Of a stretch of 64,000 bases of DNA, positions 1 to 64,000 are shown piece after piece. The notes beneath the pieces are model-generated. The model was given only the letters and a program-made list of their open reading frames with translations, ran no database searches and was not told the DNA's origin. This DNA is from Pseudonocardiaceae bacterium (GTDB taxonomy: Bacteria > Actinomycetota > Actinomycetes > Mycobacteriales > Pseudonocardiaceae). Where the stretch lies: positions 1 through 64,000 of the forward strand of contig WHTH01000005.1 in the NCBI GenBank assembly GCA_009377865.1, written 5' to 3'. The first letter of the stretch is position 1. Every line of letters starts with the position of its first letter. The translations under genes and the position numbers were made by a program.

Positions 1-245
1 AAGCCGGCCGAAGTCATCGCCTCGTCCAGGAGGGGTTCGGAAGCGAGTGCGCGGGGATCGAGAGCGAGGTCGCTGTCCTTGGTGAACTCCGCCAACCCGA
101 TCGCCGGGGCGTTTCCGGTATGCAGGTAAATCGCCTGCGCACCGATCAGAACGACGGAGTCGAGATGCGGTCTGAGCGCTGCGAGTGCGTCCAGCAGGGC
201 TCTGCGCACGGCGATAAGAAGGTCACTGTCGCCAGGCGCGCTCAT
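1..245 (-). CDS. AbiEii-like nucleotidyltransferase toxin, incomplete at left edge
   Basis: The gene starts with ATG at 245 and runs off the left edge, so only about 81 residues are visible. They contain VVLIGAQAIYLHTG followed by EFTKDSDLALDP. This is the layout of the AbiEii/AbiGii nucleotidyltransferase family: a helix after GA-Q-A, then an acidic metal-binding pair, here the two Asp of KDSDLAL. In this family the enzyme transfers nucleotides to RNA and acts as the toxin of a type IV system. It overlaps the upstream 370-residue gene by 23 bases, which implies co-translation with its presumed antitoxin. The C-terminal half is outside the window, so activity cannot be judged. Family assignment is good; toxicity is inferred. 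Confidence 0.75.
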   Translation of the reverse strand, partial: MSAPGDSDLLIAVRRALLDALAALRPHLDSVVLIGAQAIYLHTGNAPAIGLAEFTKDSDLALDPRALASEPLLDEAMTSAG

Positions 246-1335
246 TGGCTTCCATCCAGTCGAGCAGGGCTTCGGCCTCCGAGGCGCTGCGGCCGGGTCC
301 GGTCAGCAGGTCGACGGCGACTTGACTCGGCGCAGCGACGGTCAAACGGTCGGCTTGTGTGCAGCGCTCGAACACGACGTCGTAATCTGTAGCGGCGAGC
401 AGAACGTTGGCGCCGCTGTCCACTGCGCGCAATCCGAGCTGTTCGGCGGCCTGGTCGAGGTCGTCGACATAGATCATGGCAAGACGAGGCGGCGCGTAGG
501 CAGCGAGACGTTCTGCGGCGAGCGAGCCGGTCACCGCGTAGCGCAGTTCCCGGGACTCCCGCAGCGCATCCAAAACCGTGGGGAGCCCGCGAGGTTGCAG
601 GTAGGCGCCAACCGAGTTGTCCCGCTGAAAGGCGTAGTCCGCACTCCAGCGTTCCAGTAGCCGGCGCCATGCCACTGCCGTGACGGGTCCGCGCCGCTCT
701 CGATCGACAACGCCTTCGGCCTCGAGGAACTCGATCACGCGGTACGTCGCACCCGTCGAGGCGCCCGACCGGCGAACAACCTCCGGGACGGTCAGGGGAG
801 GCGCGAAGTCGACCAGCGCCCGGACCACGCGCGCGGCGGGTGCGCCGCGAAGCGTCTCGCGCGGGCGGCCCGGCCCGCGCCACGGGTCCCGGTCGGTGCC
901 TGTGTCCCGGAGGTACAGTGGCGGCCGTTCGAGCACGACCCGCAGGTTCCCGGTCGCGTCCGCGTAGCAGATCCCACGCTCCTCGAGAGAGGTTCGTATC
1001 GAAGCGCCGAGGTAGCGGGCGACGACCATGGGCACTGCGGAGGCGCCGAGTTCGTTGACGGAGGGCTGCAACCGGTCGAGCATTCCAGGTAGGTCGCGAG
1101 CAGTGATCCGACGCTTGGCATCAACGATCAGCGTCCCTCGGCTGTCGTCGGCTGCGCCGAGCTCGACGACGGCGTCGACCCGCCGGTCGCCGATGACAGC
1201 TTGCTCACGAATCTCGAGCGACCACCCCGGAGGCAGGCGGTCATCGATCAGAGAGAGCGCTTGGCGTAGCACGTCCACCTCTCGCTCGGGAGGCTTCCCG
1301 GGAGAGGTGGCTACGTTGTCATGTGAGGAGTGCAT
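223..1335 (-). CDS. AbiEi-like antitoxin/regulator with a PD-(D/E)XK-like N-terminal domain
   Basis: This 370-residue protein has three visible parts. Residues about 20-135 look like a restriction-endonuclease fold: Asp54 in RRVDAVVEL, then IVDAKRR with Asp72 and Lys74, ending in a GICYADATGNLRV strand. Residues about 160-225 form a winged helix (LTVPEVVRRSGASTGATYRV). Residues 265-365 form a C-terminal domain with LTVAAPSQVAVDLLTGPGRS and an acidic patch, typical of AbiEi-type antitoxins paired with nucleotidyltransferases. The stop lies 23 bases inside the downstream nucleotidyltransferase. The likely role is DNA-binding autoregulator and antitoxin; whether the nuclease-like fold cuts DNA or is a relic is unknown. 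ATG at 1335 is the first start of a long open frame. Confidence 0.7.
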   Translation of the reverse strand: MHSSHDNVATSPGKPPEREVDVLRQALSLIDDRLPPGWSLEIREQAVIGDRRVDAVVELGAADDSRGTLIVDAKRRITARDLPGMLDRLQPSVNELGASAVPMVVARYLGASIRTSLEERGICYADATGNLRVVLERPPLYLRDTGTDRDPWRGPGRPRETLRGAPAARVVRALVDFAPPLTVPEVVRRSGASTGATYRVIEFLEAEGVVDRERRGPVTAVAWRRLLERWSADYAFQRDNSVGAYLQPRGLPTVLDALRESRELRYAVTGSLAAERLAAYAPPRLAMIYVDDLDQAAEQLGLRAVDSGANVLLAATDYDVVFERCTQADRLTVAAPSQVAVDLLTGPGRSASEAEALLDWMEANERAWRQ

Positions 1336-1540
1336 GATTTCGAGCAGCTAGGAAGTTATCCGCGGCACAGCGTAGTTCCGGTGGCACCGGAATTCAAGGA
1401 TTTCCCGAACGAGCCGCAGCCTGCCGGCGGCGACCGACTCGCGCCGGTGCTGCCTTACCAGGTCGGGGAGCATGTGCTCGACGGTGACCGCAGGATCCGA
1501 CAACCTCGTTCAACGAGCGGTCGGCCAGAGGCACGGCAAC

Positions 1541-2712
1541 TCATCGTGCCCCCGGGGACCACTCCTCGGCGAAGGTCTCCATCTGCCGCAGCACTAGCTG
1601 GGTGGCTTCGGGCTCGGCGTCGGGCGGGTAGTCGTACTTGGCGAGTAGGCGCTTGATGGTCGTGCGAAGCTTCGCGCGGACGTCGTCACGGGAGACCCAG
1701 TCGGTGGTGACGTCGCGGCGCAGCGAGTCCACCAGGCCGCGGGCGATGTCGGCGAGCACGCCGGTGCCCATTTCGGTGACCGCGGACTCGTTCTGGGCGA
1801 CGGCGTCGTAGAACGCGAGCTCGGCGTCCGACAGCGGCGGGCTGAACTGCTCCCCGCGGTGAGCGTCGGCGGTCACCTCCCCGGCCATCTTCACCATTTC
1901 GGCGATGACCTCGGCGGCGGAGAGGTTCTGGTTGGTGTACTTGCGCATCAGCGTGAGCAGCCGGTCGGAGAAGCTCTGCTGGCGCACTACGTTGTGCCTG
2001 GTGACGGTGCGCATCTGCTGCTCGACGAGCCGACGCATCGCCTCGATCGCCAGGTGCGGGTTGCGCGCCTCCTGCATCTTCGCGATGAACGCATCGTCGA
2101 GCCGGGACAGGTCCGGCCGGGGAATGCCGGCGGCCTCGTAGAGATCGGTGATGCCACCGGCCTCGATGGCGCCCGCAGTGAGCTGGCGCAGCACCAGATC
2201 CACGTCGGCGGGCACGGGCGCGCCGCGGGCGGCCCGCTCCTCGGCGTCCCACTTGGCCATCCACACCCGCACGGCCTCGAAGAACGCGATGTCGTCGCGG
2301 TAGTCGTTCACCGCCCCGGTGCCCGCGCACAACGCGTAGAAGCGGGCCAGCTTCGCGGAGGACTTGCGGAAGCGCTCGGCCAGCGTGTCCTACCCTCGTC
2401 GGGCTGGTTGCCGGGCGTCTCCGGGTCGCGCAGGTGGTTGACCGCGTCGGTCGCGGCGTGCAGGAACGCCTTCGGGCCGCCAGTAGCGAGCTTGCTGCGC
2501 CAGTCGTACCCACCGAGGATGACGTCGCCGATAACGTAGTGCAGATCGCGGACGTGGCCGAGCGCCTCGTCGAGGTCGTGGCCCATCGGTTTGTTTTCCC
2601 GGTCCCGCTGGGTGTACTCGGCCAGGGCCTTGTAGAGGTTGTCGGTCAACGGGGCGTAGCCGACGAGCAGCCCGTCCGTGGAGATCGTGAACGCGCTCGA
2701 CCCCGCCCGCCG
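1541..2712 (-). pseudogene. HsdR (type I restriction subunit) C-terminal remnant, frameshifted
   Basis: Two minus-strand frames together encode the C-terminal helical region of a type I restriction motor subunit (DUF3387-like). The first frame, from about 2712 to 2391, reads DGLLVGYAPLTDNLYKAL and ends near NQPDEG. The second continues as DTLAERFRKSSAKLARFYAL and on to FAEEWSPGAR at 1541. Joining them needs a one-base correction near 2389-2393. The helicase and nuclease domains are absent, because an in-frame TAG at 2713-2715 and unrelated sequence precede the fragment. No hsdM or hsdS is present. This is a broken relic of a restriction system, and the surviving piece would have no activity. 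Confidence 0.75.
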
Positions 2713-3081
2713 CTACGTCCAGGACGGGTTCGCAGTGGCCCGGACGAGAATGTGCCCGCCGACGTGCAGGCCCGCGTGCTTCCGGGCCTGTGCCGGATGG
2801 CGCTCGAAGCCGCCGCCCGAGACGCCTTCCTGGCACGGCGCTTCACTGCCGGGGCTGACCGCCAGGAGGTCGAGCGGCAGTGGCAGGAGGCCACCACGCT
2901 TCGGCAACTGCACGACGACCGGGTCGCCTCCACGGAGGCTTGGACCAGTGCGAAGCCCTGGCGAAAGGCGGCCCTCGGCATCGGCAACGCCGTGCACGCC
3001 GGGCTGCGCGGCGACCCTGTCGGCTCGGTCCGAAACGTGGAAGACACCGTGGACGATCTGCTGCTGGCAGGCAGACGATGA
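2713..3081 (+). pseudogene. C-terminal fragment of an AAA/RecF-like ATPase-associated protein
   Basis: The plus-strand frame ending at 3081 becomes protein-like only from about 2740. It contains VLPGLCRMALEAAARDAFLAR, a central AWTSAKPWRKAALGIGNAVHAG stretch and the tail VRNVEDTVDDLLLAGRR. Upstream in the same frame the sequence is only the antisense of the HsdR relic. The helical, Arg/Ala-rich tail with a late NAVHAGL motif resembles the C-termini of actinobacterial AAA or RecF-like proteins, recalled from general familiarity and not from a search. No ATP-binding part is present. It is a 5-prime truncated remnant whose break coincides with that of the HsdR remnant on the other strand. Confidence 0.45.
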
Positions 3082-3168
3082 GGGACTCGACCCAGGTCAG
3101 CAGGGGGTCGGCCACGAGGTCGTCGTCGCCCAGCTCGGCTGGGTGCCCAATGGCGGGCTGCCAGCTGA

Positions 3169-3741
3169 TCAGCGACCTCGCCAGGCAAGCGGGGACGTGT
3201 GCAGGGCGGCGTCACCGATACGGCGAGCGGCGTCGGTGCATAGCGCATCCCGGGAGGAGTCGATCCAGCCTTGGACGCTGGCGTAGCCGGCATCGCGATA
3301 CTCGATCGCCTGAACCAGACATTCGAGCTTGTCGGCGTCCTTGGCGCAGCGCGCCTCGGGCGTGTGCTGGGCTTCGTATTCGGTGACCGCCTCGTGCACG
3401 GTCTTGCGTGCGGCATCGGGCAAATCGACGGTTTGATCCGCGGTGATCGCCTCGGGCGAGGGTTTGTCGAGGTACGGCTTGGCGGTATGCGGGATGTCCC
3501 CTGTTCGAGTCTCCTGCGAGTCGTGCCAGACCGCGAGCAATGCGGCCCGACCAGGGTCGGCGCCCTCGATGGCAGCGATGAGTGAGGCGAGTTGCGCGAC
3601 CCGGAGACTGTGCTCCGCCACTGACTCGGGGTCGCGGACTCCGACATGCCACCAGCCGGCGCGGCGCATCCGTTTCAGCACACCGAGCTCGAAGGCGAAG
3701 GCCGCGACCGCAGTGGCCTGCTGCCCGTCTGACTGGTCCAC
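3169..3741 (-). CDS. HD-domain phosphohydrolase (YfbR/HDDC2-like)
   Basis: The 190-residue protein has the HD superfamily metal site. His in SVAEHSLRVAQLA is the first ligand, AVWHDSQETRTGDIPH supplies the HD pair and the following E-x-x-x-GD, and a late Asp in CAKDADKLECLVQA completes the set. This layout matches the YfbR/HDDC2 subgroup, which includes 5-prime-deoxynucleotidases, so nucleotide monophosphate dephosphorylation is the best guess. The substrate is not determined by sequence. The start is GTG at 3741. It lies between the AAA relic and an XRE regulator on the same strand but is separated from both by gaps, so it is probably transcribed on its own. Confidence 0.75.
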   Translation of the reverse strand: MDQSDGQQATAVAAFAFELGVLKRMRRAGWWHVGVRDPESVAEHSLRVAQLASLIAAIEGADPGRAALLAVWHDSQETRTGDIPHTAKPYLDKPSPEAITADQTVDLPDAARKTVHEAVTEYEAQHTPEARCAKDADKLECLVQAIEYRDAGYASVQGWIDSSRDALCTDAARRIGDAALHTSPLAWRGR

Positions 3742-3839
3742 GGCTGTGAGCCTACCTACCTTGCGGCGAGGCGAAGCGCGTAGCTGATCTCCGACAGCTC
3801 CCGCCGTGCCCGCGCGCTGAGCCCAGTGTCCGCCGCGAG

Positions 3840-4784
3840 TTAGTCGACTTTACCGAAAGCCTCCGACCGCAGGGCGGGGTGGTCGATGAGCAGGCTCGGG
3901 TGGGCCAGCAGCAGCGACCACACCGTGTGGACATTGAGATCAGCGTGGCCAGAGCCGGGATGCAGGCGTGCGAGCAGGTGACCGAGCAGGCGAACCCCGG
4001 ACCAGGTGCGAGGGTCAATCCGCCCCATGAAGCCATCGTCGACTTGCACGGTGTCGATCTCCCCGACCCAGTACGCCCAGTAGTTGAGGTTTGCCTGCTC
4101 TTGCTGGTCGGTGGCCAGGGATTGGTGGACGAAGGTGCGCAGCGGATCGCTGTCACCGCAGGTGGCGAGCGCGACAGCCGACGATCGGACTGCGACCCAG
4201 GAAGTGACGTCATCGGCTCGGCCAGCGTTGCGGAAAGCTCGTCGTTGTTCGGCGTGCATCCAGTCAGCCGTGCTCGAACGACGATCGAAGCCGAGGAGGT
4301 AGATCGCCTGGCGGCGCAACAGAGCGCCCTCGTTACGCGGGTTCGCGTCGGCTGTGACGAGCAGATGATCGAAGAAGCGGGTGCGCTCACGCTCGTCGAG
4401 ACTTGGCTGTGTCGGCACCGGCCCCCGCCGTGTCACGGGCCTGTGCAACGGCAGCAACTGGGCGGGGATTCCGCCGGTGAACGGCCATGTGATCAGGTCG
4501 GCGTGGATTGCGTCATCCAGGCCGCCCAGCGCGATCGGTTCCGCGCCACACTGCAGCAGCTGGGATCGGAGCCTCACCAGTTCGCTGGCTTGCAGGGAGG
4601 TCAGCGGCCGACGGGAACTCTCCCAACCTTGGATGGTGGCCACGTCCACATCGAGATGCTCGGCCAATCGAGCCTGAGTCAACCCGGCCGACTCCCGAAT
4701 CAGCTTGAGCAGGAAGCCGGAGATGACACCCAGGCAGCGTGGCGAACTCTGACCACGACGTGGTGTTCTTCGGCCGCCGACCAT
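3840..4784 (-). CDS. XRE-family transcriptional regulator
   Basis: The 314-residue protein has an N-terminal Cro/C1 helix-turn-helix at about residues 25-65 (ESAGLTQARLAEHLDVDVAT, then IQGWESSRRPL). A long helical region with no enzymatic motif follows, as in actinobacterial XRE regulators that sense small molecules or partner proteins. It is divergent from the operon that begins at 4921, with 136 bases between them, so it is the obvious candidate regulator of the RiPP genes. After its TAA (3840-3842) the same frame stays open to a TAG near 3756 and reads LAADTGLSARARRELSEISY, which looks like a lost C-terminus. The protein may be slightly truncated or the TAA may be an error. Confidence 0.75.
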   Translation of the reverse strand: MVGGRRTPRRGQSSPRCLGVISGFLLKLIRESAGLTQARLAEHLDVDVATIQGWESSRRPLTSLQASELVRLRSQLLQCGAEPIALGGLDDAIHADLITWPFTGGIPAQLLPLHRPVTRRGPVPTQPSLDERERTRFFDHLLVTADANPRNEGALLRRQAIYLLGFDRRSSTADWMHAEQRRAFRNAGRADDVTSWVAVRSSAVALATCGDSDPLRTFVHQSLATDQQEQANLNYWAYWVGEIDTVQVDDGFMGRIDPRTWSGVRLLGHLLARLHPGSGHADLNVHTVWSLLLAHPSLLIDHPALRSEAFGKVD

Positions 4785-4920
4785 CAGACGATCCCGCCCT
4801 ACGACTCTTGAGCTGCGGATATTCGTACCGGCAGTGAGTCCTTCTCAGCCACGGTCCAGCCTAGCGTTCCCACCGGTTACCAAGTGATCGCACTACGCGG
4901 TCAGCAGCAGAAAGCGAGAG
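4785..4920. promoter_or_regulatory. Divergent intergenic region between XRE regulator and RiPP operon
   Basis: These 136 bases separate the minus-strand XRE regulator from the plus-strand RiPP operon and must hold both promoters. I see no textbook -35/-10 pair and no long inverted repeat that would mark an operator. The sequence before the ATG at 4921 has only a weak GAGAG ribosome-binding site. The call rests on layout alone. Confidence 0.4.
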
Positions 4921-5589
4921 ATGACTTGGATGCACGGAGCCGCGTGGAGCACCCGCAGAGTAATGTTCGTCCGGTCGTATCGCGACGTCTCCGGGGAGGT
5001 CGCTCACTGCGTGCACGTGGGGCCGATACAGGGGGCCGAAGTGCCTGCGGGGATGGTGGGCACGTTGTGCGGTGCGCTGCTGCGGTTCGACCGGGTCGCG
5101 ACCGTGGCGCCGGGGGTCGGGATGCCCTGCAGCCAGTGCGTACCGGTCCCGGAGGATGCGCCCCTGTCTGTGGCCCCGATCGGCTATGAGAAGTGGGGCT
5201 GGCCGGTAGTCGGGAGCGCGGATCGGGTGCTGCTGATCCTCGGCGACAGCGCGACGGCGTTGGCGCTGCCTGTGTGGCTGGTCGATGTCGTGAGGCCGCT
5301 GCTGATCGCCCGCGACCGCCCCGCGCCTGTGCTGGTCCACCCGGGCGTCCCAGAGCATCGGATTGTGCTAGTGGGCGAGCCGTTCGGAGCTGCGTTGCCC
5401 TGGCCGGACGGTGTGCACACCATCGGTGGGGCGGTGCCGCTGCCACCCACTGTCACGGCGCTCGGGCAGGTCTGCTGGCAACGGCCTCCGCACGATCCGG
5501 ATCTGGCCACGTGCCGGGAGATTGATGTCTTCGCCGCGGTGCGCACCGCGCTGCGGGACGTGGCCCGGGTCGGGGGTGGGTGCTCGTGA
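4921..5589 (+). CDS. Unknown protein with CxxC motif, first gene of the RiPP operon
   Basis: I do not recognise a defined family for this 222-residue protein. Near residues 49-76 it has a Cys in GTLCGALLRF and the pair MPCSQC, a spacing that suggests a small zinc site. The second half (about 100-215) has alternating hydrophobic strands and the conserved-looking stretches AALPWPDGVHTIGG and REIDVFAAVRTALRDV. There is no signal peptide or membrane segment. The stop overlaps the next start (GTGA at 5586-5589), so translation is coupled to the 90-residue gene and then, 26 bases on, to the RiPP precursor. A role in the pathway (accessory factor or regulator) is inferred from position only. Confidence 0.6.
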   Translation: MTWMHGAAWSTRRVMFVRSYRDVSGEVAHCVHVGPIQGAEVPAGMVGTLCGALLRFDRVATVAPGVGMPCSQCVPVPEDAPLSVAPIGYEKWGWPVVGSADRVLLILGDSATALALPVWLVDVVRPLLIARDRPAPVLVHPGVPEHRIVLVGEPFGAALPWPDGVHTIGGAVPLPPTVTALGQVCWQRPPHDPDLATCREIDVFAAVRTALRDVARVGGGCS

Positions 5590-5852
5590 ACCGCACGGGC
5601 GGGGACTGCAGGCTCAGGGTCGTCGGGTGGGTCTACCTCGACGTCGGCTACACGGTCCGCTGGCGACGCGGCGATCCGGTCGCTCACGTCTTGGTGGGCC
5701 AGCAGATGGACAACCACGGGGCGGTGGGTGTGGTGGACACGGTCCCGGTGGCCCCGTCCGGGTGGACCGACTTCGCCGACATCCGGCAGGTCGGGCAGCG
5801 GTGGTGGCAGCGGCAACGCGCGCAGCGGACGCATGACCGTGTCGCCGGCTGA
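5586..5852 (+). CDS. Small unknown protein preceding the RiPP precursor
   Basis: I place the start at GTG 5586, which overlaps the previous stop by four bases; GTG at 5580 is an in-frame alternative. The 88-residue product is basic and Trp-rich at its C-terminus (RQVGQRWWQRQRAQR) and has a central MDNHGAVGVVDTVPV segment. It has no Cys, signal peptide or membrane helix. No known family was recognised. Its position between the CxxC protein and the precursor, with only 26 bases to the precursor ATG, makes it part of the same transcript. It could be a leader-binding or regulatory protein, but nothing in the sequence proves that. Confidence 0.55.
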   Translation: MNRTGGDCRLRVVGWVYLDVGYTVRWRRGDPVAHVLVGQQMDNHGAVGVVDTVPVAPSGWTDFADIRQVGQRWWQRQRAQRTHDRVAG

Positions 5853-5878
5853 CGTATCGCAAACATGGAGGTGACAAG

Positions 5879-6220
5879 ATGACGACAGGCTTCGACGATC
5901 CGCTTGCTCCGTCCGGGGAGCAGTTCCCGCTGGCGCGGCCTGACACGGCGCCGCCCTCGTGGGACGAGCCTTCGCCGCCCGGGAGCCGCCCGTGGGGGTT
6001 GCGGCGGATGGGTCCGGTGATGACGCCGTCGCGACAGGGACTGGGCTGGGGTTACGACCACGAGCAGCAACTCGCAACCGGCCCGGACGGTGTGGCGTTG
6101 CTCGATTTCGCTGCGGGGCCGCCGACCGCACCGACGACCCAGACGGTCGACGGTGAGGATCCTCCGTCGTCAGAGGACTGGATCAACGACTATGCACCTG
6201 ACGAGCCGATCCCGTCGTGA
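5879..6220 (+). CDS. ATP-grasp-modified RiPP precursor (graspetide family)
   Basis: This 113-residue peptide has the form of the actinobacterial ATP-grasp-target RiPP family. Residues 1-35 are Pro-rich. A leader motif SRPWGLRRM lies at 36-44, followed by a GWGYDHEQQL segment (56-65). The C-terminal core-like tail (about 81-113) carries Thr83, Thr86, Thr87, Thr89, Ser97 and Ser98 as possible ester donors, and Asp91, Glu93, Asp94, Glu99, Asp100, Asp104, Asp108 and Glu109 as acid partners. Asp91-Gly92 is a natural aspartimide site. A strong GGAGGTG lies just before the ATG. The stop overlaps the ATP-grasp start by GTGA. The family call rests on the motif and both partner enzymes; core boundaries and ring pattern are inference. 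Confidence 0.85.
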   Translation: MTTGFDDPLAPSGEQFPLARPDTAPPSWDEPSPPGSRPWGLRRMGPVMTPSRQGLGWGYDHEQQLATGPDGVALLDFAAGPPTAPTTQTVDGEDPPSSEDWINDYAPDEPIPS

Positions 6221-7170
6221 CGGTGCTGATCCTGGCCACCGAGCACGACATCAGCGTCGACCGGGTGGTGCGCGCGTTGGCGGATCGTGACGTGCCGGTC
6301 TTCCGCGCAGACCTCGGCTGGTTTCCGCGACAGCTCACCCTCGACGCCGAGCTCCGCGATGGACGGTGGGTGGGGCAGCTGGCCACCGCGCACCGGGATG
6401 TGGCGCTGGAGGATCTGCGATCGGTGTGGTACCGCGGCCCGTCGGCTTTCGAGTTCCCCGTGACGATGAGCGCCACCGAGCGCCGGCACGCGCAACACGA
6501 GGCGAAACTCGGACTCGGTGGCGTGCTGGCCAGCCTGCCCGTGCTGTGGGTCAATCACCCGAGCCGGCACGCCGATGCGGGATACAAGCCCCGCCAGCTC
6601 GTTGCGGCCGCCAGTGCTGGCCTGGGTGTCGTGGCGACACTGGTCACCAATGACGCTGCGACGGTGCGTCGATTCGTCAGGGATTCCGGGCCTGCAGGTG
6701 TGGTGACCAAGATGTTCGGCGCGCCCGCGATCTGCGAGCAGGGCGGCCGGCGGGTCGCGCTGACCCAACGACTGACCGGCTCCGACCTCGGCGACCTACG
6801 GGGCATCGAGACCACCGCGCACCAGTTCCAGAGCTGGGCGTCGAAACGGGAGGAAGTCCGCGTGATCGTGATCGGTCGGCACGTCTTCGCGGTCGCGATC
6901 CATGCGAACAGCGATGCCGCCCACGTCGACTGGCGGGCCGACTACGCGGCCCTGGACTACGAGCGGATCACCCCACCCGATGCGGTGAGACGCGGGATTC
7001 GTGCCGTGATGGCCGCGCTCGAACTCGAATACGGCGCTTTCGACTTCGTCGTCACCCCCGAGGGCCAGTGGGTCTTCCTCGAGGTCAATCCCAGTGGCCA
7101 GTACGGCTGGCTGGCCGAGGTGCCGCTGACCGAGGCCATGGCCGATTTCCTCGCGCAAGGAGCAGCGTGA
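6217..7170 (+). CDS. ATP-grasp peptide ligase of the graspetide pathway
   Basis: This 317-residue enzyme belongs to the ATP-grasp ligases that join Ser/Thr hydroxyls or Lys amines to Asp/Glu side chains in graspetide precursors. Features of the class are visible: an N-terminal preATP-grasp part with SVWYRGPSAF (about 70-80), WVNHPSRHADAGYKPRQL, a central phosphate-binding segment (GVVTKMFGAPAI), and the metal site FDFVVTPEGQWVFLEVNPSGQYGW near 270-295, with Glu and Asn of LEVNPSGQ as metal ligands. The GTG start at 6217 overlaps the precursor stop, so enzyme and substrate are co-translated. The likely product is an ester-crosslinked peptide. Family confidence is high; the linkage chemistry is inferred from family knowledge. 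Confidence 0.88.
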   Translation: MTVLILATEHDISVDRVVRALADRDVPVFRADLGWFPRQLTLDAELRDGRWVGQLATAHRDVALEDLRSVWYRGPSAFEFPVTMSATERRHAQHEAKLGLGGVLASLPVLWVNHPSRHADAGYKPRQLVAAASAGLGVVATLVTNDAATVRRFVRDSGPAGVVTKMFGAPAICEQGGRRVALTQRLTGSDLGDLRGIETTAHQFQSWASKREEVRVIVIGRHVFAVAIHANSDAAHVDWRADYAALDYERITPPDAVRRGIRAVMAALELEYGAFDFVVTPEGQWVFLEVNPSGQYGWLAEVPLTEAMADFLAQGAA

Positions 7171-8351
7171 ACGACTGGACCGACCGGGCGGCCACGCTCG
7201 CCGACGAGCTGATCGCGGCCGGAAAGCTGCACTACCCGGAGTGGGTCGCCGCGGTCCGCGCGATCCCCCGCCACGAGCTGGTGCCCGTCTTCTACGAGCA
7301 AGACCCCGTCACCGGCGACTGGCTGACCCGCGACGCGACCGACCCCGCATGGCACGACCGCATCTACTCCAACCGCGCACTGTTCACCAAGATCGGAGAG
7401 GCCACCGGCTCGTGGGGCAGGGCAGTGGTGGGGCTGTCGTCGACCAGCACCCCGGGACTGATGACCCGCATGCTGGAGGCACTCGACGTCCACGACGGGC
7501 ACGACGTGCTGGAGATCGGGACCGGTACCGGCTACAACGCCGCGCTGCTGGCCCACCGGCTCGGCGACACCCACGTGTTCTCCGTCGACATCGACGGCGA
7601 CCTGGTCGAACTCGCCCGCCACCGGCTCGGGGGCATCGGATACCGGCCCATCGTGGTCGCCGCCGACGGCGCACGGGGGCTGCCCGAACACGCTCCCTAC
7701 CACCGCGTCATCGCCACCTGCTCCGTGTCCGCCATCCCCCGAGCCTGGCTCGAACAGACCCGCATCGGCGGGCTGATCCTCGCCGACGTCAAGCTATCCG
7801 TCCACGCCGGCAACCTCGTCCTGCTGAGACGCCACGCCGACCGCGTCGAAGGCCGTTTCGACCGCAACTGGGCCGGGTTCATGTCACTGCGCCGGGAAGT
7901 TGCCCGAGCGGCGTCGCCCGTCGACGCCGGTGAGCCCGTCGCTCGTGACCGGCACGAAGCAGTGCTGCGTACCACCGACGTCGACACGCTCCGTCCGTGG
8001 GACAACCTGGTTGCCTGGTTCCTCGCGCAACTGACCGTGCCGACCGAGATCGGCTACCGCCACACCCTCGACGAGCAGACCGGCCGCCCGGCCGACGTGC
8101 TCCTTACCACGGCGGACGGCTCCTGGTGTGAGATCAGCGACCGAACCGACGACGGGTTCCGCGAAGTACGGGAAGCCGGACCCACCCCGCTGTGGCGTGC
8201 CGTGGAGAACGCCCACCAACTGTGGCAACAGCTCGGCCAACCAGGCTGGGACAGGTTCGGGCTCACCGCCACCACCGACCGACAGTGGGTCTGGCTCGAC
8301 GCCCCCGACAGCGACCACACCTGGCCGCTGGATCCTCCGCCTACCCTCTGA
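7167..8351 (+). CDS. PIMT-like O-methyltransferase of the ATP-grasp peptide system
   Basis: The GTG at 7167 overlaps the ligase stop by four bases and has AAGGAG just upstream; the product is 394 residues. The first half is a protein L-isoaspartate methyltransferase fold: the SAM motif VLEIGTGTGYNAALLA at about 114-129, an acidic ribose-binding strand (VFSVDIDGDLVELAR) and a GLSSTSTPGLMTRML substrate loop. Residues about 220-394 are an extra C-terminal domain, as in PIMT homologues of fuscimiditide-type clusters. Those enzymes methylate one Asp of the crosslinked peptide, which then cyclises to aspartimide. The precursor contains a fitting Asp91-Gly92. No transporter or protease gene follows. 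Confidence 0.87.
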   Translation: MNDWTDRAATLADELIAAGKLHYPEWVAAVRAIPRHELVPVFYEQDPVTGDWLTRDATDPAWHDRIYSNRALFTKIGEATGSWGRAVVGLSSTSTPGLMTRMLEALDVHDGHDVLEIGTGTGYNAALLAHRLGDTHVFSVDIDGDLVELARHRLGGIGYRPIVVAADGARGLPEHAPYHRVIATCSVSAIPRAWLEQTRIGGLILADVKLSVHAGNLVLLRRHADRVEGRFDRNWAGFMSLRREVARAASPVDAGEPVARDRHEAVLRTTDVDTLRPWDNLVAWFLAQLTVPTEIGYRHTLDEQTGRPADVLLTTADGSWCEISDRTDDGFREVREAGPTPLWRAVENAHQLWQQLGQPGWDRFGLTATTDRQWVWLDAPDSDHTWPLDPPPTL

Positions 8352-8385
8352 CGACTCCTCTGTTCGTGGGACAGGCGCGGTTCGG

Positions 8386-8949
8386 TCATCCGTCGGCGAG
8401 GACAGGATCGGCGTTGCGGCGAAGCGCGAGCCGGGTGAGCGCCGGGACCGTGTCGACGTCGGTCGGCAGCGCGTCCACCGGCCACCAGCTCAGGGCGATC
8501 GACTCGGTGCTGCGGACCGGGATGTCGCCCGCCGGCGCGCGAACCAGGAACCGCACGTCGAAGTGGCGGGTCGGCACGCCGAGCGAGCAGGTGATCGGGT
8601 GCACGTCGAGATGGAGCGGCTCGGGCTCGATCACCAGCCCGTCGATGCCCGACTCCTCGGTGGCCTCCCGCAGCGCGGCGGACGCCAACCCGGTGTCGCC
8701 GTCCTCGCAATGCCCGCCCAGCTGCACCCAGCGCCCGACCTTGGGGTGCAGCGTGAGCAACACGTGGGTGCCGTCATCCGAGAGCACCAGCGCCGAGGCC
8801 GTGACGTGACCCGGCACGCAGGACCGGGAGCAGCCGTCGGGCCGGGCGGCGAGGAAGCCGAGGAAGGCGTGCGCCAGCGCGCGCTGTGCCTCATCGACCG
8901 GCCGCCAGCCGGACAGCAACCGGACGGCGTCGTCGTGCACCGGCCTCAC
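8386..8949 (-). CDS. NUDIX hydrolase
   Basis: The GTG at 8949 overlaps the fbiB stop, giving a 187-residue protein. The NUDIX box is clear: [24 protein letters not shown]. The core REATEESG is intact, but the first acidic position of the box is Asp instead of Glu. NUDIX enzymes cleave nucleoside diphosphates linked to another group; the substrate here is unknown. The coupling to fbiB is conserved in actinobacteria and suggests a housekeeping or cofactor-related role, which is inference. The longer open frame to 9198 is antisense-like, Arg-rich and rejected as N-terminal sequence. Confidence 0.85.
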
Positions 8950-10322
8950 CGCAGCACCAGCCCGTCGTCGGGATCGCGCGGCGGGCGGGGCGGCCGGCGG
9001 TCGGACGGGTGGCCGACGGCGACCGCGCCGAGCGGCCGCCACCCGCCGGGCAGCTCGAGCTCGGCGCGCACCACGTCCGGGCAGAACAGCGTGGAGCCGA
9101 TCCAGCAGGAGCCGAGGCCCTCGACGGCGAGCGCGACCAGCAACCCCTGCACGGCGGCACCTGCGGCGACGGTGAACATGTCCCGCTCGGCGTCGCACCG
9201 CCGGGCATCGGGGTAGTCGTGCACCCCGTCGGGCACCGCAACGGGGACCAGCACTTCGGGCGCGCTGCGCAGCAGGTCACCGCGAGCCACCCGGCGCTCG
9301 ACCGCCTCGGCTGCGAACCCGTCGGCGTACAGGTCGTCGCGCCAGGCAGCGCCCATCGCGTCGAGCAACCGGGTGCGGCGGACCGGGTCGCGCAACCACA
9401 CGAAGCGCACCGGCCGGGTGTGGTGCGGCGCGGGCGCGGTCAGCGCGACGCCGACCGCGCGGCGCAGCGCCGCCGGGTCCACGGGGTCGGGCGCGAAGGA
9501 GCGCACCGAGCGGCGCAGCAGCAGGGCTTGGCGCCGGCCCTGCTCGATCGCGTCGTCGGTGCCGAGCCGGAACAGGTCCTCGTCGACCGGGCGGACGAGG
9601 TCGGCGGCGCGGGATCCGTCATCGCGGCGGGGCAGCCCGCGCAGCACGGCCACCGGCACCCCGGCCAGCTTGCCCTTGACCAGGTCGGCGGCCGCGGCGA
9701 CCTCGTCGGCCACCGCGACCTCGGTGACCTCGAGCTCGTTGCCGTGCCCATCGTGGCTGCCCGCGTAGCGGTGCAGCACCTGCAGCCCGGCCGAGCCGAT
9801 CGCCGCGTCGGTCTGCCCGAGCCGCCAGGTCCTGCCCATCGTGTCGGTGACCACCACGGCGACGTCGACACCGAATGCAGCCGCCAGCACCGCCCGCAGC
9901 TGCGCGGCGCTGGCGTCTGGGTCCTCGGGCAGCAGGGCCACCTCGTCGAGTGCCACATTGGACTCGTCCACTCCGGACGCGGCCTGCACGATTCCCAGCG
10001 TGTTCTGCGTGATCAGGGTTCGCCCGCGCCGGGCCAGCACCCGCTGCGCCTCCGACTCGACGAGTTTGCGCCGCGCGGCATCGCGCGCTTCGGGTTCTGG
10101 AGGGACCCCGATCAGGCGGCCCTCCACCTTGGACACGATCTTGCTGGTGACAACCACGACATCGCCGTCGGTCAGCCACGGGGCGACGTCGGCCAGTGCT
10201 GCAGCCAGGTCGTCGCCCGGGCGGAACTCGGGCAGCCCGGTCACCGGTATGATTCGGATCTCGCCGCCAGCACCGTGATCGGCGTTGTCGCTCGACCCTG
10301 CAAGCAGGTCTTCGGTGGTCAC
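8946..10322 (-). CDS. fbiB: Coenzyme F420:L-glutamate ligase / dehydro-F420 reductase FbiB
   Basis: FbiB finishes coenzyme F420. The N-terminal ligase domain adds gamma-linked glutamates, and the C-terminal FMN-binding nitroreductase-like domain reduces dehydro-F420. The N-terminal domain (about 20-245) carries [17 protein letters not shown] and [17 protein letters not shown], hallmark stretches of the CofE-type ligase. From about 265 the nitroreductase fold begins with [13 protein letters not shown], and [12 protein letters not shown] lies near the end. The length of 458 residues matches mycobacterial FbiB. The GTG start overlaps the fbiA stop by GTGA and its own stop overlaps the NUDIX gene, so the three genes form one translation-coupled operon on the minus strand. 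Confidence 0.95.
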
Positions 10323-11308
10323 GCGGTCACGCCCGCGAGGTCGAACGCCGCCCGAGCCATCCCGGCCGTCGCGTCCACATCGGACATCAGCAGCGGCACG
10401 GTGCGGACCTCGGCTCCCGGCACCGTCGCGGCGTCACCGGAGTGCACCAGCCAGCCGTCCAGGATCCCGCCGGCGCGGCGCGCACCGTAGTGCCTGCCGA
10501 TCGCGCCGGCCTCGCGGTGCACCCCGATCGCTGCCAGGCACACCTCGGCCATCCCGCGCACCGCGCGGCCGGCGATGATGGGGGACAGCCCCACGACGGG
10601 TGCCGTGGTGTCGCGCAACGCGTGCCGGATGCCGGGCACCGCCAGGATCGTGCTGATCGACACGACCGGATTGGACGGCGCGAGCAGCACGGCGTCGGCC
10701 CCCCGGATCGCGTCGAGCACGCCGCTGGCGGGCTCGGCCTCGTCGGCGCCGATCGGGACGAACGCCTGGGCGGGCAATGCGGCGCGGTGGCGCACCCACC
10801 ACTCCTGGAAGTGCATCGCCCGGCGGCCCGCTTCGTCCTCGACGATGACGTGGGTCTCGCAGCGGTCGTCGGTCGCCGGCAGCAGCCGCACCCCGGGACG
10901 CCAGCGGTCGCACAACGCGGTGGTGACCGCCGACAGCGGGTAGCCCGCCCGCAGCATCCGGCTACGAACGAGGTGGGTGGCGAGATCGCGGTCGCCGAGC
11001 CCGAACCAGGTGGGCTCGGCGCCGTAGCCGGCCAGCTCCTCGGACACCGTCCAGGTCTCGCCGACCCGTCCCCAACCCCGGTCGGTGTCGATCCCGCCGC
11101 CGAGGGTGTACATGCAGGTATCGAGGTCAGGGCACACCCGCATGCCGTGCAGCCAGATGTCGTCGCCGGTGTTCACCACCGCGGTGATCTCGTGATCGTC
11201 GGCCCCCGCATCGGTTGCCTCGCCAACGGCGGGAAGGTTCAGCGCGGCCTTGACCCCGAGCAGGAACCGAGCGCCACCGACGCCCCCGACCAGTACAACC
11301 ACCTTCAC
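10319..11308 (-). CDS. fbiA: F420 biosynthesis 2-phospholactate/phosphoenolpyruvyl transferase FbiA
   Basis: FbiA transfers the phosphoenolpyruvyl (or phospholactyl) group onto the deazaflavin Fo, making (dehydro-)F420-0. I choose GTG at 11308 because it directly precedes [18 protein letters not shown], the nucleotide-binding N-terminus typical of the family; longer frames add only unrelated residues. The 329-residue length is normal. The sequence contains [19 protein letters not shown] and [12 protein letters not shown], characteristic substrate-site segments. It is the first gene of the fbiA-fbiB-NUDIX operon. The upstream gap to the peptidase gene holds an inverted repeat at 11331-11382. 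Confidence 0.95.
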
Positions 11309-11330
11309 GGCCGTCAACGCTATCGCGGGT

Positions 11331-11382
11331 CGTGAGTGGCGATGCGAGTGATAGCTCGTTCCCATCAGCAGAGCCACTCACG
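11331..11382. repeat. Dispersed inverted repeat with CGTGAGTGGC ends
   Basis: CGTGAGTGGC at 11331-11340 is matched by its exact complement GCCACTCACG at 11373-11382, with a 32-base loop. It lies between fbiA and the M50 peptidase gene. The same CGTGAGTGG boundary recurs at 25309-25352 in a longer perfect hairpin, so this looks like a member of a dispersed intergenic repeat family and not a simple terminator. Confidence 0.7.
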
Positions 11383-11388
11383 AGCGCG

Positions 11389-12138
11389 CTAGCGCCAGAA
11401 GAGGAACTCCCGCAGCCCCGCGTCGGCGGCGTCGATGTTCCCACCGACCGACTGGAAGGCCAGCCCGGTGACGCCGAACAGCACGCCCGCTGCGCCCGGG
11501 ATGCCGACGATGATCGCGAACAGCGCCAGCGGTGCGAACGGCCGGACGGTGGCGGCGAACCGGCGCGGCTGTGCGGACAGGTAAGGCTCGAGCGCCCCGA
11601 ATCCGTCGAGCCCCGGGATCGGCAGGATGTTGAGCACGAACGCCAGCAGCTGCACCAGCGCGAGGTAGGACAGCCCGATGGCCAGCCCGGTCGGCAACGC
11701 CCCGGACCCGACCGCGGCCACCAGCAGGATGCCGATCGCGAGGTTGCACAGCGGGCCCGCCAGCGACATCGCCGACTCCACCCCGCGCGAGCGCAGCGCC
11801 CCCCGTTCGATGAACACCGCGCCGCCCGGCAGCGGGATACCGCCAGCCGCCAGCAGCAGCAGCGGCAGCAGCAGCGACAGCACCGGATCGGTGTAGCGGC
11901 GGATGTCGAGCGTGAGGTAGCCCTTGGCGCGTACCGAGCGGTCGCCGCCGCGGTAGGCCACCAGTGCGTGCCCGAACTCGTGCACGCACAGCGATGCGGC
12001 CCAGCCTCCCAGCACGAGCAGCACGATGCCGCCGGTACGCACCGGGCCGGGCGCCGCGACGGCCAGCGTCCCACCCACGCCGGTGGCCGCGAGCAGCAGC
12101 AGGAACAGCGGGCTGGGGGCGAGGTCGGTCCGTGCCAC
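11389..12138 (-). CDS. M50-family site-2-type membrane metalloprotease
   Basis: I start this protein at GTG 12138 (249 residues), because upstream codons have no membrane or protease character. It has an early membrane helix, then the zinc motif CVHEFGHALVAY (HEFGH with catalytic Glu) in the second helix. A later NILPIPGLDGFGAL supplies the conserved Asp ligand of M50/S2P-like enzymes (the N-x-x-P-x-x-x-LDG motif). Such enzymes cut peptide bonds inside membranes, for example in anti-sigma factors. It stands alone on the minus strand between fbiA and the divergent whiB2 gene, as in related actinobacteria. The substrate is unknown. Confidence 0.88.
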   Translation of the reverse strand: MARTDLAPSPLFLLLLAATGVGGTLAVAAPGPVRTGGIVLLVLGGWAASLCVHEFGHALVAYRGGDRSVRAKGYLTLDIRRYTDPVLSLLLPLLLLAAGGIPLPGGAVFIERGALRSRGVESAMSLAGPLCNLAIGILLVAAVGSGALPTGLAIGLSYLALVQLLAFVLNILPIPGLDGFGALEPYLSAQPRRFAATVRPFAPLALFAIIVGIPGAAGVLFGVTGLAFQSVGGNIDAADAGLREFLFWR

Positions 12139-12359
12139 CGGGGCAGTCTGGCAGCGGTGCACGCCGCAGCCGGCGCCAGCAACGATGTCGTTCGCGACAC
12201 GCCCGGGATCCCGACGCGCGACAAATGAGGCCTCGGATGTGCCCGAGATGTTGCGCGTCACGAGTGACACGAGTGTAATCACAGGGGTGTCATTCCTCGG
12301 GGCACGACTCGGGGGAACCCGCCAACTGGGATTCCAGATCGGCGAGGAGGCAGACCGGC

Positions 12360-12701
12360 ATGGACGAGATGAACACGGGCGAGGTGGCCGACCGGAGTGT
12401 GAGCGGCATGTACCTGGCAACCGCGTACGACGAGGCTGGGTCCGATGCAGCGTTCGCCGAGCTGTTCGGCAGCGAACCGGATGAGCAGGAGTGGCAGGAG
12501 CGGGCGCTGTGCGCCCAGACGGATCCCGAGGCGTTCTTCCCGGAAAAGGGTGGCTCGACCCGGGAGGCGAAGCGGATCTGCGCGGGTTGCGAGGTACGGT
12601 CCGAGTGCCTGGAGTACGCGCTGGCGCATGACGAGCGGTTCGGGATCTGGGGCGGGCTGTCGGAACGGGAGCGCCGACGGCTCAAGCGCCGGGCAGTGTG
12701 A
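12360..12701 (+). CDS. whiB2: WhiB-family iron-sulfur regulator, WhiB2/WhmD-type
   Basis: This 113-residue WhiB protein has the four cluster cysteines (ERALCAQTD, then CAGCEVRSEC), the GIWGG turn and a basic tail (ERERRRLKRRAV) that contacts DNA. WhiB proteins bind a [4Fe-4S] cluster and act with the primary sigma factor; the WhiB2/WhmD branch is needed for septation and division. Assignment to that branch rests on position: fbiA/fbiB on one side and DUF3499-manB on the other, as around mycobacterial whiB2. The acidic N-terminal extension (about 50 residues) also fits. ATG 12360 has a GAGG-type site upstream; an internal ATG at 12369 is possible. Confidence 0.9.
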   Translation: MDEMNTGEVADRSVSGMYLATAYDEAGSDAAFAELFGSEPDEQEWQERALCAQTDPEAFFPEKGGSTREAKRICAGCEVRSECLEYALAHDERFGIWGGLSERERRRLKRRAV

Positions 12702-12788
12702 GGAGGCTGTACCGGCCTGTCGCAGTGGCGTCATGATGTGGACGTACGGTGGTGCTCCATATCACCTACGGGCCGACGGGAGGTGTCA

Positions 12789-15700
12789 GTGGCGCGCAGC
12801 TCGCCGAGGGCTGGTTCAACCAAGCCTGCCACTGCGCAGCTGGCCGCCGTCCTCGGGGTGCTCGTCTGCCACGACGGCGCGCGATGGCTGGAGGAGGCGC
12901 TGGCCGCGCTGCGGGAGCTCACCGCCCGGCCCCAGTACCTGATCGCCGTCGACACGGGTTCGGTCGACTCCACTGCGGAACTGCTCGCCGCGGCGGACGA
13001 CGTGCTCGACGAGGTGCTCACGCTGCCACGGGACAGCGGGTTCGGCGCCGCGGTCGCGGCTGCGGTCGAGCGCGGCGAGCAGCGCTGGGGCGACCCCGGA
13101 CGCTGGGTGTGGTTGTTGCACGACGACTGCGCACCCGAGCCGGGTTGCCTGGAAGCGCTGCTGTCGGTCGCCGAGGCGTCCCCGTCGGCGGCGCTGCTCG
13201 GGCCGCTGGCGCTGGACTGGGAGGATCCGCGGCTGGTCGTCGAGGCGGGTCTGTCCACCGACGCGGCAGGCCACCGCCAGACCGGTATCGATGCGGCCGA
13301 GCTGGACTCCGGCCAGTTCCGTCTCAACACCGAGGTCCTCGCGGTGTCGTCGGCGGGCGCGCTGATCCGGCGTGACGTGTGGACTGCGCTCGGCGGCTAC
13401 GACCCGGCACTGCCACTGCTGCGCGACGACCTCGACTTCGGCTGGCGAGTCAACCGTGCCGATCACCTGGTGCTGTGCGTGCCCGCCGCCCGGCTTCGTC
13501 ATGCCGCCGCGCTGGCGGGCGGCTACCGCGAGCTCGACGCGGTGCCCGCCGGTCGCCGCCGCGCGGCGGACCGGGCACACGGGCTGCGGACCTACCTGGT
13601 CAACTGCTCGACAGCGGCCTTCGTCGTCGGGCTGCCCAGGCTGGTGCTGCTCGGGCTACTGCGCGCGATCGGGTTGCTGCTCGTGCTGCGCACCGGCGCG
13701 GCGCGGGCCGAGCTCGCCGCGCTCAGCTACCTGAGCCGCGGCCGGGGGGGATTGCGGGCAGCGCGGCGTCGCCGCCGTAGCACCGCGCCGTCGCGCGGCG
13801 TGCGAAGTCTGCTCACCAGCCGGCTGACCCGGCTGCGCAATGCCGTCCGCGCGGGTCTGGCGGGTCTGGTCCGCCGCCGGGTGCAGGCCGACGCCGAGCT
13901 GGGCCGGTTGGGGTCGGGCCGGTCGACGTTGGGTCGGCTACCCGAGCCCGGGCCGCAACAGGCCGAGATGCCACCGGCCGACGAGGTCGGGCCCGACACC
14001 CTGCCGGCCGATGCATCGCCCCGGCGGCCGGCCGAGATCGTCACCCAGCGCTACGCCGGGCTGCGGCGGTCGCGCCAGGCGGTGGCCGTCCCGGTTGCTG
14101 GGAAGTCCGAGGACTCTGCAGCCTCCGATGACCCGGCGGACACCGCCGGCAGTCGCCCGCAGCCGTCCCCGCTGCCCCGCGACGGCTCTGCCGTGACAGG
14201 TGCGACGCAGCGCGCGGGGCGGCTGGTCATGGTCGACGTGAGCCCGGCGCGGTTGCTCCGGGAGGTGGTACTCGCCCCCGCCGTGCTGCTGGTGGCGGCG
14301 ACGGCGGTGCTCGCGGTCCTGATGAACCGGGGCCGGCTCGGGCTCGAGCTGGCAGGCGGACGGCTGCTGCCGCCCGAGGGGCTCGGCGCGACCTGGGCGT
14401 CCTACCTTGCCGAATGGCATCCGGTGGGCGGTGGCAGCGCCGCTCCGGCCCCCACTGCGCTGGCCGTGCTCGGCGTGCTCGGTGCGCCGGTCGGCTCGCC
14501 CCGTGTCGTGGTGTCGCTGCTGCTACTCGCGGCGCTGCCGCTGGCGGCGCTCTCGGCCTACCTGGCGACCCGTTCGGTGCCGGTCACCCGCGCGGCACGG
14601 GCGCTGGTCGCGGCGGGCTACGCACTGCTCCCGGTGGGCACCGCTGCGGTCGCGCAGGGACGGCTGGACGTGGTGGTTGCGCACGTCGCGCTGCCGCTGG
14701 TGCTGGCAGGAACCGTCGCCGTGTTGCGAAGCCGCGGTGATGGCCGCAGCGGTGATGGCCTGCGCGGCGACGGCCGCAGCGGTGCGTGGCTGCCGACGGT
14801 CGGCGCCACCGCGCTGGGGCTGGCCGTGATCGGTGCTTTCGTCCCCGCGCTGCTGCTGCTGGTGCTCGCGGCCGCGGTCATCGGCTTCGTGCTCATGCCC
14901 GCGAACCGCGCGACGCTGGGCAAGCGCACCGCCGGCTTGTTCGCCCTCGCGCTGCTCCCGCTCGGGCTGCTGCTGCCATGGCCGGCCGTCGTCGTGCAGC
15001 GGCCCGAGGTGCTGATCCACGGCACCGGTGCGGCGGTACCCGAGCAGTGGCCGGGCTGGACTGCGTTGCTGGCGCTGGACCCGGGCGGGCCGGGTGCCGC
15101 GCCGTGGGTCGGTGTGGTGCTGGTCGTCGCGGCACTGCTCGCGGCGCTGCTGCGCCCGCAGCGGGCGATGCTGCCCGGCCTGGGAGTCGTGCTGCTGGGG
15201 GCGGGTGCGGCAGCGGCGCTCGGATCGGTAGCGGTGCAGCCATTGGCCGGTGGCACCGCCCGACCGGGATTCGTGGGTGCCCCGCTGTTGCTCGCCGCGT
15301 GCGGGCTGCTGTGGATGGTGCTGGTGGCCTGCCGGTCGAAGCCCGCCGTACCGAGGCCCGCCGTATCGGGGCTGCGACGGGCGCTGCCCGTTGCAGCGGG
15401 TGTCGCGGTGGCGACGCTGGCTGCCGGCGCAGTGCTCACCGGTGCGGCGGGGCCGCTCGGATCCGCCTCGCGGCAGCCGGCGGCGCCGGCACTGGCTCCT
15501 GCACTGGCAACCGAGCTGGCCCGCGACGGCACCTCCGTGCTCGTCGTCGGGGACGAGGGCGATCCGGTCCGGCTCACCCGCGGCCGCACTCCCCGCTTCG
15601 GCGATGACTCCATCGCGCCGCTGCAATCGACTCTGGTACAGCTCGACCGCGTCGGCGACGTGCTGGTCGGCCGCCAGCCCGGTCAGGTCGACGCCGTGCT

Positions 15701-16289
15701 GGCCGACGTGGCCGCACTCGGCGTCGAGTTCGTCGTGCTGCCCCAGCCTGAGTCGACGCAGCCTGCGTCGACCCAGCCTGAGCCGACGCAGCCCGGGCCG
15801 GCGCAGCGGGCGCTGGCCACGGCAGGCGCACTGTCGCGCTCGGCGCCGCCGACCGCTGAGGGACGGCCGGTGCTGCGCCTGATCCGCCCCAACCCTGGAG
15901 CCGAGCTGCTCGGGCCGCAGCTGTCCGGCCAGGCCAGGACAGGGGCATCGCCGCCGGTCGGGGCCGCGCCGACCGGCGTCCCGGTGGCGGCACCGCCGCC
16001 CACGGTGGCGGCGCGGGTGGCGCCCGGTGCCGACGACCGGCTGTTGGTGCTCGCCGCCAACTACGAGCCGGGATGGCGCGCGAGCGTGGACGGTGCGCCG
16101 GCGCCGGTGCTGCGGGCGTGGGGACACCAGGTCGCGGTGGAGGTGCCCGGTCCCGGCGCCGAGGTGCGGGTGGATCGCTCGCAGGTGACCCGGACCGCGC
16201 TGCTGCTCGGGCAGGCGGCGGTTGTGCTGCTCGTCGCGGTGGCCGCGCTCCCGTCGCGCCGCTCTCGCGATACCGCCACGCCGATGTGA
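12789..16289 (+). CDS. Large family-2 glycosyltransferase fused to a membrane domain
   Basis: The GTG at 12789 has GGGAGG five bases upstream, so I prefer it to earlier in-frame codons; the product is 1166 residues. Residues about 20-270 form a GT-A glycosyltransferase: VLVCHDGARWLEEAL, IAVDTGSVDSTAELL, WLLHDDCAPEPG (acidic metal motif) and LLRDDLDFGWRV. A Pro/Arg-rich linker follows (about 330-490). After it come about ten hydrophobic segments (490-900) and a long Ala/Pro-rich soluble tail ending in a final helix. The layout suggests a cell-envelope glycosyltransferase with an export-like membrane part. The donor and acceptor are unknown. It is coupled to the small zinc protein at 16286. Confidence 0.8.
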   Translation: MARSSPRAGSTKPATAQLAAVLGVLVCHDGARWLEEALAALRELTARPQYLIAVDTGSVDSTAELLAAADDVLDEVLTLPRDSGFGAAVAAAVERGEQRWGDPGRWVWLLHDDCAPEPGCLEALLSVAEASPSAALLGPLALDWEDPRLVVEAGLSTDAAGHRQTGIDAAELDSGQFRLNTEVLAVSSAGALIRRDVWTALGGYDPALPLLRDDLDFGWRVNRADHLVLCVPAARLRHAAALAGGYRELDAVPAGRRRAADRAHGLRTYLVNCSTAAFVVGLPRLVLLGLLRAIGLLLVLRTGAARAELAALSYLSRGRGGLRAARRRRRSTAPSRGVRSLLTSRLTRLRNAVRAGLAGLVRRRVQADAELGRLGSGRSTLGRLPEPGPQQAEMPPADEVGPDTLPADASPRRPAEIVTQRYAGLRRSRQAVAVPVAGKSEDSAASDDPADTAGSRPQPSPLPRDGSAVTGATQRAGRLVMVDVSPARLLREVVLAPAVLLVAATAVLAVLMNRGRLGLELAGGRLLPPEGLGATWASYLAEWHPVGGGSAAPAPTALAVLGVLGAPVGSPRVVVSLLLLAALPLAALSAYLATRSVPVTRAARALVAAGYALLPVGTAAVAQGRLDVVVAHVALPLVLAGTVAVLRSRGDGRSGDGLRGDGRSGAWLPTVGATALGLAVIGAFVPALLLLVLAAAVIGFVLMPANRATLGKRTAGLFALALLPLGLLLPWPAVVVQRPEVLIHGTGAAVPEQWPGWTALLALDPGGPGAAPWVGVVLVVAALLAALLRPQRAMLPGLGVVLLGAGAAAALGSVAVQPLAGGTARPGFVGAPLLLAACGLLWMVLVACRSKPAVPRPAVSGLRRALPVAAGVAVATLAAGAVLTGAAGPLGSASRQPAAPALAPALATELARDGTSVLVVGDEGDPVRLTRGRTPRFGDDSIAPLQSTLVQLDRVGDVLVGRQPGQVDAVLADVAALGVEFVVLPQPESTQPASTQPEPTQPGPAQRALATAGALSRSAPPTAEGRPVLRLIRPNPGAELLGPQLSGQARTGASPPVGAAPTGVPVAAPPPTVAARVAPGADDRLLVLAANYEPGWRASVDGAPAPVLRAWGHQVAVEVPGPGAEVRVDRSQVTRTALLLGQAAVVLLVAVAALPSRRSRDTATPM

Positions 16290-16492
16290 GCGGCGACGAG
16301 GGTATGCGTACCGCCTGCCACGGCTGCCGGGGGCTGGAACGGGCGTTCGATGGTGCCGGGCAGGTCCGGCCGGTTCACACGGTCGGCCACGGGATCATCG
16401 TGCGGGAGGTTGCGCCGGGGCGGCTGGTACCGAAACAGTGCCCTGTCTGCGACGGGTCAGGTTGGTTGCCCAGCTTTCAGCCGCCGATGTGA
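16286..16492 (+). CDS. Small zinc-ribbon protein coupled to the glycosyltransferase
   Basis: A GTG at 16286 overlaps the glycosyltransferase stop by four bases and opens a 68-residue protein. It has two CxxC knuckles: TACHGCRGLERAF near the start and QCPVCDGSGWLPSF near the end, like half of a DnaJ-type zinc domain. Between them is a basic strand segment (GHGIIVREVAPGRLVPK). No enzymatic motif is present. Tight coupling suggests it helps or regulates the glycosyltransferase, or is simply co-expressed. The reading frame is well supported by the overlap and by the symmetric Cys pattern; the function is unknown. Confidence 0.65.
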   Translation: MSGDEGMRTACHGCRGLERAFDGAGQVRPVHTVGHGIIVREVAPGRLVPKQCPVCDGSGWLPSFQPPM

Positions 16493-16509
16493 GCTCCAGG
16501 AGGGCGGGC

Positions 16510-16983
16510 TCAGGCACCGTCGACGCCGTCGGGGTCGAGCCCGAGGAAGGCCGCGACCTGCTCGACCAGCACCTCGTGCACCAGATCGGCGAGATTGGCC
16601 CCGTCGGCGGCGCGGGACTCCAACGGCCGCCGGTAGAGCACGATGCGGGCCCGGGTGGGCAGCCCGCGCCCGTCCACCCCGGCCGGAACCAGCCGGGCGA
16701 GCGGCACCTTGCCGTCCTCGACCACGTCGCTGCCCCAGACGACGGTCGCCGGATCGGCGTCGGTGACCTCGGGCACGTCGTCCACCGCGACGTCGAGCCG
16801 CTCGAGCGCTTCGTGCCAGCGCTCGTCGATGGGCTCGAGCGCGTCGAGCACGATCGCGTCGAAGCGTTCCGACGGGCTGCGCGCGGCCGGCAGGGTAACC
16901 GGGTACAGCGGGCCGCGGACCCCGCGCCCGCGCCGGTCCCGGCGACGGCGCAGCCTCACCCGGGTCCGCCAGCCGGTCGTCAT
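16510..16983 (-). CDS. Metallopeptidase-like protein (zincin family, DUF1025-type)
   Basis: The 157-residue protein has an Arg-rich N-terminus (LRRRRDRRGRGVRGP), a middle FDAIVLDALEPIDERW segment, and the C-terminal motif LVHEVLVEQVAAFLGLDPDG. This is the place where zincin relatives have HExxH, but here the motif is HEVLVE, with Glu where the second His would be. The family is annotated as metallopeptidase, and many actinobacterial members share the altered motif, so catalytic activity is doubtful. It faces the plus-strand genes on both sides and corresponds in position to mycobacterial Rv3259. The role is unknown. Confidence 0.75.
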   Translation of the reverse strand: MTTGWRTRVRLRRRRDRRGRGVRGPLYPVTLPAARSPSERFDAIVLDALEPIDERWHEALERLDVAVDDVPEVTDADPATVVWGSDVVEDGKVPLARLVPAGVDGRGLPTRARIVLYRRPLESRAADGANLADLVHEVLVEQVAAFLGLDPDGVDGA

Positions 16984-17084
16984 AGCCGTCGAGGATACGC
17001 GCGGCCGGGTGCTTCCCGCGCGGCTGCCGGACGCTCCCGCGTGCCTGCCGCACGCCCGGCGCTGGCCGCGCTATCGTCCCGGGC

Positions 17085-17456
17085 GTGCGCAAGGTGAGGC
17101 GGTGTTCGAGGACCGGGTGCACCAGTCCGGCCGTCGCGACGCTGACCTATGTCTACGCCGAGTCCACCGCCGTGGTGGGGCCCCTGGCGACCTCCGCGGA
17201 GCCGCATTCCTACGACCTGTGCGAGGCACATGCATTGCGCCTGACCGCGCCGCGGGGCTGGGACGTGGTGCGCCACGAGGGTGAGTTCACCGAGCCCGAG
17301 CCGTCGGTCGATGACCTCACCGCACTGGCAGAGGCGGTGCGCGAGGCCGGCCGGGCGGAACGGCCCCTCGAGCCGGTGCCTGCCGGCGCGAGCTCCGGGG
17401 CAGGGACCGGGCGCCGCGGCCACTTGCGGGCGCTACCCGACCCCGAGGGCGACTGA
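17085..17456 (+). CDS. DUF3499 family protein
   Basis: This 123-residue protein begins at GTG 17085. The conserved part is the first 70 residues: RRCSRTGCTSPAVATLTYVYAESTAVVGPL, then YDLCEAHALRLTAPRGWDVVR. Two Cys early and C-x-x-H later suggest a small zinc-binding fold. The rest is a variable acidic and Pro-rich tail. It lies directly before manB, the same place as the DUF3499 gene Rv3258c in mycobacteria. The function is unknown across the family. Confidence 0.85.
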   Translation: MRKVRRCSRTGCTSPAVATLTYVYAESTAVVGPLATSAEPHSYDLCEAHALRLTAPRGWDVVRHEGEFTEPEPSVDDLTALAEAVREAGRAERPLEPVPAGASSGAGTGRRGHLRALPDPEGD

Positions 17457-17543
17457 CGTCGGTGCCGGCGGGCACCTGACACCCAGCGACTGAACACCCA
17501 GCGCCGACGTATCCTCGCGGCGAGCGGATCGGCGATAGGCTCG

Positions 17544-18947
17544 ATGACGACACTGACCACCGGCGTGGGGAGTTCCGTGCGCGACCTCTCGGCCATCGTC
17601 AAGGCCTACGACATCCGGGGGGTCGTGGGCGAGCAGCTCGACGAGGCGGTGGTGCGCGACATCGGTGCCGCGTTCGCCGACCTCGTCGGTGGCACCGAGG
17701 TGGTGGTCGGCCACGACATGCGCGACTCCTCGCCGGCGCTGGCGGCCGCCTTCGGTGACGGCGTCACCAGCCGGGGCGTCGACGTCGTCTCGATCGGACT
17801 GGCCAGCACCGACATGCTCTACTTCGCCTCCGGTCGGCTGCATTGCCCCGGTGCGATGTTCACGGCCAGCCACAATCCGGCGTGCTACAACGGGATCAAG
17901 CTGTGCCGGGCCGGGGCCGCCCCGGTGGGTCAGGACAGCGGGCTCGACGCCATCCGTGAGGCCGTCGAGCGCGGTGTCGCGCCCGGCCCCGGCGGTGGCG
18001 GGGTCACCGAGCGTGACATGCTCGACGACTATGCTGGCTTCCTGCGCAGCCTGGTCGACGTGACCGGCATCCGACCGCTGCGGATGGTTGTCGACGCCGG
18101 TAACGGCATGGCCGGGCACACCGTCCCGGCGGTGTTCGAGGGACTGCCGGTGGATCTGGTGCCGCTGTTCTTCGAGCTCGATGGCACCTTCCCGAACCAC
18201 GAGGCGAACCCTCTCGACCCCGCCAACCTGGTCGACCTGCAACAGGCTGTGCGCGACCGGGGCGCCGACATCGGGCTGGCCTTCGACGGCGACGCGGACC
18301 GCTGCTTCGTCGTCGACGAGCGCGGCGAGCCGGTCACACCGTCCGCGATCGCCGCGCTGGTCGCCACCCGTGCGCTTGCCGCCGAGCCGGGCGGCACCGT
18401 GATCTACAACCTGATCACCTCGCGGGCTGTGCCGGAGATCGTCGCCGAGGCCGGGGGCAAGCCGGTGCGCACCCGGGTCGGGCACTCCTTCATCAAGCAG
18501 ACGATGGCCGAGACCGGGGCGATCTTCGGCGGGGAGCACTCGGCGCACTACTACTTCCGGGACTTCTGGTGGGCCGATTCGGGGATGCTCGCCTCGCTGC
18601 ACGTGCTCGCCGCGCTCGGATCGCAGCAGCAGCCGTGCAGCGAGCTGATGGCCCGCTATCGCCGCTACGCCGCCTCGGGTGAGATCAATTCCACGGTCGG
18701 TGACCAGCAGGGCAGGATGGACGCCGTGCGGAGCCACTTCGCCGCGCGTGACGGTGCCCGGGTCGACGAGCTGGACGGGTTGACCGTCGAGCTGCCCGGT
18801 GCTTGCTGGTTCAATCTGCGCCCGTCGAACACCGAGTCGCTGCTGCGGCTCAACGTCGAAGGACGTAGTCACGCCGACGTCGACGGGCTCCGCGACGAGG
18901 TACTCGCGCTGGTGCGCCACCAACCTCCCGGAGAACAGGAGCGATAG
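17544..18947 (+). CDS. manB: Phosphomannomutase/phosphoglucomutase
   Basis: The enzyme interconverts mannose-6-phosphate and mannose-1-phosphate, feeding GDP-mannose for cell-wall mannans and glycolipids. All alpha-D-phosphohexomutase signatures are present: KAYDIRGVVGEQL at the start, the phosphoserine loop MFTASHNPACYNGIKLC, the metal loop LAFDGDADRCFVVDE, the sugar loop GAIFGGEHSAHYYF and the phosphate loop NLRPSNTESLLRLN. The length of 467 residues is normal. I use ATG 17544; GTG 17577 with GGGGAG before it would remove 11 residues and is equally possible. The Trm112-like gene follows after three bases, then the SIS gene and manA, a mannose-activation operon. Confidence 0.95.
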   Translation: MTTLTTGVGSSVRDLSAIVKAYDIRGVVGEQLDEAVVRDIGAAFADLVGGTEVVVGHDMRDSSPALAAAFGDGVTSRGVDVVSIGLASTDMLYFASGRLHCPGAMFTASHNPACYNGIKLCRAGAAPVGQDSGLDAIREAVERGVAPGPGGGGVTERDMLDDYAGFLRSLVDVTGIRPLRMVVDAGNGMAGHTVPAVFEGLPVDLVPLFFELDGTFPNHEANPLDPANLVDLQQAVRDRGADIGLAFDGDADRCFVVDERGEPVTPSAIAALVATRALAAEPGGTVIYNLITSRAVPEIVAEAGGKPVRTRVGHSFIKQTMAETGAIFGGEHSAHYYFRDFWWADSGMLASLHVLAALGSQQQPCSELMARYRRYAASGEINSTVGDQQGRMDAVRSHFAARDGARVDELDGLTVELPGACWFNLRPSNTESLLRLNVEGRSHADVDGLRDEVLALVRHQPPGEQER

Positions 18948-18950
18948 CCC

Positions 18951-19172
18951 ATGGCCGTGCAGCTGGATCCACAACTCATGGAGATCCTGGCCTGTCCCTG
19001 CCCCGACCACGGACAGTTGCGGCCAGGCACCGCCGCCGATCCCGACGCCGATGCGCTGACCTGCACCGTGTGCGGGCGCAGCTTTCCGGTCACCGACCAG
19101 ATCCCGGTGCTGCTGCTCGACGAGGCCCTGCCCGGCACCGGCCCGGACGGCGGGGCCAGCGGGACACGGTGA
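18951..19172 (+). CDS. Trm112-family small protein
   Basis: The 73-residue protein has the Trm112/YcaR layout: LDPQLMEILACPCPDHGQL near the start, then LTCTVCGRSFPVTDQIPVLL. The CPC and CTVC groups form a likely zinc site. Trm112 proteins activate methyltransferases in eukaryotes; the bacterial ones are poorly defined. It starts three bases after manB and its stop overlaps the SIS gene (GTGA), so it sits inside the mannose operon. Confidence 0.85.
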   Translation: MAVQLDPQLMEILACPCPDHGQLRPGTAADPDADALTCTVCGRSFPVTDQIPVLLLDEALPGTGPDGGASGTR

Positions 19173-20293
19173 CCGTCGTGACCGGACATCGCTTCGACGG
19201 CGACCTGCTCGACGAACCCGAGCGGCTCGTCGAGGCCGACACCTGGGGCCTGCTGCGCGCAGCCGCGAGCGCGGGCGCCCAGGTGCGGTCGACGGCCGCC
19301 ATCGCCGAGGAGGCCGGGCTGCACCGCCTCGCCGGCGAGCGCCCCCGTGCGCTGGTCCTCATCACCCGGCCGGGAGCCGCAGCGGCCGCGGCGCCACTGC
19401 TCGTCGCGCTACTCGGGCCGTCCTGCCCGGTCCCGGTGGTGACGGCCCGGTCGGTACCGGTCTGGGTGGGCGCGCTGGACGTCGTGCTCGCGCACACCAC
19501 CGATCCCGGCGACCACGAGTTGGCCGAGGGAGTGGACCGCGCGGTGCGGCGCGGTGCGCACCTGCTCGTCACCGCACCGCCCGACGGGCCGGTCGCCGCC
19601 GCCGCGTCGGGCCGCTCGGTACTGCTGTCGCCCCGGCTCGACGTCCCGCCCGGCCTGGTGCTGCCGCGAGCGCTGGCAGCCGGGCTGCTGCTGCTCGACA
19701 CGCTGGGCCTGCTGCGCACCGATGCCGAGGGGCTGGCAGGCGAGCTCGATCGGGAAGCCGAACGCGCCCATCCTGCTCACGAGTCGTTCGTCAACCCGGC
19801 AAAGTCGCTGGCACTGCGGATGGCCGAGCACACCCCGCTGTTGTGGGGCACCGACCGGGTCGCTACGGCGGTTGCGGGACACGGCGCGGCATCGCTGGCG
19901 GCGCACGCCGGGGTGATCGCCCACGCGGCCGGGATCGGTGAGGCGATGTCGCTGTCGGTACTGCGCCGCGAGGCTGCCGGCGGTGCAGCGGAGTCCGACG
20001 CGTTCCACGACCCCTACCTCGATGCGTCCGGCGGCAACTGGCCGCCACCCGTGCGCCCGCTGCTGCTGGGCGTCGCGCCCGGGCCGGACACCGCGATCGC
20101 CACCGAGGCGTTACCGGATGCCGACGTGGTCGGCGCCGACGAGGAACTCGAGGTCGCACCCGGTGATCCGACTGCCCCGGCCTGCGCGGCAGGGGTACTA
20201 GCGCTGCGGTTGGATCTGGCGGCGCTCTACCTGGGGCTGGCGCGCGGCGTCCTCGGCGGTTCCGGCCGGGTCGGCAGCGCCGCCCTGGGGTGA
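19169..20293 (+). CDS. SIS-domain protein (phosphosugar isomerase-like)
   Basis: GTG at 19169 overlaps the previous stop and gives 374 residues. The sequence is low in charged catalytic motifs but has the C-terminal features of the bifunctional phosphoglucose/phosphomannose isomerase family: SFVNPAKSLALRMAEHTPLLWG, then a basic-free LAALYLGLARGVLGG end helix. The N-terminal half (VLITRPGAAAAAAPLLVALLG, then VPVVTARSVPVWVG) is SIS-like. In mycobacteria the same gene sits between manB and manA (Rv3256c). A sugar-phosphate role is likely from context, but isomerase residues cannot be confirmed by eye. Confidence 0.75.
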   Translation: MTVVTGHRFDGDLLDEPERLVEADTWGLLRAAASAGAQVRSTAAIAEEAGLHRLAGERPRALVLITRPGAAAAAAPLLVALLGPSCPVPVVTARSVPVWVGALDVVLAHTTDPGDHELAEGVDRAVRRGAHLLVTAPPDGPVAAAASGRSVLLSPRLDVPPGLVLPRALAAGLLLLDTLGLLRTDAEGLAGELDREAERAHPAHESFVNPAKSLALRMAEHTPLLWGTDRVATAVAGHGAASLAAHAGVIAHAAGIGEAMSLSVLRREAAGGAAESDAFHDPYLDASGGNWPPPVRPLLLGVAPGPDTAIATEALPDADVVGADEELEVAPGDPTAPACAAGVLALRLDLAALYLGLARGVLGGSGRVGSAALG

Positions 20294-20359
20294 CGGGGCG
20301 GGCGATCTGACGGCATGCATCGGTGATCAAGAAAGCGCAGTCGAACGAGGGAGGTGTGA

Positions 20360-21595
20360 GTGGAGCTGTTGCAGGGCGCCGTCCGCCCGTACGCGTGGGG
20401 GTCGCGGACGGCGATCGCCGAGCTGCTCGGCGATCCGGTGCCCGCGCCCCACCCGCAGGCCGAGCTGTGGTTCGGCGCCCACCCGGACGATCCGTCGCTG
20501 CTGCTCGGCGCCGACGGCACCCGCACGCCGCTGATCGAGGCACTGCTGGCCGACCCCGATCACCAGCTCGGCAGCTACTGCACCGGGCAGTGGGGGCAGC
20601 GGCTGCCGTTCCTGATCAAGGTGCTGTCCGCCGAGGAGCCGTTGAGCCTGCAGGCGCACCCGTCGGCCGCGCAGGCGGCCGAGGGTTTCGCCCGTGAGGA
20701 GGCGCTGGGGATCGCGCCGGGGGCGCCGGAGCGCAACTACTCCGACCCCAACCACAAGCCGGAGCTGCTCTGCGCGCTCACCGAGTTCCACGCGCTGACC
20801 GGGTTTCGCGACGTGCACCGCACCGTGGAGCTGCTCACCGCGCTGGACGTGCCCGAGCTCGGTCCCTACCGCGAGATGCTCGCCGGCCAGCCCGATGCCG
20901 ACGGCCTGCGTGCCCTGTTCACCACCTGGATCACGCTGCCGCAGCCGGCGATCGAGGCGCTGCTGCCCCCGGTGCTCGACGGCTGCGTCACCCTGCTGCG
21001 CGAGCGCGGATCCTCGGCACACTTCGCGGCGGAGTGCCGGACCGTGCTGCAGCTCGCCGAGGCCCACCCCGGCGATGCCGGCGTGCTCGCTGCGGCCCTG
21101 CTCAACTACGTCGTGCTCACCCCCGGCGAGGCGCTCTACCTGCCCGCCGGCAACCTGCACACCTACCTGCACGGCACCTGTATCGAGATCCAAGCCAACT
21201 CTGACAACGTGCTTCGTGGTGGCCTGACCGCCAAGCACGTCGACGTGCCCGAGCTGTTGCGGGTGCTGGACTTCTCCCACGGCGGCCTGACCGTGTGCCG
21301 CGGCCGCCGGGGCGGGCCGCGCGAGACGTGCTTCGACACCCCGGCCGTCGAGTTCCGGCTCTCCTGCCTGCAGTGGGCCCCGGGCGATGCCCAGCCCGTG
21401 TGGCTGCGCGGTCCCGGACCGCAGATCGTGCTCTGTACCCGGGGATCGGTGCGGTTGTGCACCGATGATGGCCGCGACATATTGCTGCGCCGGGGCAGGT
21501 CGGTGTGGCTGACCGCGACCGACCCCGAGGTCACGCTGTGCCCGGGTGCCGGCCCGGTGCAGCTGTTCCGCGCGACGCCGAATTTCGACGTCTGA
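20360..21595 (+). CDS. manA: Mannose-6-phosphate isomerase, class I
   Basis: ManA converts fructose-6-phosphate to mannose-6-phosphate, the entry to mannosylation. The start is GTG 20360 after GGGAGGTG. Type I motifs are visible: VRPYAWGSRTAIAELLG, AELWFGAHPDDPS, LQAHPSAAQAAEGF (zinc His and substrate side), NHKPELLCAL and YLPAGNLHTYLHGTCIEIQANSDN with the remaining zinc ligands and the catalytic Arg region after it. The length of 411 residues is typical. It is the last gene of the manB-Trm112-SIS-manA operon; the CDF transporter follows 73 bases later and may be separate. Confidence 0.95.
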   Translation: MELLQGAVRPYAWGSRTAIAELLGDPVPAPHPQAELWFGAHPDDPSLLLGADGTRTPLIEALLADPDHQLGSYCTGQWGQRLPFLIKVLSAEEPLSLQAHPSAAQAAEGFAREEALGIAPGAPERNYSDPNHKPELLCALTEFHALTGFRDVHRTVELLTALDVPELGPYREMLAGQPDADGLRALFTTWITLPQPAIEALLPPVLDGCVTLLRERGSSAHFAAECRTVLQLAEAHPGDAGVLAAALLNYVVLTPGEALYLPAGNLHTYLHGTCIEIQANSDNVLRGGLTAKHVDVPELLRVLDFSHGGLTVCRGRRGGPRETCFDTPAVEFRLSCLQWAPGDAQPVWLRGPGPQIVLCTRGSVRLCTDDGRDILLRRGRSVWLTATDPEVTLCPGAGPVQLFRATPNFDV

Positions 21596-21668
21596 CCAAG
21601 CTTCTATGCTGCTCACGTTGCTTCGGCTCAACATTTCTCAACACAGCGGCATCGACGAGGAGGTAGCG

Positions 21669-22598
21669 GTGGCGGCAGAGGGATCCACCCGCGCGGTGGT
21701 CGCTGCGATGCTGGCGAACGGCGGGCTGGCCGTGGCGAAGTTCATCGGCTACGGGATCACTGGGTCGTCGTCGATGCTGGCCGAGGCGGTGCACTCGGTC
21801 GCCGACACCTCCAACCAGGGCTTGCTACTGCTCGGCATGAGGACCTCGAAGCGGGTGGCGAGCCAGCAGCACCCGTTCGGATACGGCCGGGACCGGTACT
21901 TCTATTCCTTCATCGTCGCGCTGCTGCTGTTCAGCCTCGGGTCGGTGTTCGCGCTCTACGAGGGGATCCACAAGCTCGAGAGCTCGGAGGCGTTGACGTC
22001 GCCGCTGGTCGCCGTGGTGATCCTGGTGGTGGGCCTCGTGCTGGAATCATTCAGCTTGCGCACCGCGGTCCTCGAGTCCGCGAAGGTCAAGGGTGACGCC
22101 TCGTGGTGGCAGTTCATCCGGCAGGCCACGACACCCGAGTTGCCGGTGGTGTTGCTCGAGGACATCGGGGCGCTGCTCGGCCTGGTGCTCGCGCTGGGCG
22201 GCGTCGGGTTCTCGGTGCTGACCGGTGACCCGATCTGGGACGCCTTCGGGACGATCGGCATCGGCCTGCTGCTCGGTGTCATCGCCATCATCCTGATCAT
22301 CGAGACGAAGAGCCTGCTGATCGGCGAGGGCGCCAGGCCCGCCGAGTTGCGGGTGATCACCGATGCACTGGTCGGGGGTGAGGTGCAGCGGGTGATCCAC
22401 ATCAAAACGCAGTACGTCGGCCCCGACGAGCTGCTGGTCGCGGCGAAGATCGCGGTTGCGGCCTCGTTGCCGAGCGCGGACGTCGTACGGGCCATCGACG
22501 AGGCCGAGAGCCGGGTGCGGGATGCCGTGCCGCAGGCGCGGATGATCTACCTCGAGCCGGACCTCGACAGAACCCCCAGCGAGGCCCCGGCGCGGTAG
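21669..22598 (+). CDS. Cation diffusion facilitator family transporter
   Basis: I start this at GTG 21669, preceded by GAGGAGG, giving 309 residues; an earlier in-frame ATG adds sequence antisense-like in character. There are about five to six membrane segments (for example VVAAMLANGGLAVAKFIGYG, FYSFIVALLLFSLGSVFAL, LVAVVILVVGLVLESFSL). The transport site motif SMLAEAVHSVADTSNQ has the H-x-x-x-D pair in helix 2, and a later DPIWDAFGTIGIG is the helix-5 counterpart. The C-terminal cytosolic domain ends in ARMIYLEPD. Members export Zn, Mn or related divalent metals in exchange for protons. The metal is not determined. Confidence 0.88.
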   Translation: MAAEGSTRAVVAAMLANGGLAVAKFIGYGITGSSSMLAEAVHSVADTSNQGLLLLGMRTSKRVASQQHPFGYGRDRYFYSFIVALLLFSLGSVFALYEGIHKLESSEALTSPLVAVVILVVGLVLESFSLRTAVLESAKVKGDASWWQFIRQATTPELPVVLLEDIGALLGLVLALGGVGFSVLTGDPIWDAFGTIGIGLLLGVIAIILIIETKSLLIGEGARPAELRVITDALVGGEVQRVIHIKTQYVGPDELLVAAKIAVAASLPSADVVRAIDEAESRVRDAVPQARMIYLEPDLDRTPSEAPAR

Positions 22599-22625
22599 CC
22601 GGCCACCCGGCGCGCCGAACGGGTT

Positions 22626-23408
22626 TCATGGACGCGTGCCGACGAGCGCCTCGGTACGGATGTGCTCGGTGAAGGTGCCCGATGGGCTCATCTCGAGGAG
22701 TGCCTCGCGCAGGTCATGCTCGAATGCGGCACGCTGGTCGCCCAGCAGCGCGGGCGTGGAGTAGGAGTAGGACAGCTGCAGTCCCACGAGGGCATCGAGA
22801 TCCCGCTCGAGGCTCCAGGCCCACCCCACGGTTTCCACTCGGGAGAACGGGGAGCGAGCCAGAGCCTCGGCGTGGCCCTCCGCCGGGTCGGACCCTCGCC
22901 GCCGCTGGCTGCCCAGCCACCGGGCGCGCACCTCGGCGATGGCCCCGGCCCACGGCGGAGACTCGGTGGTGATGCCGGGTGCGCTGCCGCTGGCGACGAC
23001 GACGGCACCACCGGGCACGGTGATCGTGTCCAGGTCGCGCAGCACCGCGTCGCAGTCCATCCAGTGGAACGAGGCGCCCATCGTGGTGAGGTCGAGGGCG
23101 CCGAGGCCCATCGTCGTCAGCGCGGTGGAGTCGCCGATCCGCCAGTCGATGGTGTCGAGTTCGGTTGCCCGCAGGCGGGCCTCGTCGAGCATGCCGGGCT
23201 CGGGGTCGACGGCGATGACCTCACCGACGAGGTTGGCGAGCGGGATCGAGATCTGCCCGGTGCCGCAGCCCAGGTCGAGCACCCGCTGGGTGCCGTCGAG
23301 GTGCAGGCGGTCCCGGAGGTAGCTGAAGAACTCGGGCGGGTACCCGGGCCGGTAGCGGGCATAGTAGGGCGCGGCTGACCGGAAAAGCTCCTCGGGCCTG
23401 CCGGTCAT
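22626..23408 (-). CDS. Class I SAM-dependent methyltransferase
   Basis: ATG at 23408 gives 260 residues beginning MTGRPEELFRSAAPYYARYR, a common N-terminus of small-molecule methyltransferases. The SAM motif is RVLDLGCGTGQISIPLA (about 45-60), followed by GEVIAVDPEPGMLDEAR. A later LTTMGASFHWMDCDAVLRDL and a GGAVVVASGS strand complete the Rossmann-like fold. The C-terminal part is variable and may bind the substrate, which is unknown. It converges with the CDF gene and diverges from ahcY, with a 388-base gap on the ahcY side. Confidence 0.85.
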   Translation of the reverse strand: MTGRPEELFRSAAPYYARYRPGYPPEFFSYLRDRLHLDGTQRVLDLGCGTGQISIPLANLVGEVIAVDPEPGMLDEARLRATELDTIDWRIGDSTALTTMGLGALDLTTMGASFHWMDCDAVLRDLDTITVPGGAVVVASGSAPGITTESPPWAGAIAEVRARWLGSQRRRGSDPAEGHAEALARSPFSRVETVGWAWSLERDLDALVGLQLSYSYSTPALLGDQRAAFEHDLREALLEMSPSGTFTEHIRTEALVGTRP

Positions 23409-23796
23409 CGGCCCTCCTCGCGTGTGACGGGCACCACGGACAGGGTGCACCGCGACAAGGCGCGAACCCGGGTGGAGCTACCGACGCAGGCTACTTCGCG
23501 GAGGCGCTGGCCCGCGCAGCGTCGGGTACAGCTACCAGGCGCAGAAGGTCCACGGCGACCACGGCAACTGGCCAGTATCGAGCAGGCCCGCGCCACGAAA
23601 CCCGCGTCGGGTGATCGGCAGGCAGCGGGGATCCTGGGCGCAGAGTTGATCGTCTATGAGCGCCTCGCGCCCTGCGTACGCCAGCGGGTGAGCTCAGGGC
23701 GGTCGCGGCGGAGGGTCCTCCGCCGAGGCGGTGGCGGTACGGTGCTAGCTGAGTCATCCAGGCCGCAGCGCCGCACCGACCCGAAGGAGACATCCC
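23409..23796. other. 388-base leader/intergenic region upstream of ahcY
   Basis: No protein-like frame is convincing here on either strand. The region holds the divergent promoters of the methyltransferase and of ahcY. A 7-bp hairpin (GCGGAGG, GT, CCTCCGC) lies at 23708-23723. I looked for the conserved core of the SAH riboswitch known before some ahcY genes and did not find a convincing match, so none is called. The ahcY start has AAGGAG at about 23782-23787. Confidence 0.5.
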
Positions 23797-25293
23797 ATGA
23801 CCACCGTCGCGCCCGGGAGCGACAAGCTGCAGACCCGCAACGGCACCGACTTCGCCGTCGCCGATCTGGGGCAGGCGGAGTTCGGCCGCAAGGAGATCCG
23901 GCTGGCCGAGCACGAGATGCCCGGCTTGATGGCACTGCGGCGCGAGTACGCCGACGTGCGGCCGCTGGCCGGTGCCAGGATCACTGGCTCGCTGCACATG
24001 ACCGTGCAGACGGCCGTGCTGATCGAGACGCTGATCTCGCTCGGCGCCGAGGTCCGCTGGGCGTCGTGCAACATCTTCTCCACCCAGGATCATGCGGCGG
24101 CCGCCGCGGTGCTCGGCCCCTACGGCACCCCGGACAGGCCCGAGGGTGTGCCGATCTACGCCTGGAAGGGCGAGACGCTGGAGGAGTACTGGTGGGCCCT
24201 CGAGCAGGTGCTCACCTGGCCGTCGGAGGGCGGCGAGGGCGCACCTGGTGGCCCGAACATGATCCTCGACGACGGTGGCGACGCGACCCTGATGGTGCAC
24301 AAGGGGGTGCAGTTCGAGAAGGCCGGCGTGGTGCCCACCGCCGAGGAGGACGACCCGGACGAGTACAAGGTCATCCTGGACGTGCTGCGGGCCTCGCTGG
24401 CGGCCGATGCCGCCAAGTGGACGCGCGCGGCGGCCGACATCCGCGGTATCACCGAGGAGACCACCACCGGGGTCAACCGGCTCTACCAGCTGGCCGCGGC
24501 GGGCGAGCTGCTGGCGCCGGCGATCAACGTCAACGACTCGGTGACCAAGTCGAAGTTCGACAACGTCTACGGGATCCGGCACTCGCTGGTCGACGGCATC
24601 AACCGCGCCACGGACGTGCTGATCGGCGGCAAGAAGGCCGTGATCTGCGGGTTCGGTGACGTCGGCAAGGGCAGCGCGGAGTCGCTGCGCGGCCAGGGCG
24701 CCCGCGTGGTCGTCACCGAGATCGACCCGATCAACGCACTGCAGGCGCTGCTGCAGGGCTACGAGGTGGTCCGGCTCGACGACGTGATCGACCGGGCCGA
24801 CATAGTGATCACCACGACCGGCAACAAGGACATCGTCACGGTCGACCACATGCGCCGGATGAAGCACCAGGCGATCCTCGGCAACGTCGGTCACTTCGAC
24901 AACGAGATCGACATGGCGGGGCTGGCGCGGCTGCCGGGCGTGCAGCGGATCGGCATCAAGCCGCAGGTCGACGAGTGGGTCTTCCCCGACGGGCACTCGA
25001 TTCTGGTGCTGTCGGAGGGGCGGCTGCTCAACCTGGGCAACGCCACCGGGCACCCCAGCTTCGTGATGTCGAACTCCTTCTCCAACCAGGTGATCGCACA
25101 GATCGAAGTGTTCACCAAGCACGAGGAGTACGACCACGAGGTCTACATGCTGCCCAAGGCGCTCGACGAGAAGGTGGCACGGATCCACGTCGAGGCGCTC
25201 GGCGGTGAGCTCACCAAGCTGGACAAGGACCAGGCGGAGTACATCAACGTCGACGTCGAGGGCCCCTACAAGCCCCCGCACTACCGGTACTGA
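23797..25293 (+). CDS. ahcY: Adenosylhomocysteinase
   Basis: AhcY hydrolyses S-adenosylhomocysteine to adenosine and homocysteine using bound NAD, removing the inhibitor made by all SAM methyltransferases. The 498-residue protein shows the family blocks in order: [36 protein letters not shown], the substrate segment [45 protein letters not shown] with the catalytic Lys, [23 protein letters not shown] (NAD-binding), [11 protein letters not shown] and [19 protein letters not shown], ending KPPHYRY. The long insert near residues 150-190 is typical of actinobacterial forms. The hairpin at 25309 follows it. Confidence 0.97.
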
Positions 25294-25308
25294 TGCGGCT
25301 GCGCCGCC

Positions 25309-25352
25309 CGTGAGTGGTTGATGCGAGCCAGAGCTCGCATCAACCACTCACG
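25309..25352. repeat. Perfect 20-bp hairpin between ahcY and tmk
   Basis: The arm at 25309-25328 (CGTGAGTGGTTGATGCGAGC) pairs exactly with 25333-25352 around the four-base loop CAGA. It lies 15 bases after the ahcY stop, so it may end that transcript, although only a short T-run (ACTTT) follows. The outer CGTGAGTGG is shared with the inverted repeat at 11331-11382, so it also looks like a dispersed element. The first in-frame ATG of the tmk frame falls inside the hairpin and is rejected as a start. Confidence 0.75.
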
Positions 25353-25370
25353 ACTTTGTCCACAGGAGGC

Positions 25371-26012
25371 GTGTTGGGGCGGCTGGTGGTGATCGAGGGG
25401 CTCGACGGCGCGGGCAAGCGCACCCTGGCCGACGGCCTCAAAGACGAGCTGGGGCGACGCGGCGCGACCGTCGCCCGCATCGCGTTCCCGCGATACGACC
25501 ACGACGTGCACGCCGAACTGGCGCGCGACGCGTTGTATGGCCGACTCGGTGATCTGGCCGACTCGGTGCACGGAATGGCACTGCTGTTCGCGTTGGACCG
25601 GCGTGCCGCGGCGACCCGGCTGCGTGAGCTGACTGCGCAGCACGACGTGCTGCTCTGTGACCGGTACGTGGCCTCCAACGCGGCCTATGGCGCGGCCCGG
25701 CTGCATCAGGACGCCACCGGCGACTTCGTCGGGTGGGTCCGCGAGCTGGAGATCGACCGGTTCGGTCTGCCGGTGCCCGACGTGCAGCTGCTGTTGCGGG
25801 TGCCGGTCGCGCTGGCGGCCTCCCGCGCGGCCGGCCGCGCCGGTACCGATCCGACCCGCGCCCAGGACGCATTCGAGTCCGACGGCGGGCTGCAGGCGCG
25901 GTGCGCGGCGGTCTACGACCACCTGGCTACCTGGTCGTGGCTCGCACCCTGGGTCGAGCTGAACGCGACCGCCCTTGCTGCGGAGGTGGTTGACCAGCTG
26001 GCCGCGGGCTGA
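25371..26012 (+). CDS. tmk: Thymidylate kinase
   Basis: Tmk phosphorylates dTMP to dTDP. The protein begins at GTG 25371, or at TTG 25374 one codon later; AGGAGG at 25364-25369 favours the TTG by spacing. About 213 residues contain the P-loop VVIEGLDGAGKRTLADGL, the substrate segment ARIAFPRYDHDVH, LFALDRRAAATRL and LLCDRYVASNAAYGAARL, the DRY motif that binds dTMP. The LID region is short, as in the mycobacterial enzyme. The ahcY-tmk-mtrA-mtrB-lpqB order is the same as in mycobacteria (sahH, tmk, mtrA). Confidence 0.93.
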   Translation: MLGRLVVIEGLDGAGKRTLADGLKDELGRRGATVARIAFPRYDHDVHAELARDALYGRLGDLADSVHGMALLFALDRRAAATRLRELTAQHDVLLCDRYVASNAAYGAARLHQDATGDFVGWVRELEIDRFGLPVPDVQLLLRVPVALAASRAAGRAGTDPTRAQDAFESDGGLQARCAAVYDHLATWSWLAPWVELNATALAAEVVDQLAAG

Positions 26013-26041
26013 ACCGGCGCGGGAGAAACGAACTCCGGGCC

Positions 26042-26425
26042 ATGTGCGATGTGCCTGGTGTGACGCATACCGGCACCTCCCACGACCGCAACGGTCGAGC
26101 CGCCCTGGTCGGGCAGGCCCTACCCGACCAAGAACGGGCCGGCGAGTCCTGTTGGGTGGCCGTGCGCTGTGCCGCCGCGGTCTTCGCCCGGCAGGTGCTG
26201 CTGCGGCCGTTGCGGATCGGGACGCTGACACTGCTGGCAGCTGCCGTGGTCGCGGTCGTGGCAGGAGCGGAGGAATGGTGGATCATCCTCGGTGTCGTGC
26301 TGTTCCAGACCGCCGGTTCCTTGCTCATCGTGCTCTGGACCGACGGCGAGCAGGACCAGCTACCCGAACGGTCACCGCGGCGGACGCCCGCGCCGCCCGG
26401 CCAGCGCACGCCCGACGAGGAATGA
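26042..26425 (+). CDS. Small membrane protein of unknown function
   Basis: The 127-residue frame has a hydrophilic N-terminus, then two membrane helices in tandem (IGTLTLLAAAVVAVVAGAEE and WWIILGVVLFQTAGSLLIVL) and a Pro/Arg-rich tail. No family was recognised. It converges with the VOC gene, with five bases between the two stops. The start is uncertain: ATG 26042 has no good ribosome site and GTG codons downstream are possible. Regular codon usage and clean membrane segments argue it is real. Confidence 0.5.
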   Translation: MCDVPGVTHTGTSHDRNGRAALVGQALPDQERAGESCWVAVRCAAAVFARQVLLRPLRIGTLTLLAAAVVAVVAGAEEWWIILGVVLFQTAGSLLIVLWTDGEQDQLPERSPRRTPAPPGQRTPDEE

Positions 26426-26430
26426 GCGCG

Positions 26431-26919
26431 TCAGGCCATCCCCACCAGGTCGCTACCCCAACGCGCGACCTCTGCATCGATGTCGAGTGGCAACACCGCG
26501 ACCTCCGAGCGCAGCTGCGCTGTGACGTGGTCAGCGGGGACCAGCCAGGAGACCTCGAATTCCAGCCCGTCGGGGTCCCGGGCATAGAGCGCCTTGGTGG
26601 TGACGTGATCGGACGCGCCCACCAGTGCACCTGCTTCGCGCAGCAGCTGCTCGTGGCGCCGCAGCTCCGACAGCGTCGGCACCGACCATGCGAGGTGGTA
26701 GAGCCCGACACTGCCGCGACCGGCGTCCGACGCGGACGCGCCGGATCCGACCTCGAAGAGCCCGAGGTCGTGGTCGTTGTCCGAATCCGGAGCCTGCAGG
26801 AACGCCGCACCAGGGAGCTGGTGGACCACCCGGAACCCGAGGACGCCGCGGTAGAAGTCGACGCTGCGGCCGACGTCGCGGACGTAGAGCACTGCATGGT
26901 TGAGCCGCTGGATGCCCAT
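26431..26919 (-). CDS. VOC-family (glyoxalase/dioxygenase-like) protein
   Basis: ATG 26919, with GGAGA six bases before it, gives 162 residues. The vicinal-oxygen-chelate fold is visible as two beta-alpha-beta-beta-beta repeats: LNHAVLYVRDVGRSVDFYRGVLGFRV and, later, YHLAWSVPTLSELRRHEQLL, with ALYARDPDGLEFEVSWLVP. Metal ligands are likely His in LNHAV, His in YHLAW and Glu in LEFEV. Such proteins include lyases, dioxygenases and resistance proteins; which one this is cannot be told. It is divergent from mtrA. Confidence 0.82.
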   Translation of the reverse strand: MGIQRLNHAVLYVRDVGRSVDFYRGVLGFRVVHQLPGAAFLQAPDSDNDHDLGLFEVGSGASASDAGRGSVGLYHLAWSVPTLSELRRHEQLLREAGALVGASDHVTTKALYARDPDGLEFEVSWLVPADHVTAQLRSEVAVLPLDIDAEVARWGSDLVGMA

Positions 26920-27017
26920 GACGATCTCCAGTCTCACTTGAATGTTCAACTTCCACCGTACTGCTACCGGCGCGCCTCGTCATCCCGTACCGGGAGTACC
27001 CAGCGAGGAGTGCCACC

Positions 27018-27704
27018 ATGGTGCGCATGAAAGCCCGTGTTCTGGTGGTTGACGACGATCCGGCGCTCGCCGAGATGCTGACGATCGTGCTGCGGGGCGA
27101 AGGGTTCGAGACCGCAGTCGTCGGGGACGGCGCCAAGGCGCTGCCGGCGCTGCGCGAGCTCAAACCGGATCTGGTGCTGCTGGACCTGATGCTGCCCGGC
27201 ATCAACGGCCTCGACGTCTGCAAGGCGATACGGGCGGAGTCCGGCCTCCCGATCGTCATGCTCACCGCCAAGACCGACACGGTCGACGTGGTGCTCGGCC
27301 TCGAGTCCGGCGCCGACGACTACATCGTCAAGCCGTTCAAGCCCAAGGAACTCGTCGCCAGGGTGCGGGCCCGGCTGCGCCGCAGCGAGTCCGAACCCCC
27401 CGAGCAGCTGGGCATCGGGGACCTGACGATCGACGTGCCCGGCCACCAGGTGACCCGCGACGGGCAGCACATCCCGTTGACTCCGCTGGAGTTCGATCTG
27501 CTGGTCGCGCTGGCCCGCAAGCCCCGGCAGGTGTTCACCCGCGAAGTGCTGCTCGAGCAGGTGTGGGGCTACCGGCACGCGGCCGACACCCGCCTGGTGA
27601 ACGTCCACGTGCAGCGGCTGCGCTCCAAGGTCGAGTGCGATCCCGAGCGCCCGGAGGTGGTGCTCACCGTTCGAGGCGTGGGGTACAAGGCCGGGCCACC
27701 ATGA
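27018..27704 (+). CDS. mtrA: Response regulator MtrA
   Basis: MtrA is the DNA-binding regulator of the actinobacterial MtrAB system, which controls cell-wall hydrolase and cell-cycle genes and is essential in mycobacteria. The receiver has the acidic pocket VVDDDPALAE, phospho-acceptor Asp56 in LVLLDLMLPG, Thr in VMLTAKTD and Lys in DYIVKPFKP. The C-terminal OmpR-type winged helix (ITPLEFDLL-like LTPLEFDLLVALARKPRQVF, then DTRLVNVHVQRLRSKVE) follows. The 228 residues fit MtrA exactly. mtrB and lpqB lie downstream in the same order as in other actinobacteria. Confidence 0.97.
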   Translation: MVRMKARVLVVDDDPALAEMLTIVLRGEGFETAVVGDGAKALPALRELKPDLVLLDLMLPGINGLDVCKAIRAESGLPIVMLTAKTDTVDVVLGLESGADDYIVKPFKPKELVARVRARLRRSESEPPEQLGIGDLTIDVPGHQVTRDGQHIPLTPLEFDLLVALARKPRQVFTREVLLEQVWGYRHAADTRLVNVHVQRLRSKVECDPERPEVVLTVRGVGYKAGPP

Positions 27705-27768
27705 CACCGCGAGACCTGCGTGAGACCTGCTCGCAGGGTCGAACGTTCGGCGTGGTCCGGGTCGAGCC

Positions 27769-29466
27769 ATGATCGACGGCCGACTCCGGCGGTGGCGCGG
27801 CGGGTACCTCTACCGCGGGCTGCGGGAGTTGGCCGCGCAGGCCGCCGCGGTGTGGCGCCGCTCGCTGCAGTTGCGGGTGGTGGCCAGCACGGTGGCGCTG
27901 TCGCTCACGGTCGTGCTGGTGCTCGGCATGGTGCTGCAGACCCAGATCGCGGCACGGCTCATCGAGTCCAAGATCCAGGCCGCGGTGCTGCAGGTCGGAA
28001 ACAGCCAGCCCATCGTCGAGTTGGAGCTCGAGTCGGTGGACCCCTCGGCAGGCTCGTTGACCAGCCGGTTGACCAGCGCTGTCGACCGGCTCACCAGCGC
28101 GGGCACCGGTCGCGACGACACCACCGCGACCGCAGGGGCGTTCGAGCCGGTGCTGATCGACGGTGGCGACCCGTCCGGCGTCTCGGGTACCGGCCGTTCG
28201 GTCGGTCCGCTGGAGGATGTTCCGGCAGGACTGCGGCAGGCGGTCGAGGGCGGCACGCTCGCTCACAAGATCACGACGGTGGCGCGGGAATCCGGCCCCA
28301 CGACCGTGCTGACGGTGGGCATCCCGGTCGCCACCTCCGGGCGCGACCTGCAGCTCTACCTGATCTTCCCGCTCACCGCCGAGCAGCAGACGCTGAACCT
28401 GCTGCAGTCGACCCTGGTGGTGGGCGGGCTGGTGCTGCTGGTGCTCATAGCCGGGATCGCGAGCCTGGTGACCCGGCAGGTGGTGGCACCGGTGCGGCAG
28501 GCCGCCGAGATCGCCGAGCGGTTCGCCGATGGCCACCTGGAGGAACGGATCACGGTCGTCGGCGAGGACGACACCGCCCGGCTGGGCACGGCGTTCAACG
28601 AGATGGCGGCCAGCATCCAGCGCCAGATCCGGCAGCTGGAGGAGTTCGGCGCGCTGCAGCGGGGCTTCACCTCCGACGTCTCGCACGAGCTGCGCACCCC
28701 GATGACGACCGTGCGGATGGCAGCCGACGTGCTCTTCGAGTCCCGTGACGAGCTCGACCCCGGTCTGGCGCGGTCGACCGAGTTGCTGGTCCACGAGCTG
28801 GACCGGTTCGAGGTGTTGCTGGCCGACCTGCTGGAGATCTCCCGGCTCGATGCCGGTGTCGCGGAGCTGCATGGCGAGACCGTCGACGTGCGCGACACCG
28901 TGGCGCGCGGGGTCGAGTCGGTGCGCGCGCTGGCCGAACGTGCCGGCAGCCCGGTGCACGCGGCGCTGCCGGACACTGAGATCCTCGCCGACATCGACCC
29001 AGGTCGCGTCGAGCGCCTCGTGCGCAACCTGCTCGCCAACGCACTCGACCACGGCGAGGGCCGGCCGGTGCAGCTGACGCTCGCCGCGGACGGCACCGCA
29101 GTGGCCGTGCTGGTCCGCGACCATGGCGTCGGGTTGCGGCCCGGCGAGACCGAGCGGGTGTTCGACCGGTTCTGGCGGGCCGACCCGTCACGCAACCGGC
29201 GTACGGGTGGTACCGGCCTCGGCCTGTCGATCAGCCTGGAGGACGCCCGGCTGCACGGCGGGTGGCTGCAGGCGTGGGGACGGCCCGGCGAGGGGGCGGC
29301 GTTCCGGTTGACGCTGCCCCGACGCCGCGGCACCGAGCTGCACGGCAGCCCGCTGCCAATGCCATCCGACGGCATTGGGCCGGACGATCGGGACGGGCCC
29401 GAGGACCGCGAGCGGGGAACCGACGCTGAACCGGCACCCGAGGACGTGTCGGAGCTGAGGAGGTGA
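27769..29466 (+). CDS. mtrB: Sensor histidine kinase MtrB
   Basis: MtrB is the membrane sensor that phosphorylates MtrA. Residues about 30-60 form the first membrane helix (VVASTVALSLTVVLVLGMVL), an extracellular part of about 160 residues follows, and a second helix lies near 205-235 (VVGGLVLLVLIAGIASLV). A HAMP linker comes next, then the dimerisation domain with phosphorylated His in DVSHELRTPMTTVRMA, the N-box NLLANALDHG, the G1 box VRDHGVGL and G2 GGTGLGLSISLEDARLHGG. The 565 residues and acidic Glu/Asp-rich tail are normal. Its stop overlaps the lpqB start by GTGA. Confidence 0.96.
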   Translation: MIDGRLRRWRGGYLYRGLRELAAQAAAVWRRSLQLRVVASTVALSLTVVLVLGMVLQTQIAARLIESKIQAAVLQVGNSQPIVELELESVDPSAGSLTSRLTSAVDRLTSAGTGRDDTTATAGAFEPVLIDGGDPSGVSGTGRSVGPLEDVPAGLRQAVEGGTLAHKITTVARESGPTTVLTVGIPVATSGRDLQLYLIFPLTAEQQTLNLLQSTLVVGGLVLLVLIAGIASLVTRQVVAPVRQAAEIAERFADGHLEERITVVGEDDTARLGTAFNEMAASIQRQIRQLEEFGALQRGFTSDVSHELRTPMTTVRMAADVLFESRDELDPGLARSTELLVHELDRFEVLLADLLEISRLDAGVAELHGETVDVRDTVARGVESVRALAERAGSPVHAALPDTEILADIDPGRVERLVRNLLANALDHGEGRPVQLTLAADGTAVAVLVRDHGVGLRPGETERVFDRFWRADPSRNRRTGGTGLGLSISLEDARLHGGWLQAWGRPGEGAAFRLTLPRRRGTELHGSPLPMPSDGIGPDDRDGPEDRERGTDAEPAPEDVSELRR

Positions 29467-31193
29467 GGGTGTCGCTGCGTCGTGCGCTGTTGCTGGTCCT
29501 GGCGCTGCTGCTCGCTGCCGGCTGCGCCGGCGTGCCGGAGAGCTCGGACGTGGAGGTGGTGCGCTCGGTACCGGCAGCAGAGCCACTCGCGGTGGATGGG
29601 CCAGCGCCCGGGACCAGCCCGTTCCGCCTGGTCCGTGACTTCATCGAGGCCACCGGCAATCCTGCGGACGGTCACGCCGCCGCTCGCGCCTTCCTGACCG
29701 AGCAGGCCGCCCGGGACTGGAACGACGGGCAGGGTCTGACCGTGATCGAGGATTCTCCGGACACCCCCGTATCCGGCCTTGGGGCGACCGGGGCGGGTGA
29801 ACCGGTCGACGCTCGCGGCGTAGTCGTGCGGGCCGCCACCGTCGGCAGCGTGAACCGCGACGGCAGCTTCGTCGCGGATGCGGGCCAGCTCACCCGGCAG
29901 TTGGACCTGGTCCGCGAGAACGCCGAGTGGCGGATCACCGACCCCCGGCCCGGTGTGCTCGTGGAGCGCACGGCCTTCGAGCAGAACTACCGCCAGGTCC
30001 GGATCTTCTTCGCCGACCGTGGCCGGGGCACGCTGGTGCCCGACATGCGGTGGCTGGCCGCCCGGCCGGATGCGACGGTGGCCGGACGCGTCCTCGACCT
30101 GCTGCTCGGCGGGCCGTCCGGAACGCTACGTGACGCGGTGGTCTCGGGGCTGCCACCGGACGCGCGGCTGCGGTCCAACGTGCTGGTCGATTCGCAGGGT
30201 CGCACGGTCATCGATCTCGCCGGGGTGGGCGGGCTGTCGGAGGCGGACCGGCGGCTCGTCGCCGCGCAGCTCGTCAGCACCTTGGACGGCCTGGTCCGCT
30301 CGCCGTTGCGGCTGCTGGCCGATGGGCAGCCGCTGGTGGAGGGCAAGCCGGAATGGCGCACCATGGACATCGCCCCCTACACCTCGGCTGCCGGACCCAG
30401 CCCGGACGTGCTCGGCAAGGTCGTCTACGACGGCCGGCTGCGCGATCTCGACGGCGATCCGGTTGCAGGGCCTGCGGGGTCGGGCGAGCTGTGGGTACGC
30501 AGCGCGACCCAGTCCAGCCCGAACGGTGAGCAGCTGGCCGCCGTGGTCGACGGACCTGACGGTCGCTCGCAGCTGCGGGTCGGGCACACCGGGCGGGCGA
30601 TGACCCGGGTGCCGCTGAATGCCGGGTCCATGACCCGGCCGACCTGGCGACCGTCAGGCAACGAGGTGTGGACGGTGATCGACGGCAGGACCGTCGCCGG
30701 GGTGGCGCTGTCGGAGACGGGGGAGCCGACGACTTACCAGGTCGATGCGGCGGAGCTGGCCGGACTCGGCCCGATCACCGACCTGCGGCTGTCCCGTGAC
30801 GGGATGCGGGTGGCCGCCGTGGTGGGCGGACGCCTGGTGGTGGCGACCGTGGTGAGCAGCGAGGGGTTGGTGAGCCTGCGTCAGCCGCGGGAGTTGGGCG
30901 AGGCGAACCTGCCCCGGTCGGCGAGCGTCGACTGGGCGCGTGCGGACCTGCTGATGGTGGCCTCGTCCGAATCCGGCCCGCAGGTCTCCGAGGTCTCCGT
31001 GGACGGAGCGGTGTACAGCTCGCTGTCGAGCACCAACCTCACTGCTCCGCTCACGAGCGTCGCGGCAGCCCCGGGACGCGAGACGGTGGTGGCCGACGCC
31101 AACGGGCTGTGGGCCTACTCAGAGAGCCAGCAGGCGTGGGAACCACTGCTCGGTGGTATCGGCCCGGGCGCGGCGCCCGCCTACCCCGGCTGA
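29463..31193 (+). CDS. lpqB: Lipoprotein LpqB
   Basis: LpqB is the third member of the MtrAB-LpqB complex; it binds the sensor outside the membrane and modulates its activity. The GTG start at 29463 overlaps mtrB. A lipoprotein signal with lipobox LLAAGC (Cys21) follows a 16-residue hydrophobic run. A GerMN-like domain lies at about 190-310, and the C-terminal part (about 330-570) is a propeller-like LpqB domain with repeated strand pairs such as NEVWTVIDGRTVAGVAL and DLRLSRDGMRVAAVVGGRLV. The length of 576 residues is normal. Confidence 0.95.
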   Translation: MRVSLRRALLLVLALLLAAGCAGVPESSDVEVVRSVPAAEPLAVDGPAPGTSPFRLVRDFIEATGNPADGHAAARAFLTEQAARDWNDGQGLTVIEDSPDTPVSGLGATGAGEPVDARGVVVRAATVGSVNRDGSFVADAGQLTRQLDLVRENAEWRITDPRPGVLVERTAFEQNYRQVRIFFADRGRGTLVPDMRWLAARPDATVAGRVLDLLLGGPSGTLRDAVVSGLPPDARLRSNVLVDSQGRTVIDLAGVGGLSEADRRLVAAQLVSTLDGLVRSPLRLLADGQPLVEGKPEWRTMDIAPYTSAAGPSPDVLGKVVYDGRLRDLDGDPVAGPAGSGELWVRSATQSSPNGEQLAAVVDGPDGRSQLRVGHTGRAMTRVPLNAGSMTRPTWRPSGNEVWTVIDGRTVAGVALSETGEPTTYQVDAAELAGLGPITDLRLSRDGMRVAAVVGGRLVVATVVSSEGLVSLRQPRELGEANLPRSASVDWARADLLMVASSESGPQVSEVSVDGAVYSSLSSTNLTAPLTSVAAAPGRETVVADANGLWAYSESQQAWEPLLGGIGPGAAPAYPG

Positions 31194-31203
31194 GCCCGGT
31201 CCG

Positions 31204-31251
31204 CGCGGACAGCGCGAACAGCGAAGCCGCCGCGGACAGCGCGAACAGCGA
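31204..31251 (+). repeat. 21-bp direct repeat between lpqB and comF
   Basis: CGCGGACAGCGCGAACAGCGA occurs at 31204-31224 and again at 31231-31251, 27 bases apart. It lies in the 172-base gap between lpqB and the proposed comF start. A short duplication could simply have arisen by slippage, or it could mark a regulator site. Confidence 0.6.
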
Positions 31252-31365
31252 CAGAGCGCAACTCCCGGTCGGCGGGGCTGGGGACAGCCAGGCGGTTGTG
31301 GAGCAACCGGCGCCCGGCGGCACGGCCAGCGGCGGCCGGCGGCCGCTGCCACGAGGCTGGCAGCC

Positions 31366-32172
31366 ATGGCCACTGGTTCTCCGGCTGGTGCCGCGGCACC
31401 GCGGGCATTGCTGGACCTGCTGCTGCCCACGGTCTGTGCCTGTTGCGCGGAGCCGGGCGCGATCTGGTGTGCGCGCTGCCGCCCCCGGCCCGGGCCGCCG
31501 GTGCGGCTCGGTGTCGCGGGCCGGGACCGGCAGCTACCACCGATGTTCGCGGTGGCTGCCTACCGTGGCCCGATGCGGGCCGCGCTGCTCGGCTACAAGG
31601 AGCGTGGCCGTCGCGGCCTTGCCGTGGCTTTCGGGCAGTGGCTGGCAGCAGCGCTGGAGGCATTGCCCGCAGGAGTCCGCCGCGATGCCACCGGATCCGA
31701 CGGCTGCTGGTGGTTGGTGCCGGTGCCGTCGCGCCACCGGGCCGCGACCCGTCGGGGTGGGCAGCACGTCGCTGCGGTGGCTGCTGCTGCTGCCGCCGCG
31801 CTGGCCGGTAGTGGCCGGCCGGTAGCGGTGGCTGCAGCGTTGCGGATGTCGCGCGGGGTCCGCGACTCGGTCGGTCTCGATCCCGCGGCACGACGGGCGA
31901 ACCTGGCCGGTCACGTGCTGTTGCGTCCGGGCGGGACTCCGCCGCCTGGCACGCCCGTACTGCTCGTGGACGACATCGTCACCACCGGCGCGACCGCCGC
32001 CGCCTGCGCCGACACGCTGCAGCGTTCGGGTGTCCCGGTTGCAGCATTCGTGGCGCTCGCCGCTGCTGGTGATCACTCCGGGTTGACGTGGCAGGACCCA
32101 CTACGGGCGAAAGGGCTCGAATCGTGGGGTAGCGGCACAGAAAATGTGGCAGGCACCAAGTTGGACGGCTAA
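31366..32172 (+). CDS. ComF-family phosphoribosyltransferase-like protein
   Basis: I start at ATG 31366 (268 residues); the frame upstream is the repeat region. An N-terminal zinc-type cluster LLPTVCACCAEPGAIWCARC is followed by a PRTase-like fold: AYRGPMRAALLGYKERGRRGLA, VPVPSRHRAATRRGGQHVAA and the PRPP loop VLLVDDIVTTGATAAACADTL. This is the ComF/GntX pattern. ComF takes part in DNA uptake in competent bacteria, but in actinobacteria the role is not settled. The position next to hpf and secA matches mycobacteria (Rv3242c). Confidence 0.85.
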   Translation: MATGSPAGAAAPRALLDLLLPTVCACCAEPGAIWCARCRPRPGPPVRLGVAGRDRQLPPMFAVAAYRGPMRAALLGYKERGRRGLAVAFGQWLAAALEALPAGVRRDATGSDGCWWLVPVPSRHRAATRRGGQHVAAVAAAAAAALAGSGRPVAVAAALRMSRGVRDSVGLDPAARRANLAGHVLLRPGGTPPPGTPVLLVDDIVTTGATAAACADTLQRSGVPVAAFVALAAAGDHSGLTWQDPLRAKGLESWGSGTENVAGTKLDG

Positions 32173-32188
32173 CGTCGGCGGGTATCAT
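32161..32188 (+). promoter_or_regulatory. Probable sigma-70-type promoter before hpf
   Basis: TTGGAC at 32161-32166 and TATCAT at 32183-32188 are separated by 16 bases, a fair match to the housekeeping consensus. The predicted transcript would begin about 170 bases upstream of the hpf start. The -35 box lies inside the last codons of comF. Confidence 0.4.
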
Positions 32189-32363
32189 CGGTCCCTTCGG
32201 TTCGGGAGGAGGCGAACAAGCCCATGTCCCTGGCGCCGGAGGTTCGCTGATTCCTTCCTTCCGCCCGGCGCGGCCGACGTATCGGCTGATCGGCAGGGTG
32301 GTCCCCCCGGCGCCGCGGTTCCGCCAGCACAGGCAGGCTGCACAACGCCAGGAGGTCGCCCAA

Positions 32364-33038
32364 GTGGAGATCGTCGTGAAGGGTCGCAACGTCGAGGTGC
32401 CCGAGCACTACCGCATGCATGTCGCGGACAAGATGAATCGCGCGCAGCGTTACGACCACAAGGTCATCCGGTACGAGGTCGAGCTGTTCCACGAACCCAA
32501 TCCCAGGCAGTCCAAGTACTGCCAGCGGGTGGAGATCACTGGCCAGGGTGGTGGTCCGCCCGTCCGGGCGCAGGCCTGCGGTCCAGACTTCTACGCGGCG
32601 CTGGACTCCGCGATCGGCAAGCTGGAGAACCGGCTGCGCCGCATCTGCGACCGGCGCAAGGTGCATCACGGCCGCCGTCAACCCACCTCTGTCGCCGAGG
32701 CGACCGCCCCGCTGGCGTCGTCACTGGTGCCCGCCGAGCTCGCGGCCGGCAACGGTCGCAGCGCGCCCACCCAGTTGCTCGACCGGGAGGAGACCGGAAC
32801 CGAAGATCACGACGAGTACACCGTGCCTGCGCAGCGGTGGGAGTCCGCCGACGACGGACCCGGCCGGATCGTCCGCCGCAAGGAGCACTCAGCCAAGCCG
32901 ATGACCGTCGACCAGGCGCTCTACGAGATGGAACTGGTCGGTCACGACTTCTACCTGTTCTGCGACGCCGACTCCGGGTACCCGAGCGTGGTCTACCGCC
33001 GCCGGGGCTTCGACTACGGCGTGATCCGTCTCGTCTGA
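32364..33038 (+). CDS. hpf: Ribosome hibernation promoting factor, long form
   Basis: Long HPF binds 70S ribosomes in slow growth and pairs them into inactive dimers. I use GTG 32364, eight bases after AGGAGG, giving 224 residues that begin VEIVVKGRNVEVPEHYR. The N-terminal domain (to about 110) is the YfiA/RaiA fold with basic RNA-contact residues (ENRLRRICDRRKVHHGRR). A flexible acidic linker follows. The C-terminal dimerisation domain is intact: VRRKEHSAKPMTVDQALYEM, FYLFCDADSGYPSVVYRRRG and YGVIRLV. It corresponds to mycobacterial Rv3241c next to secA1. Confidence 0.95.
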   Translation: MEIVVKGRNVEVPEHYRMHVADKMNRAQRYDHKVIRYEVELFHEPNPRQSKYCQRVEITGQGGGPPVRAQACGPDFYAALDSAIGKLENRLRRICDRRKVHHGRRQPTSVAEATAPLASSLVPAELAAGNGRSAPTQLLDREETGTEDHDEYTVPAQRWESADDGPGRIVRRKEHSAKPMTVDQALYEMELVGHDFYLFCDADSGYPSVVYRRRGFDYGVIRLV

Positions 33039-33216
33039 GGTCCGCTGCGCGGTCTCAGCCACCCGGCCACACGGCGAGCAGAGTGCAGCGCTGAGCCGGG
33101 CAGATCCCGTCACGGGCCGGGTAGCGCATACGATGGGGGTGACCGACCTCGGGGTACGGCCGGCACGGCCGATCCCGCAAGCCGCGCGAGACGACCGTGA
33201 GTGAGGTCCGCAGAGC

Positions 33217-36102
<2,886 letters not shown>

Positions 36103-36121
36103 CTCCCTGACGCGGTCGCAT

Positions 36122-36655
36122 TCAACGGAGGCGCTGAGCCGCAACGACGTCACCGCGGGTCAGTGGCAGATGCAGGGCGGTGCACTGCCACCGGGCGCCG
36201 CCGGTCATGATGTGGACCTCGAAGCGGGCCGACAGCGCGCGTACCCCGGTGCGCAGCACGACGATCCCGGTCGCCTCCAGGACCCCGGGTGCCGGTTGCT
36301 GCGAGTGCACCGACTGGATGTGTGGCCGCAGCTGCCGGGCAGCGCCCCGCAGCCCGATGAGGTAGCTGAGCTGATCGGGCCGCAGTACGGCGGCGAGCTG
36401 CTCGGCGGCTCGCCGCCCGCACATGATCTCGGTGGCGGCACGCAGCACCCGGTCGGCCATGGCGGGGGCGGCGGGGTCGATGCGGCGCAGCGAGGCCGGT
36501 TCGGGTCCGGCAGCAGTGGTGCCGGAATCGGCAGGGGTGGTGGTGCGCTCGGCTTGAGCCGCCAAGACCTCTGCGAGGCGGCGAAGGACGGGCCGCGCGG
36601 CTGTGTCCTGCGCGGCTGTGTCCTGCGCGGCTGGTTCGGCGATACTCCTGGTCAT
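36122..36655 (-). CDS. Rv3235-like protein
   Basis: ATG at 36655 follows GGGAGGG and gives 177 residues. The first third contains a repeated QDTAAQDTA from a tandem DNA repeat. The C-terminal half looks folded: MADRVLRAATEIMCGRRAAEQ, LSYLIGLRGAARQLRPHIQS, VLEATGIVVLRTGVRALSARFEV and WQCTALHLPL. A family of this type lies next to tgs3 in mycobacteria (Rv3235) and has no assigned function. It points towards secA from the opposite strand, with 19 bases between the stops. Confidence 0.75.
   Translation of the reverse strand: MTRSIAEPAAQDTAAQDTAARPVLRRLAEVLAAQAERTTTPADSGTTAAGPEPASLRRIDPAAPAMADRVLRAATEIMCGRRAAEQLAAVLRPDQLSYLIGLRGAARQLRPHIQSVHSQQPAPGVLEATGIVVLRTGVRALSARFEVHIMTGGARWQCTALHLPLTRGDVVAAQRLR
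36597..36633. repeat. 15-bp tandem repeat inside the Rv3235-like gene
   Basis: GCGGCTGTGTCCTGC occurs at 36597-36611 and 36612-36626, and a partial third copy follows to about 36633. On the coding strand it produces the repeated QDTAA unit near the N-terminus of the protein. The unit length is a multiple of three, so copy number can change without breaking the frame. Confidence 0.75.
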
Positions 36656-36963
36656 GGAGCCCTCCCTCAAATAGCAGACATGGCTGGGTCGACGGCGCTG
36701 CGGCCGCCGTCGCGGACCCGTGAGATGCGTCGCGACGGCGCTGCACCGGGCTGGGGGAGGGGGATCCAGGACCCGGCGCCGAGGAGTATCGGTGTCACCG
36801 GGGCACCGCGTCTCGGTTTTGGATGATCTCGTGGAAACGAGTGCTGCCGGCGAGCCGTAGACGAGCCTTACCAACAAGGCTGAGTCGCCGATGGCTGACA
36901 CGGGCGCACCACCGCCGCTTCCAGCACTGTCACGAAGGTGCCCTTCGCCCCAGCTGATGAGGC
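36656..36963. other. 308-base intergenic region holding the repeat element
   Basis: No credible gene lies here. The minus-strand Rv3235-like gene starts at 36655, so its promoter is within the region. The right part, from about 36925, is the start of the inverted repeat described separately. The sequence before it has no strong -35/-10 pair that I can see. Confidence 0.5.
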
Positions 36964-37017
36964 CTAGGGGGCCTTTGTGACAGTGGGCGTGCGGCCAAGG
37001 AGGCCTTCGTGGCGGTG
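36925..37017. repeat. Inverted/direct repeat cluster truncating a TrmH-like gene
   Basis: CACTGTCACGAAGG at 36925-36938 pairs with CCTTTGTGACAGTG at 36972-36985 with one mismatch. The same module, in the form GGCCTTCGTGGCGGTG, returns at 37002-37017, 32 bases from the copy at 36970-36985. The cluster forms the 3-prime end of the TrmH fragment, as if it had been inserted there or been the site of deletion. It resembles short palindromic intergenic repeats and carries no coding sequence of its own. Confidence 0.6.
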
Positions 37018-37275
37018 GCGACTAGCGCCGGCGAGCACCTTGACCCGGTGTGCGGAGGCCCGCTGCATCGCCACCCCGCTCGTGGCAGCGGCATCGAGGA
37101 TCTCGGCGATGCTCGACCCGCTCGCCCGATCGGCGGCGACGACTTTGTCGACCGTCAGAGTGGGATCGGTGAGCGCCTTGAGCACCGGCTTGCGGCCGTA
37201 GACGGTGACGAACGCGTCTCGGGCTGCGGGCCGGCGGGCCCGGCTGCTCGGCGGGCGGGGGCACCGGCTCAGCAT
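36964..37275 (-). pseudogene. TrmH/SpoU rRNA methyltransferase N-terminal fragment
   Basis: The minus-strand frame encodes VYGRKPVLKALTDPTLTVDKV, then SIAEILDAAATSGVAMQRASAHRVKVLAG. This is the substrate-binding N-terminal domain of SpoU/TrmH-type 2-prime-O-methyltransferases. After about 84 residues it runs into repeat DNA (RHRHEGLLGRTPTVTKAP) and stops, and the SAM-binding knot domain is missing. It cannot methylate RNA. It starts about 76 bases from the divergent wax-ester synthase gene. The domain identity is clear; the cause of truncation (repeat insertion or deletion) is inferred. Confidence 0.75.
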
Positions 37276-37351
37276 GGCAGGTGTCGATGCTTCGGCCCTG
37301 CGAGCAGGCCTCAGGCGCGAAGCCGGGCTCGAGACGTGCCAGGATCAGGGC

Positions 37352-38758
37352 ATGACCGATCGGCTGTCGGCGCTGGACGCGTCGTTTCTGTACCTCGAGG
37401 AGGCCACCACGCCGATGCATGTCGGCGCGGTCCTGTTGTTCCGGCGACCCCGGTCGGGCTTCGACTATGATCGGCTGGTTGCGCTGATCGAGGAAAGGAT
37501 CGGGCTGGTACCCCGCTACCGGCAGAAGGTGCGCACGATTCCCGGGTGGCTCGCCCGCCCGGTCTGGGTCGACGACGCCGAGTTCGACATCACCTACCAC
37601 GTGCGGCGCTCGGCGCTGCCCAAACCCGGCAGCGACAACCAGCTGCACGAGCTGGTGGCGCGGCTGATGTCGAGGCCGTTGGACCACACCCGACCGTTGT
37701 GGGAGATGAACCTCGTCGAGGGGCTGGCCCGCAACCGCGTCGCCGTGGTCACCAAGACGCACCAGGCCATGATCGACGGCATCAGCGCGATCGACATCGG
37801 GCAGGTGATCCTCGACGTCTCCTCGACGCCGCGCGACACCCGCGAGGAGCTGTGGATGCCCCGCCCGGAACCCAGCGGCCTCGAACTGGTGTGGGATGCC
37901 GTGAGCGAGGCCGTCGCACGGCCCCGCGAGGTCGTCGACAACGCCCGTACTGCCGCGCTCGGCGGGCTGGCCACGGTGCGCAATGTGGCCGGTGTCCTCG
38001 AGGGCGTGGCCTCCGCCGTGCGCACCGCCGCCCGGCCTTCGCCCGGCGGCCCGCTCAACGTGCCGATCTCCACGCAGCGACGGTTCGCCATCGCACGGAC
38101 CCGGTTGGAGGACTACCGCATCGTGCGCCGGACCTTCGGCGGCGACGTCAACGACGTGGTCCTCGCGGTCGTCGCGGGTGCGCTGCGCAACTGGCTGCTG
38201 TCGCGCGGCGAGGCGGTGAACGTCTCGACCACGATCCGGGCGATGGCGCCGCAGTCGGTCCGTGTCCACCCGGGCGAGCAGGGTGACGGTTCGCTGCTGG
38301 ACAACCGCGTCGCGTCGTACCTGGTGGACCTGCCGGTGGGCGAGTCGAACCCGACGTTGCGGCTGCATCACGTCGCCCATGCGATGCGGGCACACAAGGA
38401 GTCCGGCCAGTCCGTGGGTGCGGATGCGCTGGTCCAGCTGGGCGGGTTCGCACCACCCACGATGCACTCGCTGGGGGCCCGGGTCGCCAGCGGATTCTCG
38501 CAGCGGATCTTCAATCTCGTGATCACGAACGTGCCCGGGCCGCAGTTCCCGCTCTACAGTGCCGGAGCAAAGATGCTGGAGATGTACCCGGTGGTCCCAC
38601 TGGCGATGAACCAGGCCGTCTCGGTCGGCATCACCTCCTACGACGGGGGGCTGTACTACGGCTTCAACGCCGATCGGGACGCGATGGCCGACCTCGACGT
38701 GCTGGCAAGTCTGATCGAGGAGTCGCTCGCGGAGCTGCTCGCGACGGTGCCCGCATGA
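37352..38758 (+). CDS. Wax ester synthase/diacylglycerol acyltransferase (Tgs-like)
   Basis: The 468-residue enzyme joins a fatty acyl-CoA to diacylglycerol or a fatty alcohol, making storage triacylglycerol or wax ester. ATG 37352 begins MTDRLSALDASFLYLEEATT, the standard N-terminus. The active-site region reads VVTKTHQAMIDGISAIDIG, so the usual HHxxxDG is THxxxDG, with the second His kept. Other blocks are RPLWEMNLVEGL, the middle GDVNDVVLAVVAGALRNWL and the C-terminal NLVITNVPGPQFPLY. In mycobacteria the same neighbourhood holds tgs3 (Rv3234c). Substrates are inferred from the family. Confidence 0.88.
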   Translation: MTDRLSALDASFLYLEEATTPMHVGAVLLFRRPRSGFDYDRLVALIEERIGLVPRYRQKVRTIPGWLARPVWVDDAEFDITYHVRRSALPKPGSDNQLHELVARLMSRPLDHTRPLWEMNLVEGLARNRVAVVTKTHQAMIDGISAIDIGQVILDVSSTPRDTREELWMPRPEPSGLELVWDAVSEAVARPREVVDNARTAALGGLATVRNVAGVLEGVASAVRTAARPSPGGPLNVPISTQRRFAIARTRLEDYRIVRRTFGGDVNDVVLAVVAGALRNWLLSRGEAVNVSTTIRAMAPQSVRVHPGEQGDGSLLDNRVASYLVDLPVGESNPTLRLHHVAHAMRAHKESGQSVGADALVQLGGFAPPTMHSLGARVASGFSQRIFNLVITNVPGPQFPLYSAGAKMLEMYPVVPLAMNQAVSVGITSYDGGLYYGFNADRDAMADLDVLASLIEESLAELLATVPA

Positions 38759-39258
38759 GGGTGTACCTGCCTGCAACGGTGTCCATGCTGCGCAAGCTGG
38801 TCGACAACGGAGAGCTGTCCCCGCCGTCCGGGATCGCGTTCGCTCTGACCCCGCGGCTGCGGGAGTCCTACGCGGCCGGCAACACCGAGGAGCTGGAGTA
38901 CGCGGCGATGTTGGAGGCGGCCCGAGCCTCGCTGCGGTTGCTGTCCGCCGAGCTCGGCGCCGACCCGGACGCGGTGCCCCGGCGAGCCGTGATCGCGGCC
39001 GACCTCGACGGCGTGGCGCTGCGGCCAGACCTCGACGACGCGGCGGTCACCCTGCCCGGAACCGTCTCGATGCCCGTCATCGCAGCCGTGCACGTCGACA
39101 ACCCCGAGGCGGAGGCAGCGGTCCGGGCGGCAGCCGGGGTGGTCGACGCCGCCGACCTCGGTGACCCCGACGCGGAGTTCGCGCTCGGTGACGCGGAGGA
39201 TCACGAGATGGCCTGGTACGCCAGCCAGGAGCTGCCCTTCCTCCTCGAACTCATGTGA
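38755..39258 (+). CDS. DUF6912-type conserved protein
   Basis: ATG 38755 overlaps the synthase stop (ATGA), giving 167 residues. The sequence MRVYLPATVSMLRKLVDNGEL opens the protein; later parts include GIAFALTPRLRESYAAGNTEELEYAAM and the acidic end AWYASQELPFLLELM. It has no membrane helix or catalytic motif. A conserved hypothetical gene sits at the same place in mycobacteria (Rv3231c). The function is unknown; coupling to the acyltransferase may only be positional. Confidence 0.8.
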   Translation: MRVYLPATVSMLRKLVDNGELSPPSGIAFALTPRLRESYAAGNTEELEYAAMLEAARASLRLLSAELGADPDAVPRRAVIAADLDGVALRPDLDDAAVTLPGTVSMPVIAAVHVDNPEAEAAVRAAAGVVDAADLGDPDAEFALGDAEDHEMAWYASQELPFLLELM

Positions 39259-39319
39259 CCCCTGTGAACCCGACATCCCGGAGGCCCTACAGTCCGGCAA
39301 CGAGTCGGAGGAGGATGCC

Positions 39320-40513
39320 GTGAGTCGTGGTGCGGGACGGCCGGTCGTGCTGCTGCACGTCGGGACGCCCAAAACGGGCACGACCTACCTGCAGGACGTG
39401 CTGTGGTGCAACCGGCGCACGTTACGTCGCAGCGGCGTGCTCTACCCGGGGCAGCGCCCGCAATCACAGTTCCTGGCCGTGATGGACCTGCAGGGGGCGA
39501 CGGCGGACGAGGTGGGAGCTCCCGATCTGCCCGGTTCCTGGCACCGGCTGCTCGACCAGATCCGGGGCTGGCCCGGCACCGCGGTCATCTCGCATGAACT
39601 GCTCGCCCCGATGGACACCGCACGCATCGACCGGGTGCACGACGACCTGGGCTTCGCCGAGGTGCACGTGGTGTGCACCGTGCGCGATCTCGGCCGGCAG
39701 TTGCCCGCCGTCTGGCAGGAGGACCTGAAGAACCGCCACTCGCTGCGCTTCGCGGAGTTCCTCGACGCGGTGCGCACGGATGCCGGGCAGCGTCACTGGC
39801 TGGGCGACCTGTTCTGGCGGATGCAGGACGTGCCGGAGGTGCTGCGCCGGTGGGCGAGCGTGGTGCCTCCCGAGCGGGTACACGTGGTGACGGTACCGCC
39901 CCCCGGCGGGCCTGCAGCGCAGCTCTGGGAGCGCTTCGCCACGCTGCTCGGCGTCGATCACGCAGCGGTCGATGCGACACCGGACGCGCCGAACTCGTCG
40001 CTCGGCCCGGCAGAAGCCCACCTGTTGCGGCGGATCAACCTGGCGCTCGACCCTGCGCTGCCGTGGCCGGTCTACGAGCGGACCGTGCGCCGCCACCTCG
40101 TCGACGTGCTGGCACGTCGGCCCGGCGGGGTGTCACGCATCAGCGTGCCCGCGGCGGACCTCGGATGGGTGCGCGAGCGCTCCGAGCGGATCACGAAGGA
40201 GCTGAACGAGGCGGGCTACCGGATCGTGGGCGATCTCGACGACCTGACCCCGGCAGTCGGTGGCGGCAGTGCCCATCCCGGGGCCCATCCCGGGGCCCAT
40301 CCCGACGACGTCACCGACTCCGATCTGCTCGATGCGGCGCTGGCGGCCGTGCGCATGCTGGTCGAGCGCGAGGCGGCCGCACCGGCCCCTCGGTTGTCGG
40401 GGGCCACGCTGCGGTGGCGGGTCAGCGAACTGGCCGGTCGGCACCGCGGCCTGCTGGCGGCCCGCTCGCTGTACCGGTCGGTGCGGCGATTGCATGACGA
40501 GCGCCGAGGGTGA
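39320..40513 (+). CDS. Sulfotransferase-fold protein
   Basis: GTG 39320 after GGAGGAGG gives 397 residues. The N-terminus VVLLHVGTPKTGTTYLQDVL is the 5-prime-phosphosulfate loop of PAPS-dependent sulfotransferases, with Lys in TPKTGTT. A second segment EVHVVCTVRDLGRQLPAVWQEDLKN resembles the 3-prime-phosphate site (R-D then S/W). Later NSSLGPAEAHLLRRIN supports the fold. The C-terminal part has a 12-bp tandem repeat (HPGA units) and a basic helix. The acceptor is unknown; an envelope glycolipid is plausible but not shown. Confidence 0.75.
   Translation: MSRGAGRPVVLLHVGTPKTGTTYLQDVLWCNRRTLRRSGVLYPGQRPQSQFLAVMDLQGATADEVGAPDLPGSWHRLLDQIRGWPGTAVISHELLAPMDTARIDRVHDDLGFAEVHVVCTVRDLGRQLPAVWQEDLKNRHSLRFAEFLDAVRTDAGQRHWLGDLFWRMQDVPEVLRRWASVVPPERVHVVTVPPPGGPAAQLWERFATLLGVDHAAVDATPDAPNSSLGPAEAHLLRRINLALDPALPWPVYERTVRRHLVDVLARRPGGVSRISVPAADLGWVRERSERITKELNEAGYRIVGDLDDLTPAVGGGSAHPGAHPGAHPDDVTDSDLLDAALAAVRMLVEREAAAPAPRLSGATLRWRVSELAGRHRGLLAARSLYRSVRRLHDERRG
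40271..40306 (+). repeat. 12-bp tandem repeat in the sulfotransferase gene
   Basis: GCCCATCCCGGG is repeated at 40271-40282 and 40283-40294, with an imperfect third copy at 40295-40306. It encodes HPGAHPGAHPDD. The unit keeps frame, so copy number can vary within the flexible region after the catalytic domain. Confidence 0.75.
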
Positions 40514-40516
40514 CCG

Positions 40517-41518
40517 TCAGCCGGTCTCGGTGAGCGCGACGATCAGATGGCGCACCGACAGCGCCCGACGCCCGGCCGCCCCCTTGAGCCCGTCGAGCGC
40601 GCACTCCGGATCCGGGGGCGGGCCCAGGTGGGTGCATCCCCGCGGGCAGTCGCCGATCGCCTCGGCCAGGTCACCGAACGCCGAGACGACGTCGTCGACG
40701 CTGACGTGGGCCAGCCCGAAGGAGCGGATCCCCGGGGTGTCGATCACCCAGCCCCCCCGCGGCAGTGCCAGCGCCACCACCGATGCCGAGGTGTGGCGGC
40801 CCTTGCCGACCGCACTGACTTCGGCGGTGGCCCGGGCGGCGTCGGGAACCAGCCGGTTGACCAGCGTGGATTTGCCCACCCCGGAATGGCCCACCAGTGC
40901 CGATACCCGGGTGGCCAGCCGCCGGCGCAGCCCGTCGGGCGGCTCCTCCGGCCGGGTCACGAGCACCGGCAGGTCGAGTGCGGCGTAGCGCTCGATCAGC
41001 GCATCCGGGGCCGCGAGATCACCCTTGGTCAGGCACAGCACCGGCTCCAGCCCACCGGCGTAGGCGGCGACCAGGCACCGGTCGATCAGCCCGGTCCGCG
41101 GCGGCGGATCCGCCAGCGAAGCAACCACCAGCAGCTGCTCGGCATTGGCCACCACCACGCGCTCGTAGGGATCGGTGTCGTCGGCGGTGCGGCGCAGCAC
41201 GCTGCAGCGTTCGGTGACCCGCACGATGCGGGCCAGCGCGTCCGTCGCGCCGGACAGGTCACCGACCAGGCCCACGCGGTCCCCGACCACCACCGGGGTA
41301 CGTCCCAGCTCGCGGGCCCGCATGGCCGTCACCCGATGCTCCGGGTCGCCGTGCAGCACGCAGGTCCACCGGCCGCGATCGACGGCGACGACCATCCCGG
41401 TGACCGCGTCGGGGTGGTCGGGGCGGCGCTTGGTGCGCGGCCGCGACCCCCGCCGCGGCGGCCGGACACGGACGTCGGACTCGTCGAAGCGGTCGACCTC
41501 CCGGTCGCGGGGGCTCAG
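40517..41518 (-). CDS. rsgA: Ribosome small-subunit GTPase RsgA
   Basis: RsgA is the circularly permuted GTPase that checks late maturation of the 30S subunit. The GTPase blocks come in permuted order: [17 protein letters not shown] (G4), [16 protein letters not shown] (G1) and [13 protein letters not shown] (G3). An OB domain precedes them, and the zinc knuckle [16 protein letters not shown] follows. ATG 41395 would start after the basic linker. The frame extends to CTG 41518, which overlaps the aroA stop by four bases and has GGGAG six bases upstream; the extra 41 residues ([20 protein letters not shown], then a basic run) match the usual actinobacterial N-terminus. I therefore use CTG, with reservation. 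Confidence 0.88.
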
Positions 41519-42834
41519 TCTGATCTCCCAGGACCCGAGCCACCCGCGAGCATCGCGTCCCAGAGTCCGGGGAAATCGGGCAGCGTCTTGGCCGTCGCGC
41601 CGATGTCGTCGACGGTCACGCCGGTCACCACCAGGCCCAGGATCGCGCCGGCGGTGGCCATCCGGTGATCGTCGTGGGCACGCCAGGGCCGGTCGGGGTT
41701 CGCGCCCAGCGGCGCGGGACGGATCGTCAGTCCGTCCGGGGTCTGGCGCACCGTGGTGCCGAGCGCGCCGATCTCGCGGGCGAGCGCGGCCAGCCGGTCG
41801 GTCTCGTGGCCCCGCAGGTGCCCGATGCCGCGCAGCGTCGACGGCCCGCCGGCCAGCGCAGCCAGTGCGGCCACTGTGGGCGTGAGCTCGCCGACCTCGT
41901 GCAGGTCGATGTCCACCCCGTCGAGCCGTCCCGGGCCCCGGACCGTCAGCCCCCGGTCGTCGAGCACCACCGACGCGCCCATCGCCGCCAGCACGCCGCG
42001 GATGGCGTCCCCGGCCTGGGTGGTGTGCTGCGGCCAGCCGGGCACGGTGACCTCGCCGCCGGTGGCCGCCGCCGCGGCGAGGAAGACCGTGGCGTTGGAC
42101 AGGTCGGGCTCGACGTCGACGGCCCCGCCGCGCACCGGCCCGGGTGCCACCCGCCAGGTAGCCACCGAGGTAGCAGTTTCGGCCGTGTCCACCTCGATCC
42201 CGGCGGCGCGCAGCATCGCGACGGTCATCTCGATGTGCGGCGTCGACGGCACCGGCTTGCCGTCGTGGTGCACGGTGATCCCCTTGTCGTAGCCGGCGCC
42301 GGACAGCAGCAGACCCGACACGAATTGCGACGAGCCCGATGCGTCGAGCGTGACCTCGCCGCCGGGCAGCGATCCGGTGCCGTGCAGCACGAACGGCAGC
42401 GCGTCACCGTCGACGGCGGCGCCGATCGTTCGCAGCGCGTCCAGCACGGTCGTCATCGGGCGCTGCCGGGCCCTCGGGTCGCCGTCGAACCGGACCGGGC
42501 CGTCGGCCAGCGCGGCCAGCGGCGGGACGAACCGCATCACGGTTCCGGCCAGCCCGCAGTCCACGGTCGCCGGGCCACGCAGCCCGTCGTGCGCGCCGAC
42601 GATCACCATGGTGGTGTGCTGGTCGACCGGCACCCCGAGTGCCCGCAGTGCCCCGGCCATGAGGTCGGTGTCGCGGCTGCGCAGCGCGCCCCGGACAATG
42701 CCGCCGGTGCCGGCGAGCGCGGCCAGCAGCAGCGCCCGGTTCGTGATCGATTTCGAGCCCGGGACGGTGACGGTGGCGCGGACGGGTCCATCGGCGGCCG
42801 GTGCCGGCCACGGTGCCCGGGTCGGTGTCGTCAT
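41515..42834 (-). CDS. aroA: 3-phosphoshikimate 1-carboxyvinyltransferase (EPSP synthase)
   Basis: AroA makes EPSP from shikimate-3-phosphate and PEP, the sixth shikimate step. ATG 42834 gives 439 residues; an ATG four codons upstream is also possible, and the long open frame further upstream is antisense of the SRAP gene. Conserved parts are [38 protein letters not shown] (the LAGT loop), [33 protein letters not shown] and the final [11 protein letters not shown] and [15 protein letters not shown] blocks. It lies upstream of rsgA on the same strand, as in other actinobacteria. Confidence 0.95.
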
Positions 42835-42891
42835 GACCACTATCATCTCGCACCCACGCCAGAGTGGGCGCGGCGTGCCACGATGGAGCCC

Positions 42892-43674
42892 ATGTGCGGC
42901 AGGTACGCCTCCACCCGCGATCCGGCGACGCTGGCTGTGGAGTTCGCCGCCGTCGACGCCACCGGGGACGAGGCCCCCGGTGCCGACTACAACGTCGCGC
43001 CGACCAAACCGGTGCTCGCCGTGGTGACCCGCCATCCCCGCGACGCGGAGGGGACACCGGATCCCGGCCGCACCGAACGCAGTGTCCGGGTGATGCGCTG
43101 GGGTCTGGTCCCGCACTGGGCCAAGGACGCCTCGGTCGGCTCGCGGATGATCAACGCTCGGGCCGAGAGTGTCGCGGGCAAGCCGGCCTTTCGCACCGCG
43201 ATCGCGAGCCGGCGCTGCCTGCTGCCCGCCGACGGGTGGTTCGAGTGGCAGCGACAGGCCCAAAAGGAGGCGCAGCAGGCCCAGCCGAAGCGCGCGCGCA
43301 AACAGCCCTACTTCCTCACCCCCGCCGACGGTTCGGTGCTCGCGCTGGCCGGCCTGTGGGCGACGTGGCGCCCGGCCGGCTCCGACGACCCGCCGCTGGT
43401 CAGCTGCGCCGTGCTCACCACCGAAGCGGTCGGCCCGCTGGCCGGGATCCACGACCGGATGCCGCTTGTGCTGCCCGCGGACTGTTGGGCGGACTGGCTC
43501 GACCCCGACTCCCGTGACCCCGGCTCGCTGCTGGCGCCGCCGTCGGCTGCCGTGGTCGACGGCCTCGAGCTTCGCCCGATCTCGACGGCGGTCAACGACG
43601 TTCGGCGAAACGGCACCGAGCTGCTCGAACCGCAGCAGCCGGATCAGCCCGCCCTGATCGATCTCGACTCGTGA
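42892..43674 (+). CDS. SRAP-family DNA-crosslink shield protein (HMCES/YedK-like)
   Basis: The catalytic Cys2 of [14 protein letters not shown] sets the start at ATG 42892; 260 residues follow. SRAP proteins bind abasic sites in single-stranded DNA and form a covalent thiazolidine bond with Cys2, protecting the site. Further marks are [59 protein letters not shown] and HDRMPLVLP. The spacer of Lys/Gln/Ala between 120 and 140 is a variable loop. It is divergent from aroA and its stop overlaps the hydrolase gene. Confidence 0.92.
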
Positions 43675-44282
43675 CCACGCTCACCGTCGACACCCCGCAC
43701 GGGCAGGCCCGTGCCGAGCTGCACTGCTGCCCGCAGGGCCGCGCAGCGCTGCTGCTCGGGCACGGCGCGGGCGGCGGCACGAAGGCCTCCGACCTGGTCG
43801 CGGCGACGAGGGCGGCGGTGGCGGCCGGGGTGCACGTCGCACTCGTCGAGCAGCCCTACCGGGTCGCCGGGCGGCGCGCACCCGCACCGGCGCGGCAGCT
43901 CGACACCGCCTGGCTGACGGTGGCCGAGGAGCTCGCGGGCGGGGTCTTCGCGGACCTGCCGCTGGTCTTCGGCGGCAGGTCCTCAGGCGCCCGGGTGGCC
44001 TGCCGCACCTCGGCCGGCGGGGCCGCCGCGGCGGTGCTGTGCCTGGCCTTCCCGGTGCACCCGCCGGGCCGCCCCGACCGTAGCCGGATGCCCGAGCTCG
44101 ACGGACTCGACGTGCCCGCGCTGGTGGTGCAGGGTGAGCGCGACCCGTTCGGCCGCCCGGAACCCGCAGCGGGGCGCGAAGTCGTGCTGCTGGCCGGCGA
44201 CCACTCGCTTGCCGCCGACACGGTCGGCGTCGGGCGGGCGGTCGGCGAGTGGCTGGAACGGCGGCTGCGCCCCCTCGAATAG
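43671..44282 (+). CDS. Alpha/beta-hydrolase family protein (dienelactone-hydrolase-like/KANL3 type)
   Basis: The GTG start overlaps the SRAP stop, giving 203 residues. The fold shows as [16 protein letters not shown] (oxyanion region), [15 protein letters not shown] (nucleophile elbow with Ser after GGR-S-SG), [13 protein letters not shown] (the acidic residue) and [12 protein letters not shown] (catalytic His). This is the small KANL3/Tex30-like subgroup. The substrate is unknown. The coupling to the DNA-protection gene suggests co-expression; the link may be chance. Confidence 0.85.
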
Positions 44283-44620
44283 CTTCGGCGACGGGCCTAG
44301 ACCCGCGCCGCGACCACGTTGTGGAACCGAAACGGGGTTTGAGGCGCGCCGCGACCGAGGGTGGAATTCCGCCGTGGTCAGCGGTGTTGGGATGCGACGT
44401 GGTGGAGATGATTCAGCGCCGACCCGCAGTGATCGGCCGTGCTCCCCGCGGCGCGCCCGGCGACCGGGCGGTCCGTGACGTCGCGTCACCAGGACGTGTC
44501 GTGGTGCGACCGGTAAACTCGACGCCGACCCATGCGGTCCCGGCGATGGATCACCAAGCCGGGGCGCGTCCTGCCAGTGCCTGGGCGGCCAGCCGCCCTG
44601 CACGGCGCGAAGGGAGAGCG
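44283..44620 (+). other. 338-base region upstream of sigR
   Basis: This gap holds the sigR promoter and leader. It includes the SigR-type promoter at 44363-44388 and an upstream in-frame ATG (44546) that could start a longer SigR form. No other gene is evident. Confidence 0.6.
44363..44388 (+). promoter_or_regulatory. SigR-dependent autoregulatory promoter
   Basis: GGAAT at 44363-44367 and GTT at 44386-44388 are separated by exactly 18 bases, the consensus for SigR/SigH of actinobacteria (GGAAT-N18-GTT). It points to sigR, 233 bases upstream of the GTG start. SigR in Streptomyces and SigH in mycobacteria control their own genes this way, so the site fits an oxidative-stress feedback loop. 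Confidence 0.75.
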
Positions 44621-45271
44621 GTGCCAGGCGCCCCCGTCGGCGGTTCCGTGCGTGCGGGTAGTGACATCCCGCAGCGGGTGGATGCCGCCGAAACCCCCGA
44701 AGAGCGGACGGCGCGCTTCGAGCGCGATGTGATGCCGCTGCTCGACCAGCTCTACGCTGCGGCGTTGCGGATGACCCGCAATCCCGCAGACGCCGAGGAC
44801 CTCGTGCAGGAGACCTACCTCAAGGCCTACAACGGCTTCGCGTCGTTCCGGGAGGGCACGAACCTCAAGGCGTGGATGTACCGGATCCTGACCAACAGTT
44901 ACATCAACGGCTACCGGAAACGGCAGCGCCAGCCGGCGCAGCAGCCCACCGACGAGATCACCGATTGGCAGCTGGCGCAAGCCGAGCAGCACACCGCAAC
45001 GGGGCTGCGGTCGGCTGAGATGGAAGCGATGGACCAGCTGCCCGACTCCGACGTCAAGGACGCGCTGGGGGAGCTGGCCGAGGAGTTCCGGATGGCGGTC
45101 TACCTGGCCGACGTCGAGGGCTTCGCATACAAGGAGATCGCCGAGATCATGGGGACGCCGATCGGCACCGTGATGTCTCGGCTGCACCGTGGTCGTAGGC
45201 AGCTGCGTGATCTGCTCGCCGGCGTCGCCCGCGAGCGCGGCTTCCTGCGCGGCGAGGAGGTGACGTCGTGA
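44621..45271 (+). CDS. sigR: Thiol-oxidative-stress sigma factor SigR/SigH
   Basis: The GTG at 44621 has GGGAGAG directly upstream and gives 216 residues; an in-frame ATG at 44546 would add 25. Region 2 is clear ([20 protein letters not shown], then [19 protein letters not shown]), and region 4 contains [26 protein letters not shown], the helix-turn-helix for the -35 box. This is the ECF subfamily that answers to the zinc anti-sigma RsrA. The rsrA start overlaps the sigR stop (GTGA), so they are made in equal amounts. It directs transcription of thioredoxin and protease genes upon disulfide stress, as known for the family. Confidence 0.94.
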
Positions 45272-45627
45272 GCTGTGGCGAACCGCATGACACCGATTGC
45301 GGTGAGGTGCTGGCCGAGATCTGGATGTTCCTCGACGACGAGTGCGACCCCCAGCGCCGCGAGTTGCTGCAGCGTCACCTCGACGAGTGCAGTCCATGCT
45401 TGGAGGAGTTCGGGCTCGACGAGCACCTCAAGACGTTGCTCGCTCGCAAATGCGGTGGCGACCACGCCCCGGACGAGCTGCGGCAGCGGTTGCGGGAGTC
45501 GATTCGCGAGATCGTGGTGCAGCAGGCCGACGCGACAGTGCAGACTGCCCAGGTCACCGTGGAGGCCGGCGACGGTGAGGCCACGGTGGAAGTGCGCAGC
45601 GCGACCGGGGCACAGCCGAAGCGCTAG
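45268..45627 (+). CDS. rsrA: Zinc-containing anti-sigma factor RsrA
   Basis: RsrA holds SigR inactive until oxidation expels its zinc and forms disulfides. The 119-residue protein has the ZAS motif in the right place: Cys11, then His37, Cys41 and Cys44 in [15 protein letters not shown], and a fourth reactive Cys62 further on (ARKCGGD). Cys3 is an extra thiol. Ligand positions match those of the Streptomyces RsrA. The C-terminal third is an acidic, probably disordered tail. It is translationally coupled to sigR. Confidence 0.93.
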
Positions 45628-45693
45628 CGCCGCCGACGGGCTGGCCACCGTGCGTGGCGCCCGTTGACCCCCCCTCGCGGTGCGGGATGCTGA

Positions 45694-45768
45694 TCAGCTG
45701 TGTGGGCGCTTGCCGTGGTTCGGCGCGCTCTTCTTACGGTCGCGCTTCTGGCGGGCACGCTTCGACAC
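45694..45768 (-). CDS. 50S ribosomal protein bL37
   Basis: The minus strand from GTG 45768 encodes 24 residues, MSKRARQKRDRKKSAPNHGK plus a short RPHS end, before TGA at 45694. The AURKAIP1/COX24-like basic pattern (KR-KKRDRKKS, then NHGKRP) is that of bL37, a small large-subunit protein found in mycobacterial ribosomes. AGGAGG lies six bases upstream. It is too short for most gene finders. It converges with rsrA and is transcribed on its own. Confidence 0.85.
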   Translation of the reverse strand: MSKRARQKRDRKKSAPNHGKRPHS

Positions 45769-45918
45769 GCGGTTCCTCCTTCCTCGCCCTACTCGGCTGC
45801 GGTCACAGCCTGTCAAGTGCTATTACAGCCCGGTGCCACCCTACATCGTCACTCCTCGACGCCAGCTGCGACGGCGCGTGGTTGGATGGTCGCGCGACAG
45901 CAGCGAGGAGGGCAGGCG

Positions 45919-46134
45919 ATGGCAGAAGAGATCCGCGCCGAGATGGTGGCCAACGTGTTCAAGCTCGTGGTCGCCGAGGGCGACGTGGTCTCCGACGGCG
46001 ACACTCTGATCATCCTGGAGTCGATGAAGATGGAGATCCCCGTTCTTACCGAACTCGATGGCACGGTCGCCACGCTCGCCGTCGCCGAGGGTGACGTCGT
46101 GCAGGAGGGTGATCTCATCGCCGTGGTCGAGTGA
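45919..46134 (+). CDS. TB7.3-like biotinyl/lipoyl-attachment protein
   Basis: ATG 45919 gives a 71-residue protein that is a single biotinyl-carrier domain. The attachment site is Lys37 in LESMKMEIP, and the symmetric halves VVAEGDVVSDGDTLI and LAVAEGDVVQEGDLIAVVE make the usual barrel. In mycobacteria a stand-alone domain of the same length (TB7.3, Rv3221c) sits next to the sigH/rshA genes. Its partner enzyme is not encoded nearby, so it may serve an acyl-CoA carboxylase from elsewhere. Confidence 0.9.
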   Translation: MAEEIRAEMVANVFKLVVAEGDVVSDGDTLIILESMKMEIPVLTELDGTVATLAVAEGDVVQEGDLIAVVE

Positions 46135-46178
46135 CCACCGGCAGACAAGCCCGCACCGGACAGGCGCACATCGACAGC

Positions 46179-46215
46179 CGAGGGGCCCGGCACCACAGTG
46201 GTGCCGGGCCCCTCG
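46179..46215. terminator. Bidirectional terminator-like hairpin
   Basis: CGAGGGGCCCGGCACCAC at 46179-46196 is the exact complement of 46198-46215, an 18-bp stem. It lies between the TB7.3-like gene and whiB1, which converge, so one hairpin can end both transcripts. No T-run is present, as usual in actinobacteria. Confidence 0.75.
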
Positions 46216-46234
46216 ACCATGCTGGGTACGCGGA

Positions 46235-46489
46235 TCAGGCGCCGGTACGGGCCCGGGTGCGGGCATTGCGCCGCTTGAGCGCACGCCGCTCGTCCTCGCT
46301 CATGCCGCCCCACACGCCGGCATCCTGGCCGGACGCGAGGGCCCAGCTCAGGCACTCAGCGTTGACCGGGCAGCGACGGCAGACGGTCTTCGCCTCGGCG
46401 ATCTGCAGTAGAGCGGGACCGCTGTTCCCCACCGGGAAGAACAGTTCCGGGTCCTCGTCTCGGCAGGCCGCGCGGTGGCGCCAATCCAT
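46235..46489 (-). CDS. whiB1: WhiB-family iron-sulfur regulator WhiB1
   Basis: ATG 46489 gives 84 residues, the same as mycobacterial WhiB1. The cluster Cys are in MDWRHRAACRDEDPELFFP and VCRRCPVNAECLSWAL. The GVWGGMSEDERRALKRR turn and the basic RNARTRART tail complete the family pattern. WhiB1 carries a nitric-oxide-sensitive [4Fe-4S] cluster and binds region 4 of the primary sigma factor; it is essential in mycobacteria. The promoter carries a CRP-like site at 46562-46577, as in mycobacteria. Confidence 0.93.
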   Translation of the reverse strand: MDWRHRAACRDEDPELFFPVGNSGPALLQIAEAKTVCRRCPVNAECLSWALASGQDAGVWGGMSEDERRALKRRNARTRARTGA

Positions 46490-46561
46490 GGTGCTCGCTC
46501 CTCGTCGAGCGCGCTGGTGTGCACGCTGTTCTCGTTCGATCTTGTGTTGCCCCGTAGGGCT

Positions 46562-46577
46562 TGTGAATGCTTTCACG
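46562..46577 (-). promoter_or_regulatory. CRP-like operator upstream of whiB1
   Basis: The sequence TGTGAATGCTTTCACG has the palindrome TGTGA-N6-TCAC with one base off the full consensus. It lies 73-88 bases before the whiB1 ATG. Mycobacterial whiB1 is controlled by the cAMP receptor protein through such sites, so the same control is likely here. Confidence 0.65.
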
Positions 46578-46698
46578 ATCGACGGGGATGTCAAGGGTCA
46601 TCCGCGATCGTCGTGGGGGATGTCACCCATACGAATGTCCCACGGTGATGTGCCCCCCGCATGTCGAAACGATTCAGCAGGTTCCAGCCCGTCGCCGG

Positions 46699-47625
46699 TC
46701 ACAGCGCCACGCTGAGCGCGTGCGGCACGGAGCTGAACTGAACCACCGAGTGATGCCCTTGATGATCTCCGTCGATCTGCAGGCCCACGTGCCTGTCGCA
46801 GTGGATCCGCACACTGTCAACGTCGTCGACGCGCACCAGGTTCCGCCCGGCCGGGTCGGCGTGTCTGCGCAACATCTGCCCGATGTGACGCACCACGGTC
46901 ACCGGCGCCATGCTGCGCAGCGCGAAGAGCCCGAGACCGGTGTCGAAGGAGCTGCCCGGATTCGAATGCACCGGGCGCCGTCCCAGGTAGGTCCACGGGT
47001 CGGTGTTGGTCACCACCACCGACCGTAGGCCGCGCTCGATGCGCCCGCCCGGAAGCTCGATGGTCAGCCGGGGAGCCGAGCACATCATGTGCAGGTGTGC
47101 CCGTAGCGCGGAGCGGACGTAGCGCGCCGGACTGGCCTCGCGCCCCCGCTCCCGGTGCCACTCCACCCGGGCCACCACGTCGGCGTCCCAGCCGAGGCCC
47201 GCGTTGAATCCGAACCACCTCGCGCCCGATTCGGCATCGATCCTGCCGAGTCCGATCCGCCGGCGGCGACCGGTGTCGAGCGCGGTGAGCAGCCGGTGGG
47301 TCGCTTCCACCGGGTCTCGGGCGAGTCCCAGCGCGCGGGCGAAGACGTTCGCCGAGCCGCCCGGGACCACGCCCAGCGCGGGACCCCCGACGTCGGTGTT
47401 CAGTATGCCGTTGATGACCTCGTTCACCGTGCCGTCACCACCGTGCGCGACGACGAGCTCGTAGCCGTCCTCGCCGGCCTGTTGCGCGGCGCGCATCGCA
47501 TGACCCCGGTAACTTGTCGCCACCACGTCCAGCTTCAGCTCGCTGGCCAATGCATGCGCCAGCACGTCGCATCCTGCGGGCGTGGTCGCGGTCGCGTAGG
47601 GGTTGACCACCAGCAGGGCGCGCAC
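46699..47625 (-). CDS. Diacylglycerol/lipid kinase
   Basis: The 308-residue protein starts at GTG 47625 with VRALLVVNPYATATT. The kinase catalytic motif YELVVAHGGDGTVNEVINGIL holds the GGDGT loop, followed by LGVVPGGSANVFARALGL. A C-terminal LQIDGD supplies the second conserved Asp. These marks place it in the DagK/YegS lipid kinase group, which phosphorylates diacylglycerol or related lipids. The neighbour whiB1 and the gap pattern are as in mycobacteria (Rv3218). Confidence 0.9.
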   Translation of the reverse strand: MRALLVVNPYATATTPAGCDVLAHALASELKLDVVATSYRGHAMRAAQQAGEDGYELVVAHGGDGTVNEVINGILNTDVGGPALGVVPGGSANVFARALGLARDPVEATHRLLTALDTGRRRRIGLGRIDAESGARWFGFNAGLGWDADVVARVEWHRERGREASPARYVRSALRAHLHMMCSAPRLTIELPGGRIERGLRSVVVTNTDPWTYLGRRPVHSNPGSSFDTGLGLFALRSMAPVTVVRHIGQMLRRHADPAGRNLVRVDDVDSVRIHCDRHVGLQIDGDHQGHHSVVQFSSVPHALSVAL

Positions 47626-47658
47626 CGTCGCAGCGTAACCTCCGCCTACTCTGAGCGG

Positions 47659-48087
47659 GTGGCTAACGCCCTACCTCCCGCCGATCCGGAGCCGCCACGG
47701 GTCGTGCGCGTCGCAGCGGCGATGGTCTGCCTGCAGGGTGGCGCCGGTGCCGCGGTGACGCTCGTGATGGTGCTGCTAGCCGTCACCGGCGACGGCGATC
47801 TCGGTGCCGCGCTGGTGGCGGCCGGATTCCTCGCCGGCTGTGCCGCTACGTTGCTGCTGGTGGGCATCGCGCTGTGGCGCGGGGCGCACGGTGCGAAGAC
47901 TCCGGCAGTGGTGGCGCAGCTGCTGCTACTGGGTAGCGCATGGTATGCGGCAGGGCCGTCGTCGCAGCCGCAATACGGTGTCCCCGCAGGCCTGTACTGC
48001 GTCGCGGTGCTGCTGCTGCTGTTCTCCGCGCCGGTCACCCGGTGGAGCTACGGCGGCGATATCAGCGGCGAGCGCCGAGCCGGTTGA
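47659..48087 (+). CDS. Integral membrane protein of unknown function
   Basis: GTG 47659 gives 142 residues with four hydrophobic segments: VCLQGGAGAAVTLVMVLLAV, LVAAGFLAGCAATLLLVGIA, VVAQLLLLGSAWYA and LYCVAVLLLLFSAPV. The ends are hydrophilic and the protein has no catalytic motif. It lies divergent from the lipid kinase gene, as in mycobacteria (Rv3217c-like). It probably sits in the cytoplasmic membrane; the role is unknown. Confidence 0.75.
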   Translation: MANALPPADPEPPRVVRVAAAMVCLQGGAGAAVTLVMVLLAVTGDGDLGAALVAAGFLAGCAATLLLVGIALWRGAHGAKTPAVVAQLLLLGSAWYAAGPSSQPQYGVPAGLYCVAVLLLLFSAPVTRWSYGGDISGERRAG

Positions 48088-48113
48088 CCGCGTCCGGTGC
48101 TCGACAAACAAGG

Positions 48114-48155
48114 ACGACGCTGACCAGCGGACGTGTCTACGCTGGTCAGCGTCGT
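48114..48155. terminator. Bidirectional terminator-like hairpin
   Basis: ACGACGCTGACCAGCG at 48114-48129 pairs exactly with 48140-48155 around a ten-base loop. It sits between the membrane-protein gene and sodN, whose stop codons converge, so it can terminate both. Confidence 0.7.
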
Positions 48156-48172
48156 CTTGGAGCCGCGCCGGA

Positions 48173-48592
48173 TCAGGAGGCCTGCTTGGTCTCCCAGAAG
48201 ATCTTGTCGATCTCGGCGATGTAGTCAAGCAGCTGCTGGCCGGTCGCCGGGTCGCTCGACGACTTGGCGCCGGTCGCACCGGCGGCCTTGGTGGCCTTGT
48301 TGAACAGCTCGTGCAGCTGCGGGTACTTCTCGAAGTGCGGCGGCTTGAAGTAGTCGGTCCACAGCACCCACAGGTGGTGCTTGACCAGGTCGGCCCGGTC
48401 TTCCTTGATCTGGATGGCGCGAGCGCGGAACTCCGGGTCCTCGTTGGACTGGTACTTGTCCTGGATCATCTTGACCGACTCGGCCTCGATGCGGGCCTGG
48501 GCCGGGTCGTAGACGCCGCACGGGAGGTCGCAGTGCGCGGTGACCTCCAGGCGCGGGCTGCAGTGGTGAAGAATGCGCGACAACAGTCGCAT
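48173..48592 (-). CDS. sodN: Nickel superoxide dismutase
   Basis: SodN removes superoxide with a nickel centre built from the free N-terminus of the mature protein. The prepeptide MRLLSRILHHCSPRLEVTA is followed by HCDLPCGVYDPAQARIEAES, the nickel hook with His20, Cys21 and Cys25 (His1, Cys2 and Cys6 after cleavage). The rest is the four-helix bundle ending DKIFWETKQAS. GGGAGG lies just before the ATG at 48592. The protease SodX is encoded divergently at 48722 and must remove residues 1-19 to create the active site. Confidence 0.95.
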   Translation of the reverse strand: MRLLSRILHHCSPRLEVTAHCDLPCGVYDPAQARIEAESVKMIQDKYQSNEDPEFRARAIQIKEDRADLVKHHLWVLWTDYFKPPHFEKYPQLHELFNKATKAAGATGAKSSSDPATGQQLLDYIAEIDKIFWETKQAS

Positions 48593-48604
48593 CGTGCCTC
48601 CCTA

Positions 48605-48650
48605 TCGATCTGTCTTCCGACGCTGGGTCGATCTGTCTTCCGACGATGGG
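48605..48650. repeat. Tandem 23-bp repeat in the sodN/sodX intergenic region
   Basis: TCGATCTGTCTTCCGACG plus (C/A)TGGG occurs at 48605-48627 and 48628-48650 with a single difference. It lies directly behind the sodN ribosome-binding site and between two divergent genes. It could be a pair of operators or a duplicated promoter segment. Confidence 0.75.
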
Positions 48651-48721
48651 ACGGTTCGTGTTCCGCCGTGCCGCGACCTTACTCCGGAACGGCGCGGCCA
48701 GCAGCGGGGAGGAGATCACTC

Positions 48722-49057
48722 ATGCGGCGGTCCGCGGGTCTGGACTGCTGGCCGATGCGCCGCGCGGTGGTGCGCGGCCCGTCGATGTCACCGGTGCTGC
48801 GCGACGGCGACATCGTGCTGGTGGTGCGAGGCGACTGCCCACGTCCGGGCACCGTGGCGCTGGTGCAGTGGCCGTCGCGGCCCGGCCAGCTCTCGGTGAA
48901 ACGGGTCACCGGACGCTGCGGCACCGGCTGGTGGGTGCTCGGCGACAACCCGCGCGGCTCCACCGACTCCCGTGGTCTCGGACCCGCCGAGGTGCTGGGG
49001 ACGGTGTGGCTGCGGCTGTGGCCCAGCCCGGGCTTAGTGCGCCGACGCCGCGCGTAA
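48722..49057 (+). CDS. sodX: Nickel-type SOD maturation protease SodX
   Basis: ATG 48722, with GGGGAGGAG before it, gives 111 residues. It is an S26-type (signal-peptidase-like) serine protease: catalytic Ser in VVRGPSMSPVLRDGDIVLV and catalytic Lys in PGQLSVKRVTGR, followed by GWWVLGDNPRGSTDSRGLGP. SodX cuts the SodN prepeptide so that His1 becomes the N-terminus and nickel can bind. It has no membrane helix, which fits cytoplasmic maturation. The last 24 bases overlap the convergent epimerase gene. Confidence 0.9.
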   Translation: MRRSAGLDCWPMRRAVVRGPSMSPVLRDGDIVLVVRGDCPRPGTVALVQWPSRPGQLSVKRVTGRCGTGWWVLGDNPRGSTDSRGLGPAEVLGTVWLRLWPSPGLVRRRRA

Positions 49058-49645
49058 CTGCGCGTACCGGGCCTGGCAGTCCAGCCAGCTCGGCAGCAGG
49101 CCCGCCTCGGCGGCCTCGGCGAGGGTCGGCGCGCCGGCGTCCTTGCCCGAGAGCACCGGCTCGACGTCGGCGGGCCACGGCAGGCCCAGCGCGGGGTCGA
49201 GCGGGTTGACCGTGTGCTCTCGATCAGGCGCGTAGGACGTCGAGCACAGGTATACCATCACGGTGTCCTCGGCCAGCGCGATAAAGGCGTGCCCGATGCC
49301 CTCGGCGAGGTAGACCGCGCGGTAGGTCGCGGAGTCGAGGCGCACCACATCCCAGCCGCCGAAGGTCGGCGAACCGGTCCGGACGTCGACGGCGACGTCG
49401 AGCAGCGTTCCTCGTGGGCAGTAGACGTACTTGGCCTGCCCGGGCGGTACGTCGGCGTAGTGCACGCCGCGCACCACGCCCGGTCGCGAGACGCTGTGGT
49501 TGATCTGCGCGACGTGCAGCGCGTGCCCGGTCGCATCCCGGAAGGCCCGTTCCTGAAAAGGGGCGACGAACAGCCCCCGGTTGTCGGGGAAGACCGGTGG
49601 GCAGAACTCGTACCCGCCGGGTACGGCCAGTTCACGGACCTGCAC
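49034..49645 (-). CDS. dTDP-4-dehydrorhamnose 3,5-epimerase-like protein
   Basis: GTG 49645 gives 203 residues. The RmlC cupin core is clear: PVFPDNRGLFVAPFQERAF, VAQINHSVSRPGVVRGVHY (catalytic His), AKYVYCPRGTLLDVAVDVR with the acidic residue, and YLAEGIGHAFIALAEDTVMVYLCSTSYAP. RmlC makes dTDP-4-keto-rhamnose in the rhamnose pathway; related enzymes act on other dTDP sugars. No rmlA, B or D lies nearby, so it may serve a different dTDP-sugar or use genes elsewhere. Confidence 0.85.
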   Translation of the reverse strand: MQVRELAVPGGYEFCPPVFPDNRGLFVAPFQERAFRDATGHALHVAQINHSVSRPGVVRGVHYADVPPGQAKYVYCPRGTLLDVAVDVRTGSPTFGGWDVVRLDSATYRAVYLAEGIGHAFIALAEDTVMVYLCSTSYAPDREHTVNPLDPALGLPWPADVEPVLSGKDAGAPTLAEAAEAGLLPSWLDCQARYAQLRAASAH

Positions 49646-49778
49646 GGCGGGCCACTCTAGTGTGCGAGACTGACCGCTATCCCGTGGCGCAGGCGCGCGG
49701 CAGTGCCATGACCTGGCCCCGCCCCCGGCCGAAGTACTTCTCCCACCCGTATCAGCTCTGCTGGCAGGAGGACCAGAC

Positions 49779-51005
49779 GTGGCTGCCCACTTCGACGATG
49801 ACGGCACTGACGGCACTGACGGCGATGACGGCACCGACGGCATTGACGGGCGCACCCTCACCGAGGGCGAGATCTTCGCCGCACACGAGGGCGGCAAGCT
49901 GTCCACCGGGCTGCCCTTCGCGCTCGATGACCAGCGCGCCCTGGCGACGGCATACACGCCGGGAGTGGCCCAGGTCAGCCGGGCCATCGCGGGCGACGAG
50001 ACACTGGCGCAGCGCTACACCTGGGCGCACCGGCTGGTCGCCGTGGTCAGCGACGGGTCCGCGGTGCTCGGGCTCGGCAACATCGGTCCGCGTGCGGCGC
50101 TACCGGTGATGGAGGGCAAATCGGCGCTGTTCAAGGCGTTCGCCGGGCTCGACTCGATCCCGCTGGTGCTCGACACCGGCGACGTGGACGAGATCGTCGA
50201 GACGCTGGTGCGGCTGCGGCCCACGTTCGGCGCCGTCAATCTGGAGGACATCTCGGCGCCGCGCTGTTTCGAGCTGGAGCAGCGGGTGGTCGAGGCGCTG
50301 GACTGCCCGGTGATGCATGACGACCAGCACGGCACCGCGATCGTGGTGCTGGCCGCGTTGCGTGGCGCCTGCCTGGCGACCGCCCGGGATCTGGCGCCGC
50401 TGCGGGTGGTCATCACCGGGGCCGGTGCCGCCGGTGTCGCCTGCGCGAACATCCTGCTCGCGGCCGGGGTCAAGGACGTCATCGTGGTGGATTCGCACGG
50501 CATCCTGCACACCGGGCGGGCGCACCTCAATCCAATCAAGGAGGAGCTCGCCGCGCATACCAACCCGGAGGGCCGCACCGGCGAACTGTCGGATGCGTGC
50601 AACGGGGCCGACGTGCTGATCGGGGTGTCGTCGGCGCTGGTGCCCGAGGACGTCGTCGCCACCATGAGCCCGGACGGGATCGTGTTCGCGCTGTCGAACC
50701 CGGATCCCGAGATCGCCCCCGAGGTCGCGGCCCGGCATGCCGCCGTGGTCGCGACGGGTCGCAGCGACTTCCCCAACCAGATCAACAACGTGCTGGCCTT
50801 CCCCGGCGTCTTCCGGGGCGCGCTGGATGCCAACGCTCGCTACATCTCCGAGGGCATGAAGCTCGCCGCGGCCGAGGCGATCGCGTCGGTGGCCGCCGAG
50901 AAGCTGTCGACCGACCACGTCGTGCCCGGTGCGATGGACCCCCGGGTCGCGCCTGCCGTGGCGGAGGCGGTCGCCGAGGCCGCTCGCCGGGACGGGCTCA
51001 GATGA
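49779..51005 (+). CDS. NAD(P)-dependent malic enzyme
   Basis: The enzyme converts malate to pyruvate and CO2 while reducing NAD(P). GTG 49779 after CAGGAGGA gives 408 residues. After a repetitive Asp-Gly-rich N-terminus come YTPGVAQVSRAIAGD (Tyr/active loop), LGLGNIGPRAALPVMEGK with the catalytic Lys, VNLEDISAPRCFELEQ, VMHDDQHGTAIVVLAAL (metal Asp pair) and VVITGAGAAGVACANILL (nucleotide binding). Later FALSNPDPEI and NQINNVLAFPGVFRGAL close the family pattern. Its stop overlaps the ABC ATPase start by ATGA. Confidence 0.93.
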   Translation: MAAHFDDDGTDGTDGDDGTDGIDGRTLTEGEIFAAHEGGKLSTGLPFALDDQRALATAYTPGVAQVSRAIAGDETLAQRYTWAHRLVAVVSDGSAVLGLGNIGPRAALPVMEGKSALFKAFAGLDSIPLVLDTGDVDEIVETLVRLRPTFGAVNLEDISAPRCFELEQRVVEALDCPVMHDDQHGTAIVVLAALRGACLATARDLAPLRVVITGAGAAGVACANILLAAGVKDVIVVDSHGILHTGRAHLNPIKEELAAHTNPEGRTGELSDACNGADVLIGVSSALVPEDVVATMSPDGIVFALSNPDPEIAPEVAARHAAVVATGRSDFPNQINNVLAFPGVFRGALDANARYISEGMKLAAAEAIASVAAEKLSTDHVVPGAMDPRVAPAVAEAVAEAARRDGLR

Positions 51006-52035
51006 TCGAGTTCCGGGCCGTGACGAAGCGGTTCGGCAGCGCGGTCGCCGTCGACGGTCTCGACCTCGTCGCGGAGGCCGGCCGGATCACTGTTCTCGTC
51101 GGCCCGTCGGGCTGCGGCAAGACCACCTCGCTGCGGATGGTCAACCGAATGATCGATCCGTCGAGCGGCGTCGTGGCCATCGACGGGCGCGACGTCGCCA
51201 GCCGCCCCCCGGCGCAGCTGCGCCGCGGTATCGGCTACGTGATCCAGCAGGCGGGGCTGTTCCCGCACCGCACCGTGCTCGACAACGTGGCGACGGTGCC
51301 CAGGCTGACGGGGTCCACCAGGCGTGCGGCGCGAGCCCGCGCGGCGGAGCTGCTCGAGCTGGTCGGGCTGGAATCCGCGCTGGCCGACCGCTACCCGGTC
51401 CAGCTCTCCGGTGGCCAGCAGCAACGCGTCGGGGTCGCCCGGGCGCTGGCCGCCGACCCACCCATCCTGCTGATGGACGAGCCGTTCTCGGGCGTCGACC
51501 CGGTGGTGCGCGACGGCCTGCAGGACGAGCTGCTGCGGCTGCAGGACGAGCTGGACAAGACCATCCTGTTCGTGACCCACGACATCGACGATGCTGTCCG
51601 GCTCGGGGACGCCGTCGCGGTCTTGCGCGAGGGGGAACACTCGCCCAGTACGACGACCCGCGGCAGCTGCTCGCGGAGCCGGCCGATGACTTCGTCGCGG
51701 AGTTCGTCGGCAAGGATCGCGGTTACCGGGGGCTGTCCTTCGTGGACTCCGATCGCCTCCCGGTGCACGAGCTGGCGATGGTGCGCCTCGGCGATCCGCC
51801 CCCGGGCGACGGGTGGCTGCTCGCGGTCGACGACGACGGCCGGCCGCGCGGCTGGCTGGAGCCCGGCACTGGGGACGGTGCCGTCACCGAGGAGCAGTTG
51901 CGGGCCGGTGGCTCGTTGCACCGCCGGGGTGCCCCGATGCGGGGCGCGCTGGACGCGGCGCTGTCGTCGCCGTCCGGACTGGGTGTGGTCGTCGACGGTC
52001 GCGGCGCCGCAGTCGGGACGGTCGTGGCTGAGTAG
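51002..52035 (+). pseudogene. OpuBA/ProV-like ABC ATPase with a one-base frameshift
   Basis: From ATG 51002 the protein shows MIEFRAVTKRFGSAVAVDGL, Walker A LVGPSGCGKTTSLRMV, signature LSGGQQQRVGVARAL, Walker B ILLMDEPFSGVDP and the switch FVTHDIDDAVRL. It matches the ATPases of glycine betaine/choline transporters. After AVLREGE the frame is lost in five Gs at 51631-51635; adding one G restores GGTLAQYDDPRQLLAEPADD and the tail to 52035. The choice is between a one-base deletion and a sequencing error. If real, about 130 C-terminal residues (helical end and CBS-like part) are lost, though the catalytic core remains. Confidence 0.8.
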
Positions 52036-52076
52036 GTCCTCGCCGTGCTGCGCGAGCACCGGCCCAGGGTCGGCTG

Positions 52077-52742
52077 ATGCTCGGGGAGATCGGGTTCTAC
52101 CTGAGCAGCCCGACCAACCGGGACAAGGTGCTCGGGCTGCTGGGCGAGCACATCTATCTCGCGGTCCTTCCGCTGCTGATCGGTCTCGCGGTCGCGCTGC
52201 CGCTGGGTGCGATGGCGCAGCGCAGCCGGCTGCTGCGGTCCGGGGCCCTACAGACGGCCAGCGTGTTCTACACCGTGCCATCGCTCGCGTTGTTCGTCGT
52301 GATGCCCGGGATCCTGGGCACCTCGATCACCAGCCCGGCCAACGTGGTCGTCTCGCTCGCGGTCTACACGACGGCACTGCTCGGGCGCCCGGTGGTCGAC
52401 GCGCTGGACGCGGTCCCCGGCCACGTCGTGGCCGCCGCGACCGCGATGGGCTACCAGCCGACGAGGCGGTTCGTCGCCGTCGACCTCCCACTCGCGGTGC
52501 CGGTGCTCGCCGCCGGGGTCCGGGTGGCGTCGGTGAGCAACATCAGCCTGGTCAGCGTCGGTGCCCTGATCGGCATCGGCGGGCTCGGTGAGCTGTTCAC
52601 CGAGGGCTTCGAGCTCCGGTATCCCGCGCCGATCGTGATCGGGATCCTGCTCACCCTGGTGCTCGCACTGGCGGTGGACCTGCTGCTGGTGGGTCTGCGT
52701 CGGCTCGCGACCCCGTGGGCGCGGGCGGGGGTGGGCTCGTGA
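52077..52742 (+). CDS. OpuB-type ABC permease
   Basis: The 221-residue membrane protein has about six helices (LLGEHIYLAVLPLLIGLAVA; VVSLAVYTTALLGRPVVDAL; GILLTLVLALAVDLLLVGL). The EAA loop typical of the family reads AAATAMGYQPTRRFVAVDLPLAVPVLAAG. It forms one half of the transmembrane pore of a glycine betaine/choline-type importer with the ATPase at 51002 and the permease at 52739. The stop overlaps the next permease (GTGA). No substrate-binding protein gene was found in the operon. Confidence 0.85.
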   Translation: MLGEIGFYLSSPTNRDKVLGLLGEHIYLAVLPLLIGLAVALPLGAMAQRSRLLRSGALQTASVFYTVPSLALFVVMPGILGTSITSPANVVVSLAVYTTALLGRPVVDALDAVPGHVVAAATAMGYQPTRRFVAVDLPLAVPVLAAGVRVASVSNISLVSVGALIGIGGLGELFTEGFELRYPAPIVIGILLTLVLALAVDLLLVGLRRLATPWARAGVGS

Positions 52743-53233
52743 TCCTCCTCGAGGCGCTCGGCTGGCTCGCCGACCCCGCCAACTGGCAAGGCCCGGACGG
52801 CCTGCTCGTGCGGAGCGGCGAGCACCTGTGGTTCACCGTCCGGGTGGTGCTGATCGCCGCGGTGATCGCGGTGCCGCTCGGCCTGTGGGTCGGGCACACC
52901 GGGTGCGGTGGGGTGTCGCTGGTGGGCATCGCGAACGCGATGCGGGCGCTGCCGACCCTCGGGCTGGTGACGTTCCTGTTCCTGCTCAGCCCGTCCACCC
53001 CGGTGCTCGTCACGATCGTCGGGCTGGTCGTGCTCGCCGTGCCCCGATCCTGGCGGGAACCTATGCGGGCGTCCAGAGCGTCGACGGCCGGCTCGCCGAT
53101 GCCGCGACGGGCATGGGCATGACGAGGTGGCAGCGGCTGTGGCAGGTCGAGTTCCCGGGCTCGCTGCCGCTGCTGGTGGGCGGAGTGCGCAGCGCGGTGT
53201 TGCAGGTCGTCGCCACGGTGACGGTGGCTGCCT
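52739..53233 (+). pseudogene. Second OpuB-type permease, frameshifted and 3-prime truncated
   Basis: GTG 52739 opens VILLEALGWLADPANW, then LLVRSGEHLWFTVRVVLIAA and NAMRALPTLGLVTFLFLL, a second permease subunit. Around 53040-53045 the frame breaks in a run of Cs; adding one C restores VPPILAGTYAGVQSVDGRL and the EAA loop DAATGMGMTRWQRLWQVEFP. Near 53230, after VVATVTVAA, the permease ends abruptly and sequence of a different gene begins. The final helices are missing, so the transporter cannot work as encoded. Confidence 0.75.
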
Positions 53234-53367
53234 CGTTCGAGCCGCGACAGGAACCCCGTGCTGATCCCGGCCAGCCCTGCCGCGACCTCCAGGCTCTGCC
53301 CTCGACGGCGGCGGATGGTGCGCGCCCGCGCTCCGATGGCTGCGTTCTCGGCCTGCTGTGCGGCCAT
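53230..53367 (-). pseudogene. N-terminal fragment of an XRE-type regulator
   Basis: The minus strand from ATG 53367 reads MAAQQAENAAIGARARTIRR, then RRGQSLEVAAGLAGISTGFLSRLERG, a textbook Cro/C1 helix-turn-helix. At about 53230 it stops matching and runs into the permease sequence from the other strand. Only the DNA-binding domain remains, without any effector part. The loss coincides with the end of the permease on the plus strand, so one recombination event probably removed both 3-prime ends. Confidence 0.65.
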
Positions 53368-53420
53368 GTGCCAGACGGTACTAGGGACCTGCAGATGGCC
53401 GGCACTGTCCGCGGCGTCGG

Positions 53421-53840
53421 CTACGGCTCGACCGCGAAGCCCATCACCCGGAAGTCGTTGTCCAGTCCGAAGACCGCAGCTATCCGCCGCTCCCCGGCGA
53501 TCGCGGCGCCGACGGCGTCGGCGTAGGAGAGGCGCAGGTCGGAAAAGCGTTCGATCACGTCGAACGCCACGCGACGCAGTGCCGGTTCGCTCTCGCGGAT
53601 CAGCAGGGAGCCCTGGCTGACGGCCCGATCGATCACGCCGCGAAACGCGGTGACGCGAGAGAGGCCTGCGTCGTGGCGCAACCGGGTCACCGTCTCGGCG
53701 ATGACGGGCTCGCTGGTCACCAGCCGGTCACCTGCAGCCCGGAGGACGCGGAAGTACTCCGTGATCATCTGGTGCGCTTGGTCGCGCTGGTAGAGCAGAG
53801 CGATGAGGGCTCCGGTGTCCGCGTAGAGCGTGCGACTCAC
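53421..53840 (-). CDS. VapC-type PIN-domain ribonuclease toxin
   Basis: The 139-residue PIN protein has the acidic residues of the RNase site: Asp8 in TLYADTGALIALLYQ, Glu in VIAETVTRLRHD and Asp in LSYADAVGAAIA, with a late DNDF acid. It would cleave tRNA or rRNA when free of the antitoxin. The ATG overlaps the stop of the antitoxin gene upstream (ATGA, 53837-53840), the normal order for VapBC. The partner is the ribbon-helix-helix protein at 53837-54091. Confidence 0.88.
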   Translation of the reverse strand: MSRTLYADTGALIALLYQRDQAHQMITEYFRVLRAAGDRLVTSEPVIAETVTRLRHDAGLSRVTAFRGVIDRAVSQGSLLIRESEPALRRVAFDVIERFSDLRLSYADAVGAAIAGERRIAAVFGLDNDFRVMGFAVEP

Positions 53841-54091
53841 GCCGGCCGCGCGGCGCCGTAGAGGTAGCGATCGTGCTCCGCGGCGACGTCTTCGGGCCCG
53901 TTGCGGTCGTCGACGAGCCCGATCATCTCCAGTAGCGCGTCCTCGCCGTCGGCATGGTCGGGGTGCCCACGCTGGAGGTACTCGCGCAGCGCTGCGCGCA
54001 CGTGGTCGGCCTCGGACCGGCCGGTGCTCGCCGCGAGGACCCGCAACCCGTCGTTGAGGTTCTCATCGATGTAGAGCTGCTTGCGCACCAT
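53837..54091 (-). CDS. Ribbon-helix-helix antitoxin (VapB-like)
   Basis: The 84-residue antitoxin starts at ATG 54091. The N-terminus MVRKQLYIDENLNDGLRVLA, then STGRSEADHVRAALREYL, is a ribbon-helix-helix DNA-binding domain: the strand RKQLYI binds DNA and the two helices pair. The acidic C-terminus (DALLEMIGLVDDRNGPEDV) wraps the toxin. It regulates its own operon and neutralises the PIN toxin. The pair stands alone between the transporter wreckage and a LuxR-type relic. Confidence 0.85.
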   Translation of the reverse strand: MVRKQLYIDENLNDGLRVLAASTGRSEADHVRAALREYLQRGHPDHADGEDALLEMIGLVDDRNGPEDVAAEHDRYLYGAARPA

Positions 54092-54238
54092 GTGTAGGAG
54101 TATACAGCAGCGAAGCGCGGATCAATACGCGAACTGATCGAACACGTGCTTGCCTTCGCCAGCCTGGCCCCGATCATTGCCTGCGCGCCGGTTCCGCAGC
54201 CTGCGCTCGTCATCGAGACTGATTGTCACCGGGAGGTG

Positions 54239-54420
54239 ATGGTGCGCGGCGCCCTGCTCGGCCGGGAGCGGGAGCTGGCACTGCTCTCCGGGTGGCTGGA
54301 GTCGGCCCCGCGCCGGGCAGTCGCGGCTCGTGCAGTGCTCGGGTGAGCCGGGCGTCGGCTGCCGGCTGCCCGTTCGTGAGGTCTGCACGGCGTCAGGCGA
54401 CGTCGCGACGGCGGAGCGTG
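54239..54420 (+). pseudogene. Degenerate N-terminus of a LuxR-family AAA regulator
   Basis: ATG 54239 after GGGAGG starts MVRGALLGRERELALLSGWL, a standard opening of large LuxR/AAA regulators. The frame stops at 54346, but the next frame reads GEPGVGCRLPVREV, a ruined Walker A (usually GEPGVGKTALL). A frameshift and changed residues indicate an inactive relic. No further ATPase or LuxR domain is found, because the minus-strand ABC genes begin at 54393. Confidence 0.55.
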
Positions 54421-55238
54421 ACAGCGGTGACGGCGATGAAGACGGCGGCGTAGCAGAGCAGGGTGAGCACCGCCCGGGTTCCGGTGACGGCGTCGGTGAC
54501 GCCGGGGGGTAGCTGGCCGGGTGCGGCCTGGGTCACGGCGTAGACGAGGGATCCCGCGTTGACGCCGGGCAGCGCGTCGGCCACCACCTGCAGGTCGGGC
54601 AGCACGCTCGCGACGACCCCTGCGAGCAGGGTCTCGACGCCGAGGATCCACACCACGCCGAGCCCGATGGGCAGCGCCACCCCGCGGAACAGGGTGGCCA
54701 GCAGCGCACCGGCCAGGCCCCAGGTGACGAGCACGAGCCAGCCGCCGGCCAGCCCGGTGGCGAGGTCGGCCGCCGCGGGCCAGGTCATCGGGGCGTCCTC
54801 GATGAGGGCGATGCCCATGCCGGCCAGCGCGCACGCCGCGAAGATCGCGAGCACCCAGCCGGCCAGCACGGTGGCCAGCGCGAGCAGCTGCGCGCCGAGC
54901 ACAGTAAGTCGACCGGGCCGCTGGGTGAGCAGGGTCTTCAGCGTGCCCCAGCCGTACTCGCCGCCGACGACGAGGGCGCCGAGCACCAGCGCCAGCGCCC
55001 CGGCGAAGATCGCGAAGCCGCCGATCGTGTTGGCCACCACGGCCTCGGGCAGCACGCCGGCCAGCACCTGCTCGGGTGTGACGCCCTGGGTCTGCGGGTT
55101 CGCGTCGCCGGTGACGTAACCGAGGTAGGGCAGCAGGTACCCGAACGTGAGGCTGAGCGCCAGGCCGGCGCCGCCGAGAACCCACACGGCGCCGCGGTTG
55201 CGGAGCTTCAGCAGCTCCGCGGCGTAGCTACCGAACAT
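54393..55238 (-). CDS. ABC-2 type permease
   Basis: The 281-residue membrane protein has six helices (for example WVLGGAGLALSLTFGYLLPY; AIFAGALALVLGALVVGGEY; LCYAAVFIAVTAVTL) and the ABC-2 layout with an early extracellular loop. GGEYGWGTLKTLLTQRPGR is the characteristic segment following helix 2 of this family. It is paired with the ATPase at 55228, which overlaps its start by 11 bases. It is likely an exporter of a drug, lipid or peptide; no substrate signal is visible. Confidence 0.88.
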   Translation of the reverse strand: MFGSYAAELLKLRNRGAVWVLGGAGLALSLTFGYLLPYLGYVTGDANPQTQGVTPEQVLAGVLPEAVVANTIGGFAIFAGALALVLGALVVGGEYGWGTLKTLLTQRPGRLTVLGAQLLALATVLAGWVLAIFAACALAGMGIALIEDAPMTWPAAADLATGLAGGWLVLVTWGLAGALLATLFRGVALPIGLGVVWILGVETLLAGVVASVLPDLQVVADALPGVNAGSLVYAVTQAAPGQLPPGVTDAVTGTRAVLTLLCYAAVFIAVTAVTLRRRDVA

Positions 55239-56214
55239 CGGAGGTCTCCTTTTCGCTGGTCAGCTCGAAGAACACGTCCTCGAGGGCTCGCTCGTCGATG
55301 CGGATTCCGAACAGGTCGACACCGGCCGCGACGAGCATCCGGCTGATCTCCGGCGCTCGCTCCGGTGCCACCCGGACCCGCAGGGCGCCCTCGTGCTCAC
55401 CGACCGCACCCGGGCCGAGCAGCCCGGCGAGGTGCTCGCGGGCCCGATCGACCGGGTCCGCGGTGACCAGCAGCCCCTGCTCGCCGCGCAGCTCCTCGAC
55501 GTCGCACTCGGCGACCATCCGCCCCGCGCTGAGGATGCCGACGCGGTCGCAGATCTGCTGGACCTCGCCGAGCAGGTGGCTCGACAGCAGCACGGTCCGG
55601 TCGCCGGTGCCGAGCTCACGCACCAACCGGCGCATGTCGCGCATCCCGGCCGGATCGAGCCCGTTGGTCGGCTCGTCGAGTATCACCAGCTCCGGGTCCT
55701 TGAGCAGTGCCGCGGCGACGCCGAGCCGCTGCTTCATCCCGAGCGAGTAGGTCGCGAACCGATCCCCGGCCCGGCCGGTCAGGTCCACCGTCTCCAGCAC
55801 CCGGTCCACCCGCGTCGCAGGCGCCCCGGCGTGCCGGGCGAGCACCCGTAGGTTGTTACGCCCGGACAGGTACGGGTAGCAGGCCGGCGCCTCGATCAGC
55901 GACCCGGTTCGGGCCAGCACCCGCGGGTCACCCGGCAGACCGCCGAGCACCCGCACCGAGCCGGAACTCGGGGCGATCAGTCCGGTCAGGATGCGCAGCG
56001 TCGTCGTCTTCCCCGCCCCGTTCGGGCCGAGGAAGCCATACACCTCGCCGCGCCGAACCGTGAGGTCGACGCCGTCGACCGCGGTGATCGCGCCGTAGCG
56101 CTTGAACAGGCCCGCGACCTCGACAAGGGGTTCGCCCTTCCCGCTCACGGCGCTGGCATCCCGGCCGGCCACAGCGACCCTGGCCGACTGCGGTGGCGGA
56201 TGATTCCGGCTCAT
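55228..56214 (-). CDS. ABC transporter ATPase (ABC-2 exporter type)
   Basis: ATG 56214, preceded by GAGGAG, gives 328 residues. The ATPase core shows LVEVAGLFKRYGAITAVDGVDL, Walker A FLGPNGAGKTTTLRIL, Q-loop/ARTGSLIEAPACYPYLSG, signature YSLGMKQRLGVAAAL, Walker B LVILDEPTNGLDPAGM and H-loop LLSSHLLGEV. The C-terminal extension (ADPVDRAREHL onwards, about 80 residues) is the usual antibiotic-exporter tail. It energises the permease gene downstream. The long first open frame (to 56280) has no family sequence upstream of ATG 56214. Confidence 0.92.
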   Translation of the reverse strand: MSRNHPPPQSARVAVAGRDASAVSGKGEPLVEVAGLFKRYGAITAVDGVDLTVRRGEVYGFLGPNGAGKTTTLRILTGLIAPSSGSVRVLGGLPGDPRVLARTGSLIEAPACYPYLSGRNNLRVLARHAGAPATRVDRVLETVDLTGRAGDRFATYSLGMKQRLGVAAALLKDPELVILDEPTNGLDPAGMRDMRRLVRELGTGDRTVLLSSHLLGEVQQICDRVGILSAGRMVAECDVEELRGEQGLLVTADPVDRAREHLAGLLGPGAVGEHEGALRVRVAPERAPEISRMLVAAGVDLFGIRIDERALEDVFFELTSEKETSDVR

Positions 56215-56630
56215 CAGTTCTCCTCGTTCGACACGACGATCTCGGTGGATACGGTCGACCCGCACCGGGGTCGCCGACATCGGTCAGCTGGCCGATGCCG
56301 CGGACGATGTGTGGTTGATGTCGCCTCGCCATGACGATCGTCGCGGCGTGGCGGTCGCGGCGCGTCCGCCCGGGAGCGGCTCGTGGATTACGCCCCACGG
56401 CGCACCGTCGGGGCGGCGCCTACCGCGCCTGCCGTAGACCGCCGGGAAGACCGTCGCTGGCGACTACCGCGTCAGCGGCGGCGAACCAACGCCGCCTTGA
56501 ACGTGGCCGTTTCACCGTCGAGTGTCGGGCGGCGATCTGGGCCGATCCGGTGCTCGACGTCACTTCGATGAGTTTCGCTCGGCCGCCTCGTCTACCTCGA
56601 TGAACGCAACAATTCGCGCCAGGAAGGATC
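56215..56630. other. 416-base intergenic region
   Basis: It separates the divergent ABC exporter and the DoxX-like gene and must hold both promoters. I found no credible open frame, repeat or hairpin. Short Arg-rich frames on both strands are typical of non-coding high-GC DNA. Confidence 0.5.
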
Positions 56631-57086
56631 ATGATCATGTCGGTACACACGGCAGGTGCTGAAGGGACCGGGCAGTCCGGAAAGGGATTGATGAACGTTG
56701 TCGTGTGGGTCGTCTCGATCCTGCTCGCACTCACCTTCACCGCGATCGGCGGGATGAAGGTGCTGGCGTCGGCGGTCGACCTGCAACAGGCGGCGTCCGG
56801 CGTCCCCGTCGTGCTGTTGAGGGTGGCGGGCATCGCGGAGCTACTCGGTGCGATCGGCTTGATCCTGCCCGCCGCGACCAGGATCGCGCCGATGCTGACC
56901 CCGCTGGCCGCCGCTGGGCTTACTGTCACGATGGTCGGCGCCACGATCACCAACGTCATCGTGGGTACCTATTCGGCGCTGCCGATGACCGTCGTCCTCG
57001 GTCTGATCTGCGCACTCGTCGGCTGGGCGCGTCTCGGTCGCTACGCTGTCGCGCCACGCCGTCGGGCAGTACCGGCGGCTGCATAG
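56631..57086 (+). CDS. DoxX-like membrane protein
   Basis: The frame gives 151 residues from ATG 56631 (or ATG 56637), with AGGAAGG upstream. It has four membrane helices: MNVVVWVVSILLALTFTAIG, GMKVLASAV near a short linker, VPVVLLRVAGIAELLGAIGL and two at the end. The pattern matches DoxX-like small proteins, which are linked to quinone or sulfur metabolism in a few cases. The role is unknown. It converges with the MacB-type permease at 57162. Confidence 0.75.
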   Translation: MIMSVHTAGAEGTGQSGKGLMNVVVWVVSILLALTFTAIGGMKVLASAVDLQQAASGVPVVLLRVAGIAELLGAIGLILPAATRIAPMLTPLAAAGLTVTMVGATITNVIVGTYSALPMTVVLGLICALVGWARLGRYAVAPRRRAVPAAA

Positions 57087-57161
57087 GCGGGTGCCTGCAT
57101 AGGAGAGCGGTTTCCCTCGGTGGCGTGACATACCCTGAGCAGGGAGGGTGGGTTGCATTGG

Positions 57162-58337
57162 TCAGCCGGCGGTGCGCAGGGCCTGCACCGGCGACAGCCG
57201 GGCGGCGCGCACGGCGGGGACGAGACCGGCGAGCGCGCCGACGACCAAGGCGACCGCGAGTCCGCCGGTGACGGCCTCGACCGGTACCACCGCCGCCACG
57301 CCACGGGTCACCGCGTATGCCGCAGTGATCGCCGCCCCTGCCCCGACGCCGGCCGCGCCACCGAGCGCGGACAACAACACCGCCTCGGCGAGGAACTGCC
57401 TGCGGACGTGCGCGCGGGTGGCGCCGAGCGCCCGGTGCAGCCCGATCTCGCCGCGCCGCTCCAGCACGCCCATCACCATCACGTTCGCCACGCCCACCCC
57501 GCCGACGAGCAGCGCCACCGCACCGAGCCCGAGCAGCAGCCCGGTGAACGCGTCCTCCGCGGCGAGCTGCGCGGCGAGCGCGTCCGACGGCCGGGACACC
57601 GCGACGTTCTCCGGGTGTTCCGGGTTGACCTGCGCGGGCAGCACGTCGCGCACGGCACCCACCTGGGACGGGGCCGCCCGCAGGTACAGCGTGGTCGGCT
57701 CGCCGGAGAGCCCGAGGCGCGCCTGCGCGACCTCCCAGCCGACCAGCGCGGAGCGATCCAGGTCGGCGGCGAGCGGCAGCGGGTCCAGCACGCCGACAAC
57801 GAGGAACCGTTGGTCGCCGAGCCACACGGTGACTCCCGGCCCGACCCCGAGACGCAGCGCCGCGATGTGCCCGAGCACCACGGTGGGGTAGCGGCCGAGC
57901 GCACCGTCGAGGAACCGGCCGGACGCGACGTGCCCGCCGAGCACGCCCAGCAGGTCCTCCCGGGCGGCCTTCACGGCGATGCCGCCGGTCTCGGCGGCAT
58001 CGACCAGCTCGTTGCGCCGGACGGTGGCGTCGACGTCGGCCACCGCGGACACCGCCGTCACCGGGGCGACCCTGCTCGCGGCGGCATCCGCGGACGCCGG
58101 CAGTACCGCGTCGCCGAGGCCGATCCCCGACCCGGCCTGCACCCGCAGCAGGTTCGTGCCCAGCGCGTCGAGCTGCGCGGCGAGCTCGGCCTGGGCGGAG
58201 CGGGAGACGCCGAGCACGGCGACCACCGCGGCCACCCCGATGGCGATGCCCAGCGCCGAGAGCACCGCCCGCAGCGGGTGGCGGCGCAGACCTGACCCGG
58301 CCAGCCCGACGAGGTCGCGGGCCGCGAGGCGGCTCAC
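57162..58337 (-). CDS. MacB/FtsX-like ABC permease
   Basis: GTG 58337 overlaps the ATPase stop and gives 391 residues. The first helix (PLRAVLSALGIAIGVAAVVAV), a large extracytoplasmic region (about 60-265), and three C-terminal helices (LLGLGAVALLVGGVGVANVMV; AVLLSALGGAAGVGAGAAIT; VALVVGALAGLVPAVRAARL) are the FtsX/MacB arrangement. It would act with the ATPase and adaptor genes upstream to push substrates, or to transmit force, across the membrane. It is the last gene of the six-gene operon. Confidence 0.9.
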   Translation of the reverse strand: MSRLAARDLVGLAGSGLRRHPLRAVLSALGIAIGVAAVVAVLGVSRSAQAELAAQLDALGTNLLRVQAGSGIGLGDAVLPASADAAASRVAPVTAVSAVADVDATVRRNELVDAAETGGIAVKAAREDLLGVLGGHVASGRFLDGALGRYPTVVLGHIAALRLGVGPGVTVWLGDQRFLVVGVLDPLPLAADLDRSALVGWEVAQARLGLSGEPTTLYLRAAPSQVGAVRDVLPAQVNPEHPENVAVSRPSDALAAQLAAEDAFTGLLLGLGAVALLVGGVGVANVMVMGVLERRGEIGLHRALGATRAHVRRQFLAEAVLLSALGGAAGVGAGAAITAAYAVTRGVAAVVPVEAVTGGLAVALVVGALAGLVPAVRAARLSPVQALRTAG

Positions 58338-59017
58338 CGCTGCCCCGCCGCGACGTCCGCGACGACGCGGCCGTCGCGCAGCTCGACCCGCCGCGGCATC
58401 GTCGCGGCCACCTCCCGGTCGTGGGTGATCACGACGACGGTGGTCCCCTCGGCGCGCAGCGCGGTGAGCAGGGCCAGCACATCTGCTCCCGCGGCGCTGT
58501 CCAGGTTGCCGGTGGGCTCGTCGGCGAGGAGCAGCGCGGGACGGGCCAGCACGGCGCGGGCGATCGCGACCCGTTGCCGCTCCCCGCCGGAGAGGGCCGA
58601 CGGCGGGTGCCCCAGCCGGTCGCCGAGGCCGAGGTCGCGGAGCAGGTCCGCCGCCCGGCGGCGCCGCTCCCGTCCCGGCAGGCCCGAGTACAGCAGCCCG
58701 GTCGCGACGTTTCCGACGGCGTCGAGCCCGTCGAGCAGGTGGAAGGACTGGAACACGAACCCGATCCACCCGGCGCGCAGCGCGGCCAGCGCGGGGTCCC
58801 CCAGCCGCCCGGCGCCGACACCGTCGAGCAGCACCTCCCCACTGCTGGGACGGTCGAGCGTGCCCATGAGGTTCAGCAGCGTCGACTTGCCCGACCCGGA
58901 CGGGCCGACCACCGCCACCAGCTCCCCCGCACCCAGCTCGAGGTCGACGTCACGGAGCACGTGGAGCGGGCCGTAGCGCTTGCCCACCCCGCGCAGCTGC
59001 ACCACCGGCGGGCTCAT
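58334..59017 (-). CDS. MacB-type ABC ATPase
   Basis: ATG 59017 overlaps the adaptor stop, giving 227 residues. It has VVGPSGSGKSTLLNLMGTLD (Walker A), the Q-loop region WIGFVFQSFHLL, ALSGGERQRVAIARAV (signature), ALLLADEPTGNLDSAAG (Walker B) and VVVITHDREVA (H-loop). The MacB/LolD group powers membrane extraction or peptide export with FtsX-like permeases. The next gene, with a 4-base overlap, is such a permease. Confidence 0.93.
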   Translation of the reverse strand: MSPPVVQLRGVGKRYGPLHVLRDVDLELGAGELVAVVGPSGSGKSTLLNLMGTLDRPSSGEVLLDGVGAGRLGDPALAALRAGWIGFVFQSFHLLDGLDAVGNVATGLLYSGLPGRERRRRAADLLRDLGLGDRLGHPPSALSGGERQRVAIARAVLARPALLLADEPTGNLDSAAGADVLALLTALRAEGTTVVVITHDREVAATMPRRVELRDGRVVADVAAGQR

Positions 59018-60060
59018 GACGGCACCACCACCTCGGTGCCCGCCGCGAGCCCGGATCCGGACACCTCGACCCTGCCACCGGCGTACGCGCCGACCTCCAC
59101 CGCGACCAGGCGCGTGCCGGTACCGGCAGGCAGCTGCACCGCGTAGCCTCCCTCGGCGAGCGCCAGCAGTGCCGTCACCGGCACGCTGAGCACGTCGCGC
59201 ACCACCCGGGCCGTGAGGTCGACGCTCACCGGCGCGCCGACGGCGTCGCCCGCGGCGGCGGGGTCGGCAAGGGTCAGCGTCAGGGGGACGACGGTGCCGC
59301 CCTCGCCGTCCGCAGTCGCCGCCCCGACGGAGCTGATCGTCGCGTCCACCCGGCTGCCGTCGGGCAGGGTGACGGCCGCGGCGGCACCGGCGAGCTCGAC
59401 GTCGGCGGCCCGGGCTGCCGGTACGTCCGCGCTGACGATCCGCTCGGTGGAAGTGGCGGCGTAGAGCGGCGCACCCGGGCCGACCCGGTCGCCGACGGCG
59501 GCCTGGTGCGCCCCGACGCGGACCGCGCCGGGGAGCACGACGAACTGCTCCGCGCCGACGCGGCCGGTCTCGGCGATCCCCAGCCGCTCCTGCAGCTCCG
59601 CCACGGCGGATGCGGTGGCCGACGAGAAGTGCTCGTTCACCCGCAGCCCGTCGCCCACCCCGAGCCCGACCAGGGCCTGCTCCAGCTGCCGCACGTCCGG
59701 CCCGTCGGCCACCCCGGTGGCGAGCTCGCGCCACAACGGGATGTCCCCGGCGAGGAGCGTGACGGGCTCGGCGTCCACCGCGTACAACGCCTCCCCCGGC
59801 TGGACCACGGAGTTCTCGGCGGGCAGCGCCGTGACCGTGCCGTCCACAGTGGATCCCACGGTCCGAGCACCGGCGAACCCGAGGGTGCCGGTGACCCGCT
59901 CGGTCTGTACCAGGTCCCCGCGCGTCACGGCGGCGGTGGCAGGCGGCGCAGCGGCCTGCGCCGCGTCGGGATCCGCGGACCGCGCGGCGGCCAGGCCGGC
60001 CCCGCCCGCGGCGACCAGCGCCACGGCCGAACCCGCGACCAGGAGCGTGCGGCGCTTCAC
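59014..60060 (-). CDS. HlyD/RND-type periplasmic adaptor with peptidoglycan-binding-like segment
   Basis: The 348-residue protein starts at GTG 60060 (4-base overlap with the lipoprotein gene). An N-terminal hydrophobic anchor (TLLVAGSAVALVAAGGAGLA) is followed by barrel-like parts: GDLVQTERVTGTLGFAGART, SVVQPGEALYAVDAEPV, GPGAPLYAATSTERIVSADV. Between them lies DVRQLEQALVGLGVGDGLRV, then SSATASAVAELQERLGI, a peptidoglycan-binding-like helix repeat. This is the usual adaptor of actinobacterial MacAB-like systems; it may couple transport to the cell wall. Confidence 0.87.
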   Translation of the reverse strand: MKRRTLLVAGSAVALVAAGGAGLAAARSADPDAAQAAAPPATAAVTRGDLVQTERVTGTLGFAGARTVGSTVDGTVTALPAENSVVQPGEALYAVDAEPVTLLAGDIPLWRELATGVADGPDVRQLEQALVGLGVGDGLRVNEHFSSATASAVAELQERLGIAETGRVGAEQFVVLPGAVRVGAHQAAVGDRVGPGAPLYAATSTERIVSADVPAARAADVELAGAAAAVTLPDGSRVDATISSVGAATADGEGGTVVPLTLTLADPAAAGDAVGAPVSVDLTARVVRDVLSVPVTALLALAEGGYAVQLPAGTGTRLVAVEVGAYAGGRVEVSGSGLAAGTEVVVPS

Positions 60061-60623
60061 CGGTCACCCCCGCCGGACCGCGCCTGCCCGAGATGGTGGT
60101 GGCACACGTCGTCCGCTGCGCGGAAGGCCGGGTCGTCCAGGTTCACCCCGGAGTCGTCGGGCCCGACGTGGAAGCCACCTTCATCGGAGGTGAAGTCCGG
60201 GTCAGGGAAGTCCGGTACCCCGTTGTCCCGCATGCAGCGCGCGTAGGCCAGCGCGGCGTCCTGCAGCCGGGCCTCGTCCTCCTCGGACAGGTCCGGGGTG
60301 GGCAGGATGTCGTCGCAGGCCTCCAGGGCGGCCTCCAGCGCCGGTGCCTGGGCCGGGTCGATCGGACCGCCGGCCCCGACGCCCGCCTCTATCCGCACCC
60401 GGCCGTCGGCGTCCACCTCCGGGTCGGGGAAGTCCGGCACGCCGTTTTCCCGCATGCAGCGGCCGTAGGCGAGTGCGGCGTCGGCGGGGTCCTGCGGTGC
60501 GGCGGAGGTGGGCGCCGCGGACGCGTCGCCGGACACGCTCGCGACACCCGGGTCGGAGCCGGTGCCGCAGCCGGCGAGGAGCAGCAGCCCGGCCAGTGCC
60601 GGGGCGGCGAGGGTGGTGCGCAC
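60057..60623 (-). CDS. Lipoprotein with two RCMR-NGVPDFPDP repeats
   Basis: GTG 60623 gives 188 residues with a signal and lipobox LLLLAGCGTG (Cys about residue 19). The mature part has two copies of the same unit: ALAYGRCMRENGVPDFPDPE near residue 55 and ALAYARCMRDNGVPDFPDPD near 135. Each has one Cys in the repeat, and further Cys lie in EACDDILP and DDVCHHHL, so disulfide-bonded pairs are likely. It sits between the sensor kinase and the adaptor, which suggests an extracytoplasmic sensor or capture protein. Its exact function is not known. Confidence 0.8.
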   Translation of the reverse strand: MRTTLAAPALAGLLLLAGCGTGSDPGVASVSGDASAAPTSAAPQDPADAALAYGRCMRENGVPDFPDPEVDADGRVRIEAGVGAGGPIDPAQAPALEAALEACDDILPTPDLSEEDEARLQDAALAYARCMRDNGVPDFPDPDFTSDEGGFHVGPDDSGVNLDDPAFRAADDVCHHHLGQARSGGGDR

Positions 60624-60696
60624 GATCGGCCTCCCTGTCGTGGTTGGACGTGCCCACGAGGCTGGGGCGGCCGGATGAGAGCGGCCACAGGCCGGG

Positions 60697-62049
60697 TTAA
60701 GGATCGGGTGAGAGCGGCACGGTGAGGACGAACTCGCCGCCGCCGCCGTCGGCGTCGGCGACAGTGACGCTGCCGCCGTGCAGCGCGGCGGCCTGCGTGA
60801 CGATCGCGAGGCCCAGTCCCGATCCGGTGCCGTGCCGGGAGGACGGCGAGCGGTAGAAGCGGTCGAAGACCCGGTCGCGTTCCTCGACGGGCACACCGGG
60901 GCCGGAGTCAGTGACGGTGACGCGGGCGGCGCCGTCGTCGCGGTCCAGCCGCACCCGCACCCGCCCGCCCGCCGGGCTCGCCTGCACCGCGTTGCGCACC
61001 AGGTTCGCCACCGCCCGCTCCAGAGTCGCGGGGCGGGCCGCCAGCCGCCCGCCGTCGCCGGCGACGTCGACGGTGACGTCGGGGCGGACCAGCCGGGTGC
61101 GGGCCACCGCGGCGTCGACCACGGCGCGCAGCCCGACCGTGGTGGGCTGCTCCGGCTCGGCGTCGCCGCGGGCGAGGTCGACGAGCTCGGAGACCAGCCG
61201 GGACAGCGCCTCGGCCTCGGCCTCCAGGTCGGCGAGCAGCGCGGCCCGGTCGGCCGGGTCGAGGTCGCGGTCGGCGGCCCGCTCGGCACGCAGCAGCAGC
61301 CCGATGTTGGTGCGCAGCGCGGTGAGCGGGGTACGCAGTTCGTGGCTCGCATCCTCGACGAGGCTGCGCTGCTGCTCGCGGGCATGCGCCAGGGCGTCGA
61401 GCATCCCGTTGACGCTGCGGGCCAGCCGGGCCACCTCGTCCCGGCCGTGCACCGGGATCCGGCGATCCAGGGACGAGGTGGCGGCGACCCGCTCGGTCGC
61501 CGCGGTGACCCAGTCCACCGGCCGCAGCCCGGCGCAGCTCACCGCCGTACCGAGCAGCGCCGCGGCGCCCACCCCACCGAGCCCGACCAGGCCCAGCCCC
61601 CACGCGAGGCGTCCCAGCGTGGCGTCGACGTCGGCGAGCGGGCGGGCGACCTGCACCACCAGCCCGTCCGGCGCGGGGACGGACAGCATCCGGTAGCGGG
61701 CGCCGGCCACCTCGACGGTGCGCAGGGTCTGCTCGCCCCTGCCGGCCAGCAGGGCGCGCTCGTCCGCGCCGACCGGCAGCGACACGGGGGTCTGCGCCGG
61801 CCCGATCACCCCCTCGGGGCCGACCAGCTGGACACTGACGGGGACAGCGGCGAGCAGGTTCGGTCCGGGTGGAGGCGTGCCCGCGACCTCGACCCGCAGC
61901 GCCTGCGGCGCGATCCGCTCCTGCAGCTGGATGTCCACCTGACTCATTAGCGCGCTGCGCGTCATCGCGTACCCCAGGGCGGAGCCGATCACCACCACCA
62001 GCGCCACCGCCGACGCCGTGAGCAGGCCGAGCCGCAGCCGCAGCGTCAC
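60697..62049 (-). CDS. Two-component sensor histidine kinase
   Basis: GTG 62049 overlaps the response-regulator stop by four bases, giving 450 residues. Two membrane helices ([19 protein letters not shown] and [19 protein letters not shown]) flank an extracytoplasmic domain of about 140 residues. A HAMP-like stretch, then phospho-His in [21 protein letters not shown]-box [15 protein letters not shown]1 [10 protein letters not shown] and G2 [18 protein letters not shown] follow. It probably senses an envelope signal and controls the operon. The stop at 60697 leaves 73 bases before the lipoprotein start. Confidence 0.92.
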
Positions 62050-62721
62050 CGGTCGTCTCGCAGCACGTAGCCGACACCGCGGACGGTGTGCAGCAGCCGT
62101 GGCTCGCCGCCGCACTCCAGCTTCCGGCGCAGGTAGCCGACGTAGACGTCCAGGCTGTTCGACCCGGCTCCCGGGTTCCAGCCCCAGACGGCCTCGTAGA
62201 GCTGCGTGCGGGTGAGCACCTGCCGGGGGTGCCGCAGCAGCACCTCCAGCAGCGCGAACTCGGTCCGGGTCAAGTCGACGCGTCGCGCCGCGCGGTGCAC
62301 GTCGCGGCTGGCCGGGTCGAGGACGAGGTCGGCCAGCTCCAGCACCGGCCCGCCGCCGGGTTCCGCGGCGGCCCGGCGGCGCCCGCAGCCGGGCGAGCAG
62401 CTCCTCCAGCGCGAACGGCTTGGGCAGGTAGTCGTCCGCGCCCGCGTCGAGCCCGGCCACCCGGTCCGCGACGGCGTCGCGGGCGGTCAGCACGAGCACC
62501 GGCACGGTGTCGCCGTCCGCGCGCAGCTGCCGGCACGTCGCGAGGCCGTCCAGCCGGGGCATCACCACGTCGAGCACGACCGCGTCCGGGCGGGAGCGCG
62601 ACAGCACCTCCAGCGCTGCGACCCCGTCGGCCGCGGTCTCGACCTGGTAGCCCTCGAAACGCAGGCTGCGGGCCAGCGAGCCTCGCACCGCGGGTTCGTC
62701 GTCGACCACCAGTACGCGCAC
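62046..62721 (-). pseudogene. Two-component response regulator with an internal frameshift
   Basis: GTG 62721 begins [20 protein letters not shown]; the receiver has phospho-Asp in [14 protein letters not shown] and Lys in [17 protein letters not shown]. After LARLR the frame is lost at 62375-62388, in CTGCGGGCGCCGCC. Removing one G (or adding two bases) restores [20 protein letters not shown] and the OmpR-type winged helix: [46 protein letters not shown]. The DNA-binding domain is thus intact but out of frame. A sequencing error is possible. Confidence 0.85.
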
Positions 62722-62899
62722 CCCGCCAGTGTGCGCGCTGATCGTAAGAGGATCGTGAGAAGTGGAGACACGAGCCGGTCCGGCGCCACCCGGCGGACGT
62801 AGCGGCCCGCCAGCCCCACCCGCCCATTGACGAGAGCCAGCCGTCGGCCCCTTCATGGCGGGCTGTTGCGATCAGCCAACACTGCTTGTAGCATGCGAC

Positions 62900-63127
62900 A
62901 TGGTCAGTAGGGGGAGACACCCGAAACTTGATGTCGCTAACGCCATCGAAGCCATCGAGGCACGCGGGCTGCTCGTAACGGAGGATCATCGGAAACACCG
63001 GTGGGGATAGTTGGCTTGCCGCACCTGTGGTGACCGGATTGCTATCTGGTCAACCCCGCGAAACACCGGCAACGAAGCCAAACGGATCATTCGTTTCGGA
63101 CGTCGCCACCAGCACGAAGGGAGCTGA
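62900..63127 (+). pseudogene. HicA-like zinc-ribbon toxin gene with in-frame TAG
   Basis: ATG 62900 opens a frame reading MVSRGRHPKLDVANAIEAIE, then EDHRKHRWG and a TAG at 63008-63010. The same frame continues without a break: LACRTCGDRIAIWSTPRNTG, NEAKRIIRFGRRH, ending at TGA 63125-63127. This is the layout of small actinobacterial HicA-like proteins, where HRWG is followed directly by a basic residue and a CxxCG. The TAG therefore replaces one codon in a conserved place. The next gene starts two bases later, so it was the first gene of a toxin/partner pair. As read it gives only a 36-residue stub. Confidence 0.6.
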
Positions 63128-63128
63128 C

Positions 63129-63656
63129 ATGCAGACGTGGAGCTTCCAACTGGTCCTCAACCGAGCGCCCAGTGACGAGGAGGTCGACCAGCTGTACGAG
63201 GCCGGACTCGACGACTGCAGCGTGATCGTCGGTGGCGCTGGCCAGACGAGCTACATCGACTGTGACCGAGTCGCCGACACGCTACTTGACGCGGTGATCT
63301 CGGTGGCCGCCCACGTCCGCACGGTGCCGGGGCTGCGAGCGATCGGTGCCGGATCCGACGACTCGGTGACCCTGCGCGATGCCGCTCAGCGTCTCGGGCG
63401 CAGCGCGGAGAGCATGCGCCTCCTCGCAGACGGAAAGCGCGGTCCAGGTGGGTTTCCGGTGCCAGTCGTCAGTACCGGGAATGTGCGGATCTTCTCGTGG
63501 GCCGACATCGTCGGGTGGATGCGGCACCAGCTCGGGGTAGCAGTGCCGGACGTGGAATCTGACCTGGTGCTCGCCGGTGAGGCGTTGCGCGTGCGGGATC
63601 GCGCTGAGCGGATGGACGAGGCGCACCTAGCCGCTGTACGCCGACTCGTCGCCTGA
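63129..63656 (+). CDS. HTH-containing partner of the HicA-like gene
   Basis: ATG 63129 after AAGGGAG gives 175 residues; it begins one base after the HicA-like stop. Residues 1-100 read MQTWSFQLVLNRAPSDEEVD, LDDCSVIVGGAGQTSYIDCD and LLDAVISVAAHVRTVPGLR, a compact alpha/beta region as in HicB-like antitoxins. Residues 105-150 contain VTLRDAAQRLGRSAESMRLL, a helix-turn-helix of the MerR/Xis kind. It is most likely the antitoxin and autoregulator of the broken toxin gene. The pairing is inferred from position and layout. Confidence 0.65.
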   Translation: MQTWSFQLVLNRAPSDEEVDQLYEAGLDDCSVIVGGAGQTSYIDCDRVADTLLDAVISVAAHVRTVPGLRAIGAGSDDSVTLRDAAQRLGRSAESMRLLADGKRGPGGFPVPVVSTGNVRIFSWADIVGWMRHQLGVAVPDVESDLVLAGEALRVRDRAERMDEAHLAAVRRLVA

Positions 63657-63723
63657 GAAGCCGGCCTGCAGCGGCGTGGCGCACTCGACGTCGCGTCTCG
63701 CCCGGGGCAGGCAGGATGGACTC

Positions 63724-63800
63724 GTGATCCCGTTCGATGAGATCGGTTCCCGTTACGACGAGGCGTTCACCAGCCGTGGGGCCGAATTCGCAAGCGCCCA
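63724..63800 (+). pseudogene. Possible methyltransferase N-terminal remnant
   Basis: From GTG 63724 the frame reads VIPFDEIGSRYDEAFTSR, which resembles the first residues of small SAM methyltransferases (a RYDEA motif ahead of motif I). The resemblance ends after about 20 residues, and no SAM motif follows. It may be a short truncated relic next to the VOC gene, or chance. Confidence 0.25.
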
Positions 63801-63864
63801 GCCGCCCGTCGGGACACATGATGAGCGTTGTACCACGCGACCGCAGTCGTGCGAGGCTGTCGCC

Positions 63865-64000
63865 ATGGATCAGCGCATCAGCCTGGTGACCCTCGGCGTG
63901 GGCGATCTCGCCCGCGCCCGTGAATTCTATGAGGCGCTCGGCTGGGCCGGTGCGCAGCAACCTGACGACGAGGTCTGCTTCTTTCAGGCTGGCGGAATGG
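63865..64000 (+). CDS. VOC-family protein, incomplete at right edge
   Basis: ATG 63865 opens MDQRISLVTLGVGDLARARE, then FYEALGWAGAQQPDDEVCFF and the window ends. The opening ISLVTLGVGDLARAREFYEALGW is the first beta-alpha module of the vicinal-oxygen-chelate (glyoxalase/bleomycin-resistance) fold. About 45 residues are visible. The substrate cannot be told. Confidence 0.75.
   Translation, partial: MDQRISLVTLGVGDLARAREFYEALGWAGAQQPDDEVCFFQAGGM

Follow-up and report, generated by a model that had tools for sequence, protein, structure and literature searches.

Loci in which a type I restriction system lies beside a divergently transcribed ATPase gene are the nearest known relatives of the DNA described here. 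In Amycolatopsis marina (locus L074), the order is hsdR<-hsdS<-hsdM<-X<-|->ATPase, with the following positions in that locus:

1887-5069, minus strand: hsdR
5066-6160, minus strand: hsdS
6153-7931, minus strand: hsdM
7763-9829, minus strand: X
9944-12439, plus strand: ATPase

The mechanical ends of the open reading frames leave 114 bases between X and the ATPase gene. The domains are those expected of such genes: HSDR_N, SWI2_SNF2 and T1RH-like_C for hsdR, N6_Mtase with HsdM_N for hsdM, and SMC_N for the ATPase gene. The A. marina X matches no Pfam family, and its matches to the PADLOC models mad2 and MTase_I are weak (near 1e-9 and 1e-8); it may be regarded as an extra gene that is weakly methyltransferase-like. 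The same plan, with more distant subunits, is found in Actinopolyspora mzabensis (L069, which is one contig with L056, and in which hsdR is cut by the locus end) and in Actinopolymorpha rutila (L143); the protein R_143 was counted as HsdR solely through a 27% HsdR match, and a 469-aa protein (R_69), homologous to the stretch matched by HsdS, is probably a specificity subunit. The X-hsdM part is also divergent from the ATPase gene in L057 and L061.

The ATPase is SMC/Rad50-like. A full-length relative carries the Pfam domains SMC_N, AAA_21 and AAA_23, and three relatives have a CPVCG motif in the middle of the protein, which we take to be zinc-hook-like. In the parts of the literature available, no description was found of a type I locus paired with a divergent SMC/Rad50-like ATPase gene. 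MADS is a described system with partial similarity at the level of models: the best PADLOC match of an intact ATPase relative is mad3 (4.3e-24), and HsdM and X also match mad2. However, HsdM matches the models of ordinary type I subunits much more strongly, HsdR has no mad match, and the pieces present in our DNA match none of the PADLOC mad models.

The window (the whole 64 kb stretch of DNA that was analysed) contains an HsdR of the same family as that of A. marina (76% DNA identity over 1.1 kb) and an ATPase of the same family, in the same relative orientation, but both hsdR and the ATPase gene lack their front parts, and X, hsdM and hsdS are missing. The spot represents ordinary decay of a type I restriction locus, and is very probably the scar of a deletion of about 9 kb in an accessory type I locus with a divergent ATPase gene.

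The two relics and their surroundings

The minus strand was read over 1300-2760 and the plus strand over 2640-3150. The features, in window coordinates, are:

3-1335, minus strand: AbiE-like pair (an AbiEi-like gene, preceded at the contig end by the start of an AbiEii-like one; Pfam AbiEi_2, 2.6e-05); context, outside the scar
1541-2388 (upper boundary approximate), minus strand: C-terminal part of the hsdR relic, in one frame (T1RH-like_C), matched by Pfam PF11867, PADLOC REase_I and A. marina HsdR
2389-2677, minus strand: upstream piece of the hsdR relic, in the other frame, starting at about residue 683 of A. marina HsdR; nuclease and helicase domains absent
2674-2678 (conservatively 2674-2691), no strand: putative deletion junction where hsdR meets the ATPase gene, placed by aligning each side with L026, L027 and L074
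2678-2742, plus strand: first piece of the ATPase relic, A. marina residues from 693, preceding a frame change near 2741
2743-3081, plus strand: C-terminal piece of the ATPase relic, 44% identical to A. marina residues 715-831; ATP-binding part absent

The HsdR relic occupies the minus strand between about 2677 and 1541, with a change of frame near 2390. Its C-terminal T1RH-like domain, which marks it as a type I HsdR, is recognised both by Pfam T1RH-like_C (PF11867; 2332-1541, profile 79-328, 3.1e-90) and by PADLOC REase_I (1029 long), which gives one match for each piece (profile 775-1024 at 5.7e-53 and 672-752 at 1.5e-5); the upstream piece aligns with T1RH-like_C only weakly (profile 4-60, 0.01, under the Pfam cut-off). 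These matches, together with the intact relative in A. marina, support the original view that a type I restriction locus was formerly present. The intact HsdR of A. marina has 1060 aa, of which residues 683-1056 remain in the window, in pieces that are 56% and 80% identical, the latter being the C-terminal piece (residues 782-1056), which is open over 263 codons; residues 1-682, which hold HSDR_N and SWI2_SNF2 and hence the nuclease and helicase domains, are missing in the window.

The ATPase relic (2678-3081) corresponds to residues 693-831 of the 831-aa A. marina protein, also in two frames, with both pieces 44% identical to it; the C-terminal piece reaches 54% with genome G133 and 52% with Pseudonocardia asaccharolytica DSM 44247 (G180). 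The first piece has 28.5 bits, a BLAST score obtained jointly with the C-terminal piece, and alone was unreported in a later translated search of the window. No family model recognises the relic itself (a Pfam match at chance level, 0.15; no match from NCBIfam or PADLOC), so it is identified via its full-length relatives, to whose 831-aa A. marina member it is homologous. At E<=0.001 it has matches in 35 of the 249 family genomes, counting the window's own, and the stronger of these lie mostly in open frames of roughly 810-890 codons. The regions SMC_N, AAA_21 and AAA_23, which bind ATP, end by A. marina residue 676 and are missing in the window, which keeps residue 693 onward. An earlier label for this relic, AAA-type, is corrected here to SMC/Rad50-like.

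The two relics meet at about 2674-2678. DNA similarity of the window hsdR to genome G089 (78%), to P. asaccharolytica and to contig C85 of the window's own genome stops at 2676-2677, while the ATPase frame begins at 2675-2678 and translated similarity to the A. marina ATPase starts at 2678, with the preceding residue fitting too. The conservative interval, 2674-2691, is given because the translated alignment of the G089 HsdR extends to 2691, probably by chance. The head-to-head arrangement, HsdR on the minus strand and ATPase on the plus strand, is thus as had been proposed; the junction lies slightly to the left of the 2690-2740 first assigned to it, and the losses, thought to fall within about 50 bases of each other, leave no such gap, as the pieces abut and have at most a few bases in common.

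On the side of the contig end, window positions 1-132 overlap exactly, over 132 bases, with the start of contig C76, onto which the second gene of the AbiE-like pair continues; this gene, presumably AbiEii-like, has no Pfam match. Another hsdR relic of the same genome (L159, on contig C16, 6115-7371, minus strand) forms an in-frame fusion with an AbiEi-like gene that is itself truncated, so that two of this genome's hsdR relics have an AbiE-like pair next to them; L159 also has another short piece of hsdR at 15476-15616. On the other side (3143-8341) are an HD-domain gene, an MvdD-type ATP-grasp gene and a PCMT-like methyltransferase gene. The parts 3143-3291, 6616-7617 and 7798-8341 recur elsewhere in the same-genus genome G037 (L161 9493-11165), in a copy placed between the equivalents of window positions 44289 and 44363, and this second location suggests that the stretch is a mobile cassette.

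The ATPase gene with and without type I genes

A pattern-based scan of one genome per species yielded at least 79 ATPase loci (the best 80 were kept), of which 78 were examined, a short Acinetobacter match (L147) being left out. Any match to hsdM, hsdS, hsdR or X was present at 7 of the 78, and no restriction gene was matched by the queries used at 55 of the 62 loci with at least 9 kb upstream; the ATPase gene thus often lives without hsdM, hsdS, hsdR and X. From the other direction, the ATPase is present at 2 of 19 hsdR-related loci, which have short flanks. Since G089 (L027, 18 kb) and contig C85 (L029, 12 kb) carry X-hsdM-hsdS-hsdR without an ATPase gene in those stretches, the partnership, loose by the counts above, is optional. 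Other positions also occur: in G189 (L055) the ATPase gene is downstream on the same strand, and in G047 (L022) an ATPase piece is in a like position.

Origin and age of the scar

Carried over to L074, the window's two truncation points are near 3027 and 12020. As about 9.0 kb of L074 separates points which abut in the window, one deletion explains the scar. The ancestral locus would have had an X-hsdM-hsdS-hsdR operon on the minus strand and an SMC/Rad50-like ATPase gene divergent from it on the plus strand. A deletion of about 9 kb, as measured on the A. marina locus, would have brought a point midway in hsdR up against the final sixth of the ATPase gene. The whole of X, hsdM and hsdS would have gone, together with the promoter region that the two sides shared and the stretches coding for the HsdR nuclease and helicase and for ATP binding by the ATPase. 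We infer that this was a single event, of the end-joining type with little homology. Each leftover also carries a frame change, and probably neither does anything, which would make the scar one without function. A single event taking the front parts of both genes, as first suggested, fits the intact divergent order in A. marina. The accompanying loss of hsdM and hsdS is supported: both lie between hsdR and the ATPase gene in L074, queries with HsdM, HsdS and X gave no match anywhere in the 64 kb window (E<=1e-4), and X can be added to what was lost.

Comparison with relatives carrying an intact locus had been recommended, and L074 does give the predicted ancestral order, from a relative more distant than a strain with the same site. 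As the ATPase relic is only 44% identical to the A. marina protein, L074 serves as a model of the ancestor and is no near copy of it. No intact copy at the window site was found in the one other same-genus genome compared, which has no ATPase match at E<=0.001 and whose hsdR is only 69% identical in DNA. When the junction itself was sought in the 249 family genomes, no strong hsdR match among those listed continued beyond query position 1139 (window 2678); a weak match in G057 spans the join (query 1072-1169, 72%, 5e-5), and its size is that of many chance-like matches listed. Fragments lying in separate loci of close relatives would have told against this reading; among the genomes compared, the P. 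asaccharolytica relics and the intact A. marina pair each form one locus.

The P. asaccharolytica case (L026/L144) is the most similar to the window: the same two genes are truncated head to head and abut, at about 8368-8382 of L026. In A. marina numbering, its HsdR remnant starts from about 364-368 and its ATPase remnant from 553, so that its hsdR remnant is longer than the window's by about 0.9-1 kb and its ATPase remnant by about 0.4 kb, with roughly 7.6 kb missing (reckoned by hand on L074). Its flanks are unrelated to those of the window and it has further internal damage, about 73 residues of hsdR being lost along with a frame change. In G116 (L065), hsdM, in place of hsdR, faces an ATPase of the same family: the truncated ATPase begins at residue 399 as numbered in A. 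mzabensis, and about 30 bases separate it from hsdM residue 214 as numbered in A. rutila. Further on come a helicase gene that is Schlafen-like and a piece resembling HsdR (A. rutila residues 714-1018). This helicase gene, of Schlafen group 3, occupies L065 13141-15039, between the truncated hsdM and the HsdR-like piece. The head-to-head junctions of the window, P. asaccharolytica and G116 differ, and G002 (L020), in which a piece of HsdR begins at G089 residue 576 and part of X lies about 250 bases away, is a fourth case. Other shortened ATPase genes (L113, L134, L145, L146) have no adjoining restriction genes by the queries used; that of L145 sits in an 888-codon open frame and may be unshortened. 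An ATPase gene of Pseudonocardia endophytica (L160 7742-9394) lacks its middle part.

The changes specific to the window hsdR fall on codon positions 1, 2 and 3 as 16/13/41 in 275 codons, and the same codons give 14/7/39 for the intact G089 and 19/14/44 for A. marina. Because these counts are so close, the piece appears to have evolved much like a working gene and the loss is probably recent. When only the 144 codons that P. asaccharolytica also retains are counted, the window has 7/2/12, G089 6/3/17, A. marina 8/5/13 and P. asaccharolytica 7/8/2; in these small numbers the P. asaccharolytica piece looks relaxed.

It could be argued that the window decayed in steps, by two or more overlapping deletions, perhaps from a scar like that of P. 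asaccharolytica which was later enlarged. The P. asaccharolytica scar, which keeps more of both genes and has been damaged further, could nest inside that of the window; one deletion looks the same as several overlapping ones; and the window hsdR is closest to P. asaccharolytica at silent sites (dS of 0.40 over 144 codons, against 0.78 for G089 and 0.86 for A. marina over 275 codons), which leaves some room for an older event common to both. However, the two loci have no DNA match outside the relics beyond one chance-like stretch of 37 bases, none of four neighbour proteins of the window was found in L026, and the codon-position patterns differ, with small counts, as described above. The unrelated flanks and these differing patterns favour independent deletions, such that the two scars likely arose separately and stepwise decay, while deserving of serious thought, is unlikely. 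The 263 open codons and the constrained look of their codon positions might also be taken as a sign that the C-terminal piece of HsdR was kept for a function, e.g., as a decoy subunit; yet the constraint may all predate the loss and the window retains neither an S nor an M subunit, which makes a retained function hardly credible.

The two remaining explanations concern the join itself. The variable neighbourhood, with parts of 3143-8341 elsewhere in G037, might suggest unrelated truncated genes united by an inversion or insertion, but their order and orientation agree with the intact locus of relatives and need no inversion, so that a rearrangement of this kind is very improbable. A misjoining of separate relics during assembly is, if anything, still harder to accept: the contig ends 2.7 kb from the junction, and the genome is a draft (121 contigs, 4.45% contamination), but the same pair in the same orientation exists in a genome of another genus, the intact locus predicts the arrangement, and the G+C content shows nothing unusual at the join (69% and 71%). 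A deletion in the type I and ATPase locus is therefore preferred.

Loss of type I loci

Such loci may have been lost repeatedly, by deletions across the divergent promoter which take modification, restriction and ATPase together. Perhaps a promoter-spanning deletion is even a recurrent and selected exit, in that one cut takes modification, nuclease and ATPase, where loss of modification alone would kill; we consider this rather doubtful. For the window's genome, the scar explains the loss of one restriction system. More generally, some actinobacterial type I loci have as partners an SMC/Rad50-like ATPase gene divergent from them and an additional gene that is methyltransferase-like, and the differently cut scars can be seen as natural deletions with which to ask which combinations of losses cells tolerate.
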